Origin: Capitulum mitella
Lineage: Eukaryota > Arthropoda > Thecostraca > Pollicipedomorpha > Pollicipedidae
Direction: 5' to 3'
Length of the DNA stretch: 64,000 bases
NCBI GenBank assembly: GCA_030062745.1
Contig: CP099846.1
Location: forward strand, 28,045,201 to 28,109,200
The notes under the pieces were generated by a model that was given only the letters and a program-made list of their open reading frames with translations, made no database searches and was not told the DNA's origin. Every line of letters starts with the position of its first letter. Position 1 is the stretch's first letter. Of the stretch, positions 1 to 64,000 are shown piece by piece. The position numbers and the translations under genes are program-made.

Positions 1-3000
1 TATCAGATGGCACATGACTAGACTTTCAGTCGTAGAACATTACGAGCGCAAATGGACTCAGCGAACATTGTCCAATTTACGGCTTTTCATTTCAGACGTT
101 TCCCGGCTGATCGGGTGGAAACAACATGTCAGATTAAGTTTTCGCGTCGCCTGCCGCGGTCCGCAAAGCGAGCAGAAGAGATTGTCTACAGGAAAGCACG
201 GAACGCTCCGGGACATTCGTCTGCTGTGGTCAGCTGTACCCGAAGAACGGCCCATTTGCTTTCTGTACTGGTGAAAGGACGCTACGCAGTTTGTCTCAGT
301 GAGCGGACGGGTTTACGTTTCCTGCGCTGAACGTTCTGTTCCCACGTTTCCAAACGAAGTGAACGGTCACCATGTCAAGTCCCTGCAGTCAGGAGCGGAA
401 GGAACGCATCAAGTGGGCAAACAACCACTACTCCAAGGTGAGCTGATGGGGCTTTTCCTGCGGCTTCGAGCATTCATGAGTACATGGTAACTAGCCTCAC
501 AATGTCGTAGTTAACGCATGAGTCCTGCTCGCTTAAAGCAGGATTACGCGTGAAGAAAATATGCCACGTGCGTACGCAATACAATGCTAATGCATGGTGT
601 CGTTTTTAGGGCATTCAAGGCGTATAGTGGCCACATCTCTCATATGATGCCAGAAAGACGCCAGTTTGCCTTTTCACTGCATTTCTTGTGCCCAGTGATG
701 CGCTTTGAGGTTATGGCTCGCTCACAAAGCCAAAGGCCTGTAATGAACCATGAGCTAGTAGTGCCCTGGTTATTACATCGCAACAGCCCATGTGCCTCCT
801 CGTCCGCATGCGTGGTGTACTGGGGCTGAGGGCTTTAAACGTTCTGGCGGCCTCTAGGCACCATCTGGGTGGACCGGCACGTGACTCGCCGATTCTCTGA
901 CCTATTTTATGGTTCAGCCTATATGGTTCGAACCTCGTGTCGCCTTGTAGCTCTGTCTCATTCTGCTGGGCTATGGTCTGGCCCGATCACATGCAACGCC
1001 AGTCCAGCATTAAGCCTCAGGTTGGTGTGACCAGTCAATGAGCGGGATCTTCGCGCTTCTCGGATAACCAGGACAGAATCCAGGCAATCAACTGCTTCAG
1101 TCAAGGGCAGTTCAGGGGACAGCTTCCTCTTTTGTTCAGCTATCCTTGGCGTGTGCCGGTTTAGCATTTTGTGTGAAATGATTTTTTCGTTCGCAAAAAA
1201 AATCGTGCGGACTAAAGCTACAAGCCACTATGATGCACTTTGTTGTGGACCTTTACATAGCGTTAATGCATTGAACGAAAACTGGACGCAGATGGTTTTA
1301 CATCGAGGTATATGATAGTTTAGGAAATGTGGTGTACCGGGCGCGTTGAAAACAAACAGGATTTTGTGGCATAACTTTCTGCATGTCTACCAATGTACAG
1401 ATCTACGTTGAATTTGGACAACGTTGTCATGTTTTATGGATATTTCGTTAAACGAGTACTTAAAGAATTTATCCACATGATGCAGTGTTGCAAGACCTTG
1501 CACAAGGCGCAGTTGTCCGAACTATGCTACTAAATGCCTGCCAGTGAGGGGCGCATCTGGCTGGTAATTGAGCCCGGTGCATACCTTTGTTGGTCCTGTC
1601 CGTAGGAAATGGCTGGCTGAGGGAGGAAAAGGTGCGAAGCCAGCCAAATTGTCAGACTCAGTGATGGGAAAAGGAAGATTAACAACGTTGCAGTTAATTT
1701 TTACTCCTCGCAGATTCGGACAGAAGCTGTCTGCTGTTCGTATTTATTTATTGTTTGTATAATTGTCGCATTTTTGTTGTATAAGCTGGCATAGGCAATT
1801 TTGCCATACTTCCTACGTTTAGCATTGCCATTATGCCGTTCATATTATTCACTGAGCTAAAAATGCATCTTAGGGGCTTTTTTTTTACAAATTTTCAACA
1901 TTTAGGAGTTGATGCTGGTCGTTCATTATCGAAATCTGAACTTTACTATTTTTGGGACCTAACAATATGACTATTCAAAGGCAAAAAAACGGAGCATTGT
2001 CCTCTTACCACTGCTTTTATCATAGTGAAAACAATGCCAAAAATCGTGAAAGAATCAATTTTTTAAATAAGGCACGTAGCGAACGCCAATCGACCACTGC
2101 ATGTCGATGGCAGCAAGAACCAAGTTAACACGTGGTGAGAGTAGAAATCGGTTTTGCTTAATGATATTTAGAACGACTTTTCCCGGATATTGACATAGGC
2201 TCATTTGGCCAGAGGGCGGGGGGGGGGAGCGACGCAGTACTCCGCAATTCCACTACTGCGGCTGAACCATTTGTAAAAATTAAGGTATTCACTCTACTTC
2301 TGTCAGCCAGCTTAGTTACGTTAGCAATGCCACATCTGCTGTAACTGATTAAAAAGTTTTTTCGGACAAACTCTAGGTTCAAAATTATTAGGTATAAGGG
2401 ACTACACTTTTTTACTAAGCCTGCTGAAAACCGTGGAAGATTTTCTTTGAGCTTTGGAAGAAGATCGTTAAAAGAAACTTTCCCGAAAAACGATGTGCTG
2501 GTTCCTTAGAAGTGGACAACAATTATGTCGGAGCACAGCCCTTTATATACTATAATTTGTAACCCAATCTTTGCTAATGAAGGCTGTAATCAATTGTAAA
2601 CTTATTCATCTTGAATTCCCCGATCACCAGCGCTGCAGTCTTGGAGAGTCAGGAGGAAATTCTGAGTCATTTGAGGATTCGGGGGTGGGACAATTCAAAA
2701 TGGCTCCATTTCATGCAGAAACTCCAGTTTCGTAAAAGTGATTCGGATGAAGTGCTCCGGTCGAAAACGAAATATAATTCCAACGTCAGCTCAGGAAATT
2801 TGGTTTAATTTAGCCCGATACACCAGGGTCCCCCTTAATCCCCATTCCCACGGCTCCGACAGCTCATTTGGACCTGGGTTTGTGTCAGAAATGTCCCAAA
2901 GAAACTTCCGAAGAGCTGCGAAAAGTACAGAAGTCATAACGTTGGTTTGCCATCTGTCTGCAAACGTCCTGTCAAGCTGGAAACTTCCCACGCCTTCCAT

Positions 3001-4439
3001 TTCTTTTTTCTTTTGACGTGATCTTGTGGCACACACGTGATTAGTTGACTTTGTGCACCTGTTTTTTTTCAGCCGACGTCATTGTCCTTTCCGGGGACGG
3101 ACGGTATTGCGCTGCAGGGGTCATCCAATATATGACGGACGATGCAACGCCATCATGGACGATGGGGATGGCCTCTGGTAAATGCGTAGGTTTTTGCGAA
3201 TTCGTGTTGTAGTTCTCACGCACTTTCAACATCACGTCAAGTGCGAACCAACGCGAATTATCCATCCCTTCGGACATGCTGTAACAGCAAAACAGCGGTG
3301 GAAAAATTAGTTTCATACAATATTAATTTCCCCTAACAAGCCTCGTTTTTCCGGGAAAAGCTAGTCACATCAACACGAATTACAAACAAGTTACATTATA
3401 TAAATATTTCCTGCACTGTCAGTCTATTTGTAATGTCTGCTGCTAGCTTTTTAGGCTTCGGTTGCTGCTACAACACAATGCGCGGGCACTGGTAGACGAA
3501 TCGCAGTCGCTGGGATAAAGGCAAGAGGTAGACATTACCTTCAGTTACTACCGGAAAACACCGTATCCCTCTAGAAAACAGAAGTGACAAGGTCCGCATC
3601 ACTGGCAAGGTTTGCCATAGACTGCTTGCTTGAAGAGCGTCTGTCCCATGGTATATCTGGCTCAAGCTTTTCCGTACTTAACTATCTCTAATTGCGGCCG
3701 TCGTTCTCTGGAAAATAACTGTGTAACACTGTGCGACTGCAGCGTTCAGCAACCGGCCACCAATGAAGTCGGGGAGCTCCAACGTCGATGTGGTTAATTT
3801 GATGCACTCCCGTGTCCGGGCGAGCGTTAATCGATGTGGCTCTGCGAGGCAAAGCCCGGTTAGAGCCTCTTCTGCCACCACAGGTCTGCAGGACACCCAG
3901 TGTAAAGAGCCCGGCTTTTGGCCTGCGTTTTGACTTAGTACTAGGTCTACGGGTTCGACTAGCCTTGGTTAGCCTGAGGCTGTCTGAACAGTGGAGAGAT
4001 ATAGTTGCCAATGTCTCGCCGATACTGAGTCGCACTGAGACAGTCTTCTGCGCTATGAGTAGCTTTAAAAATGTGCTATGGTTGGATTTGTTTGCATTGA
4101 TTTATCGTTTAACCCGGCACCGCCCGGCGTGTTTTTATACCCGCGACCGCCTGGGGTGTCAAAAAAGACACCCCTTGTTATCTCAGGGACTTACTGTCGG
4201 ACCTGAAACGGTCTGCCATCAGTCGATAGCCCTGAGTCTTGCGATTCAGAAAATACTATATAAGCCCTCAACGCATGACTGATAAGGTTACAGGCCACGT
4301 AAAACGCATAGTAACACGTCGGAAAAACTGACCCAGTTTCGCACATTACATCATCAGCAACACTGGACTTAAAGCCTTTAACTGGGTATGAAAGGAAAGG
4401 TCACGGCCGTCCGCATCACAAGCATGTTAGAATGTTAAA
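1..4439. other. No gene recognised
   Basis: Moderately AT-rich unique sequence. Only short frames without family similarity on either strand; a G run at 2218-2228. Confidence 0.5.
4153..4174. other. Perfect hairpin, 8-bp stem, A6 loop
   Basis: GGGGTGTC, AAAAAA, GACACCCC. No neighbouring gene is recognised. Confidence 0.8.
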
Positions 4440-4800
4440 AAAATGCCGGGTCAAGGTCAGCCTAGGTCAGGTTAAATATTGGCCTTACTTTGCATGCCAA
4501 AGATCGATACTTTGTCGCAGCCGATTTGATCTACGTGACAAAAAACAAAAAAAAACAAAAGTTAAACCTCGTGATGATGACTTTTGTATTATCTGCTTTC
4601 CATCCAGTCAAGATCATTCTAGGTCAGGTCAGATATGGTTGTATTACTCTTCCTGACAAAGAGCAATAATTTCTCACTAGGATTCTTAATTGCGTCAAGT
4701 ATAGAACCGAAGTGACACCTCGTGATACTGAAGTCTACTCTGTCTACTCCTTATCGGGTCAAGGTCAAGCCAGGTCAGGACAGATAAACATTCCTCATCT
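4440..4800. repeat. Degenerate ~155-nt repeat with AGGTCA words
   Basis: Three weak units near 4445, 4605 and 4757 share GGGTCAAGGTCA.CC.AGGTCAGG followed by ATA and ACCTCGTGAT. The unit length is close to that of the array at 18165 but the sequence differs. Confidence 0.5.
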
Positions 4801-7800
4801 TTTGAGCGGGAACAATAATTGCTTTCTACTGCTACTGAATGATCTTTCACAAACAATGTCGTATTTTATTTCGTTTTGACATCAACCTATGACGTGAACT
4901 GGAAATGGCATTACGTCTAAGAGCCGCATATAGATTTGCTTGGCTGGCTTGTGCGATGGAGAAGACAGTGGCAACCACAATGCAAATCAGTTAAATTATC
5001 CTCATGCATGTGACCTGGCATGACCTCCAATGTTGACCTAATACGGTTTTATATCCTTCTGGGGATTGTGTCCCGTGTAAATCCAAATAATCCATGCATT
5101 ATATTCGCAAAAATTATCAGAAAAAACGAAGCATGTTCACGCCACCATCCGAAGAGGCAAGAACATGCATGCAAGGGTTTATGTTTGACTTCATAGCTCC
5201 ATGACCTGATCGAGCATGGATATGGTTTTCATGTCAAAATGTATAAAATTGATTGATGAACAGGTACTAAAAGTTTGATTGGGTTGGCTTTTATGGTTCA
5301 GAAATTATTCACGAAAAACCAAGGGGATGCCCAATTTTACGCCCCCAGACGGTGCCGGGTTAATGTTTCGGCATAGTTTGATAAGACTTATTGTGGTTTT
5401 CGTGGGTGCCGAATTGGAACAAATTTGGCAAAGAAAAGTAAATTTACCGAACCCTAAAATGTGGCATTGACAACTACCAACAGTTCATTGTATAAGGTCC
5501 GGCAGTGGCTGAAGGTCATTTCTGACTTTTGCCTTTATCCCAGAGACTGTTATTTGTCTACCAGTGCCCCCGCCTTGCGCTGGAGCAGCATATCTAGCGA
5601 CCCAAAACAGAATCCGAAAAATCTATTAGCAGACACTGCAGACTAACAGTACAAAAGAAAAGACATGAGCGGGTTAAGATACTCGTGTTAAATTCCATAC
5701 CAATGATTTCTTATGGTAAACTAAGGTCCATGGCAAAGGTATACAAAGTTACTACACCCCTGGCAGTTTAAAGAGAAGACATTTTTTTGTGCGTATAAAC
5801 AGCCTGCGCGTTTATTTTACAGCTAAATCATATCCATTCATGGCGTTAATGCACGCATCACAATTAACTGCAGCAGTTGCAGCCATCATTCAGAACAAGC
5901 TTAACAAGGAAGCGAATCAAGCGGTGTCAAGACGAGAGATGAAATGCATATTACGGAACAAAGTGCGAACCAGTTCAATGCAACAAAGTTTGGCAGGCGT
6001 AGTAGATAGCATGCATGACTTACGAGCAGCAGAGATCTGGGGAACTGGTCGACCTTTTGAAAGCAAGAGCATTGCTCAGCCATCACAGGCACAGAGTAGA
6101 GTTCCAGGCAGAAATCACCGAGCAAACAGTTGCCGTCCTTTGTGTGGACTTAAGCCTGCATCGGCGAGTTTGCTAGAAGCGGACAGCGGCTGTCCGCGTC
6201 GAACGCTTTCAGATTCGTTCTTCCGACAAACCTCGAAAGCTTTGAGCGTCTCGGTCGTGTTTGATCGCGTTAGCAGCTCAGTGAATAAAAATGCAATGTC
6301 TGCCATTGACGGTCGAGTTAAAAGACAACCATCCCGGCTGAAGTCGAATACTGGATACGGGCTCAGTCGTGCCGGGTTAGTGACTGTACGGAACACAAAA
6401 TAGAGGTCCTGTCCTGCCGTTGGCGTTCAGTTTGTGTTTGTGCGCTCATGCTGGCGGTGAACAGGTGATATAAGTGAAAATAAGAGGTAGTATCGGATTT
6501 ACCGCGGTATTACTGAGGAGCGTGTCGCCCAATATCTGACTGGCAGCTGTGGTAAACGGAAACCTCTCGAGCTAAACCTTGATAACTTGCTATTTAAAAC
6601 ACATTAACGAATTTCGTGTTTTATTTCCATTTTGCAGAGACGCTCAAGCACTTGAGAGACGCAGCCGTACTCAATGTTCCATGTCCACGTTAATTGATAC
6701 GTCGTGAAATTCTTGAACGGCAACCCAATGGCTGCCACTGGGTGGGTGTCTTAAGTGTTCTAGCCCGTTGTCCTGACAAAGTGGACTCAAGCTGCGTCGG
6801 CACTCTAAGTTCGGCCAACTTTCCTGTCGGTATATGACGAAAATGGGCATTTGAAGAACACTTGGTCATCCCTTGTCCTTTGTCAAACTTTCAAGTCTTA
6901 CCACGAAGTCAGCCGTTGTCTGGAATCGCACAATCGGGAGTGGGCTTAGAATATGCGCAGTAGACTGCGTGGTCTCTGGTCCGGAAAAGGCGCGCAACAG
7001 AGCTTAGCATGACTCTCGCCCGGAACATCCCTGTATCAAATTATTGGGACTACGTCGAAGAAAAAGTGTCATTCAGAACAAGCTTACCAAAGAGCATTTG
7101 CAGCGTTGCGCCTGTCAACCGAAACCTGATGGTTTTATCTCAAAGCGAGAATGGCTCAGAGAACCAGGAGTCAGAGCAGAGTCCACCGGTGCGACACAAT
7201 CAGATGCGAGACGGCACGACATCCCCATCCCTGCGTGAGGTATCAGCTCGTTGGCGCGCAAAGCTCGCTCCTATCTGCTTCTGCTTTGCTGGTTTCAGTT
7301 TAATAAAAGCTATTTGTGTGGTGCGTGCGATGTGTAATGAAACTCGGTCCTCTTCTTGTCGTGGTAAAAACCGTCTCACGTCGAAGAGTGCCCATAAACA
7401 CAATTATAACGAGAAACTTCGCACACTCTGGGAGCAATCTTCCCTTTATTGAAATGCTGACTCAGGAGTGTATTATTTAGCATGACAAGCATTATATCAA
7501 AATAATTCACATCAGACAAGCATGATGAAAATAGGCTTTAAGTAAAGTGCAACGATTTTAAAGACTCGAATAGCTTTCGATGCATTACAGTATCGCTCTA
7601 GATTACGTGCTTGCGAACAACTGGGGTCTGAAAGACGTTGGAGCCGAGACGTTCGATGCATTGTTTTCCTCTCGTTCACGTGGAACTCGCCGGCCTGACA
7701 GCGTCGCTCGTCATTACGTAGTTTCATCTACGATTTCGTCACATCGAGTGTTTATGTATCAATCCCGCGCTGGTAAGTCCAGCATACTGATCATCCTGCA

Positions 7801-7869
7801 GTAAAGATGCTTCAGGTCCTAAAACCAGGAAGACACCAACCTAAACCAATCTAAACCAACAGTCTAAAG
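4801..7869. other. No gene recognised
   Basis: A 204-codon open frame at 5789-6403 matches no family I know, has no repeat structure, and is treated as chance. The phrase ATTCAGAACAAGCTTA.CAA occurs at about 5889 and 7073, a possible small dispersed repeat. Confidence 0.45.
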
Positions 7870-8160
7870 ACAGGAAGACGCTATGTGGGATGCATAACGA
7901 GCAAAGCCTATTTCGTTGCTGCTACCGTTATTGTTTCCCAATTATGCATTTCGTAATACAAAAGTGCATTTATCGATCTCTTTCAGTATTTTCCATCCGA
8001 AGAACTGCAAGCGTAAACGTTACGCACACCCTTCATATTGTTCGCTGTCATTATTGTGATAAAAAACACGCATGAAAAACTGGTCCAGAAGTGAAAGCAT
8101 TACTTCTGGAATAGTTATGTGGAAGGAAGAGTTTTCAAGCTGTCGCACTGTGAATAAAAC
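7870..8160 (-). repeat. Old dispersed repeat, copy 1
   Basis: Shares with 31180-31500 the order AAAGCCTATTTCGTTGCTGC, ATCTCTTTCAG, GCAAGCGTAA and a hairpin at 8084-8110. Read on the minus strand it contains IMTANNMKGVRNV, close to the TAANIMRVRDA run of the 31 kb copy. Confidence 0.6.
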
Positions 8161-8731
8161 TAGATACGACTTAACGCAATGAGATATACTTTGTGTAAAA
8201 TGTCGGGATTTTGTGCTCAGCGGTTGCTTTGTTATCAGCCTCCAGAAATCGTTATGACCGAACCGGGACGGACCGGCCGCTCAGTTTAATTTTTTCTGCT
8301 GGTTGACGTAAGACTCCAGCAGATTCATTTAGCTTTCGGCCTTGCTGGTAAAAATGTTTTTCGTATTATTTAACTGAAACCGAACTGGAAATTTGGATTC
8401 ATTTCTCCATTTTCGATTTGTATGTTATATATCAAGGCAAACATTGCGTCCTTTGCGATGCTATAGCGGCTAACTTTAGTTTGTATCTGCAATTTCGTTT
8501 TTGGTAAATCCGCGTTGTGGTGACTGTGTGATGTGATGTGGTCTTGTATGAATACTGGCTGGTCTTTCTGGCTGTTCTGGTCTGGTGCAACACTGACATA
8601 CGACTCCGACATGACTGTATTGACGAATGCATATCAATTGCCGTTACATTTAGTTTGATCTGGTCACCTAGATCCTTTCAACGTTTACATTTTTTCAGTA
8701 CAAAGGGGCTGTTTTGTGTCATAAAAAGCCT

Positions 8732-8788
<57 letters not shown>
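8732..8788. repeat. (TA)n followed by (AG)n microsatellite
   Basis: TA dinucleotides with one G interruption, then about nine AG units. Confidence 0.95.
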
Positions 8789-9819
8789 GGAGAAAGGGAG
8801 AGCGGCATTTGTATATGTCAGGAGTATGTATTTCATGCAATGCGGTGCCAGTGCCATACTGTCGTCCTTGGGGTCACTGATTTGCAAGCATGATCACGAA
8901 TTACTGGCCTCACTGACGAAGGCATAACAGATAATGCCGAAATGTATGGGCCTTTTATAACATCAAACAACCACTGCGCTTATGAATTAAAAAACCAAGA
9001 ACTATGGTAAAAGACCGTTGCGGAATCAAATGGATATCATTTTGCCTGGCGAAGTGTCAAATGTGATGCCACCGTGAAGGCCTTTCTGCAGCCAGTGTAG
9101 CTGGTTGTCCTGGCCTCCAGCCCCAGTCCGTCGGTGGCCCGATGTGTATTCTGGAGCACGCGGTCCGCCACAGCGCTGCATTGGCATGGCTTCACTTCGG
9201 GCTTGTCGTTAAACCCAACTGGTGCTGCAGCGGAACGCCAGCCGTTGGGTCCTCCATTGAGATAGATGAAAAGGTCGCAACACCTGGTGGGGGCTCTGCG
9301 AACTTAAGCTTGAGCTGGGGCAGTTACTCTGTGCAATTCCGGCAAGAATTAGCGACTGGCGTGACTTGGAGTTGAACGGCTTCTAAATCCATTGCCTGAT
9401 ACACTCCTGGATCATTTCTTTCTCCTACATTCCTGATACACTGCGATGAATCCATTCCCGGTGCAGATTTGCTGAAAATACTGCAGGGGCAAAGTGCAAG
9501 TTTCATCAGTTTTAACGGACGCAGAATTAACAAACTATGGGAACTAAATTAAATTAAAATCTAAACGAATTCATGCCAAATGTATGAAACAAGCATGAAA
9601 GGAATGAAAAAGCCTTGTCCATCAGCGCATATATTTTCGAAGTGTGAAGATGACCAAAAGTCGTACAGATCAAGTGTGTGACATCAGGTCTCCTTTGCTG
9701 TCCTTATTTGTTCCATTGCAGACTGCATTGTTTATCTGGTTGCACCTCTGCATATACAAGAACAGAGCGTGATCTCTGCTCTGGAACGGGCACCCCACCT
9801 GGTTAGCACACCTGGCCCT

Positions 9820-10026
9820 CTGCTGCTGCCTGGCGAGCTGTTCTGCTGGCTGAGGCGGACGGGCAGACCTGTCCTGCTGCTGCCTGACGAGCTGTCCTCT
9901 TGGCTGAGGCGGACGGGCAGACCTGTCCTGCTGCTGCCTGACGAGCTGTCCTCTTGGCTGAGGCGGACGGGCAGACCTGTCCTGTTGCTGCCTGACGAGC
10001 TGTCCTCTTCGCTGAGGCGGCCAGGC
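9820..10026. repeat. 54-nt minisatellite, about 4 units
   Basis: Units of 54 nt centred on CTGAGGCGGACGGGCAGACC, then TGTCCTGCTGCTGCCTGACG. The period is a multiple of three, so all frames stay open (for example LRRTGRPVLLLPDELSSW), which explains the long open frames on both strands here. No protein family was recognised. Confidence 0.9.
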
Positions 10027-10154
10027 GGACCTGACTCACTGCTGTCTGACCTGAGTCGACGCGGCCCCCCAGATGACGCTGTCGCCCGGCAGACGGCCGT
10101 CCCGTGGTGTTTCGCCGGCGAGACGGACGGCCGGCCGGCTTCCTCCGCTGACGA

Positions 10155-10558
10155 ACGGTACGTTCCGGTACCAGAGGTACGCACCGGTGCCAACCAGAGG
10201 TACGTACCGGTAACAACCAGAGGTAAATGCTGGTACCGACCGGAAGTACGAACCGGTGCTTACCAGAGGTACGTACCAGGACCAACCAGAGGCACGTGCT
10301 GGTACCGATGAGGGTACGTGTTGGTATTAATCAGAAGTACGTTCTGGTGCCGACCAGAGGTATGGACTGGTTCTGATCACAGGCATGTGCTGTTACCGAC
10401 CAAAGGTACGTGTTGGTACCTTTGGTTACGTGTTGACCAGGGATACGCGCCGGTATCGACCAGAAGCATGTACTAGACCGACAAGTGTACGTGCTTTTGC
10501 CAAGCAGAGGTACTTGCTGGCACCGACCAAAGGTATGTGCTAGTATCAACCAAAGGTA
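10155..10558. repeat. 23-nt minisatellite, about 17 units
   Basis: Degenerate units GAGGTACGTRCYGGTACCRACCA; the GTAC/GGTACC words make each unit partly palindromic. It follows the 54-nt array after a 130-nt gap and ends at a hairpin at 10560. Confidence 0.88.
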
Positions 10559-10559
10559 A

Positions 10560-10599
10560 ACTCTATGCATATCGTTATACATATCGATATGCATAGAGT
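10560..10599. other. Hairpin with 15-bp stem at the end of the 23-nt array
   Basis: ACTCTATGCATATCG pairs exactly with CGATATGCATAGAGT across a 10-nt AT-rich loop. Further ATGCATA and CATATCGTTA words follow. Confidence 0.8.
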
Positions 10600-13500
10600 G
10601 CATATCGTTATGATACGCAATATGCAAATCGTTACTTACAGCCTGTTCTTATGTTTGTGCTTTATATTTATACTTTATATTTTGTATTTTACATCTCATA
10701 TTTTGTATTTTGTATTTCATACTTTATGCTTAATACTTTACACAGTCTTCATATTTATGCTATATAGTCTATATATTTATACACTGTCAGTAGACTGTGC
10801 AGACGGTCCAAACACCACATTTCTCTTCGTGACACTGAAGTTCTCAGTTCGCCTGATATACCTGATAATGGAGCAGCAACACTAGTTGACATCGTAATTA
10901 AACTGCACAACGGCAAAAGTCAACTACAAGAGTTAAAATGAAGGCATGCAACTAGCATCGACCCTGGCAGCAAAATTGAAACATCGCCATGAAACGGGTC
11001 TGAAAATGGAACACGGATATTGCCACGGACTTCGGTAATACAATTTTGATGAAAACACTTTCAAAGAAATGGAGACGGCGAGTCTTGGAGGAAATGACTG
11101 AGCAGTTTGGCCTCGCCTCGGATAGGGGAGAACTGACCAGGAGCTAGCGACGGTCCAGACTGGTCCCGGGAGCTGGCTCTGCACCAGAAAACCAGTCCAC
11201 ATGTCGTGGGACGAGACCAGAGCAGACATTCTCAGGCAGATGGTACGCTGGAGGAGGCGATGCCGTCAACAGAGCCTGAAGCGTTTTGCCGGAGGCGATA
11301 ACTGGCGTCATAGAGAGCGCGTGTCTCGGTTGTAGTGCTTCCGCTGATGCAGCTGTTCCTGCCCTGTGGTCCCACGAATATCAGAGCTTGCGTATGCCCC
11401 AGCGTGGAGAAATCGAAGGGGAGAAGAGCGGCAGGAGCGTCCACATGTCGGAGGAAAAATTGACAAACAAGATACTTCATTAGACGCGTTCAGTTGCTTT
11501 TTACGCGAGGAAACCCTGTCAGGGATTCCCTTCAGGTGCCAGTGCCTGAGAGATTTTGCTTGTGCTGCATAACGTTTCCCGTTCTTCCGTTCGGCTCGGT
11601 TGGCAAAACGCGGCGTGCGATGCTCAGTCCTTGTGTTGCCGGGAAAAGTCAGGGAAATTCCGCGCTAGCAATCCGGGACCCATTGTCACCAGTCAGCACC
11701 TCAGGAAGCAACTAGCGCGAAAACCGGTCGGAGAGGCGTCGAATAACCTGTGATGCTGATGCAAAGGGAGAGGGGAAGTAGGAGCAACGCATTTCAAGCG
11801 ACATACGCGGCTATTATGCCCATGGGTGTTTTCATCTCGTGCATTAAGCGTGCTCCGTCATTGGCCATTGACCCACTGAACTAGCCGGCCGTACCACTTC
11901 TAACTTCTTGAGAGGGTGAGCTGTTTCGCCGGGTGGCCAATCGGCGATCAGCGGGCGCTTGACGTATTTTTGGCCTTTTTTACCTTGGCGATGGGCCGGC
12001 ACCGTGATCGATGCCATCACCTTTCGGTCGCCGGCCAAATATTGTCCGGCTCCGGCCGGACGCCACCGGGCCACGGCCGGCTAATAAGTCTGCATATATG
12101 AGGCCGAATCGACCGCCGAAGAGGCGCGCTCCGTGCCGGGCCGCGGTCGATGCCCGGGACCTAATGAAGACGACCGCTCGCGGCCGGCCCGGGCGGGCGT
12201 TCGGCCATCTCTGGAGTTGCCTCTGACCGGTTGCGGCTCACCAGCGCGGTCCGCCGCCTCTCGAGCCGACGGCGCGCCCGGGCGCTGTTCGTGGGTTCTG
12301 ACGCGAGACGTTCTGGGCTGTTTTCCGGCGCCTCTCTGGCAGGTTTTTCGTGAGGTCGGTCCGAATAGGTCTGTTGCTCACGTCACGATGGAACGGCACA
12401 TCCGTGCTTGGTGTGCCGTGTGGATCGCTGCCTCCCGAAACGTACTGGCTCAGAACGAAGCTGATGCCGGCAGCCAGTTTTCCGGGGATGGGCTATTTAT
12501 CGATTTGTAGTCCGCAGGGAACGTTTCACGAGGATCAGCCGTCCTGTTGTATAAGGAGAACCGGGCCCCTGCGCGAGGAGATCGGTAGAAAAACGATTTG
12601 GCCGATTCTGAATGTGGTTACATAAACGAAGCAGATGCGTTTGGTCCCTAATGACAGTGGTTTTGATTTCGGTCAAGATGTCAGTCATTAAGCTGGATAG
12701 AGCCTCGATAATGACTGAAGGCGGTTCAATCAGATATTGATCCGACTTTTTCCCTAGAGGCACTTTCAAAAGACTCTGAAGCACTCGCGTTGCCGTAAGC
12801 GTCATTGACAACATACTTAAGACGAAATTCATTAGGTGTATGCAATGGATTAGATATATTGCGAAGCCCTCTCGAAGCTAAATGAACACGTCTGTCAACG
12901 TAACCCTGTCATATTAACGGCGGCGCTGTCACACTCGATCACTGCTGGCCTTACCTGAGTGTTTAATATTGTTTAATGTTTCTTGATTTCACTATGTGTA
13001 GAGAGAATCCATTTGTATCTCTTTGGCAATTTAGACTGCTTTAAAACGTTTGTATTTTTAACTCATGGGCCGCGTAAAATTGTTTGAAAACATTTGATTT
13101 TAAATGATAACGATTTACGTATAGAAAAAAAAACGTTTTGAAAAATATTTCTTCTGTTCTCAGGGGAGTCCCCCAACCCGAAGCATCTGACCGTGCCTGA
13201 AATATCCAGATATTCATCACCAGACCATCTAGACTCAAGGTAAGAGATGTATTCTGTCGATGCAAGGGCGCTGAAACGTGAAACTGCTTTTTATAAGCTT
13301 GTTTCATCGTAATACGTTGTCATACTGACACCAATGAAACGGGCGAACGACTCATCTGAACATATCACCGTTTTACACAGCATGTTAGCCGATAAAAGAT
13401 ACCTGCTGTCGACACTGAGATACTTTCAGCATTGACTATGACGATGAAAGAAGACACTTTTACGTCGTATGCCCCAAATAGAGAGATAGGAACGATGGCC

Positions 13501-13619
13501 TCTGGCAAAGACGTAGTCGGGGGGAGGGGGCGGGGGAAGGGGGCGGCCGCCCCTAGGTGAAAAGTAAGGGTCCCCTTTGACTCTTCTGAGAGCTTACAGG
13601 ATTATTAAATATGTCCCCT
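10600..13619. other. No gene recognised
   Basis: 10640-10780 is AT-rich with repeated TTTGTATTTTATA-like words. 11990-12330 is GC-rich with GGCCGG words. Open frames are short and unrecognised. Confidence 0.45.
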
Positions 13620-13965
13620 GAGGCCAAAGCGAAGCCTCTATGTCGCTATAGGAAGCCCATAGGAGATCCCATGAGGCTATAAGAGGCCTTTTTGATGTTA
13701 TAGGAAGCCTTTTGGGTGCTATAAGAGGCTCCTTGTGCTATAGGAAACCCTCTTGAAACTACAGAAGGCCTACGTAATGTTATAAGATGCCCCTTGATGC
13801 TATAGTAGACTCCCTTGAATTGAAACTATGGGAGACCCCTTGTGCTGTAGGAGGCCCCTGCAAATAAGGTCCATTTTTAGGCCATGGAGGACCATCTCAA
13901 AACCTTTTGGTGGAGGCCGCCTTGGCCCGCAGAGGCCTCCTTAGGGTGAGGAGGCACCCTTCTGA
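13620..13965. repeat. Degenerate ~28-nt minisatellite
   Basis: Repeats of the form GCTATAAGAGGCCYCTTGTG with variable spacing (about 25-30 nt). The last third drifts into AGGCCTCC-rich sequence. It is preceded by a G-rich stretch at 13519-13555. Confidence 0.7.
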
Positions 13966-14078
13966 GGATTCCCCTTCGGTCGATTCCGGGCTTAGTGTCT
14001 AGCATATGGCATGTGCAGTAACTGCTTTATCACGTGACACATGGTACATGCCATTGTCATGTTCAATGCGAGAAACGT

Positions 14079-14081
<3 letters not shown>

Positions 14082-14123
<42 letters not shown>
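14082..14123. repeat. (TA)n microsatellite
   Basis: An uninterrupted AT run of about 21 units. Confidence 0.95.
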
Positions 14124-14127
<4 letters not shown>

Positions 14128-14532
14128 ACACTTTGGGAACAAAGTGTCATTAATGCAAGTTTGACTAAAACTGACAACAAAGTTAATTCTTATTATTTTG
14201 TTCATTTAGCGTTTCTGTTCTTCGTACAACCTTTTGCTCTTTTTCCTCCAGGCAGAAAAGCAGTTCTCCAAAGTCACTCAACATTTCGTTCATTTCCCAT
14301 GAACATAATCAACAAACATTTAACACATTTCACATACATATGACATATCTAGCTGACAGTGTGACAACATACTAAAAATGAGGAATTACGGGTCGTTTCT
14401 TATCGCGATCATTGGTTTCCAATGACATGACACGAAATTAACTGGACATTGCTGCAATATATAATAACAACTAACATAACAATGCATGGATTTAATAACA
14501 ACTAACTTCGCTGTCATACTTAATCAAACTTG

Positions 14533-14662
14533 CATATATATATATATATATATATAAACACATATATACATATCTTTGTATGTATATAAACATATTGTTA
14601 TATGTCATGTGTTTATATTATATATAGATACATTTTCCATAAATTGTCTTTTTAAGTCCATA

Positions 14663-14694
<32 letters not shown>
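14533..14694. repeat. Two (TA)n tracts with palindromic AT-rich spacer
   Basis: TA runs at about 14533-14556 and 14665-14694, separated by sequence rich in ATATGT and ACATAT. Confidence 0.9.
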
Positions 14695-14698
<4 letters not shown>

Positions 14699-17551
14699 GA
14701 ACAAATACCATATATATAGTATTTGTTTGTTTGTGTGCTCTTGGCACCACACTGCAGCAGCCTGGCGCTGTTGTTGCGCTGACAGGTCTCGTCAGTTTGG
14801 CACGGTGCCCGATACGAAAAAAAAACATTGCTCAAATTCTGTTCAAGCATGGACGTCACCGCCTCGGGGTGCAGGGCACAGTGGGATGCCCTCCATGGCT
14901 CGGAGTGAGGAGTGCAAAGCGGTTTTTTGTACCATTCACGTTTCGAGCCCTCAGGCGGGATGCAGACGTCTTTCAGACATCTTTTGACGTCTCGATTTCG
15001 CTAATGCTTGCTGATTTCTTCTGCAGTCTTGAAAAAAGTGGCCGAAATCAGAGGACCACCAGTGTGCATCCCCAACTCAGAATCTGGTGGAGGCGCTCGA
15101 TAGCCTCTTCAGATGCTCACCATGCCCTGTTCAGCTAACGACAGCGGAGTGGAGACAGTGGAGCACATGCCATTTCTCCCAACCAGGGGACGAAACATTA
15201 AAACGGGTTTCAACAAGAAACACCTTCCAGTGGAAAGGTGCTTTGATTTTCCTCCAGCGTAAGGACTACGCATGACCTTGCTTCCGGCCTCTGTTTTCTC
15301 GAGTTTTGTAGAGTTTGTTGTCGCAGGAACACAGTGCAAAAACAACGACGATCTTTTTGTCCCGTCCCAGTGATGAGTGATGCATACTGCAAGCAGGTTC
15401 CAATTTGCAGAGAGTTAGTTTTTCCCACACACCGACTGCATGCAACATTTGCAGCCACATATACTACCATGGATACGTTCAAAGAGCTGTTGTGTACTTC
15501 CCTGATACTTCGATTTGCATTTCAGAGACAGCAGCAGGATCTGTCCCACAAGCCTGTCTCGTCAGTCTCCCGTGCTTTGCGGCAAAGGTAAGGAAACAGT
15601 GGTCATCTCCAGCGATTCCCCTCATCCCGCAATGATGACCAACCATCCAGATCCGAGTTCCTTCAGACCTATCCTCAGACGTGACCGAGTCCCTTCGGGC
15701 CTGAACAGCCTGACTGTCCAGCACTGGCGGCCATCCGTTCACGTCCGATCGAACCGCCGCAGACCCAGGCCGAGCTCCTGCAGACCTGAACAATGTGGCC
15801 GTCCTGGGCACAGGTGGTTTGCTCCGGACCCGATTCAGAACCGAGCAAGTCCGTTCAGAACAACCTGGATCAATGCTACCAGGCACCGTGATAGCCGGCT
15901 GCGACACTGGCGCACACCGGGCTACTCAGCGCAGTGCCAGGTCTCACTACTTAGAGGCTGGGTTGCCTTCAAAGCAGATGGGATGCACTCAGGATGCAAG
16001 CGTCCCTCAGTGCTGTTTGGAACACATCCAGGCTAGCTTTAGTTTTGTTTTTTGGAGCGTACCTGATGCACCTGGTGGCCGCGTTATTGGGCAGTTATAT
16101 AACATTCGTGTTTTACAGCAGCATACATTATATGTACATATACATATATATATATATATAAACATATATAAATACGTATATATGTACACATATGCAGTGT
16201 ATAATTTCCTGAAAGTTGCTTGGCTTTAGTGAAGAGTTGGAAAGATTACGTAGTACAAATACTGGTCACATTATTGCATGATGTCTACATTATGACTACC
16301 TGCTGGCTGAAATGGCAATTAGAAAATATCGCCTGAATCAATGAACTGTAGTGAATAGGTTAATGCGAGACCGTGTTTGCCATTTATTCGAAAATACATA
16401 CGGACTGAATGAGGTTGATATCAACTGGGCATTGTTTTGGGACATTATTCTACGGGAGTACAGTTCATAGGACAGATACAATACATGATTTGGAAAATCA
16501 AAGGAAGATTGTAAACGTTGTGTGAATAAGCCCCTAAGCCGAGTGAGATTTGCGGCAACACGCAGAAAAAATATGATGAATAGCAATTATTCAACGACAG
16601 GTCAGTTTCTCACGAGTTCTGCATTTTTATTCCCGGCTGCGCTAGTCTGCTTGTCTTGTTTGTCCACATGACTATCCTGTAAGTTACTCTTGATTTTCAA
16701 CGTTTTTCCGATGACGATGTTAAACTATTCAGTAACGACAGGGAGCATCCATGTCGATACATGACAGATGCAATGCCTATGCAGAGGCTCTGAACTAGTG
16801 ATTACTAGTTACAATATCTAAAGTACTCTGTAAACCAAATTTAGCATCACCTTACAGCGCCGAAGAATGAGATGTTGATCATTTCAGAATGTATTATCAG
16901 ACTGACATTTGAAACCACTGTCAACGCAGTTACCAGTTACTTGGATAGACGTGTTATTTATATCTCTTGCACGTCCAGGCTCCAATCTCGTGTAAAAGAA
17001 ACGCAAACGAGTACGCAAACATGTTAATTCACATTAGAGAAAGCATTGTATACCTTGCGCGTAGCTTCCATGCAACATCACAAGGCTCATCGTCGTTATT
17101 TGCAACCGAACATGTTTAAACCATGGTTTAAACTTGTGCATTAGGTACAGGTGTAGGCATTTAATACTCTGATAGGGAACATCCAATAACATAGGGAACA
17201 TCCATGTCGACACTGGGTCGACACTGCTAAGTATCCGTCTTAATTGCAAAATGCAGCAAGTTAAAAAAAGATATGTGCCAACCATTATTTGAAATGAGAA
17301 CTACAGTACTCCTACTCTTAAAGCCAAACACAGCACTTCTCGTTCTTCATGCGTAACACAAGGCGTTTTACTAATTTTAGTGCGTCCTGACGGGTAGAAC
17401 TTTCATTTTGAAAAAGGTTAGTGGCCCCCTGTCGATTCAAGTGGCTAATGCAACGGGTTTTACGAGAGACAAAATGGATGAATGATGAATGGAGTGACCG
17501 TAATGTTTTCTTTATGCCATAAAGCATGACTGTATGGCTCAGCTCTGACAC
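14695..17551. other. No gene recognised
   Basis: Open frames up to 173 codons at 15.5-16.2 kb overlap on both strands and match nothing known. Confidence 0.45.
16141..16160. repeat. (TA)n microsatellite
   Basis: A short TA tract in a region of TACATATA words. Confidence 0.9.
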
Positions 17552-18164
17552 ATGTGCCGTACGGATGCACTGGATCGGGATTTTTGTGATCCGGCCGGAT
17601 ACCGGATACGCCGGATCGGGGTGCCGGATATCCGGCCGGATACCGGATATTATGTTTACATGTTTTTATTTACCATTTCTATTGAAATAATGAAACCAAA
17701 AAGACTGAATAGAAAAGAAAAATATGAGAAACTGGAAAAAATAGTAGAAAATGCCCACAAGCTTGTGAGTCGATATCTTCAGGGCCAAATGAGGTGGAAA
17801 AGGTCAAGTTTGGACACTTTATCGGCCTGTACAGGCCATTCCGTACAACTTTTCGAACGAAACGGGTTGTTTGTTGGGCCGTTAAAATGTGGAATACGAT
17901 AATTTCCATTCATTTGGCGTCTTGACTGGGGATTTTGGGTCGAGGTCATGTCAGGTCAATGACCTGTGACGTCATTTTTTCATCTTTTACAGATCAGATT
18001 TTGAACAACACGGGACAGTTTGAGAGCAAATGAGGGTGTGACATGTATCTTTTGGCGTATTTTCAGTGAAGGTAGCTAACATCGGTACATCTGGTCATTT
18101 CCAACGTTTATATTTCTGTATGTATGTATAGCTATGTATGTATATACATGTCAGTATCAATATG

Positions 18165-18600
18165 CCAAGCGTGTTTTAGAAGGGGCTTTGAATGCGTATT
18201 TCACACAAATCGATGTATTGCAAAACAAATCTGGACCAGGTCACAAAAACCTGCCCTTGACCTTTGATGACTGACCTGAAATGACTCTGGCATATATATA
18301 AGCCTTTGCATGTGCGCACACGTGTTTTCATTATCGTCTTTGAATGCATATTTCATACAAATCAACATGTCGCAGAACAAATCTGAGCAAGTTTACAAGA
18401 TATTTGACCTTGGCCTTTAACGACCTTGACCTTCACTGACCTTGGAATATGTAAGCGTATCGGTCTGCGCACACGTGTTTTTATTAGGGCCTTCGAATGC
18501 ATATTGCATACAAACTGACACGTTGCAAAGGAAATCTGGATCAGGTCACAAACCCTGACCTTTGATGCCTTCAGCCCTTATTGACCCTGGCTGTGGCCTT
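18165..18600. repeat. ~155-nt tandem repeat rich in AGGTCA/TGACCT, three units
   Basis: Three diverged units begin near 18165, 18326 and 18477, each with GTGTTTT..., then CTTTGAATGCATATTTCATAC, then AACAAATCTGGA.CAGGTCAC and one or more TGACCTTTGA words. It lies in the left half of the hAT-type element. The half-site AGGTCA is the core recognised by nuclear receptors, but its frequency here is most simply a property of the repeat. Confidence 0.75.
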
Positions 18601-18999
18601 GGTACTTCCATCACTTATGCCCGAATGACATCGCCTAATTGTGTTCAAACAGCAGTCTTAAGTAGAACGCCAGTTCTTTCACAAAGTTCCCATTTGTCAG
18701 CAACAACCGTCGTTTTGGTGATGTTTGTCTGACTTCAAATGCTTGAAACTTCAAAATTTTCGGCTGATTTCCAATTTTTCTACGCCATTCGACGAGTTAT
18801 TCAATTGCCATAAATGTCACAAAGTAACAGCAACCAGCTCAGATGCATTCTCGAGATATTCAAGAAGAGCAGGTGGGAGGCACAAAAAGATCCCCATTCC
18901 AGTGCGCGTGTTAAAAGACAGCTGTAGCTGATTCGAGCTGTAAAAACAACGGGTGTCATAACGCGTTCCGGCTGAAAGGTTTGGAATCTCCAGAACGTA

Positions 19000-19686
19000 C
19001 GTGACAAGAAAATATTGGTGGCAAACAAGGTTCGGTGCCGAAAGAGCAAGAGGTCACCCCAGGTTACCCAAAAACAAGAGGTCGCCCAAAAGACCCGCAT
19101 CCGGAAACTGTCCCGCGGATCACATGAAATCGGGAAGAACGGGGCATTGCCATGGACGACGAAAGCTACTTCACCTACCACGAGAGGTATATGTCAGGAA
19201 ACCTTGGGTACTCTGTTGGAGCACGTCCAGCAGAAGTCCAGCAGAAGTACAACTGAGGCCCGAGAGCAAGTTTCCCCGCAATCTTTTCGTGTGGCCCGCC
19301 ATCTCTCTCAGGGGTGTGACAAAGCCGGCTATCATGCCGGGTATGGGTAATGTTGATGGTAACGTGTATCGTGAGAAGTGTGTAGGAGATGTGCTCATCC
19401 GATATTTGTATGAGGATTGTTTCGAGAGGGACATGTTGATCTGGCCAGACTTGGCCAGCGCTCATTATGCGAAGAAAACGCTCAAGTTGCTGGAAGAGGC
19501 CAGTGTGCCGTATGTAGTGCGTGACAGCAGTCCCCCTGTGTGCACCAGGTGTGTCCTACTGAGGACATCTGGGGCATCATTAAGCAGAGGATGTATCAGG
19601 GAGACTGGTACGTAACATCCAAAGTCGCCCTAAAGCGCTGGATGAGCCAGGTGGTCGCTGCTCTGGACCTAAAGATACCGCGTTAA
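19000..19686 (+). pseudogene. Mariner-family transposase, frameshifted relic
   Basis: Pieces of a Tc1/mariner DDE transposase appear in shifting frames: a basic segment with QKTRIRKLSRGS near 19080, MDDESYFTYHERYMSGN from 19152, KFPRNLFVWPAISLRGV and IMPGMGNVDGNVYREKC, then LIWPDLASAHYAKKTLKLLE up to about 19520. After a further frameshift near 19540 it continues PTEDIWGIIKQRMYQGDWYV and ends at a stop at 19684. The motifs DDE(S/T)YF, WPDLASAHYA and EDxWGxxKQ hold the three catalytic acidic positions. At least two frame changes and internal stops make it inactive. A weak 3' remnant may extend to about 19850. It lies inside the hAT-type element, so it is either a nested insertion or captured sequence. 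The helix-turn-helix N-terminus is not recognisable. Confidence 0.85.
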
Positions 19687-20399
19687 ATGCTGGTGCGCGT
19701 ACCCAGGCGCGCGCGTGTTGCCGACAGATGAGAGGAGATGGAGGTGATCCATTAAGCAAAAACTGACCGCAACGGTTATGACAACATTTCTGCAAAGTTT
19801 AATGTTCATACAGTAATAAATGTGCTTACGGTATGACTTTAAATACTGTCTCATTTTCCAGTGCCCACAATTTATATTTTTCCTTAATGCATGTGTGTCA
19901 GAATTTGAGAAAGATAAGAAATATTTCGAAAAAAGGAAGATAATAAATCATTAGGTAGGCTACTGACCGCATGCTGGCTGTTGTTTCACAGTTTTGAACT
20001 TGAGTCCCATTCTTGCAAAGATATGTCCGAACCTTCCCGGACCAACACAGAAAAGAATTGGTCCCAAGGTCTCCAGACCGACCTGGAACTGCCAGTTACA
20101 TCGACAATCTAACACAACAAGCCAAGTTTCCCCTGAAACGGTTTTGGACGCAGACATTAGAGCACCGTCTTGATTGTACACCGGGAGGTTAAATATCCGG
20201 CAGTTTCCGGCCGGATCACAAAAATACCCGGCCGGATACCGGATACCGGATAATCTCTAATATCCGGCCGGTATCTATAATATCTAATATCTAATATAAT
20301 ATAATATCTAATATCCGGATATCCGGCTGGACCGGATATCCGGTGCATCCCTAATGTGCCGTTTAAATCCTGACTTGACTCGAATTTCCGTTGGTAACG

Positions 20400-20505
20400 C
20401 CATCCCTTTACAACAAATCACAAATCCTTTTACAACAAATCACAGCAACAACAGCAACAACAACAACAACAAATCACAAATCCCTTTACAACAAATCACG
20501 TAGAG
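20400..20505. repeat. ACAACAAATCACAAATCCCTTT repeat with (CAA)n core
   Basis: Words TTTACAACAAATCACA recur four times around a short CAACAACAA tract. Confidence 0.75.
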
Positions 20506-20744
20506 CTGGCGTCACGTTCATCCGTCTTTTCGTTTTCGATATAAATGATTTATCCTTCGGCTTCATCAACCTCACCTCATATCATGTATTTCTGGGCCTG
20601 CCCCAGATATGGATTTAAGAGCGCTTTTTGGGGATGGAAAGGTCGAAGCCCGGGCGACCGTGTAAATCCATAAAAAATTATACGACGCATCTAATTTTGG
20701 GCCTCCCTGACCGTATTCGTAGACTTAGCCAATGGCGTAGATCA

Positions 20745-21010
20745 AATGCCACGGCCAAGCAATATAAAGACGCCGGCACACTCGGCGGAGCCCGCTGCGA
20801 GCCGAGGCCGTCCGGGGGACGGCGGCCGGCCCTCGGCGCCGGCGGCCGGCCGCGCCGCGACGGTGGCGCCGCCTGCCGGCCAGGTTGGCGGCGCGGCGCA
20901 GCCGGCGGCGGGCCGGCCGCCGGCGCGCCGTTGGTGCCCACCGGCGAGCGCCAGCGTCGGTCGGTGGCAGCTGCGGACTGGGGCGCCGGCCCGCGCCATG
21001 TAAAGTGCGG
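20745..21010. other. CpG-dense GC-rich island
   Basis: A sharp rise in G+C with very many CpG, GCCGGC and GGCGCC words between AT-rich flanks. Both strands have open frames of 130-176 codons, which follows from the high GC and shows no family similarity. It could be a promoter island or a GC-rich repeat. Confidence 0.55.
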
Positions 21011-24000
21011 CCCGATGGGCGTGTGCTTCACCAGGGTGCGAAAGCATCTGGTCAGTCCCACACCCAGTGTCAACAACCTTGACGTCAGGATGCCGGAGCC
21101 AATCAGAAGCCAGCCTTCGCCGGCCAGTCTTCCAGGTGGGAGCGGATTTTGGCCCTGACATGACCTTGACCTCGCCGATAAATATTTGCTGTTGCCAGAT
21201 TTCTAATGTTTAAACGTCCGGACGCTGTGTCGTCTCAGCAGCTTACTGTATTGATGGTCTTTGCAATTATCCGCGACACAGCTTATCGCCGCTTACGGGA
21301 AAGGAGAGCTCCTCAAACGGCAATGTAATCTAAGGTTCTTTTCACTGTATACGGCTACAAACTGTTATAGAATTAAGCTTTATTTGGCCTAAAAATGCTA
21401 CTTTGGAAAATCATGTACCCTTCATATTTCGCATTCGGAGTTATTTGTTTCTATTTCATCCTTTTCCATAAATCTTGAAGGAGAAATACCGTGTGGAAAC
21501 ATGGAATATTCTCTGAAAAGCAACGATTCGCGGCGTCAGAGCAATACAAGCACGAAACGACGATTTTTTAGTGCGTTTGTGACGAGGTGTGACAAAGGCC
21601 TGGAGTGACCTTTTTAGTCAGTAGCGATAATTTGGCTGCAGCTGGCAACGAATCATGTTCCTAATGAACGCACGTCGCTTTGGGCAATTCGACCTACCAC
21701 ATCGGTAGAGAGAAAGGCGAAATCCACCGCCTGTGGTCCGAAACCGCAACCGGAACAGGGAACCTGACGGGTGCCTGGAAACCATGACGAATTAAGTTAA
21801 CTACAAAATATGGGTAGCTTAAGTGTATAGATTTATGGCTGGAGATCCCCTATGGGAGGGTGAAGGCCGCTTACTTTTCAGAGTTTTTAACATTAACCCC
21901 ATTGACAAGCGCTGGAAACGTTACCTGGAATTCGGGCAACACCGCAATAATTTTCGGAAATCTCCGGCTATGTACATATTTCAGGGTGCTAGGTCAGCAC
22001 GTTGTCAGTGCCTCCCAGGTCAAATATGGCCACGTGCAGCAAAATCGGACATTTGAAATCGGCATCTAAAATCGCAGTTTCCAAGCTTTGATAAAACTGG
22101 AATTGTGATGCATGGATGTGACTGGTCTTTTACCGAGAGTAGGGGATCTTAAACTTAGTAAGTCGTGTATGGTAAATTGGTCAAAATGGGTTTTGACTAC
22201 GATTCTTTTCATTTTTTATAAGTTCTTAATACTTCGACTTGCAAACAACTTCGAGCCACGATACCAAGCCAGCGAGGTTACCCGAGCTCACCCCACACCA
22301 GAAAAAGGTACCATTTGCTTCGGGACCTAGCGACGGGATCCGGCCTCCCGTTACCCGGAACAAGTGTCGAGGTCTAATGGCTTCAATTCACAGAAGCTCA
22401 GCAAACCTGAAGTGACCTTCCATTTTGAGCGCTGTTAGTAATATCTCATGCGATTTTGCGAAAGTATAACGCACTGCAACTTCGAAAACAAAGCTTCTAT
22501 CGCGAAGTAACTGCAAATTTTTGCCGCTTTAGCCGTCCAGCTGAATAGAATGGACTAAACTGCACTGGACTTCATTAATCCTGGTCGATACAGGGCGTCA
22601 CGGAGAAGTCATAGCACGGCGACGGCCGTCACTGTATAGGAAACGTGTTTCGCGGCACTCTATCCTAAAAAAACGCTCGTTTATATGTCATTGCTCTTTC
22701 ACGTCAGATTTGGAAATGGCTAGGGGTCGCACCAGGTCGCTCTACTGTTGAAGGCGGTCAAGTGGCGAATGCTGGTGAGGCTCAAAAAGCCATGCAAGCT
22801 TCACGTTTTAGAATGTTTTCGGTTTTAATGTGTCGCATGCGGTTCAGTTTTCTAAAGATGAAGACCATTCCACTGCGACGATTCTGGCTCGCACGAAAGG
22901 GCACCGCCACGGATCTTTTGGTGGGGAGTCGCAATGGTGGGTCCAGACCCAGCCTACCCCGTCCCTATTTCTCGTCAGATTTCTGCCACTTTGTTTCGCG
23001 TTGTCAGAGGAAATGAATACAGAAATGCATTTCATATTGGTCTCTACCTGGACTATCATATACGGACCAGAAAAATGCGGACGACGAAAGATATTTTGCA
23101 TCCTTCTCGAAAACCAGTCACCACATCTATATCACCCTCTGCACCACTCAGCGGCGATGCTCATGCTCGGACTAATGGAACAAACCTGAAGGACGCGGAT
23201 TTTGCTCACTTCATCTGCCTGTTCAGAGTTATCTGAACACATGCTCCATCGGATTAAAAAAAAAGACGGGTGAAAAACGGCATAGATTCATGCAGATGAC
23301 TGAACTGCACAAATAATGCCAAAGGAATCTTTGTGAAGCTTCTACACGTCAAAATAAAAAGCTGCATATGTCAGGAAAGCCTCTATTGAAACTTCAACGT
23401 GCCCAGGCGCTCACTTTTGCATAACATAATTTCATGACTGCCGCTTTGGAAATTTACCAGAATTGCCACTATGATGTATTTGTTCTCGTAGCTCCAAGAA
23501 ATTGAGACGGTGATCAATAATAGTGTGACACCGAAGGCTGAGGCTTTTAAAATCTAACGCTATTCTGACCAGTAAGCATTGACCATGGCAAACGAAATGT
23601 CCGCATCGCTGCGAAGTATCAACAGACGGCTACTGGCTACGTCGAAGTAGCTCGGGATATAAGGCATAATACCCGGCAAAGTAAGTCTTCCTAGAACCTA
23701 TCTGGGACCCAGCTTAGAGAACTGCCGTTGGTAAATTTCAGCACTTGGGAAGTTACCTCGAATAACTGAATCGCTGTGAGGGTAAGTTTCCATATGTGAT
23801 GCAGTTTGGAGAGAATTTTGAAATGTGGAAGGGATAATGGTACTTGTTTCCGTGAAGGTCATTGAATCTATATGCATGTCCTTTGTAGCACTGATGATGG
23901 ATGGGTCAGTGACAAAGTTAATCCTTATTACCCTTATTCCCTTATTGAGAAGGTTAACCCCTATTAGCATGATGGGTTGTACATGACTCCATGCACATTC

Positions 24001-25547
24001 GGAAAACGGATAGACATTCATTTGTGTCACAGAGCTTTAGTTTCTTGACTTTCGCTAAGATCTGGGTTATTACCTACACTAAAAATTTCGTCTTGATAGG
24101 AGACATGAAACTGAGCACAAAACCATTTTTGTCTAGTACTGGTCCCAGCTTGACCGGGACGTGAGCGTCAGAATTTTAGCGATTATGTGACTTTTTGACT
24201 GCGTCTGGGTGCCAGCCGTGACATGTCGTAGAGGCTCTGGCCAAGTTCGCATGTCTAACCGCAAGCAAAACGCTGATCGCAGGCATGCGGAGACGCCACC
24301 GTTGCCTTGTCTGCACTGAAAATGCCCCACAACCATTTATGCAACCCGTGCGACATCTGGTGGTAAGGAGGACGAAATCTTACAAAGAGCGCTGCATCGT
24401 CGTGTGCGAGCGGTAGATGCCACATGCACAGCCGGCGAAGTGCCGCTTGGGACATCGCAGCACGGTTTCGTATATCGAAGGTAAGGTATACGATTTATCT
24501 TGCGTTTCTCAAAAAGACTCAACGCTTTTTTGAATCCTCGCGAAATTATGTTCAAAAAAGGGCAAAAAACGTCACAAACTGTGTAGGAAAACTTCAGAGA
24601 AAAAACAATCGACTCCTGTTTATTAAATCGCTCTGGCCTACAGAGCCAAGCAAAACAGATGAAACGAGCGTCGTTAAAAGGGACATTTAATGGTTATTAT
24701 TTTGGCGTCCGATTTTACTGACTTTAACAATATCTTCGATAGTTTTTTTTCATTTGTGGTGCCACTGAGGGCTAGATTTTCTGTGGATCTATAGTTTGTT
24801 TTCGCCTTCAGTACTGCAACACCACATCATAAACGCCCGAATGTGCATTTTACCATCCTACAAATTGCAATCAGCCAGTTTGTCCACGTCCATAACCTTT
24901 GGCACTCCCTCCGTTCCAGCGAAATCTTAACCCTCGAAGAAAGCGTGCTGCTTCCTCACAATGTACTCCTGAAAGAAAATCACACCAGTAATCTAATCAA
25001 TATTCAATTATCAATAATCAAAGTAATGGAAGCACTTATGAGCAGGGGCCCAGAGCTCACCCCTGAACCCTGAAACACGCCCATGCCATTGGGGAGTGGC
25101 TCAAAGGAAGTGGTCCACCCTGTACAGTCTCTCAGCGACGTACTTGCGCTATGTACCGGCGCTCTGGTTAAGTGGTAAACCATTGGTGTCGGACCCATCA
25201 AAACGTAATTTATGGAGTAGCACCGCATATCATTACGTTCACGATCAAAGGCGGGTGAGTGGGTGCATGTATGCAAAAATATATCATGAAAGGAGCGATT
25301 CATGCTGTGTTCTTATAGCGTTGTGTACGCATGACATTTTGCTTTCTCCTTCTCTTGAAAAAGCGACGGAGAACGTGATTTGTAAGACCCCTAAAGACAG
25401 CTTAGATATACCGTGCTTACCGGAATGTTGAGCTGGACTCACAGCAAGTAGAGAAGTCCAAATTTATTCCAAGAACGAGCAAAACACCTCCTTACAAATA
25501 TGTCAAACCAACGGATGATACCTTGCTCCACATATCAAGTGTTCAGC
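21011..25547. other. No gene recognised
   Basis: Unique sequence with short frames only. One TGACGTCA at 21080. Confidence 0.45.
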
Positions 25548-26759
25548 TTAACCCGCCCCCGACTGGGGGGCGGTTGACCGCCCCCCCCGAGGTTTTTCAG
25601 AGATTGAGAGAAAACGAACAAACACCGAGCCACGAAACTGTGTGTACCTTTTGGTTCATCATTTTTACACCTTGTGTCAAAGTTTTGACCTCAGGCCAGC
25701 TCAAGTGCCTGACCTAGATCAGGTCAAACGGACCTATGTCCAAAAAAGTGTAGAGTCCTGTAACCTTTTCGCAAAACAAGATATCACAATAATACTTTCA
25801 GGGATTAGTCATCTTGATAGATGCAACAAATCTGCTATCTCAGATTTTTCGGAATTTTCCAGGTCATTGACCTAAGGTCAAGCCTATTTTTAAGACATGT
25901 CGATTTTTTTGGAAATTGACGGAATATTTCATAACATTTTTGGTGTGGAGTGAAGCAGACATTTAGTTACCGTCATTGGGCAAAGTATCAATGACTTCCA
26001 GCCATTGGCCTGAGGTCAGGTCACGAATAACTGTAGTGAGCCAAAATGTACCACCGTCAAAATCAGCGATAAATTACTCAGAATGAGTAGAAAATTGCAG
26101 AACTGGCCTGCACAGACGTAAGTAATACAGGAATCTCTTTTTTTTTAAATTGCATATTTTGGGAAATAAACGGGCCCTCGCGAATAAAGCCTCCGCCAGT
26201 TGTGTAGATTGGTAACTAATGAATTTTATCCAAGACTGAAGCAAGAAAAACCATCACGAGAATCACTAAGATCAATAAAATTTACATGGATAGGATTTTT
26301 TTTGGCAAAAATAAGGGAACGCTAAAATAAGTTCCCGTTAGTTTGTTACTGCATACGGCTGCGGCGCACGCTGACAGCTGGCGCGAGAATTGCCGTGTCT
26401 TTAACTCAACGTTTCGGCGTATATGTTGAACAAATCCAAGAAATTAGATGTGCATCGGCATTGAACTTGTGCGCTGGTGTCTTTTTACCTACGCGTTATT
26501 AGTCACAGCCGTTGATATTCAGGCCATTTCTCGGTCTCATGCAGTCGGCTATGAGAAAACATATATAGGACGTAAATTGCTTACGCATGATCTAAAACTA
26601 AAAATGAGACCAGTTTCGAGCTCTACTCGTCGCAAGCTTTCCAAGGGCGTGCTTATTTTTATCGTGCGACCAACCGTTCGTGAGTTAGAGGGGGGAGTCC
26701 AACTGCCCCCCCCCCAGTCGGCCGTGATCGTAACCGACCGACGGTCGTTCGCGGATTAA
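25548..26759 (+). mobile_element. TTAA-flanked piggyBac-like MITE, family A copy 1
   Basis: Flanked by TTAA at 25548-25551 and 26756-26759. The left end is CCCGCCCCCGACTGGGGGGC followed by a GC hairpin (GGGGGGCGGTTGACCGCCCCCC). The right end read inward is TCCGCGAACGACCGTCGGTC, then about 16 bases later the same GACTGGGGGG word and a G-run. That word lies 9 bases from the left tip and 36 from the right tip. The interior has no transposase and includes AGGTCA words and a G-rich sub-terminal palindrome. An inverted homologous copy lies at 32953-34169. Confidence 0.75.
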
Positions 26760-28439
26760 TGCCACGCTAGAAATGAGTGAAATAATTCACGTATATTCAC
26801 ATCCCGCCACCATTTCGCTGTTACACTTGATTCACATGATGTATGTGTTTAGCAGGTAAGTCGTATTCGGCTGCGTAGTCGTTTCTTTACACTGGAGACA
26901 CTTTCTTCTCCCCAAACATACGGTCTATAATATGCCGTGGTTTGTTTCCCTCAGTCATTTTTGAAAAACTCCACGCAGCAAAGAAAAAGAGGCTGGTGCA
27001 CATTCATTACAAACTGTGGTTTGACTGCTCTGAATTATTCACGTGTTTGGCTTTGATTTGGCTTATTTGTCTCATAAAACGATTTTCATCTACGTGAAGG
27101 AAATAAATAGCAAAGTGTGATATTTCTAAACTGTTTGTTTCACTTCTGAACTGCGCCAGCCTTCTCGGAGTGTGAGACATTCCTCGATAAAAACCGTAGC
27201 AGCTATCGATATGAGGACGTGTGCCTTGTAGAACTTCTTACGAAAGATATTTGAACGTACATACACATCATGATGTAAAAAATACACATCTTGGAAGATT
27301 AGGGAACCCCCACAAAGGAGCGCATGTATGGCCTGTATGTCGGCAGCCAGTGGTGCCGACATTGGCGCCGGCGGCTCTCACTCAGAGCTCCAGTAGTGCG
27401 TCGTCCGCTGTTGACCATCGTCACCATAGATACGCTACTCTCATTTGGTCCAGCCGAGACAAACCGCTGCGACGCCGCATCGCACAGCACGGGGTCGTCT
27501 TACTGCCTGCACCACCGTCCCCAGCGCTCAGAAGTAACTGTCGCTGATGTTTATCTGGATAGGCCGTAGCTCGAGGTCACCTTCGTGAAAAAGATGGTCA
27601 TATTTTACGACTGAGTTGCGGATAGCGTCGTATTGTCATCGGTGAATGTTCTGATGCGTCATATGGCGTTCTAGTTTCAGTCAGTGAACTACATTTTAAC
27701 ATGCAGTCCGTTGGCAGTGTGGGCGTTTATGACCATGCGCAATTTTGGCAAAATTTGATCCTTTATGTGGGCAGGCGCAGGTTGTGTCAGGCCAGGTAAT
27801 ACAACAGGTAATGCACCAGGCCACGTAGTCGTATGAAACAAAAAAGACGCGGTGTTTTGTGCAGACTTTGGCGCACAAACAACAATTAATTTCAAACACT
27901 GTTATAAAATATACGGTTATACTGTGTCGGGCTATCTCTTTTACTCTCCTGATATATTTCTTGTGCAGCACATTGGAAAAAGTTAAGGTCAGTAAAGTCG
28001 AAAGCAAGCGCAGGCGCCCAGTTGCCACCAACTAAATTTTCCCCACTGAATCATAGCCACATCCAGATGTAATACAAGTGACTGATTGGGTAATGCTGAT
28101 GACCATCCCTTGCTTTGAAAAATCGGAGTCAAGAAAGTGTTTTGGAACTCCGTTTTCCGGCAAAAATGCGGCGATTTCCTTTTCGAAACAAAAATGCGTT
28201 TATACCTACAAATACTAGTCTTTAAAAAGGGCAAAGCAAAGCATCCCAAGTTCGAGAAAAAATAACATTTGAGGATGGGTCTGGTCACACGGAGGAAGAT
28301 TTCCCCCACGCTGGAGTTAGTGGTCTGGATTTGCCAATTCTCTTCTGCATATGTTTTCTGCTTTTTTTAAGTTGCCACTGCAACAGCCAGCAATGGCAGC
28401 TTCGCAGCCACCGGCCAGCAAATCATTTTCACCAGGAGG
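26760..28439. other. No gene recognised
   Basis: Short unrecognised frames; this is the start of the loop between the inverted family A elements. Confidence 0.45.
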
Positions 28440-28580
28440 TAGCTCAAATCTTTGAGAGTTTTGCACTGTCATCCTTGATGCGTTTTTATCAATTGAAGTA
28501 TTCCAGGAGTGACGTTTTTGCCCCAGTTTTTCTGTAGTAATTTTGAACCGTTCAGTGGTCACAACAAACAACCTCCTGTG
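28440..28580 (+). repeat. Old dispersed repeat, short copy
   Basis: Shares GGAGTGACGTTTTTGCCCCA, then TTTTGAACCGTTCAGTGGTC with the 34360-34440 segment; one frame reads VILNRSVVTTNN. Confidence 0.5.
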
Positions 28581-30789
28581 TGAGCGTTTGTCTAAACTTA
28601 CAATTCCTTGTAGTAGAATACTAAAACGGACCGATGACTATTCGCTTGCATTGTGAAACAGATGAAGGAAAAGTGTACTGGCTAAATAATGCCGCAAAAT
28701 ATAATTTGAGATGTGACGAGAGCCGGCATAGGCCACGCTCGCCATACAGCCAAAAGATGTCTTACTGGCATTACCTTCAATTCACTAGAGGTTTGCGGTG
28801 CATGGGCTTCAAAGTGCAGCAGGTGCTTACATGCCACGGTTGAACTGAAATGAGCCCACTGAGCTGCTGTGGCATGCCCAGAAGCGGTGCGGTGGGAATG
28901 GGCGTCTGGAAATCGGCATCTGCTTGCAGCGCGGCTGCGGCCTGCGATGTTTGTTCACACCCACGCTACCCTGACCAGACTCCCTCGTGACTTGCCAGCC
29001 GACTGCGGAAAACTATTTGCAAAGATGGAAATGCGGCCGGTTCCGGTCGTTTGCGCAGACTTCGTATTCGGACGTCGTAGCTTTGCATTAAGTGGGATAC
29101 TAGAAACTTTTGAGAGGACAGGGTACCGGTGGGCGGGGAGAAGGCCGTGACTGCGCATCTGCTCCCGGACATTCCCACAGGTTCTCTTCCGGCGAGCTTG
29201 CAGTACGTCATACGCCCCGTCCCCATTTAGAGGTTAGAAAATGATCATATGTATGCATCATTGCATCGGTTGTAGGAACATGGCTCTTGGAGGCCGAGGT
29301 GGAACTTCCAGAAATGATCCTAAGTGCCCGATGGGGCATTTTTTCTTTAATATCAGATAAAAACAACAAACCTTTTGTGATAATTTTAGCAGGCTTCTCT
29401 TCCCCTTACTGTGAATGGTTCACGTGAGATGCAGATTTAGCACATGTATAAGAGATCCAGCAATGCTTGTAGAAATGCTTATAGATGCAAACTTCGGTTT
29501 ATGTTCTGGGTGTTCGGGCCCAGGTTAAACCTGGGCACCCATTAACACAAAAGAAATTCCTCACATCCAAGAAGTCTACCTCATGCTTGATAAAGAAAAG
29601 TTCTCCCTCGTTCTATAATTCCGTGCAGTCCACATGTTGAGCTTCCGAGAAATAAGAAAAGACAGGCAATCGACGTAACACGATGCAGGTTATTTAAAAT
29701 GTGTGCTGTGTTGTAATTCAGTCCGGTTCGTGTGGCCTCCAGCGATGAATCGCACACGGACTATGCTAGCGTACTTTTCCTCGTCATTTTCCGGAATATA
29801 TCAGGCATATGCGTCAACGTCAGACTCGTAATGACGCAACTTGCTCATTATCCTTGGATGGCAGAGACCGCGACTGAGGACAATGAGAGCAATTAACTCT
29901 GTGAAAAGCAAATACCACTCAGGTCCATTCCATACTGACAGGTTGGGAGGACGTTTCCGTCGTCAGCCAGCTGAAATGGATGTCTGCAAATATTAATGGT
30001 TTCTGGTTAACCGTACCAAGCTGTCTCATCACTCGGAGCATTTGCAGCAGAATAAGATTACGATACTGGTGGCTTGAATTTCATGTTCGTCACCCTTACG
30101 TGGTGTCATTTGGCCGGCGCTCGCCGTGTCGTAGTGCCCGGATCACATAACAGTCGGTCAGTTTCCATAACTAAGGCACGTAGCGTAAACGTAAGAGAAA
30201 GTTTACCTCTCGAAATGTTGCCGGCAATACGTCCACGAGAATGTTCATACAAGAAGATTGCGCAGTGAAACGCTGTTTCTCTTTCAGGGTTCTCCTCTCA
30301 TGGTGCCCAGCCAAACAATCAGATCGCGTCGTCCTCTTGCAGCGACAGAGCGGGTACGTGTCTTCCAGCGTCGCCGCCGTCGCGACACGTCGGTAGCGGC
30401 GGCGGCCTCGCGCGCTGCCCTCCTGAACTTTCGTCGCGCGGTGTCCAGAAATAGTCCTTGCTGATCGAGTCCAGTCTCGGTGGTATAAATTGGCATATGC
30501 TCACGCCTAGGACGGTGTTTCGCGGTAGCGTACATGATGGTTGTGGGAGCCCGTCATATCTTGCTCGTTGACGATGGGATTCGGACGCTTGTATGACAAA
30601 TCTAGAGCAAGTGAAAGCAACGAAAACATTGGTTTCAAACACATCAAAACGTTTTAGCTAGTTTTTTGTTTGCGTTACCTTGCCACATTTTCATGCCAGT
30701 AAGACGTCTCAGTAACGCCATCTAGAGAATCTGGAGAAAAATCTGTGCTTTTAGCTAGCGACGTTTGTAATAAAACCCCTGGTAAAATG

Positions 30790-30831
<42 letters not shown>

Positions 30832-31151
30832 GCTATATGTATGCATATATATTGCCAAAGACTGGATTATGTTCCCTTGTATCAGTGCCATGGCTTCCTC
30901 CTACTGCGATACCACTTGCGGATATCAGTTTCCAACCTGTGATGAGCTTTCCAATGGCCAAATGACTTTCGAGTCTTAAAACGTTAGTTCTCTTCGGCCT
31001 TCTTTTCTTGACAAAGATAACACACCAGGAATTGTCTTAGTGTTTGAATCTACTGCTCTTCATCGCAGAAATATAAGATATTACGTGTGGATCGCAATTT
31101 TCAAATATGAGTTCCCATTTTTATGTGATGCATTTATTACGATCAAGGCCG
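28581..31151. other. No gene recognised
   Basis: Unique sequence with a microsatellite at 30793. A GC-rich patch at 30320-30450 has overlapping frames on both strands without similarity. Confidence 0.45.
30793..30825. repeat. (TA)n microsatellite
   Basis: An uninterrupted TA run. Confidence 0.95.
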
Positions 31152-31179
31152 AAGGCTGAATGAGTCTTACTTCAACGAG

Positions 31180-31580
31180 CAAGACACGATGCGGGTCGCA
31201 TTAACGGCGAGGCCTACTTCATTGCTGCTTTCACCATTAATTTGTCTTTATGTGTTACCTAATATACACCATATTTACTGATCTCTTTCAGCAGTTTGCA
31301 TCCGCAGAAGTACAAGCTTAGGCGTCACGCACGCGCATGATATTGGCCGCTGTTTTTGTTGAGCGGTTCAAAAACGCTTGAAGAAAAATAAGTCTCGGAG
31401 TAAAAATTTTACTCCCGGAGCGTTCATGTAAAAGACAGAGTTGGCAAACTAACGCATTACAAACGAGAATACATAAGATATAAATAACTGAGCTATCTTC
31501 TAGTAAAAATTTCATGATTTCGCGCCCAGTGGCTGAAAGGTTACTAACGTCCAGAAATTTCCGGCTGAGCCCGGCTGGCC
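31180..31580 (-). repeat. Old dispersed repeat, copy 2
   Basis: On the minus strand it has an open frame at 31318-31515 that starts MKFLLEDSSVIYILCILVC and ends AFLNRSTKTAANIMRVRDA. The upstream part (CAGCCACTGGGCGCGAAATC in that strand) matches copies at 31735 and 34255. It abuts a MITE terminus at 31152-31172. No known family was recognised. Confidence 0.6.
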
Positions 31581-31630
31581 ACTCCTTTTATTTGTTCGTT
31601 CATTTGTTTGTTTGGTTGTTTCTTGCTGAT

Positions 31631-32244
31631 TGAAGTAAGACTCACTCGGCCTTTGGCCTGGCTCGCAACAAACAGAAAAAAACATCAATTTACGCGGCCA
31701 GCCATGCCATACCGCTTTCTGGAGCCCAATAATTTCGCAACCACTGGGCACCGAATCACAAAGTTTCCGTTAGACGATATTTCGGCTCATTAAATGTTAT
31801 GTGTTTCCATTTGCAATGCGTTAGCCTAAAAACACTTTCTCCCACGGAATAATGCCATGAGTAGTATTTCTACCTTTTACCTTTTTTTGTTGTCTTCGAC
31901 TCGCCCAATGATGGCAGCAAGCAATAGAAGCGCGTTACATTTCAAATTTGGATTCTTCGAATGCAAAGTACTGAAACAGATCGATCGTTGTCTTTTCGCG
32001 CTGCGAAACGCACAAAGGTAAAGTAATGATGCAATCAGCAACGAACTAGGTCTTGCTTGTCATGAGCCCCACCATGCGTCTCACTGCTTTACTAACTGAG
32101 CTAGAACGAACTATACAGTTGGAGGCTAATGACTTCACACTGTTGCAATGGAACTTTCGTGCGCACTGGCCAAGATAAAACCATGAGTCAAATTTTAACG
32201 CTTTGAGTTCGAGCGAGGCGCAAGGCCGAGTGAGTCTTACTTCA
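31631..32244. mobile_element. MITE with TGAAGTAAGACTCACTCGGCC termini
   Basis: Inverted termini of about 33 bp: TGAAGTAAGACTCACTCGGC at 31631 and its reverse complement ending at 32244. A further reverse copy of the terminus (GGCTGAATGAGTCTTACTTCA) lies at about 31152-31172, just upstream. No coding region was seen. The flanks GCTGAT and GCTAGT may be a decayed target duplication. Confidence 0.6.
31735..31860 (+). repeat. Old dispersed repeat, fragment
   Basis: Contains CAACCACTGGGCACCGAATC followed by TTATGTGTTTCCATTTGCAA, matching the 34255 copy. It lies within the MITE at 31631-32244. Confidence 0.55.
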
Positions 32245-32302
32245 GCTAGTAAAAGGAAATCAAATTCATCGGCCGGCTCGACCCGGCCCTGTCGTAACAC
32301 TA

Positions 32303-34235
32303 GGCGCGTTTATACGGGCATTTGAAAAGTTGCCAGATTCCCGGCCAGATTGGCCAGGGTGCATCTTTCTGGCCAGTTTAAGCATCTGCGAGGTTCTGGG
32401 TTTCCTTCACGTTCCCTTCACTTGTTGTTAGACATGACAGTTTAAACACCACTGCGACCTATGCTGATTTGCATGAAATTATAGCTAACTGAATCTGTAT
32501 ACCAACCCACTTACCTTCTTTAGGTTTTGAAAATCACAAATCGCTTCAAACACAAACGCTATGATCTTAAACAAGTCAACAATGACCACGTGCACAACGA
32601 ATGAAGGAATTTTCCGCTCCCTCGCCACTCTCCCTGCGCTTCCAGCTTATCAGTCTTCGACCAATCAGCGCCTTCATGGTAAAACCTTTCAGCCTTGTCA
32701 AGGTACATAGCCTTTGTGAACCACTGGATTTGGTTAGAGGCCGCACTGGCGAGACGCGGCGAGGTTGGCCAGAAGCTACCAAATAAACCGCAGAACACAA
32801 GAGGAAATTACTGCGCGCGGCATGTAGTACAGAAAGCCAAGGTTTCTCCTCCTTTTATTTCAAGCTTGTTTGCATTGTAATCCATTCATTCTGCCCCACA
32901 ATGTTAAAACACGCCTTTCCAGAACCAACTGTAGTTTAAATCAGCATACATTTTAACGCGCGCACGACCGTCGGTCCGTTACCATCATGCGCGACTGGGG
33001 GGGGGGGCTGTTGGCGGCCCCCCTCTTATTCGCGAACGGTTGGTCGCACAATAAAAATAAGCAGGCCCTTGGAAAGCTTGTGACGAGTAGAGCTCGAAAC
33101 TAGTCTCATTTTTAGTTTTAGATAATATGTAAGCAATTTACGTCCTATATACGTTTTCTCATAGCCGACTGCATGAGACCGAGAAATGGCTTGAATCTCA
33201 AGGGCTGTGGCTAATAACGCATAAGTAAAGGCACCAGCGCACAAGTAAAGGTCCGCAAATGCCGATACACATCTTATTTCTCAGATTTGTTAAATATATG
33301 CGCCGAGACGTCAAGTTAAAGACACGGCAATTTTCGCGCCGGCTGTCGGCGTGCGCCGCAGCCGTATGCAGTAACAAACTGACGGGAACTAATTTTAACG
33401 TTCCTTTATTTTTGCGAAAAAAGCCTATCCACGTAACTTTTATGGACTTTACTGGTTCTTATGGTGATTTTCCAGGCTTTCGTTTTGGGAAAACTCATTA
33501 GTTACCAATCTACACAACTGGCGGAGCTTTATTCGTGAGAGCCCGTTTATTTCCAAAATATGCTATTTTTTCAAACTTTTTGAGGTTCCTGGTATTACCC
33601 CCGTCTGTGCAAGCTAGTTCTGCCATTTTCTACCCATTCTGAGTAATTCATCGCCGATTTTGACGGATGGTACATTTTGGCTCACTACAGTTATTCGTGA
33701 CCTGGCCTCAGGCCAATGGCTGGGTCATTGATGCTTTAACCAATGACGGTAACTAGATGTCTGCTTCATTCCACACAAAAAATGTTATGAAATATTCCGT
33801 CAATTTCCGAAAAAAACGACGACATGTCTTAAAAATAGGCTGGACCTTAGATTAATGACCTGGAAAATTCCGAAAAATCTGACATAGCAGATTTGTTGCA
33901 TCTATCAGGATCACTAATCCATGAAAGTGTTATTGAGATATCTTGTTCTGCGAAAAAATTAGAGGGCGCTAAACTTTTTTGGACATACGTTTGACCCGAC
34001 CTAGATCAGGCACCTAACCTGACCTGAGGTCAAAATTTTGACACAAGATGTAAAAATGATGAAGCAAAAGGTACACAAAGTCTCGTGGCTCTGTGTTTGT
34101 TCGTTTTCCCGCAATCCCAGAAAAACCTCAGGGGGGCTGTCAACAGCCCCCCAGTCGGGGGCAGGTTAAAGGTGGTCCATCCGGCCAAACTGGCCGGGAA
34201 TCTGGCAGCTTTCCGAATGCCTGTATAAACACGCC
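32303..34235 (+). mobile_element. Host MITE (GGCGCGTTTATACGGG termini), copy 1, interrupted by family A element
   Basis: Terminal inverted repeats of about 45 bp begin GGCGCGTTTATACGGGCATT and continue through GCCAGATTCCCGGCCAGATTGGCC. The body before the insertion (32350-32952) is strongly similar to 40680-41264. A minus-strand frame at 32559-32798, with QIQWFTKAMYLDKAERF and EGADWSKTDKLEAQGEW, is shared with the other copy; this may be simple DNA similarity. The TTAA element occupies 32953-34169, after which the right terminus resumes. Confidence 0.78.
32953..34169 (-). mobile_element. TTAA-flanked piggyBac-like MITE, family A copy 2 (inverted)
   Basis: Homologous to 25548-26759 along its whole length but in reverse orientation, with TTAA at both borders (32953-32956, 34166-34169). 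The same asymmetric GACTGGGGGG words and GC hairpins occur at both ends, and the 9 versus 36 base offset is conserved. It is inserted into a TTAA of the GGCGCGTTTATACGGG host MITE (32303-34235). No coding capacity was recognised. Confidence 0.77.
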
Positions 34236-34239
34236 TACT

Positions 34240-34500
34240 TTCTGGAGATTTATAATTTGCAGCCACTGGGTACGAAATCAAGAAGTTTTTAGCAGAAGAT
34301 AGCTCAGCTTTGTTAATTTTATGTATTTGCATTTGCAAGGTGCCTTCCACTTAATTACTTTGGGAGTCACTATTTTCGCAGTTAGACCCATTTTTCCACA
34401 GGTGTTTTTAAACCGCTCAGTATTGGCAACGAACAAGATTATGGCTGTGCGTGATGTGATATTGTCTTCATTTTCATCGATTTGGTTAATTTCCGCTTGA
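34240..34500 (+). repeat. Old dispersed repeat, copy 3
   Basis: Contains CAGCCACTGGGTACGAAATC, then a plus-strand run KKFLAEDSSALLILCICICK and, after a frame change, VFLNRSVLATNKIMAVRDV at about 34400-34458. These match the 31 kb copy at the protein level. Confidence 0.6.
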
Positions 34501-34762
34501 AAACCAACAGGCTTCCCCATTGCTGTGAAAATATATCACATACGGTTTGAAATACATACATTTTTCCTCGAATCGCCTGTGAACATGTCGCAGCTGCATA
34601 CAGGGGTGTGGATTTCTGTAAGTTATTGGGGGCCGAGCCGAGGACCCGACAACCTAACCCCCTCCCCGAATGTGTGTTCCTCAATGGATTCAGCCCGCCT
34701 TCCAACGGAAATTTTTGAGTTTTTATCTTACCATTTATCAAATGAAAATTTGCATTTATACC

Positions 34763-34771
<9 letters not shown>

Positions 34772-34828
<57 letters not shown>

Positions 34829-34860
34829 TAGAGAGAGTGAGAGCGAGAGAAGAGAGAGAG
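34772..34860. repeat. (TA)n followed by GA-rich tract
   Basis: A TA run of about 27 units to 34826, then GAGAGAGTGAGAGCGAGAGA and similar purine-rich sequence. Confidence 0.95.
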
Positions 34861-34984
34861 GAGAAGAGAAGATAGGAAGATAGGCAGATACATCGCTTTG
34901 GACTTTTCATTACTTTCTGCCTATCTTTCATCTATTGCGGCCACTCTTTTCTTTATTATTACCCATTTTCCCTTAACCGGTGGA

Positions 34985-35056
34985 AAATATTGGGGGGCCC
35001 AAACTAGTATGGGGGGGCCAAATCGACATTGGGGATCCAAATCAACATTGGGCGGG
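34985..35056. repeat. ~20-nt G-rich repeat
   Basis: About 3.5 units of the type ATTGGGGGGCCCAAA followed by a CTAGTAT- or TCGACATT-like word. Runs of G separated by short spacers could form a quadruplex (inference). Confidence 0.7.
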
Positions 35057-35214
35057 CCAGAACCCTCTCAAAAGAAGAGAAAGCGACACCCCTGTCTGCT
35101 CAATAAAAAGCTTCCTAAAAATAAAATAAACCCTCTTTTTTCATCACGGATTGTACGTCAAGCATATGTGCGTTGTCGTTGTCATATGTCACTGTTTACC
35201 CCAAAACTTCAGGA

Positions 35215-35560
35215 ACGAAGTTCGCGAAGGCGAACTTCTCGCAAATCGACTGCGCGAGAACGTAAAATCGCGACCGGGCGAAATCGGACCTCGTTAATTT
35301 TGAGAGGTAATATGCGCTGCGCTAATGCTGAGCGGCACGAGACTGCGTCGTCAGCGTGGCGGACGGACAGCCAGGCGCCGCGCCGCCTTGGTCTACGCGC
35401 TGGTGCCGCAGGCGGCGCGGCGTCTGGCAGGTGTCTGTGCCGCGGACGGCGCGCGAAATAAACAGGGCGGCGGCCCGGCGCGCCAGCAGGCCGGCTGTGC
35501 GCCTGCAAAGCAAACAGATCGCGCCATCCAGGCGAATGCCAGTGCGGACTCGCACTCCAT
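35215..35560. other. CpG-dense GC-rich island upstream of the N-terminal PDE10 exon
   Basis: Rich in CGCG and GGCGGC, with overlapping open frames on both strands (for example 35325-35636 plus, 35209-35508 minus) that match nothing I know. It lies 2.1 kb upstream of the first visible PDE10 exon, so a promoter or first-exon role is possible. It starts with the hairpin at 35217-35238. Confidence 0.5.
35217..35238. other. Perfect hairpin, 9-bp stem, GAAG loop
   Basis: GAAGTTCGC, GAAG, GCGAACTTC, at the border of a CpG-rich island. Confidence 0.8.
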
Positions 35561-35639
35561 GCGAAAATGGATGGAAGTCAACGGAATGGGAAGACTCGTC
35601 CGCGTGCGGCTAAAAAGAACTTTATTTCCTTGCTGAAAC

Positions 35640-37149
35640 TAATTAATAAAAACCTTACCTCACCCCAGCGTTATCATTTTTTTTTATTTCGTTGCGATGA
35701 CATATGGTTTTGCCATGGTGGATAAGGTAATGCTGCATTCTAAAACGGTTATTTCGCTGAAGGCATGTGGCTTTAAGAATGGTTCAGCAAGTCTTCAAAC
35801 ATTGAATTTCCGTGACTTCTTTGTAGCTACCGGAGCACGAAACGGACTGGATCGAACCGGCAGGTCTTAGAATGCTATCCAGTTTGCCGCAATGGACTTT
35901 AAAAAATCTGCCCGAAACACGACTTTGGATTGGATTTGTATTTGAAGTTTCATGAATTTATAATATTTAAGTAACTGACAAAAAATCCTAAACGTTAAAA
36001 CAAGCCAAAGTTTAGTGTGGAACTAAGCACATGACAACAAAGCTCATCTTGACTGCTACCAGAACAATCACCTACGTGTAATCAGAGTTAACAATGGCAG
36101 CCTTTGGGCACTGGACCACGCGTCAAGGCCAATCACAAACAGGGTCATGGTCAGTCAACAAATGACGAGGAACTAAATCTGCCTTTAAGGGGAATAACAT
36201 GCCAAATGGCTGGCTAGGTTTTTGCACACAAGAAATTTAGCATGCTGTGGGCAAATTACAATAGCTAACCTTCATTCATATCTATCATTTTTATCAATTT
36301 TACTTGTGCTAAAACTAGACAGTTTGCCGATTTTTGGCGTACAAGTTTGTATTAGATTGGACAGAGAGGTTTTCCATTCTTGATTCTCTAGGATTTGGTC
36401 TACTGTCTGTAGCGGCTCGCATACAGATTAGATCAGCCGTGAAGGAAGTTAATGGGTTTGGATGGGATCCGGATGCAGCCTGGCCGGGTATGAACTGGAT
36501 CGGATCGAACTGGATGTATCCGTTTCACATTCTGTAGCTACGGAAAACCTGCTAAACTAACGTAAATTTTCCCTTAACCATGGTGTTGATGTCCATAGGC
36601 ATATACCGCTCTGGCATTACAAGTCAACAGTGTCAGACGTCCTTTGATTTCGTGGACGTCAGGGCGGTGAAATGTAATGCGGTGCTTTTGAAGATGCAGG
36701 TATCAGTTAAAAAAGCTCAAATTTCATTTAGGCATGCTGCTTGTTTTCCACCTTTGCTGCAATAGGTTATTGCCAAAGCATACGCGTAACAATTGATGGG
36801 TGGAAAAGATTCCGACGCGGAAAAATAATTTCGAATTTTCTTTCCAAATTTAACGTAACCAAACTGAATAACTAAAACTGGTGACGTCTTGCGACTCATC
36901 TTCCCCCTGAGTGTATACAGCTGAGTCAGTTAATACCTACTGATAACGATGATGGAGATCAGAAATGGCTCCATCGATAGTTATTTCTCGTATCCGACTG
37001 AAGCGTGATTAATAAACCAGCGTCAGTCATTAAAGACGTTGAACGAGTTCACGATTCAGCTGTAGAAAAATCACGGGTTCCAACTTTGGACACAGGTGGC
37101 CTAAATAGCCATGACTGGCTGTTGGCAGGATTGAAAAGACGCGGCCCGC
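35640..37149. other. No gene recognised upstream of the N-terminal PDE10 exon
   Basis: No first exon with an ATG could be identified here; alternative first exons of PDE10 genes are short and poorly conserved. Confidence 0.4.
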
Positions 37150-37385
37150 CTTCGTTCTCAGTCACTGCCAATTGAATCAGTCACAATCTGGCCGATCAGT
37201 TATGTACCCACTCAGTGTGCACTGACTAATGGCGGTCAGCCACAACTCACAGCGCAGCCGGCCGGTGCGGTGTGGTCAGTCAACGTCCGACCGGCCAGTA
37301 ATCTGATCAGAAGACGTCATCGACAACTGATGGGGTCATTCATGACCCAGCCGGTCCGTAATGTTGTCAGTCACCACCGAGCTAG
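37150..37385. repeat. CAGTCA/CCGGCCAGT-rich degenerate repeat
   Basis: Irregular words CAGTCA, GGCCGGTCAG and CTGATCAG recur every 25-35 nt. It lies just upstream of the N-terminal PDE10 exon and contains no reading frame of note. Confidence 0.45.
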
Positions 37386-37701
37386 CTGGCGATGCAATGC
37401 ATGATGCCGTGTGTACCCATTAATGTGCTACTTGAGCGCAGGGAATATTTGGCGTTCGTAGGACCAGCAGCAATGTGGGACTATTTTCCCCCCGCAAAAT
37501 CATCGATATGCTATCTGCGTTAAGAAATTCAGAGTCGCTAGGGCAATCTTCCAAAAGCTATCCAGCCGCCCCTTTGTGCAGCTGCACCCCATGATACGCT
37601 TTGACCTTTGTCACTTGGCACGAGGCATGTGATGCAGTAGTACGTGCATGCTGGGGTGTGGCGTGTATGACGTGTGACGCGTGCGACGTGACGCCCGGCA
37701 G

Positions 37702-37842
37702 AGCCCCCGCCGTGGGACCGGCTGACCAGCACTCTTCGGGAGCGGCCAGACCTGCTCGAACGATTCATCATGGAGCACGTGGAGCTGGACCAGCTCGAAC
37801 GATGGATCATCAGGAAAACACAGCGCGCCAAAAACTCCCAGG
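37702..37842 (+). CDS. PDE10A: PDE10-type phosphodiesterase, N-terminal exon (partial gene)
   Basis: The frame from 37704 reads WDRLTSTLRERPDLLERF, then IMEHVELDQLERWIIRKTQ, then RAKNSQG. This matches the N-terminal helical segment of PDE10 proteins, where a residue run of the type HPxxLxxFVxxxVxxxxxExWL precedes GAF-A (family knowledge). The exon ends at 37842 before GTAGGT, leaving one base of a split codon (phase 1). The 5' border is uncertain: an in-frame stop at 37689 sets the limit, and acceptor AGs end at 37701 or 37729; neither has a good pyrimidine tract. No in-frame ATG precedes the conserved part, so the start codon lies in an upstream exon that I did not find. The next exon in phase is the 38-nt one at 43931. 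Confidence 0.78.
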
Positions 37843-38326
37843 GTAGGTCTGGTGCACGTTGTTGGGCGCCACGGTTCAGTGCGGGCTAACAGGCGGTACG
37901 TCGGCGAACGGAGACATGTAGGTGACTGCTGCTGTTCGGTGACGCGCCTGTACCGGCGCGTGAGTTTTTATTCGCGGATGCTCCGACCGAAGTTTCCGAA
38001 CTCCTTTTCTCTTCGCTGGCCATTGTCCCACGACTGACGCAAAAGAGCTGCCCGTCGGAATCACCCCCCTTCCCCCAAAAAAACGCATAGTATCGAAGGC
38101 AGACACCTGGTGTCCATGGAGTTGGGCCCGCCTTCCGTCCCGTCCACACAACGTATGCGACGATCACACAGACGACATCGGCCGAGCTATGGCCGGCGGC
38201 TCCCCAGCGGCCTTACACAGTGGCGATCGGGCCCCGCAGAATGGGCTTAGCGTGCTGCGAAACGGCGCATGCACGCGCTGACCAACGAACCTCCGGACAT
38301 ACGAACAACGCGTTTGTGAGCGATTG

Positions 38327-38595
38327 CTCTGTTGGAAATTTCATCCCTTAAACACGCGAGACACGTGCCATATTATTTTTCCAGTGCAAGTGATAATGCT
38401 TAGGAAGATAACGTGATGGCATCCACATTACGTGATGTGATGACACATGGTGGGAGCGTTGCCCTGTTGAAAATATCAACCCTTAAACACAAGAGAAATG
38501 CACCGTGTTAACATTTCAGTTCCAGTAATGATGCAATGAAGATAATGTGATGGCATCCCCATAACGTGATGACATGAGCTCATGACGGGACCCAG
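38327..38595. repeat. Tandem duplication of ~134 nt
   Basis: Two units share GTTG.AAAT.TCA.CCCTTAAACAC, then AAGATAA.GTGATGGCATCC and ACGTGATG. Divergence is moderate. Confidence 0.8.
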
Positions 38596-40635
38596 AAAAT
38601 GGCACACGACTCAGATAACATTCCCTTTTGCCGGCAGTAAGGGTGGAAATGGTATTGTACCTTAGAAAAGAATTTTCAGTTACTTTTTGACATAACTATA
38701 AAGACTGCTTCTTTACTTTATCTAAGGTAAGTTTGGTATCCTCGAACACTACAAATGCACCTAAATTCTCCACACCGTTCGAACATAGCCTGGCTACTTC
38801 AAACCCAGTTTTTGCTTTTCACTTGTTAGTGAGGTGGTTTAGGAGCCTACCCTGCGTTTTGTCTATCTTGTCTATCTTGCGGGATTGCCAATTTTGGCCC
38901 TGATCCAGAATTTTCTTTCGTTTGCTACAGGAAAAAATGAAATTTCCGCCGCAAGAGACGGTGGATGGGCGCCCCCGTCCTTCCTCTTGTAGGTTCACAC
39001 ATGGGGTGTGCACCTTATCTGCGCTACCATCCATTCGCTAGAGTACAATGAAATGTGCTGAACAGGGGAAATGTATATGACAAATTTGTTCTCCACGATT
39101 AAGTTACTGGCCCTTCTCAAACAACGTGAATTTGTTGTCGCCCTGCGTACCACGTAACTGACAATTCAAAACTAAAATGGGCCCAATTACGTCCCCATTT
39201 ACCGATCAGTTGTGATGCGGACGGTGGAAGCTGGAAAACGAAACAAAGCTTAACGAACAAATTCCCTTTTTAGATGCCCTGTTAAATGTGTTGAAGATGT
39301 TTCGGTGCACTTCTGTCGTTCCGTTCAGTTTAAATATTTGCATGTACCTTTGTGCTCGTGTTTCAGCACAAATATTTTTCGAGATCCCAGCTTACGGTAG
39401 AAGACGAAGCCATGAACCAGATGTTTACTTCTGTCTAACGTTGTTTGTTGATGCAATTGAACGACTAACTAGCTGAGGATCTGCTAGAAATACACCGAGC
39501 ATAAATCGTGTCAACGCCTCACACTGGCTGACGGGAGCAAAGCTTACAACGCACATGAAGCATGGTAAACTACAGCAAGAACGAGGAGATGGCGGCGTTC
39601 AAACAAACGTGTACCGAATCTAGAGGCAAACATAGACTGAACGCATCTGAAGCAGACGGTGTGGCAGGAGCTCCTTCAGAGCTCAGCATCGGACACGGCA
39701 GAGCCACCGGCGGAATAGCGCCTCCAGGACCTCAGTGACACGAAAAAGCTTTCGGCAAATCAAACAGCATTTAGCGTGAAGTTGTCATCCTTTGCACCGG
39801 TCTCAGGCAAATTTCCTCTCTGCAGCGTCGCTATTGTTGAAAAATTATCTTCACTCATGAAAGTGCGTCGCATCTTCCGACACTGTAAGACGCAACGGAA
39901 ATTCCGTCGATCCTTTCTCGCCCGGCATGCTGCTGCGACCACGGCGAATCCGCGGCAGGTGCCGAGAGCGGGGCGAACAAAGCGTGTCCACCGTGCACGG
40001 TTGATAAAGTACCGTGTCAGGCCGCGAACCATGGCACCAGCGTGTTGTGAATGCAGCGTGATGCATGCATGTTTTGCGACTTGAAGCAGGCGTGGTTATC
40101 GGTCAGAGAGAAACGTGACAAGTCCCCAGGAGAGTTTTCCGATTGTGAGCCTGGTGGATAACATAATAATCACAGCCGCAAACTTCCAGTGCTTTCAGCT
40201 GGGGCCCTCGTACAAGATGTTTTGAAGGGGGCCCGGCCTGATGGGGAAGAAACCTTAGCTTCTTTTTGTTTGTCCTTACTTCAGTAAAAACTTTACGTTG
40301 TATCGATATGTTGATCAACGTGTACGCCGCAATCATTTAAAGACATAGTAGAAAGCGTAGTGCGTGGGTCAACGTTCGTGGACCACTGAACAGAACGCAA
40401 TAAAGAGTCCATGCAAAACGATCCGTCGTTACACAGAATACACCACGAAACCTTATTTTAAGTCATGCTGTCTGATCTGCAAAAAACATTCTCACGTCAA
40501 CAGCCTACGTATGGTAAACCAAATCCTTCTTAATAACAACATAGGAAAAACTGCAACTTCCTAGTTATAAATTTTGCGGAATTTTATCAAAACGATTTTT
40601 TTGTGAAAACGTTATCATGAACATCATAGACGTAA
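38596..40635. other. Intronic, nothing recognised
   Basis: Short frames only; lies between the N-terminal exon and the microexon. Confidence 0.45.
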
Positions 40636-42542
40636 GGCGCGTTTATACGGGCATTTGGAAAGCTGCCACATTGCTGGCCAGATTGGCCAGGGTGCACCTT
40701 TCTGGCCAGTTTAAGCATCAGCGAGATTCGGGGTTTCCTTTACATTCCCTTCACTTGTTATTAGACATGTCAGTTTAAACACCGCTGCGACCTATGCTGA
40801 TTTGCATGAAATTACAGCTAATTAAATCCGTGTACCAACTCCACTTACATTCTTTAGGTTTTGATCGCCTGAAACATAAACGCTACGATCTTAAACAAAG
40901 ACCACGTGCACAATGAGTGAAAAAAATCGCTCCCGTGCCACTCTTCCTGCACTTCCAGTTTATCAGTCTTCGACCAATCAGCGCCTTCGTTGAAAAACCT
41001 TTCAGCCTTGTCAGGGTACATAGCCTTTGTGAACCACTGGATTTGGCCAGCGGCCGCACTGGCGAGACGTGGCCAGGCTGGCCAGAAGCTACCAAATAAC
41101 CGCAGAACACGCAAGGAAATTATTACGCATGACATGTAGTCCAGAACGCTAAGGTTCCTCCTCATTTTCTTTCAAGCTTGTTTGCACTGCAATCCACTAA
41201 TTTTGTCCTATGATGTTAACATACGCCTTTCCAGAACCAGTTGTAATTTAAATCAGCATCTATTTTAACCCTATTCCCGGAGGGCTAGACGGTATGGCCG
41301 ATTCCCGGCAGGGGGGCGGATTCGGCCCCCCCTGAGATCTCGAGAACTACTTATCCAATTTCATCGCAACAAACGGCAATCGATTTGCCGTGACGTGAAC
41401 TACATTTTTATAAAAAGAAATTTTCAAAATTTTGAAATTTATGGATACAGGGGGGCAAAAATGTCAAAATGGGGGGTACTTTTTGACTTCTTATAACTCC
41501 GTTGTTTATGGACCGATTTCGATGAAACTGGCATCAATCGAGAGATTATGGATAGGGCTTTTACCATGGGTATGCAAATTTGAAATTTTGGGAAAATTCA
41601 TGGGCGTTCACAGGGTTTCAAAAATAGGGGGATTAGTTTTCTAATAACGGAATGAACAAAAGAGGCCAAAACACTTTTTTAGCTTCTGCTAGTCATGTTA
41701 TGCTAAAGAAGTACAAATCGCATTACAATGTTTGTATAATGTTAGCATAGGCGGTGCCAGGGACATAAAAAAGGGGGAACAGTCATGGTGACACGTTCTT
41801 CAGATCAACTTGTGACCTTTGACCTCAAATGACCTCCAGTGACCTTGGGGTCACTTGGAATGATGTCGTGTGCATTCAATATTATCTGTAAACGTTTTTA
41901 ATCGATTAAATTCACTCTATTCCAAAAAATTCATTTTTTGGCTTTTGCGATATAGGGTACGCGCACTGACATTTTAGGTCATAGCTCCGTGACCCGACCT
42001 GATATCAAGCTGAAACTTGGTACACAAGTAGAGGGCATCTTTCTACGTCATATGTATTCCGGCTTTGGCAATTGAAAAAACGGCGCCGAAATTATTGCAA
42101 AAAACAAATTTTGACTTTTGACCTTGACCTGACCTTGTAAAGTAACCTCAGATAAACAAAATTACATATGCGCATTGCCCAACTATTTAGCTATACATTA
42201 ATATAAAGTTTTAAGTTCTATCTTAAAAACTCTGTTTTTGGCAGACATTTTCCTTTTACCCTCAACATGGCCAAAAATGACCTGAGGTGCCTCCCAAAAA
42301 CGTTACCTGGCTCCGCCCCTGAGCAAAATAGAATTTCGAAATTTTGTCACGGCGCGTAGAAGGAATAACTAGGAAAAGTCACCAAGTTTCGTGAAGCTTC
42401 GTTAAAAATCCTGGAATTGGCAAGCAAAAAACCCGAGGGGGGGCGGATTCCGCCCCCCTGCCGGGAATAGGGTTAAAGCTGGCCAGTCCGGCCAATCTGG
42501 CCGGGAATCTGGCAGCTTTTCAAATGCCCGTATAAACGCGCC
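40636..42542 (+). mobile_element. Host MITE (GGCGCGTTTATACGGG termini), copy 2, interrupted by family B element
   Basis: Same family and orientation as 32303-34235. The left terminus starts GGCGCGTTTATACGGGCATT at 40636 and the right terminus ends CCCGTATAAACGCGCC at 42542. The body carries the shared minus-strand frame (40854-41165) with QIQWFTKAMYPDKAERFFNE. The family B element sits at the TTAA that is occupied by family A in copy 1. A flanking target duplication is not clear. Confidence 0.78.
41265..42476 (+). mobile_element. TTAA-flanked piggyBac-like MITE, family B copy 1
   Basis: TTAA at both borders and perfect 12-bp terminal inverted repeats CCCTATTCCCGG. The CCCT tip next to TTAA is typical of piggyBac superfamily ends. 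The left end holds an extra segment so that the inner word CAGGGGGGCGG starts 40 bases from the left tip and 12 from the right tip. GC hairpins (GGGGGGCGGATTCGGCCCCCC and its counterpart) follow. The interior has TGACCTTGACCT words and the phrase ATGGACCGATTTCGATGAAA, with no transposase. The family is repeated in inverse orientation at 44203-45413. Confidence 0.8.
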
Positions 42543-43930
42543 CATGGAAGGTCTTCTACGTCTGTGTCAAAGAATACGTCATACGTTATGGGCTGTTATA
42601 AAGCTGCAGGCTCAATGCTGAAATAGGTTGGTCAATCAAAAAGAGCTTGGAAAAATCGCAGTGTAGTCGAGAAAGTGCAGAGTCACGCAGGCTTGCTAAG
42701 CAGCATATGATTATCTTTTTTATTGTGCGTCTCGTCGAATTCGAAAAGAATCGGGAGATACCAGAGGAACTGAGCTTTGTTCAAAGATCATCTGCCGCAG
42801 GTGCTCCCTCCGATCATTGTCGTTGCCAGCACGTGAACTCGCGTTAGGGGAATCTTTCGCCTTAATGCCTGTATTGTACAGATGACCAAGTTAGAGCTTG
42901 GAGTCTTAGAAGCCAGTGTGTTACATACAAGACAGGTCATTACATCTGCACTCACGAAAATCTGAGTCGATTTCTCACAGTTCTTCCGTATATACGGCCT
43001 GCGAAGGCCGTATTGCATCATATTGGCGGATGAGGATCATAGATGATTCCTTTTTTTAAGGTTCCGAACGTTCTCCTGAATTGTGAGAACGAATTCCTGA
43101 AAAATGGGCATTGAAAACGTCATCAGCACCATTTTACAGCCTAACCAAGTCTGTTTATGAAAATTCGGTAAAGATGGAATATGTAAAATTGAGGCTTAAA
43201 ACTCGCAGAGCCTCAAACGCCTCAGGAAATGTCGTTCTAAGGTTACGTAGCTAGCTGAAGTAAATTCTTAACTTAAACTGTACCAAGGCTGGTTTTCTGA
43301 ACTCTCTCCCATAATATTTTCAAATGATGCGTAGCAAGTAGCTCACCGGACGACTGACTGCGGGGCTCAGTTTCCGCTATTCATAAATTACAACAGCCCC
43401 AACGTTAAATGCGTCACACGGATACATATGTCAGTTTAGCTCCATACTCAGCACACTGGCCGACTGTTCGGAACATCCTGCTCGTTCTGATGTGTACTCA
43501 TCGTGGTCAATTCAGAGTGACTTGAGTGAAGGAATTTGTAGTAATAGCTTACGTGATACGTTTCGGGACATTTTTTTTTTTTTTTGTTACGTACCGCCTT
43601 GGTTTTCTTCACTGGTCTGTAATGTGAACAGAAAAGTTTAATGCGTAATTTGACCGTAAAGGATTGACATTTTTGTCATGGCTCTGTTATTTCCTGAGGC
43701 CCTTTAGGAAGTACAGAAGAATCGGGGTCAGTGTCTTTCTTTGAACAATGACTCCGATGTTTTGACATTACATGGTGGTTTACGGAGGATGTGCTTCTGA
43801 AGTGATCTTTGGTGATAAATAGGTGGTAAAATGCTTCCAAGATATCGCTCTTCCTCCATGTGATGCATCCATTGCTTGTGTTTTGTGTTTGCTGCTTTGC
43901 TTCTCACGTAACACATTCATTATGTTTTAG
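42543..43930. other. Intronic, nothing recognised before the microexon
   Basis: A T-run lies at 43570-43585. It is otherwise unique sequence in the loop of the inverted family B pair. Confidence 0.45.
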
Positions 43931-43968
43931 GTTCTGCAACGCGGAAAACAAGCCTATCACGCTGGAAG
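43931..43968 (+). CDS. PDE10A: PDE10-type phosphodiesterase, 38-nt microexon
   Basis: Thirty-eight bases lie between a strong acceptor (T-rich tract ending TATGTTTTAG) and a near-consensus donor (GGAAG|GTACGT). Joined to the phase-1 end of the N-terminal exon it reads G-SATRKTSLSRWK and leaves in phase 0, exactly the phase needed by the GAF-A exon. Without it the two long exons are out of frame: a direct join hits a stop within four codons. The residues SLSRWK align with the SRYQ region just before GAF-A in vertebrate PDE10A. RKTS is a basic-directed S/T site of the PKA type (inference only). The exon lies in the 1.7 kb loop between two inverted TTAA elements. RNA evidence is lacking, so this rests on phase and splice-site quality. 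Confidence 0.7.
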
Positions 43969-44202
43969 GTACGTGCTGTCTCAAAGTGCAATTTCTACGA
44001 TCTTGGATTTTTCATCAGCCGACTCGTTCACGTTTGTGTGGCCGGCCCAGACAGAAATTCCAGAAGGAAGCGAGTCGGTTTTCCATGCATGCCCCTTTCG
44101 AGCAAAATGAAGCGCGTAACGCTGCTAAAAAATGGCGGATTTCCCGCGTAATTCTGGATCTCCCACATGCCAGTGTTTGGCGTCGCTCAGCAGAAAACGG
44201 GG

Positions 44203-45413
44203 TTAACCCGTTTTCTCCCGGCAAGGAGGTTGAATCCGCCTCCCTCGAGTTTTTTCTTTGCCAATTCCTTGGTTTTTGACGCAACTTCACGAAACTTGGC
44301 GAATTTTCCTTACTACTCTTTCTACGCGTTGTAAAAAAATTTCGTAATTTTATTTTTCTCAGGGGCAGAGCCAGGCAAAGTTTTGGGGAGGCAACCGCAG
44401 AGCATTTTTGGCCCTGTTGAAGATGAAAGGAAAATGTTTGCCAAAAATAGATATTTTAAGATAAAACTTAAAACCTTATATTGATATATAGATAAATCTT
44501 GGGCAGCATACAGATGTAATTTTGCTTATCTGAGGTCATTTCACAAGATCGGGTCAAGGTCAAAATATAAAATTGTTTTCATAGTAATTGCTTTGCCGCT
44601 ATTTTTTCAAATGCCGAAATCGGAATCTACGTGACGTAGAAGGGTGCCTTCTACTTGAGTGCCAAATTTCAGATTGATATCAGGTTGGGTCAAGGAGCTA
44701 TGATCTAAAATGTCAGTGCGCGTACCCTACATCACAACAGCCGTAAAATTGAATTTTAGAAAGAGTGAATTCAAATGACTGGGAGCGTTTTCAAATAATG
44801 TGAAATGCACATTAGATCATTCCAAGTGAATCTAAAGTCAGCTGACGTCATTTTGGGCCAAAGGTCGTAGGTTGACCTGAAGAACATGTAACCATGACAG
44901 TTCCTCTTTTCCATGTCCCTGGCACCGCCTATGCTAACATTACGCAAACATTGCAATCTGATTTGCACTTCTTCAGCATAACATGACAAGTAGAAGCTAA
45001 AGAAATGTTTTTAACTTTCTTCTTAATTCAGTTTTTGAGGAACTAATCTTACCATTTTTGAAACCCTGTGAACGCCTATGAATTTGCTCAAAATTTCAAT
45101 TGTATGGATCAATGGTAAAAGTCACATCCATAATCTCTCGATTCATGCCAATTTCATCAAAATTGGTCCATAAACACTGGAGTTACAACAAGTCGAAAAA
45201 TATCCTTATTTTGATTTTTTGCCCCCGCCCTCATTCATCCCTTCCAAAATTTTGGGAACTTCTTCTTATAAAAGTGTATTTTACGACATGGCAAATCGAT
45301 TTCTGTTTGTTGCGATGAAATCGGATGAGCAGTTCTCGAGATCTCGGGGGGGGGGGCCGAATCCCCCTGCCTGGAATCGACCATACCGTCTAGCCCTCGG
45401 GGAATAGGGTTAA
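44203..45413 (-). mobile_element. TTAA-flanked piggyBac-like MITE, family B copy 2 (inverted)
   Basis: A diverged reverse copy of 41265-42476. TTAA occurs at 44203 and 45410; the right end reads inward as CCCTATTCCCCGAGGGCTAG and keeps the 40-base offset to CAGGGGG. The left end is eroded (CCCGTTTTCTCCCGGCAAGG). It contains one TGACGTCA at 44843, absent from copy 1. With copy 1 it forms a 1.2 kb inverted pair whose loop holds the 38-nt microexon. Confidence 0.78.
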
Positions 45414-46430
45414 GGGGATGTCGAGATTTTTAAGGGGTTCCTTGCTTGTAGCGCCGTTTTACGAGATGTTCCTCTTCCTCCTTTGCGCCGCCCTTGGTAG
45501 AGTAAAACGTTTTCGAGAAATTAAAATGGCACATCCCGTATTTGGTTTGATTCATTCCATTAAACGTCCGTAGATCCATATAAAACATAACCAGTACTGG
45601 TGGGACAGCTGCTGCCTAAAACGTCCAACCACTGCGCCAATGTGTCAGCCGTCATATAAATATCTTCATTTCTAGTCACCAATTTTGCAATCATTCTTCA
45701 AAATAGCATTTCTTGAAACGATCCGATTTGATCAGATGGTCAAAACATGGCATGTTACATGGGCCATCTCCATAGCGTTGGTTTGGGTCAATAGCAGACC
45801 GCATAGAACACGTGGTATCGAGCCAACGTGCTTCTGCAAAAACGGTTATTGTAATTCCTTTCAGTTTGCTCGAATGTGACGATGAACGCTAATTCTGCGC
45901 CGATTTTGCTTCTTTCTGATGGCCTTGCCTGTAATGTAAAGAATGCATTTGGCCTATCTGTCATAGCATTGAATACAGAAATAAAGGTATATTAAGTGGG
46001 GCGTAGTCACTTCCGTTAGTTTTAATGACAACGATCGAAGCATATCTGTATATGTTACGTGGTCCTTCTGAATCTATCAGTGCTTGGGTGTTCGTAAATT
46101 GCATGTGTACGCATTGGACGATGATGTTTTTCCGTGGACTATAGCAAAACTGCAAGCGTTGTTCTTGGAAATGAAAACTGTTTGTTCGCGCGGAAGAAAA
46201 TAGCCATGTGTGGAACAGCCATTCGTGCAACATACCGCCATCATTCTAGTGTTGTTATCTGAGTGCAGCATTTGCAGAAACGCGTCATATTTTTGTGCCG
46301 GATGTTGTTAAAGGCACACAGGCTTCGGAGTTTCCTGAGACGGCTTATTGGACATCTTTTTGAACAGCCTCGTCCTAAGCGAAGAGCTGAATTTTGATTC
46401 CTCGCGCACTAAAGAAGATTTCCTAAATCC

Positions 46431-46708
46431 CCTCCCAGTTCGACTCTAGCACTTACGCTCTGCTATTGATGCGCCTTCTCCGGCAAAACGTCTCGCAGGT
46501 TTTACGCTGTTACTTGGGGAAAAGTCCTGAACATTTTCGTGCACCGTCAATAAAGTATCGCGAACTAAAAAAAATCTGAATCCCTCCCAGTTCGACTCTT
46601 GCTCACTCACTTGCACCCTGCTATTGATGCGCCTTCTCCGACAAAAGTTTTGCAGGTTCCGTGCTCTTGCGTGGGGAGCAGTCCTGAACATTTCCATGCA
46701 TACTTAAT
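46431..46708. repeat. Tandem duplication of ~150 nt
   Basis: Two units begin CCTCCCAGTTCGACTCT and share CTGCTATTGATGCGCCTTCT and GTCCTGAACATTT. It lies just before the 1.15 kb tandem array. Confidence 0.8.
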
Positions 46709-46984
46709 GACCAAATCATCTCGCCTCCACAGAACATGAGAAATAAACACCGATGCTTGCGAAGTTCTGTCATATTTGGAGCCGGGATTCCATTCAGCGT
46801 CGCGATAACCTGATCCGGTTGTTTGAACATAAACTGCGGCGGTGACATCCTCTCTAATACCTGTCACTTTCCCAAAGTCAAAGTACCTAAGTTAAAGTGG
46901 TTTCTGAAAGTGCACTGTTCCAAATCGCGTTCAAAGATCGGCTATGGGTTTTGACATTTTTCATAATCGGAAGAGGTAAAAGCG

Positions 46985-49900
46985 TGCTCTGCACACTTTT
47001 AGCGAGTAAGATTTCATACATTGTGGTCACTCGGAAAAGTTCAGATCGAAGCGTTTGACAGTGTGTCCAAGTTTCGGAGCCTCAAGAGAACGCGCTATTC
47101 GATTGTGACACAAATGGCACCATCGGGTGCACTGACTCGGTGTACAGGGTGTGGTCTAGGTTTCGAAACGATTCGTGGCGTGTGGCGCATGCCACGTGAC
47201 GCGAGCCGGACCTCCGCATATTTCAGTTTATCACGGGTACAAATCAAACGGCGGGTGCTGTTGACTTCAGACTTGATGACAACATGGCCCCAGCTGCGGG
47301 TGCGTGGTTGTGTTCGGCACCCACGTGCGATGCAAGTGGAGATCTATAGACACGTGCTTTGATTTAGGCTCGGAGACCTCCGAGTGCCTGAAACAGTGAC
47401 GTAGGCGGCTGAAATTTGGTGGGTAGATAGACCAGCACTATGGCTATCCAACGATATCCCATATGATGGGGAGGATGCAACGGGTCACGTGCAGCACGAG
47501 GACGCCGCTTTTTACATCCCTGTGTTTCTTAGGGGTCAATTGCCGGGACACGAACGGTGCAGTTTGGTGCAATAATGGCTTGGAAAAGCGGACGGACAGC
47601 CGGGCGATTAATTTCAACAGCGTCAGGCTGAAAGGGGGGGAGGTAAAGCGTGCACGTGAACCGCGAGATGCCGAAACAGTTGACTTCCCTGGTTTACGTC
47701 CACAAAGCTATTACCGCTGGGTGCTGAAAATTGGCGGAAATTGGTGTGTACGAGGTGCATGTGCTGAGGTGTACCCGTTTTCCATTCGGGCTTTTGATTT
47801 GAGAGTCGTTGATGCTGGAGGGGCTAAATTTTATGGTGGGCTCAAAGTCACAGACGTCATCAAGGACAAGCAAGATTTACCGCATCAGTAGTAAAATGCC
47901 ACTCATGCGAGCGTGCAACTTGTTAATCTTGGCATCCTCCGTTAACGATTCATTTCTGCCTGTATCAGTTGGACGGCAGGACGTTTCATAGTGGTAATGC
48001 TAATACTAAGCGGGTGCACAGGTCTACATGCGATACAAAGCTTCGATTTCTACCCCAAACCAACCGTAAAACGCGTTGGTTTGCCTGTCGTTCAAGGTCG
48101 AGGGGACTGAATGCGTGCCTTGCGCGCTTTGTGTGTGCTTTGTAGTGGGATTTCATACAAGGCGGTCGCTGGGAAAGTTCAGATCGAGGTGTTTGTCAGT
48201 CAGTCCAACCAAGTTTCCGAGTGTCTGGCGCCCGAACGCGCCAGCCGATCGCGACGCAAGTGGCACCATCGGGTGCGCCAACTCGGCGGACAAATTGCGG
48301 TGCAGATTTCGAAGCGATTCGTGGCGTATGACACGTGGCACATTGCGCGAGCTGAACCTCTGCAAAATTTACTTAATCATGGGTACAGATTAAACGGCTG
48401 GTGCTGTTAACTCAAGATTTGGTGACGAAATGGGCCGCACTTGCGGGTCCGTGCTTTTGTGGTCGGCACCCATGTGCGATCCATTTGGCGATCTACAGGT
48501 ACGTGTTTCGATTTGGACTCGGGGGCCTCCTGGTGCCGTCAGAAGTGACCTAGGCGGCTAAAATTTGGTAGGCAGATAGACCAACATTGGGGCTATCCAA
48601 TGATACTCCACATGATTGGCATCGTTCCACTGGGCCACGCGCAGCGCACGTGCGCCTGTTTCCCACCTCTGTTTTTCTTATAGGACAATTACCGGAACGC
48701 AACAGGCGCAATTCGGTGTGATGATGGCTTGGAAAGGCGAATGGGCAGCTGGCATGAATTTCAATGGATTCGGTCCGAAACGGGGGTGCCTCACACGTGA
48801 AGCGAGAGATACTCAAGATTATCAACCCTTCTTCATTGTCGTAAAACTGCTACTACTGGGATGTTAAAAATTGATGGATAGTAGCACGCGATACGCGACA
48901 TTCAGTACGTGTGGCTGCATTGCATACCAGTAGTTTCAGCCTGGTGTGTGAGGGGCACACATGCTGAGGTATACCCCTTTGCCATTCAGGCTCTAGTTTG
49001 GGAGTCGTTGATGCCGGTGGCGCCAAATTTTGTGGTCAGCTGCCAAGTCACAAACGCCATCCAGCACAAAAAAGATTTAGGGCACCAGTGGTCATATGCC
49101 ATCCATGTGAGCGTGCAGCTTGTTGCACTTGGGATCCACCGTTTGCGGGAAGTTCGAGATCTCTGCTTTAGTACCCGATCTAGATAAAGGCACTAAACAG
49201 GTGTACAGGTCTGCGTGCGATACAGAGTTTCGATTTTGATCCCAAGCCAACCGTGAAACGCGTTGGTTTCCTGTGCGTATAAATCGAAAGAGCTGAAAGC
49301 GTGCCTTGCGCAGTTTTACCGAACTGAGATTTCAGACATGGCGGTCTCTCGGAAAAGTTCAGATCGGGATGTCTCTGTATGTGTGTAAGTGGGCATGGGG
49401 TTCAAGATTCGGAGTAACTAAACCACCCGAACGCAACAGCCGATTGCGACAAAAGAGGCACCACCCGGTGTGCCGACTCGGCGGACAGATTATGGTGTAA
49501 GTCTCGAAGCGATTCGTGGCGTGTGGCACGTGCCACATGGCGCGATGGGCGCCGAATGACCCTGCAGTCGGTGCGCCCCTAAGCCCCAATAACCAACGAA
49601 CCAACCACTTGGCGCGAGTCCGAACTCTGCAGAGTTTAGTTAATCACGGGTACAGTTCAAACGGCGGGTGTTGTTGACTTAAGATTTTGTGAAAACATGG
49701 GCCCTATTTGCGGGTGTGTGCTTTCGTAGCATGTGCGACTCACGTGGCGATCCAAAAGCACGTGTTTTTATTTGGACCTGGGGACCTCCGAGCCCGGAAA
49801 CGTTGACTTAGGCGGCTGGTCTTTGGTGGGTGGATAGATCAGCACTAGGACTATCCAACGATACTCCACATGGTGGCAGCGTAACGGGTCACGCGGAGCG

Positions 49901-50480
49901 CGCGATGTCCTTTGACATGAATGACGGAACGTCCTTTACACCTCTGTTTTTCTTACGGGCCGATTGCCGGGACGCAAACGGCGCCGTTTGACGCGATGAT
50001 GGCTTGGAAAAGTGAACGGGCGGCTGGGCGTTTCGATGAACTAGGCCGGAACTGGGGTGCAGTTTGCACGCGAAGCGCGAGATGCCGAAGCGATTAGCGC
50101 CCTTTCTTCACTGCCACAAACTACTACTGCTGAGATGCTGAAAATCGTCGGGCAGGAGCACGTGATACGTGGCAGTCGATACATGTGGCTGTTTTGCACG
50201 TGAATAGCTTTAGCCTGGTGTGTGCCAGACGCACGTGCTGATGATGTCCCTTTGCCACTCAGGCCTTTGTTTTGGCAACCGTTTATATTGGAGGTGTCAA
50301 ATTTTGGGCTGCAAAGTCACAAACACTATCCAAGATAAAGCAAGATTGAAGGCATCAGTGGTAAAGTGCCACCCATGAGAGCGAGCAGCATGTTCAACTT
50401 GGCACTCCTTCCCCCTGTTGCATAAGGAGCAAGTCCATGAATGCATGAAATTTCGATTTTGACCCGAAATCCCCGCTTAA
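46985..50480. repeat. Tandem array of three ~1.15 kb units
   Basis: Three diverged head-to-tail copies with borders near 46985, 48091 and 49276. Landmarks recur in the same order: GAAAAGTTCAGATCG (about 47037, 48177, 49356), TTCGAAGCGATTCGTGGCGT or similar, TTAATCACGGGTACA, ATGATGGCTTGGAAAAG, and ATGCCACYCATGYGAGCGTG. Spacing is about 1.14 and 1.18 kb. The frames are broken differently in each unit, so a present-day protein is unlikely. No known family was recognised. It lies in the intron between the microexon and the GAF-A exon. Confidence 0.8.
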
Positions 50481-53400
50481 GCGTAATGATTTGCATTTAG
50501 TGTCATTTTCTCGTAATGTACGTCTTAATGCCACTTGGAAGCGAAACGGCAATAGTTTCGAAAAGCTGCGAAAATCATACCAGCAAATCCGCCTCCTGCC
50601 GTTTTTCGAACAATTCGCCACGTTTAGACAGGCCGAAACATTCGAGACATTGAAGAAAGGCTGCTGGGGTGGTTCCGACGGCGAAACAGCAAGCACTGGC
50701 CGTACGAAATGGACCGCCTCCGTCCATTCAGCCGTCGGCACGGAGGCACTGGTCCCGTGTAGCCTATCCCGCTTCGCGTGTGACCGCGGAATCGAATCCA
50801 TCGGCCGAAGCCCTTCGGCCCCATTACCGAATCGCGTCACGCTGCCGCGCCGGCGGCTTCATTTCCGCCGGCCGTGGGGTTCTGGGCGCACGTGTGTCAT
50901 ATCATTTCTGTCATAGTCATCAGACTACGCCTCCGCGATGGGCGCGTTTTTGTCAGTCACTCCCGTAATTTAGCCGGCTTTGCTCGTCCGCCGTGGCTTC
51001 ATGTCGTTTCACTGCTCATCAGGCGCCGCATTTTGCTTCGTTAAGCACCCGTTTTGCCTTCCTTTGACGTCATCTAAACATCCCGACACCGACGATCAAT
51101 ACCGGCTGTGCCACAGAGCACGCCGGGTGATCCGGCGCGTGCCTTTACTTGCCGCGGTCGATACTCTGGCCACCACAATGCGTAGACAGCCCGCAGTCTG
51201 GCCGGACCCCCGAGCCGTCGACGTCGCCCGCATATGGACGTAGGCGCAGGCGTCGTGAGCCGACGAGGGCGACTGTGAGCTGCGTACGACCCGTCCTCGC
51301 AGCTGGTCTCAGGCTGGGCTGCTATGCCCCTGCCATTCCTCGATCTGCTGTACGCTGTCTAGCGCTGCTGAGTACGCTGTTTGCCTGCAGTTCCTCGGCG
51401 TCCGCCTGTTTCCGTCATGACAGTCGAATGGCTTGACGGAAGCAGATCGACAGATGCAGTCATCTGCATATGCTCGATGGTGCTAGATGTTGCGATTTAC
51501 GAGGCTGTTTCCACGCATCCCTCAGGGACCAGTGGGTGCGAGGTAATTTCCACTGCCACCGTAATTCGATAAGCTCTTGGCGGTTGGCGACGGAGCCATT
51601 TGGGTCGCCGTTTCCGGCCAGGGATGACGGACTAAAGACGCCCGCGTCCGTCAGTCTCTCCGCCACTGCTGGGGTTTCCCCATGTTTGCACTGGGTTTAT
51701 GGTTCCAAAGACTGGCGTGGTGGCCTCAGACCAGACATTCGGCGGCGGACCAAAGACGACTCGCTGTAACTGGAAACTTCATACCATCCCAGCGAAGACC
51801 CGCTAATGTGTGGGGAGAGCACGCCTTCCCAGTGCCGGGTACCGGCCACGAAACAAGGCCTTGGGACAACCGTGTCTTTTGTACACCAATTACTACGACT
51901 TTTGCTGCAGTTCAAGATTTCCATGCTCAGTAAAACAACGAGGACGAACGCTTCGCGTTCTAGTCGGAATCCTAGCTGCCGGTTGCCCATGCAGAGTACT
52001 TCGAGAGTGGCTTCGCCAGGACTGCTGCCGGCCCTCACCACTGTAGGACGGGCGAGACTGGATCAGACGGGCGAAACCCCCCAGGTATCGGTCACTGTGC
52101 CACCCGAAGGTCTTGCCAACAAACGATCAGCAGACCCGGTCCCGGGCAGAGCCGGGCGCCGACGCCGCGCGCAGACTGAGTTCTGCGGATTTCGGGGTCG
52201 GCGGACGGCGGACCGTCGCCAGCAGAGTGCTTGCTGCTGTACGTTGCACGCTGATGGAATCGGACTCATGTGGGACACACCGTCGGCATGTTGTCGGACT
52301 CGTGAGGCGGCTGGACGTCCCGAGGCAATTTGTGCAGATTCACAAAGCCTTTTTTTCACCTCAGTCCTAATGCATTTCAGGAGGTGGTGCCTGAATCATT
52401 TAAAATTGTGCATGGGTTTCCTGCATGTTGCTAGAACCGTAGAGTTGGTGAGGTAGAGCTGTGGAATTTTGTATTTCTTTTGCTGCAGACCAATGATTCT
52501 GATCACCCATGAAGTCGCAGTCCGAGAGGAAGCGTGTGAGACTTCAGTGTCTCTGAAATGCTTGTATCTGCCGCTTAAAAACTGTGGTACGAGCCAAAAC
52601 ACAGTGAATTTTGTTGGCCCCGAAATGTGAGGATTTGAAACTGCAATCCGAGCAGACGGATATGCGCTCTTGATTGATAATGTTATGACGTGAAAACCAT
52701 TAGGACTTGTAATATGAAACACAAGGACAGGACTTATGAGACCTGGAATAGAAGCCCACATGACAAATGTTAAATATAAGAGTGACAAATGACGTGCTGA
52801 GTAAAAGAGAACTTGTTATGTTCAAAACGTAGTTCCATGGGATTTCACATAAGATGTTCTTTCTGCGTGAAAGACTGTCGTAACAAACAGCAAGAGCAAG
52901 ATGTTTTCAGGGGACCAAATATTTTGCATTAATGTTGTTGTTGTGTTACTTGTTTCTAAAGCGACTACGTGCACGGTTCCTAAATATTACCTCTGTTGCC
53001 TATCTTCTGTATTCATATAGCATATACGCGTACTCAAAACCAGCCATTATAAGAAAGGTTGGTCTTTGCTCACCGTTTTGGGTGCAAGTGTACCATGTGT
53101 GCTCGTGCTTGATGCTCCGCTTTGATGCTGACTGTTGCAATCAAATCCTTTTCCCTCTCTCTTAATCCCCGTGGGCCTGATAACATTTACACTAACAGAA
53201 CACGCTCTGTTCGCACCACGCAATGCACGCGTGCACAGAGAGAAACCGTGGCCTACCGTGCTCTTGTGTTGCCAGTTTGCTTACAACTGCTGATGTTTTT
53301 ATTTCATATACTCAGTTGCTTGGTGTGCGATTTTGCTTGGTGTCTAAAGATGATCACTCCCTTGACGGTAATATTTTGTTTACTGTTTGGTTCAATAAAA

Positions 53401-54375
53401 ACGTCCAGTCCTGTCGGTGTAGTATGGTTGTATTTCACAATCACAAATTATGCAACTGGAAGAAGAGTGGACTGTTTTAAAGTGGTGACAATGGACGTTT
53501 TGCCTGTTCCGGCACCGGGCAATAATACACATTTAAATTAAAGAAGGCTGACGGAATTTATTTGTGGACAACACTATGTGATTGTTGTCAACAACAACAG
53601 CAGCGGTAAATGGTACAGACACAAAACACTTCTGACGAATACAGTTCAAACGGTTTAGCTTTAGTGGCACAAGGGCGAAATTATTACCGTTTTGTAAAGT
53701 TAAAAGTCTAATTTTACGTAAAACCGCGCTATGGTGTCAGACCACCATCTGCTTTGGTCACAATGAAATAAATGAGAGTATAATAAAGAGAAGTTGGTGA
53801 TGCCTTTAGCACTTAAAAAATGGACTTCTCTTTGGAATGTCTTCTTTTTGTCTTGTCTTCTCTTTTGAATCAACAACATTTTCCTTAATGCTGCCATCAT
53901 CAAGAGCGTTATTTTTCACGCTACTTATTAATGCACTGCTAACTATTAATGCACTAACTGCTGTTAATATTAAAACCATGAAACCTATCACGCCACAAGC
54001 ATTCAGAAAACCATATTTTCTCCGGAAGTTACACCTCAGAATATTTCGTGTTACTAAAAGGTGCCGCTAATCATACTCCTTTGTTCAAATTTGGTTAGTT
54101 TCAGTGGCTCATCATTTTTGTTTTTAACACGACAGTTTTTAGGTTATCGAGGCGGTCGCCTCCCTTGCACTCGTTATTAGTCCTGGATACTTTGTACTGC
54201 ACCCGATTTTCTCCCCATCTGCCACGTAAAGCAGCGAGCACGCCCCACCGGCGTTCATCCAGGGCTGCGTCGGGGGTCGGAGGGCGACTCTCCTGTCATG
54301 CATCCCCCCCCCACGCAGCCCGCGCGACCCCGTACACAGAACATGCCCTGACCCGTCCCCAACGCACTCTTCCAG
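50481..54375. other. Intronic, GC-rich 50.6-52.3 kb stretch, nothing recognised
   Basis: Open frames up to 216 codons (51806-52456) occur on both strands in GC-rich sequence and match no family. A TGACGTCA lies at 51065. 52.4-54.1 kb is AT-richer and empty. Confidence 0.4.
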
Positions 54376-54414
54376 CACAAGACTGAATCTGAGACTGAGA
54401 CGCTCTCGCCGCAG

Positions 54415-54741
54415 TTCTGCGTCCACGCCGACAAGCGCAAAATGCTCGAGGAGCTGACACGCGCGCTGCCCGAGAAGCCGGGCATGGCCAACGTTCTGAC
54501 AGAGCTGGCCGGCTGCATAGCGTCCGCGGTCAACGCAGACTTTCAGAGACTGTACCTGGTCGAGCAGCGCAACGGCCACGTGCACAGCTACGACCCGGAC
54601 ACGCAGCAGGTGACCAGCACGTACCCGATCGGGCCCGGCACCGTGCTGGCCGCGTACGTGGCCGCCACCCGGCAGTTGCTGCGGACCAGCGCACCCTTCC
54701 TGGACGCCGACAAGTACCCGGAGGGGGTCGGCACGCCCGTG
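54415..54741 (+). CDS. PDE10A: PDE10-type phosphodiesterase, GAF-A exon (first half)
   Basis: Reads FCVHADKRKMLEELTRALP, then a GAF fold start with ELAGCIASAVNADFQRLYLV, and GPGTVLAAYVAATRQLLRTS before DADKYPEGVGTPV. The spacing and the GTxxxAYVAxxR...D.R(Y/F)P.G.G pattern match GAF-A of PDE10. The donor is CCCGTG|GTGAGC at 54741 in phase 0. Two acceptors keep the frame: CGCCGCAG ending at 54414, which gives the junction SRWK-FCVHADKR and is chosen because it aligns better with PDE10 proteins, or CTCTTCCAG ending at 54375, which has the better pyrimidine tract and adds 13 residues (HKTESETETLSPQ). An in-frame stop at 54349 bounds the exon upstream. The exon is GC-rich compared with its surroundings. 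Confidence 0.87.
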
Positions 54742-55650
54742 GTGAGCGCTTGCCGTGTCCGTTATTGTGTCTGCGCTGGTCTCCGGCTCCAACTTGTCTG
54801 TCTGTCTGTCTGTCTTCCTCCCTCTCTCCCTCTCTCCCCCTTTTTCTCTCCCCATTTCGTGAAACACTACAATGTCGAGAGCGTCCTCGGTGAATTGGTT
54901 CTTGGGCCCCATCTAAAATTTGCATCCAATTTGAATAGAATACATTGACGCGCTGTTATTCCCTGGCGTGATCAGGACTAAATGTGGTTGGTTAGCAGCG
55001 CGCCCGTTGACCTTGTTTCGAACTCGAGAGGCATGACTTATCATACCACACAATCTTCACTTCCTATGAACCTTTTGGATCTTGAAGAATAATCCACTCA
55101 GAAGCATCGACCGACGTATCCCCGGCGACCACGTCTGACTCGGTATTGTTTCGACTGAGTCAAACAACGGCAGCGGACGGAACCAGGAGGCCATTCGTCC
55201 CTCTGCATCTGGTCCTGTCGCCCGAGCTCGCCCTCATCTCAATGGAAACGTTTATTTTTGCTAAACAAACTAACTAGATAAAAATGGCCTCGTTCATCTC
55301 CCATATTCCCGACACTATCAGGAAAAAATTGCCTGAAGGCAGTCATTACCGCAGATGGTCTGTCGCTGGGATGCGGACTTGTGAACAAAGGCACGTTTCC
55401 TACAGCTTCTTAGCAAAAAAAAAAAAAAACGGCTTCTCTCGGCACGAAGAGAGCTATTTTTGTTTCCCAATCATGCAGAAATAAAAAGACCGACCACCGT
55501 CAGTCTCAGTCCCACCGCACTTTATATGGGCGCCGCTCACGGCTCATTGGCAGCCGGCAGCGACTGACGTCCTCTAACCAGCGGTCTGATTTACTGATGT
55601 CGGCTTACACCCCTGTTCTGACGTCTCACATCAGGGGCCAGGGCACTTCG

Positions 55651-56047
55651 TGACGAGGATGCTCACGTCCCAGATTTTCACGTGATAGCGGGTCATGACT
55701 CGGATGTTCACGCCATAGCGAGTCATGTACCGGCTTTTTACGCCACAGCGCTTTATGTCCCAAAGGTTCACATCTTAGCGAATTATGCCTGATATGTGCA
55801 CGTCATCGTGGACCATATCACATCGGTCTCCGTCATGGCGGTTAATGTACTGGATGTTCACGTCATAATGAATCGCGCCCTAGATGTTCATGTCGCAGTG
55901 GGTCCTTTACCAAATATTCAGGTCACAGCGGGCCTTGCCCGACTGTTCACGTCACATCGGTCCACGCCCCAGATGTACAAGTCGCCGCAGATCACATCCC
56001 AGGTGCCCATGCCACAGAGCGTGACGTCACGGAAGTGTGTACCGCAG
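55651..56047. repeat. 30-nt minisatellite abutting the GAF-A splice acceptor
   Basis: About 13 units of 30 nt of the form GTTCACGTCAYAGCGRGTCATGYCCCRGAT run without a break into the acceptor at 56047. Because 30 is a multiple of three, one frame stays open from 55796 into the exon with a 10-residue period. Many units contain ACGTCA or CACGTCA, and the last has a perfect TGACGTCA at 56022. Confidence 0.85.
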
Positions 56048-56271
56048 GAGAACGCCGAGCACGTGATGTCGCAGCCGGTGCACCTCTCCGACGGCGAGCT
56101 GGTGGCCATCATGGAGCTGTACCGCACCGGACCGCAGCCCTTCTTCGAGGAGGACGAGGAGATCGTCAACAGCTACATCGTGTGGGGCGGCATCGCGCTC
56201 CACTACGCCGACCTCTACCACACGCTCAGCGACCAGCGCAAGGTCCACGACTTCATCCTGGACGTCACCAA
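56048..56271 (+). CDS. PDE10A: PDE10-type phosphodiesterase, GAF-A exon (second half) and linker
   Basis: Reads ENAEHVMSQPVHLSDGELVA, then IMELYRTGPQPFFEEDEEIV, then NSYIVWGGIALHYADLYHTL, then the linker SDQRKVHDFILDVTK. The strand ELYR, the F..ED/E helix and the closing helix with LHDFLLDVSK-like linker are typical of the end of PDE10 GAF-A. The acceptor is TACCGCAG at 56047, phase 0, and the donor is ACCAA|GTGAGG, phase 2. The open frame continues upstream of the acceptor for more than 80 codons because a 30-nt minisatellite runs right up to it; that part has no GAF homology and is treated as intron. The Lys split across the junction is restored correctly by the next exon. Confidence 0.88.
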
Positions 56272-56869
56272 GTGAGGCGTCCCACGTTTCCCTCCCTTCG
56301 TCCCACCTTGCCCTCCTCCCCCCCCCTCCCTGCGTCGCGAGCGGCTCCCGCCCCGCGAGTCGCGATGCGATACTACACGCTAGGACCTCGCAACCAGCTT
56401 GCTCATCCTTTCCGGACAATGACAGCTATCACGGGATACAGATGACGTGCCCTTTGTTATGCTTGGGACCATTGCCAAGCGATTCAACTTCGGCTTCAGC
56501 TCGGATAGGAATCCCTCAGATCTAACACAGTCACTCGCAAAAAATATGTTTCCGAACACATCTCATTCGTCAAGGCCTCCAAAAACACTCCAGTTACCGC
56601 TGAATGACCAGTATGTTGTGATGGCGATGGTCCGCTCTGCAAATTCCGACACTTTTGCGGTCTGCCTGGCAGAAATAGTTGTTTTTCGAGCACTCCTGTC
56701 GCGCATACGTCAGCCACGACAAGCCCTCCAGAATCCGCGCCCAGAAATTAGACGGCGCTCGCGCACTTCAGCGCCTAGCTAACAACCGCTCCGTCTTGTC
56801 TCCGCAGTCGAGCACCAGTTTCACGAGCCTCTTCCGTTCCTCGACTCTCGGCGAGCGCTCGCAGCAGCG

Positions 56870-57033
56870 CCGGGCCTGTTTGTGGACCCCTCGCCGGGCC
56901 TGTGTGTGGACCCCTCGCCGGGCCTGTGTGTGGACCCCTCGCCGGGCCTGTGTGTGGACCCCTCGCCGGGCCTGTGTGTGGACCCCTCGCCGGGCCTGTG
57001 TGTGGACCCCTCGCCGGGCCTGTGTGTGGACCC
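56870..57033. repeat. 24-nt minisatellite, about 7 units
   Basis: Near-perfect repeats of GTGTGGACCCCTCGCCGGGC plus CTGT. One frame reads RRACVWTP repeatedly. It is intronic, 600 bp after the second GAF-A exon. The very low divergence suggests recent expansion. Confidence 0.9.
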
Positions 57034-57063
57034 CTCCCGGTGGCAGCCGATGACTCCCCGTGC

Positions 57064-57347
57064 CAGGCTTGTGCTTAATTCAGCCCCAGTGAATCGATCC
57101 AGTGCCTAATTTGCTAAGCTGGGAATCGATTCTGGTTCCTATTCACGGCGGGTTATAATTAAAAAATGAATTATTTCAACTATGAATCAATGATAACTGA
57201 ATGGCATCAAGTTTGCGACTCGATTATCATTCTGATTCCGTGCTATTTCAAGTCAATCGATTCTGAACCTGATTTATGGCGAAGTTAGAACATCACTCAA
57301 TCGACTCAGAATCGGTACGAACCGATTCAGAACAACGCCCAAGCCTG
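57064..57347. mobile_element. Small hAT-like MITE in the PDE10 intron
   Basis: Starts CAGGCTTGTGCTTAATTC and ends, inverted, CAGGCTTGGGCGTTGTTC, with several GAATCGATTC-type words near both ends. CAGG tips and a length under 300 bp suit a non-autonomous hAT. The 8-bp flanks CCCCGTGC and CTCCGGAC agree at only some positions, so the duplication is decayed or absent. Confidence 0.6.
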
Positions 57348-57989
57348 CTCCGGACAAACCCGACAACGGCCGGTCCCCGCAGCAGCCCGGCTGAGCCAAA
57401 ACGCCGTCCGCCGAACAACGGGGAGCTGCGCCGCGTGTCTGGCGCCGTTTCGGAGGCCGTTTCAATCATGCGGCGTATCTGACGGGCGTTTCACGGTGTG
57501 ATGTCGCGTGGGACGGTCGTCGCGATTCTCAGCCAAATGTTGCGGTATCAGGTAGCTGGAACGAGCTGAATGGATTTGGGTGTAACTGAAGTGATTAGCA
57601 AGCATTTTGTTATGCTTCATGCTGGCCCGGTTCATATTGTTTTCGTTCAGTTGGTGTTTTTCTTTTGTTTCTCCTAGCATACCTACTTGCCCTTCCTTCC
57701 TTTTGACGACCCTTTTATATCTCTTCCTCTCCCTTCTTCCCGCTATGCCGGCCTGCCCTTTCTTGCTTTTCCTTCTGCCAGACCGACCCGCCTCTGCCCT
57801 TTCTCCCTCTCTCTTTCTTTCCCTCTCTCCCTCTCTCTCCTCTTCTCTTCCCCTCTCTGCCATAGCTCCCCATCCTGCGCCCTGCTTATCTTTGCCGGAG
57901 CTGTCCGCTTCTGCCCTCTTCCTCTGCTGGGGCTGCCCGCCCCCGCCTAGTCCACGACCGACTGAGGTGTTCGTCTCTGCTCTGTCCCT

Positions 57990-58365
57990 CTCTGCCGGAG
58001 CCGCCCCTCCCTTTGCCCTGTCCCTCTCTGCCAGAGCCGCCCCTCCCTCTGGTCCTGTCCCTCTCTGCCAGAGCCTCCAGTCCCTCTGCTCTGTCCCTCT
58101 CTGCCAGAGCCGCCCCTCCCTCTGGTCTATCCCTCTCTGCCAGAGCCTCCAGTCCCTCTGCTCTGTCCCTCTCTGCCAGAGCCGCCCCTCCCTCTGGTCT
58201 ATCCCTCTCTGCCAGAGCCTCCAGTCCCTCTGCCCTGTCCCTCTCTGCCGGAGCCGCCCCTCCCTCTGCTCTGTCCCTCTCTGCCGGAGCCGCCCCTCCC
58301 TCTGGTCTATCCCTCTCTGCCAGAGCCTCCAGTCCCTCTGCTCTGTCCCTCTCTGCCAGAGCCGG
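57990..58365. repeat. 36-nt polypyrimidine minisatellite (72-nt higher-order unit)
   Basis: C/T-rich repeats built on TCCCTCTCTGCCAGAGCC, with two alternating 36-nt types (CGCCCCTCCCTCTGG and TCCAGTCCCTCTGCT). The tract continues a polypyrimidine region that starts near 57660 and ends about 120 bp before the GAF-B acceptor. Its strand asymmetry could favour triplex structure (inference). Confidence 0.85.
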
Positions 58366-58488
58366 CCGCCGGCGGTCGTTTGCCCTGAGGAGATCCGTAT
58401 CCGCGTCGCGTGTTCGGCGGCCGGGCCGAGACGGCCCGGAATAGCCCTGCCGGGGTCGATCTGATCTCGGACGTTTGTATTATTGCAG

Positions 58489-58677
58489 GTCAATATTTCA
58501 AGACATGGTGTCCATGGATACACTCATCACAAAAATAATGAACTTCGCCCAGCGGCTAGTCACCGCCGACCGGGCGTCCCTCTTCCTGATGGACAGCCGC
58601 ACCAAAGAGCTGTACGCCCGCATCTTCGACATGGGCAACACCAACGGCGACGCCAGTCCTCAGGCGCAGGAGATCAG
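58489..58677 (+). CDS. PDE10A: PDE10-type phosphodiesterase, first GAF-B exon
   Basis: After completing the split Lys codon it reads SIFQDMVSMDTLITKIMNFA, then QRLVTADRASLFLMDSRTKE, then LYARIFDMGN and ends at QAQEIR. This is the start of a GAF-B domain: the ADR.SLFL.D strand and KELY..(I/L)FD.G hairpin are diagnostic of PDE10-type GAF-B, the domain that binds the regulatory cyclic nucleotide (cAMP in PDE10, family knowledge). The acceptor is TTATTGCAG at 58488. The donor ATCAG|GTCAGC leaves phase 2, splitting the Arg codon of EIR, as at the corresponding position of the protein family. The next exon, expected to continue with FSIxxGIAG, is not seen before the window ends, so at least 5.3 kb of intron follows. 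Confidence 0.9.
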
Positions 58678-59110
58678 GTCAGCGGCAGACGGCGGGGTGG
58701 TCAGGTCAGGTCAGGCCGGCGACGGATAATGGGGTGTAGATCATGTCAGGTGGCAGGCAGGGGGTGGTCAGCTAAGGTCAGGTGCCTGACAGTGGGATGG
58801 AATTCAGAGTAACGGCAGACGGTGGGGGGGGGGGGGGCAGGTTAGCGGCAGGCATTAAGGAAATCAGTTGAGGCGACGGGTAGTGGGGCGGATATTAGGT
58901 CAGGTGGCAGACAGGGGCAAGATCAGGTCAGCGGCAGACATGGGATGGAGCCCAGGTCACCACCAGACAGTGGGGTGTAGGTCAGGTTAGCGGCAGACAA
59001 AGGGGTGGGGATCAGGTCAGACGATAGACGGTGGGACGGAAGTCAGCTCAGGCAGCAGACAGCGAGGTGGAAACAAGGTCAGGCGGCAGACAACTGGGTT
59101 GAGGTCATGT
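58678..59110. repeat. GGTCAGG/GGCAGACAGTGGGG minisatellite directly after the GAF-B donor
   Basis: Degenerate units of roughly 35-45 nt with the words GGTCAGGTCAGCGGCAGACA and GTGGGGTGGA begin at the donor GTCAGC itself. The donor sequence therefore recurs many times in the repeat, giving several possible GT sites. A run of G at about 58825-58839 is included. Confidence 0.75.
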
Positions 59111-60223
59111 CTGGCATGCATTGGTGTTTCAGTGTTCGTGGAACGCTTCTAACGCAGGCTGCTTATTGGCTTATACGCCAGGTATTACATCCTTCGCAAT
59201 AGTTATGAAAACATTACATCGTAATCTTCTCTTCACATTAGCAAACAGTGATGCATCACATGCCATGTTACACGAAGCCTGCTTGGTAATATGTGAGCCG
59301 CATGAATAATGTAGAAACGTACTATAGTAAATGAGTAAAAGAAATACAAGCATGCTTCATTTCATGCACATTGGGTAAAAACAGCTCGTTTGATACCACT
59401 GCACGATTCCAGTGACATTCAAAAGATGTGTTGACAGGAATAACTGAAGAACTGACACGGCCGGTAGATCGTCGCATCGCACTGGGGTGTTTTACTGAGG
59501 CAAAGGAAGCATTATGGGTTTTGTAACGTGCGAAGCACAGTGGGCAAACGGCCCGGTAATTTAGATGACGGGTCAGATATTTAATCGTCGGGATTTCATT
59601 GACGGCACGCGTGCGGAATGTGTTGGAGGATGACGAGGGTGATACGACGAACCACCGGACGTGAACACGATGATCGAAGGCAGAGTATAATAGTTTGCTA
59701 CAGCATTGGCCCTTAGAATACGCAACTACTGATCGGATCGGTAGGCACACAAAGAAGCGTGCAGACAGAGACCTGTTTCATCCTAGCTCAAATCAGGGAT
59801 CTCTTCGGCAAAGTGCGCTAACATTTAGGACTGCAGTATATAGCTTTGTCTCTGCTGAGGTCTTCAGCTGTGATGGTAAACGTTTCAGACAGCACAGCAA
59901 ATGTTCATGATAACGTCATTAAATGCCTCATGACTCACATTGCGATGATTTAATGTGGATGGTACATTGGTCCATGGACAGCCACTGGAAAATTATTTCC
60001 GTGAACATTGCATTTGTTCTCGATGATTCCCACTCCCGGACGGAGGGCTGCACAAAGGTTTTCGGCTCAAACCGGGTGCAATTTTTTCGCCATTAGTGTC
60101 CTTTTCTGTATTAGGAAGTTTTAATGTCCGCGGATGCCTTGGTAAGCTGGAAGCTGCAAACTCATTACGGGAACAGAATGAGCGGCGGTACCTGCGGCAG
60201 CCGGCCCCGCTCCAGTCACTCCG
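59111..60223. other. No exon recognised
   Basis: The remaining GAF-B and catalytic exons of the PDE10-type gene were searched for and not found here. Confidence 0.45.
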
Positions 60224-60294
60224 TGACGTCACGCTCGGCCCACCTCGTCCGAACGTGACGTCATGAAATGCCGTCTCCTCGGGGTGTGACGTCA
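60224..60294. promoter_or_regulatory. Cluster of three perfect CRE palindromes
   Basis: TGACGTCA occurs at 60224-60231, 60256-60263 and 60287-60294, with start-to-start spacing of 32 and 31 bp (about three helical turns), in a GC-rich patch at 60170-60360. TGACGTCA is the full binding site of CREB/ATF factors. It lies downstream of the last visible GAF exon, inside the presumed next intron of a cAMP phosphodiesterase gene. Activity is inferred only. Confidence 0.55.
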
Positions 60295-61720
60295 CGGGTG
60301 ACCCCGCGGGTGGCTGCGACGTTGGGTCGGCTCGCCCCGGCTCGACGTGCTCTCCGAGCGGGAAATTATCGATTTCATTTCAGGCGTCGTAGGAACGGGA
60401 GCCGTAGTGGCCATGTTAGCTGGTGGATTTCATTCCTTCTGCTTTTAAGCGTATGAAAAGTCGTCACTGCGTCATTACGCTCATGAAGGTGCTTGCATGC
60501 ACTGGCGCAATTTGTAAGTCATCACACGGGAAAGCAGTCAACCGCATTCCTCGGATGTAATTCCGCATCACCGAAGGACTCTCGAGGACCAACATTGAAA
60601 TTATCCAACTTGTCCTTCGAAGAAATGAGCAAAATGCGCGGATGCCACGGTCTCTTCACCAGTCTCAGCGGAATGTGCCAGTTGTTATTACCACGTTCTG
60701 TTCCACCTTCAACGGTCTGGTCATCTGTCTTGATGGATATGGCATTTTTGATTGCAGTAGGGGAGGCCGCCCAATGGGCGCCACCCTGCCTAATTGCACC
60801 ACCCCCATTATCTCCTAACTGAGGAAGCTGATTGGCAGATAAGGGATATTTTCTGAGACTCGATACCTCCCTTTTCCTCTCTGTCAGCGGTCCAGACGTG
60901 TGGAAGGTCCGTGAAGTTTCAGGGCAAGTTTGAAATAATTTTCTGCCTTGTGTTACCCGTGTATAATTGCGCTATCAATACGGTAAAGCAAAATTCATCC
61001 CATACAGTGCCTCAGTGGTGGAATTACGCTTCCCGTTCGTCCAGAATAGAGATGATACGTCCGCGCGTTTTTATCCGCAGCTAGTTTTGTTATGTTAGAG
61101 CCATTTCCTTTTTTGCCCCACCATTTGGCTGGCCTTATTGCGTCAGTAGCACAATCGGAGCAGGATTAGCTAACGGTGTGCTGATGGTTATTCCAGTGTT
61201 TCGCACGTTTCTGAGATCCATTGAAAGCGATGATCACGGAAGGAGGGGATTTCGACTGCAGAGGCGACACTTCGAGAGTGAGGCAGAAACGTCATCATAG
61301 CCTTCTTGAAAAGGCTCCAGCCTTAGCCTCCCCTTCCCCTCGCGGAGCCCGTTCAGCCACGCCGTCCATTGGCCGCCGAAAGCTAATGTAAAATATCAGT
61401 TTTCTCATTCACCATGTAATCAGCGCACCAGGTCTCGCAGGCAGCCCCAGGCTGAGAAGCCTGGCGACACCCTAGGAACAAGGACCTTCTATCGATCTTG
61501 AGTGTAAATGTGTTTCAGATTTTAGCCAATTCGTTCAGAGGGGATGGCTCGCCGCTGACCGCACTCACTGTGCCCTTAACAGCCAGGTGACCTCGTTGTG
61601 CCCTTCTCCATCGGGGGCTTGACCTGTGTGGGAATTTGCCCCCTAACTGACATGTTAAAATGGACCGTGAAGGGGAAGAATGCACCGTTTTCATGCCTCA
61701 AAACCCTTTTGATTTCGGTG
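60295..61720. other. No exon recognised
   Basis: Short frames only, up to the second hAT-type element. Confidence 0.45.
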
Positions 61721-61728
61721 ATCTTACC

Positions 61729-63739
61729 TAGGGATGCGCCGGATATCCGGTCCGGCCGGATATCCGTCAGGATATTTGAAATTATCCGGTATCCGGTACC
61801 TGGCCGGATATTTCCATGATCCGGCCGGATATTGCCGGATATTTGGCCTTCCGGTTTACGATCGAGACGTTCTTATGTCTGCCCATAAAACCGTTTCAGG
61901 AGCAACGTGCCTTGTTATATAAGACTGCCGATGTGCCTGACGGTTCTAAGGTCTGTCTGGAGCACTACTTTTTCTTCTTAGTTCGGAAGGATTCAGACAT
62001 TATTTGCAAGGGATGGACTCAAGCTCAAAGTAGTGTAACAACAGCCAGCATACGCTCAGCGGACCATTTGGTGGCGAATTGAGAAATTGAAATCTTTCTA
62101 TTTTCCAAACATTTTTATTTTTCTTAAATACTCTTGTACAAATTCATTAACTCTCGCCCGTCAAGGGGGAGGGGGAATGATGCAACCCCGATGAGGTTTT
62201 CCGAGCGTCACGAACTCATGCCATGTGGTCGGCGGGAAACATCTTATTTTTATCTTTTGGAATGCGATAGGAAATAGGTATTGCAAAACAACTTACGTAT
62301 TCGGATTCCACAAATTGCAAAGAAAAAAATGGTGTAAATGTGGTGTGGTTTGTGTTTTGTTTCGCCTAAAGAGAGCGCAATGCAACGAACACTTGACTTT
62401 TGCTCCGACAGGCGGAGCGGCGTCGGCCGCGGCGTGATGAGTCTACAGTACAAGGGCATGCCTAAAATCCGATTTTGTTTTGGATTCTATTCGAAAAACG
62501 CTCTAAAGATATCTAAGTTACGATTCTCGGCTAAATCCAGGTCACCATAGGTCATTGACTTCAGATGACTTTGGATAACCTAAGATGATCCTGATGTTAT
62601 TTGACAATAGTGTTTGTTAATTGAGATGCTGCTTTTGACTTCAGTATCTATTATTGTCTACAAAAAATGTTTTTGCAGCTCCGAGAACGCATTTAAGCCG
62701 ACGACCCCGCTTGACAAGGATTGGCCTAACATGACCTGGATCGGACTCCAGGGGTGAAATTCAATGCTGTGGTGTACAGACAGACTCATAATTGACTGAC
62801 GAACACGATGATATCCGTTTCGTTTCATTATCATGTATTCTTTCACTTTGATTTGCACTTAAACTCAGGAAGTACCACTTTCTGCCAATTTTTGACATTT
62901 GATCCGATCTGGAAGATCATCCGTTGATATCGGACATTAAAAAGGGATGCCAGTCGTGAGATCTCGTCACGTGCAACACGCTAGCTTTTCCGCGACGCTC
63001 TAGGACGCAAGGTGTTGAAATGGCTGGGGGGTCGTACCAACTTCCCTCCCCCCCTTTACGTCCGCCTTATGCAGAAGGCCCTATACGGGCAAGTTTTAAG
63101 GGCATCGGCTCAACCAAGATTGGCCTCGGGGCCCGGGCTTGCTTCTTAGGCCCGCGTTTTTTTGTGAAAACCATTACACATCGTCTTCCCAGCAGGTGGT
63201 TTTCGTATGATTTCAGTTCACACTGGGCTCCGGGCCCCCTCGTCAAGAAATCCTTGGCTGCTCCCCTGGTTAAGGGGCAATGTACTTCAACGGACATACA
63301 TCAGTACTTGTAAAGAATGGTTATCAAGCCAGGTATTTAAGGTCTGCCAAGGCGTCATAATGGCATTCTGCGCATTTTGGAACCCTTGCCCTTTGCCCTT
63401 TGCCTTCAGTCAGAGATGGTGATCGGTGATCTACACTATAATCGCTGCGTTCTTTATTTATTCTTTTTTTACAGTGAAACATAGGAAACCTCGCAATAAC
63501 TCTTAAACGTTAGGTGGAAGGATTCACAAATTGTTAATATTTTTCTTTTTCGTATTGTCCAGTTTTTCAGACCTTTCTTTACCGCAATCTTTTTCGTCTC
63601 ATTTTCCAGCAAAAATAGCAAACAAAAATAGTTATCCATAATATCCGGTATCCGGCCGGAAATCCGGATATCCGGCACCCCGATCCGGTATATCCGGTAT
63701 CCGGCCGGGTCACAAAAATCCCGATCCGGTGCATCCCTA
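61729..63739. mobile_element. hAT-type non-autonomous element, copy 2, with 8-bp target duplication
   Basis: Ends TAGGGATGCGCCGGATATCC and, inverted, TAGGGATGCACCGGATCGGG are flanked by a perfect 8-bp repeat ATCTTACC at 61721-61728 and 63740-63747. The terminal 250-300 bp on each side are homologous to those of copy 1 but in inverted order. For example, the run with GTCTGC...AAAACCGTTTCAGG near 61875 matches the reverse complement near 20130. At 2.0 kb it is shorter than copy 1 and lacks the mariner relic. No transposase-coding frame was recognised, so mobilisation in trans is inferred. The middle part (62.1-63.4 kb) is unrecognised. Confidence 0.85.
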
Positions 63740-64000
63740 ATCTTACCTCGACATTTAGGAAATACAGGATTATTGTATTTTCCGATTTAAGAGGGGAACA
63801 TTTTCGGATCACAAGAGGGATATGGATCCCAAACCCACTGGATGCGCTTATGTAGCCACCTCCTTGGGGCTGCCCACCATGTTGTCGGGATCTGAACACC
63901 TCTCCCCGCTTGTTTGCGAGAATTTATAACGAGAGTAAAAGTGAAACTTCATAATATATTAGACATAGTTCATTATACCTTTTGCGGCCGCAAAGTACCT

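Follow-up and report, generated by a model that had tools for sequence, protein, structure and literature searches.

The 5' portion of a gene of PDE10 type lies on the plus strand of the window, the 64,000-nt stretch of Capitulum mitella DNA analyzed here. The following exons were placed in the model, the second of which is very probably a real short coding exon:

37702..37842, plus strand: N-terminal coding exon, 141 nt, PDE10/PDE11-type helical N-terminus, ends in phase 1
43931..43968, plus strand: probable 38-nt exon encoding (G)SATRKTSLSRWK, phase 1 to phase 0
54415..54741, plus strand: GAF-A exon, 327 nt, phase 0 to 0, donor gtgagc
56048..56271, plus strand: exon for the end of GAF-A and the linker, 224 nt, phase 0 to 2
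58489..58677, plus strand: exon for the start of GAF-B, 189 nt, phase 2 to 2

Joined together, the five exons give 305 codons without a stop. The 5' boundary of the N-terminal exon is uncertain and its acceptor is weak (score −2.68); its one good donor, AGG/gtaggt, scored 3.92. All splice scores are relative only.

The joined protein matched three Pfam GAF families above their cut-offs, with matches at residues 99–205 and 81–212 that span 54415–54741. Against the PDB, the best of 19 matched sequences was human PDE10A GAF-B (2zmf, E = 8.2e-18, residues 224–290), a structure that covers GAF-B only and is uninformative on the short exon. PDE5A ranked behind it (4e-13), and matches to PDE5, PDE6 and PDE2 chains spanned exon 56048–56271. 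A tblastn search with a PDE10A query found matches at 56057–56272 (E = 1.46e-9) and for exon 58489–58677 (E = 1.54e-11); neither the N-terminal nor the GAF-A exon was matched at E up to 1. A PDE11A query matched the N-terminal exon at E = 0.94. When six-frame segments of at least 15 residues were compared with the N-termini of these proteins, exon 37702–37842 was top of 2664 segments against PDE10A (score 66, next 37; none of 2000 shuffles reached 66) and also top against PDE11A (53, next 39). It showed no match to PDE5A, for which 922 of 2000 shuffles scored equally well.

A search of the PDB with the N-terminal half at E up to 10 returned five sequences, none of them a PDE. The peptide across the 43968/54415 junction, TSLSRWKFCV, resembles TSLPRWKFCV of endothelin-converting enzyme 1 (third PDB row, E = 1.1); this likeness is very probably due to chance and is a warning that RWKFCV could look familiar for other reasons.

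The order of domains is that of the PDE10 family, an N-terminal helix followed by tandem GAF domains, with just the start of GAF-B in the window. The protein is closer to PDE10 than to other GAF phosphodiesterases, a placement that comes from GAF-B, with PDE11 GAF-B absent from the matched chains. Further downstream, at 58678–64000 on the plus strand (5.3 kb), no convincing match to the rest of GAF-B or to the catalytic domain was found; the best local score was 39, with no significance test attached. Searches for homologous loci gave seven pattern matches for the GAF-A exon in viral contigs and 17 for the joined protein in genome contigs, none of which was confirmed; neither collection is intended for animals.

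Two tandem arrays were found between the exons ending at 56271 and starting at 58489, one at 56868–57040 (24-nt unit, 7.2 copies, 98% matches) and one at 57975–58364 (36-nt unit, 10.8 copies, 86% matches). By eye, an ORF at 18962–19615 resembles a Tc1/mariner transposase remnant; Pfam, searched up to E = 0.1, gave nothing for it. No Rfam family or tRNA was detected in the window, nor any direct repeat at 43800–44300.

The N-terminal exon ends in phase 1 and the GAF-A exon begins in phase 0, and the claim of the initial annotation that they cannot be joined directly held among the sites examined. All eight AGs between the in-frame stop at 54349 and position 54475 would open the GAF-A exon in phase 0. 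On the donor side, surveyed from 37760 to the stop at 37887, one of eight GTs was in phase 0; it lies at 37778, within the N-terminal helix, and scored −3.08. If a single mRNA contains both exons, they must be bridged by a segment 3n+2 nt long, or by several that sum to 3n+2. The GAF-A exon also has a second acceptor, cttccag/CACAAG, which scored 0.58 versus −0.05 for the one used; its use would bring in 54376–54414 and lengthen the protein by 13 in-frame residues, HKTESETETLSPQ, ahead of GAF-A, and it is a possible alternative 3' splice site.

The segment at 43931–43968 lies between the two exons, has the length 3n+2 (38 nt) and is free of stops. It is bounded by the acceptor ttttag/G and the donor AAG/gtacgt. 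Its coordinates, splice dinucleotides, phases and peptide were all confirmed on re-examination. The acceptor scored 2.96, the second best among the five exons of the model. We infer that the segment is included in the mRNA, is used constitutively and is orthologous to a mammalian exon described below.

Candidate bridges were defined as open AG...GT segments of 15–90 nt that run from phase 1 to phase 0 in the interval between the two exons, and 720 were found. By summed splice score, 43931–43968 was second (8.1), and it was the sole candidate with both sites this strong, in agreement with the strong acceptor and donor first noted for it. When the length limit was widened to 300 nt, 1117 segments were obtained and the same two stood at or above this sum. 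In dinucleotide-shuffled introns, a segment with both sites as strong occurred in 10 of 200 and one with a sum as high in 51 of 200. Six slices of the window served as controls: the intron's reverse complement, two plus-strand slices and three minus-strand slices, these three overlapping the reverse complement. None held a segment with both sites as strong, and one held a sum as high. The splice sites of 43931–43968 exceed chance by the strength of both sites taken together and are less special by summed score.

These figures bear on the reading that the bridge is a different exon, or two exons, and that 43931–43968 is a cryptic segment arising by chance. The summed score favors the 83-nt segment 52365–52447 (8.9), and a sum as high as that of the 38-nt segment occurs in 51 of 200 shuffles. 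Third-position GC is 0.50 over the 12 codons of the 38-nt segment versus 0.78–0.99 in the four other exons, which was counted against the exon reading. However, strong sites at both ends occur in the 38-nt segment only, and the 28-residue peptide of the 83-nt segment does not visibly resemble the PDE10 linker, and its length is about threefold that of the mammalian exon's peptide (9–10 residues). A different bridge is unlikely, though it is the most probable of the rivals weighed here.

The main reason for accepting 43931–43968 is that bovine PDE10A has, at the equivalent position, a short exon of length 3n+2. Bovine 5'-RACE clones mapped to the genome show pieces of 130, 29, 121 and 50 nt after variable first exons (PMC4993467, Table 2), although the first piece is given as 129 nt in the X3 row versus 130 in the X5 row and in the genomic span. 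Variant X5 has GGTAT at the end of its first coding exon and a protein that begins MTFCGMARWY (PMC4993467). If GGTAT is taken to complete the W and Y codons, this exon stops at a codon boundary, 130 nt leave phase 1 and 29 nt restore phase 0. The next Met (MQGVVYELNS) is placed 68 residues downstream in PMC4993467, a count that the human PDE10A sequence fits exactly. Read against that sequence, the bovine 29-nt exon would encode (D)ESAPKEVSR, running from phase 1 to phase 0 and ending in SR. The placement of the mammalian SR draws on the human protein sequence and on numbers from PMC4993467, the PDB copy searched having no human PDE10A N-terminus.

Like the bovine exon, 43931–43968 follows the exon of the N-terminal helix, precedes that of GAF-A and is 3n+2 in length; it ends in phase 0, as the bovine exon would, and the bovine peptide would end in SR where the peptide here ends in SRWK. 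Unlike it, the segment is 38 rather than 29 nt long, three codons more, and carries an RKTS that the deduced bovine peptide lacks. The bovine GAF-A region is split into pieces of 121 nt, 50 nt and further pieces, whereas here a single 327-nt exon is found. Apart from the SR near the end, similarity to the deduced mammalian peptide is low. SRWK had been proposed to align with a conserved segment before GAF-A; the SR in common with the deduced bovine peptide speaks for this, but in alignments of the joined protein to human PDE10A 43931–43968 ranked 144 of 720, and 6 of 29 among 38-nt segments, under gap penalties that favor short inserts, a result counted against the segment. SR plus an aromatic residue within the last six residues, a criterion set after the peptide was seen, occurred, whatever the score, in 5 of 720 real segments and in at least one segment in 68% of shuffles; combined with the summed score, it occurred once in the real intron and in none of 200 shuffles.

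The C. elegans PDE-5 exon organization is similar to that of human PDE10A according to the review PMC12346295. Literature searches found no paper for four peptides from the junction and the start of GAF-A, and none on microexon, phosphodiesterase and GAF domain together. In the accessible part of PMC13387927, PDE10A appears in a reference title only, and "pde10" and "pde4" are absent from PMC13281805.

We consider it likely, with good confidence, that 43931–43968 belongs to a PDE10-type GAF phosphodiesterase gene as a short, constitutively used coding exon and is the counterpart of the mammalian 29-nt exon. It would carry the linker joining the N-terminal helical segment to the GAF-A domain, and its inclusion would be required because its 3n+2 length carries the phase-1 end of the N-terminal exon over to the phase 0 in which GAF-A starts.

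A bridge would be unnecessary if the N-terminal and GAF-A exons belonged to different transcripts with alternative first exons. Several alternative N-termini are known for PDE10A, as PMC4872433 and PMC4993467 state. Yet both bovine first-exon variants tabulated in PMC4993467 enter the same 130-29-121 series, and the helix seen here at the N-terminus corresponds to the one that the PDE10A protein sequence assigns to the shared bovine 130-nt exon. Separate transcripts are highly improbable.

The initial annotation had also suggested that skipping the exon would truncate the protein, making it a possible on/off switch. Truncation was not borne out within the window: with the exon skipped, the shifted frame runs without a stop for 293 codons, as far as 58677, and the GAF region would be scrambled. 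That the shifted frame of 54415–58677 is open across three exons is probably a by-product of their high third-position GC. The bovine exon is present in both variants with a tabulated exon series, and the available part of PMC4993467 describes no clone without it. Shorter bovine clones match about 360 nt of shared downstream sequence (PMC4993467), which by our count spans the 29-nt exon. Human striatum RT-PCR over exons 4–22 showed no major splice variants; this range omits exon 3 and gives no direct information on the exon at issue (PMC4872433).

A real exon spliced alternatively as a frame-breaking switch, perhaps specific to neurons, would be favored by six TGC in the upstream 100 nt (mean 2.05), a count reached at 2.4% of positions in the intron and at 1.5% of those anchored on AG; four lie within 60 nt (4.1%). 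One characteristic of exons that depend on eMIC is a UGC in the vicinity of the 3' splice site (PMC8797185). On the other side, no TGC lies closer to the exon than 33 nt, the count within 50 nt is unremarkable (3; 8.6% of positions), and the N-terminal exon likewise has four TGC in its upstream 100 nt. Fly eMIC exons have extremely weak 3' splice sites according to PMC8797185, whereas the acceptor at 43931 outscores those of three of the other four exons in the model. Together with the intact bovine clones and the open shifted frame, this makes a frame-breaking switch quite improbable.

The segment shares with the neuronal eMIC-dependent microexons of PMC8797185 its short length, a long intron and some upstream TGC, but its 3' splice site is not weak. 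Its 38 nt are not divisible by three, and most neuronal microexons preserve the reading frame. The idea of an eMIC-regulated neuronal microexon, for which an extremely weak 3' splice site with UGC nearby is expected, is weakened by the nearest TGC being at 33 nt and the acceptor scoring 2.96; neuronal regulation of 43931–43968 is not claimed.

The peptide of the preferred constitutive exon contains RKTS, which we take to fit the PKA/PKG consensus. It is a predicted kinase site by motif, and a lead; R[RK]x[ST] occurred in 161 of 10,051 open 38-mers of the interval (1.6%). In PDE5A, the TRKISAS segment is phosphorylated by PKG/PKA. This segment lies before GAF-A (PDB 9lss, 3bjc), and five of its seven residues are identical to TRKTSLS here, although PDE5A is a different PDE family and the N-terminal exon here does not match it. 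Conceivably, this lineage gained a PKA/PKG-type site, TRKTSLS, in the short exon, resembling TRKISAS of PDE5A, so that kinases dependent on cyclic nucleotides might tune a PDE10-type enzyme by way of a peptide from one tiny exon; the deduced peptide of the mammalian 29-nt exon has no such site. We regard this as a doubtful, speculative proposal.

Taken with the bovine series, 43931–43968 looks like the counterpart of the PDE10A 29-nt exon, a structural joint of long standing and not a newly arisen on/off switch. Such an exon is easily missed, and gene predictors that overlook it would yield a broken or N-terminally shortened PDE10 model; when genes of this type are annotated, a short 3n+2 exon should be searched for at this point. 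Should this reading hold, an exon that is very short and critical to the frame has retained both position and phases between a mammal and Capitulum mitella despite a differently divided GAF-A region.
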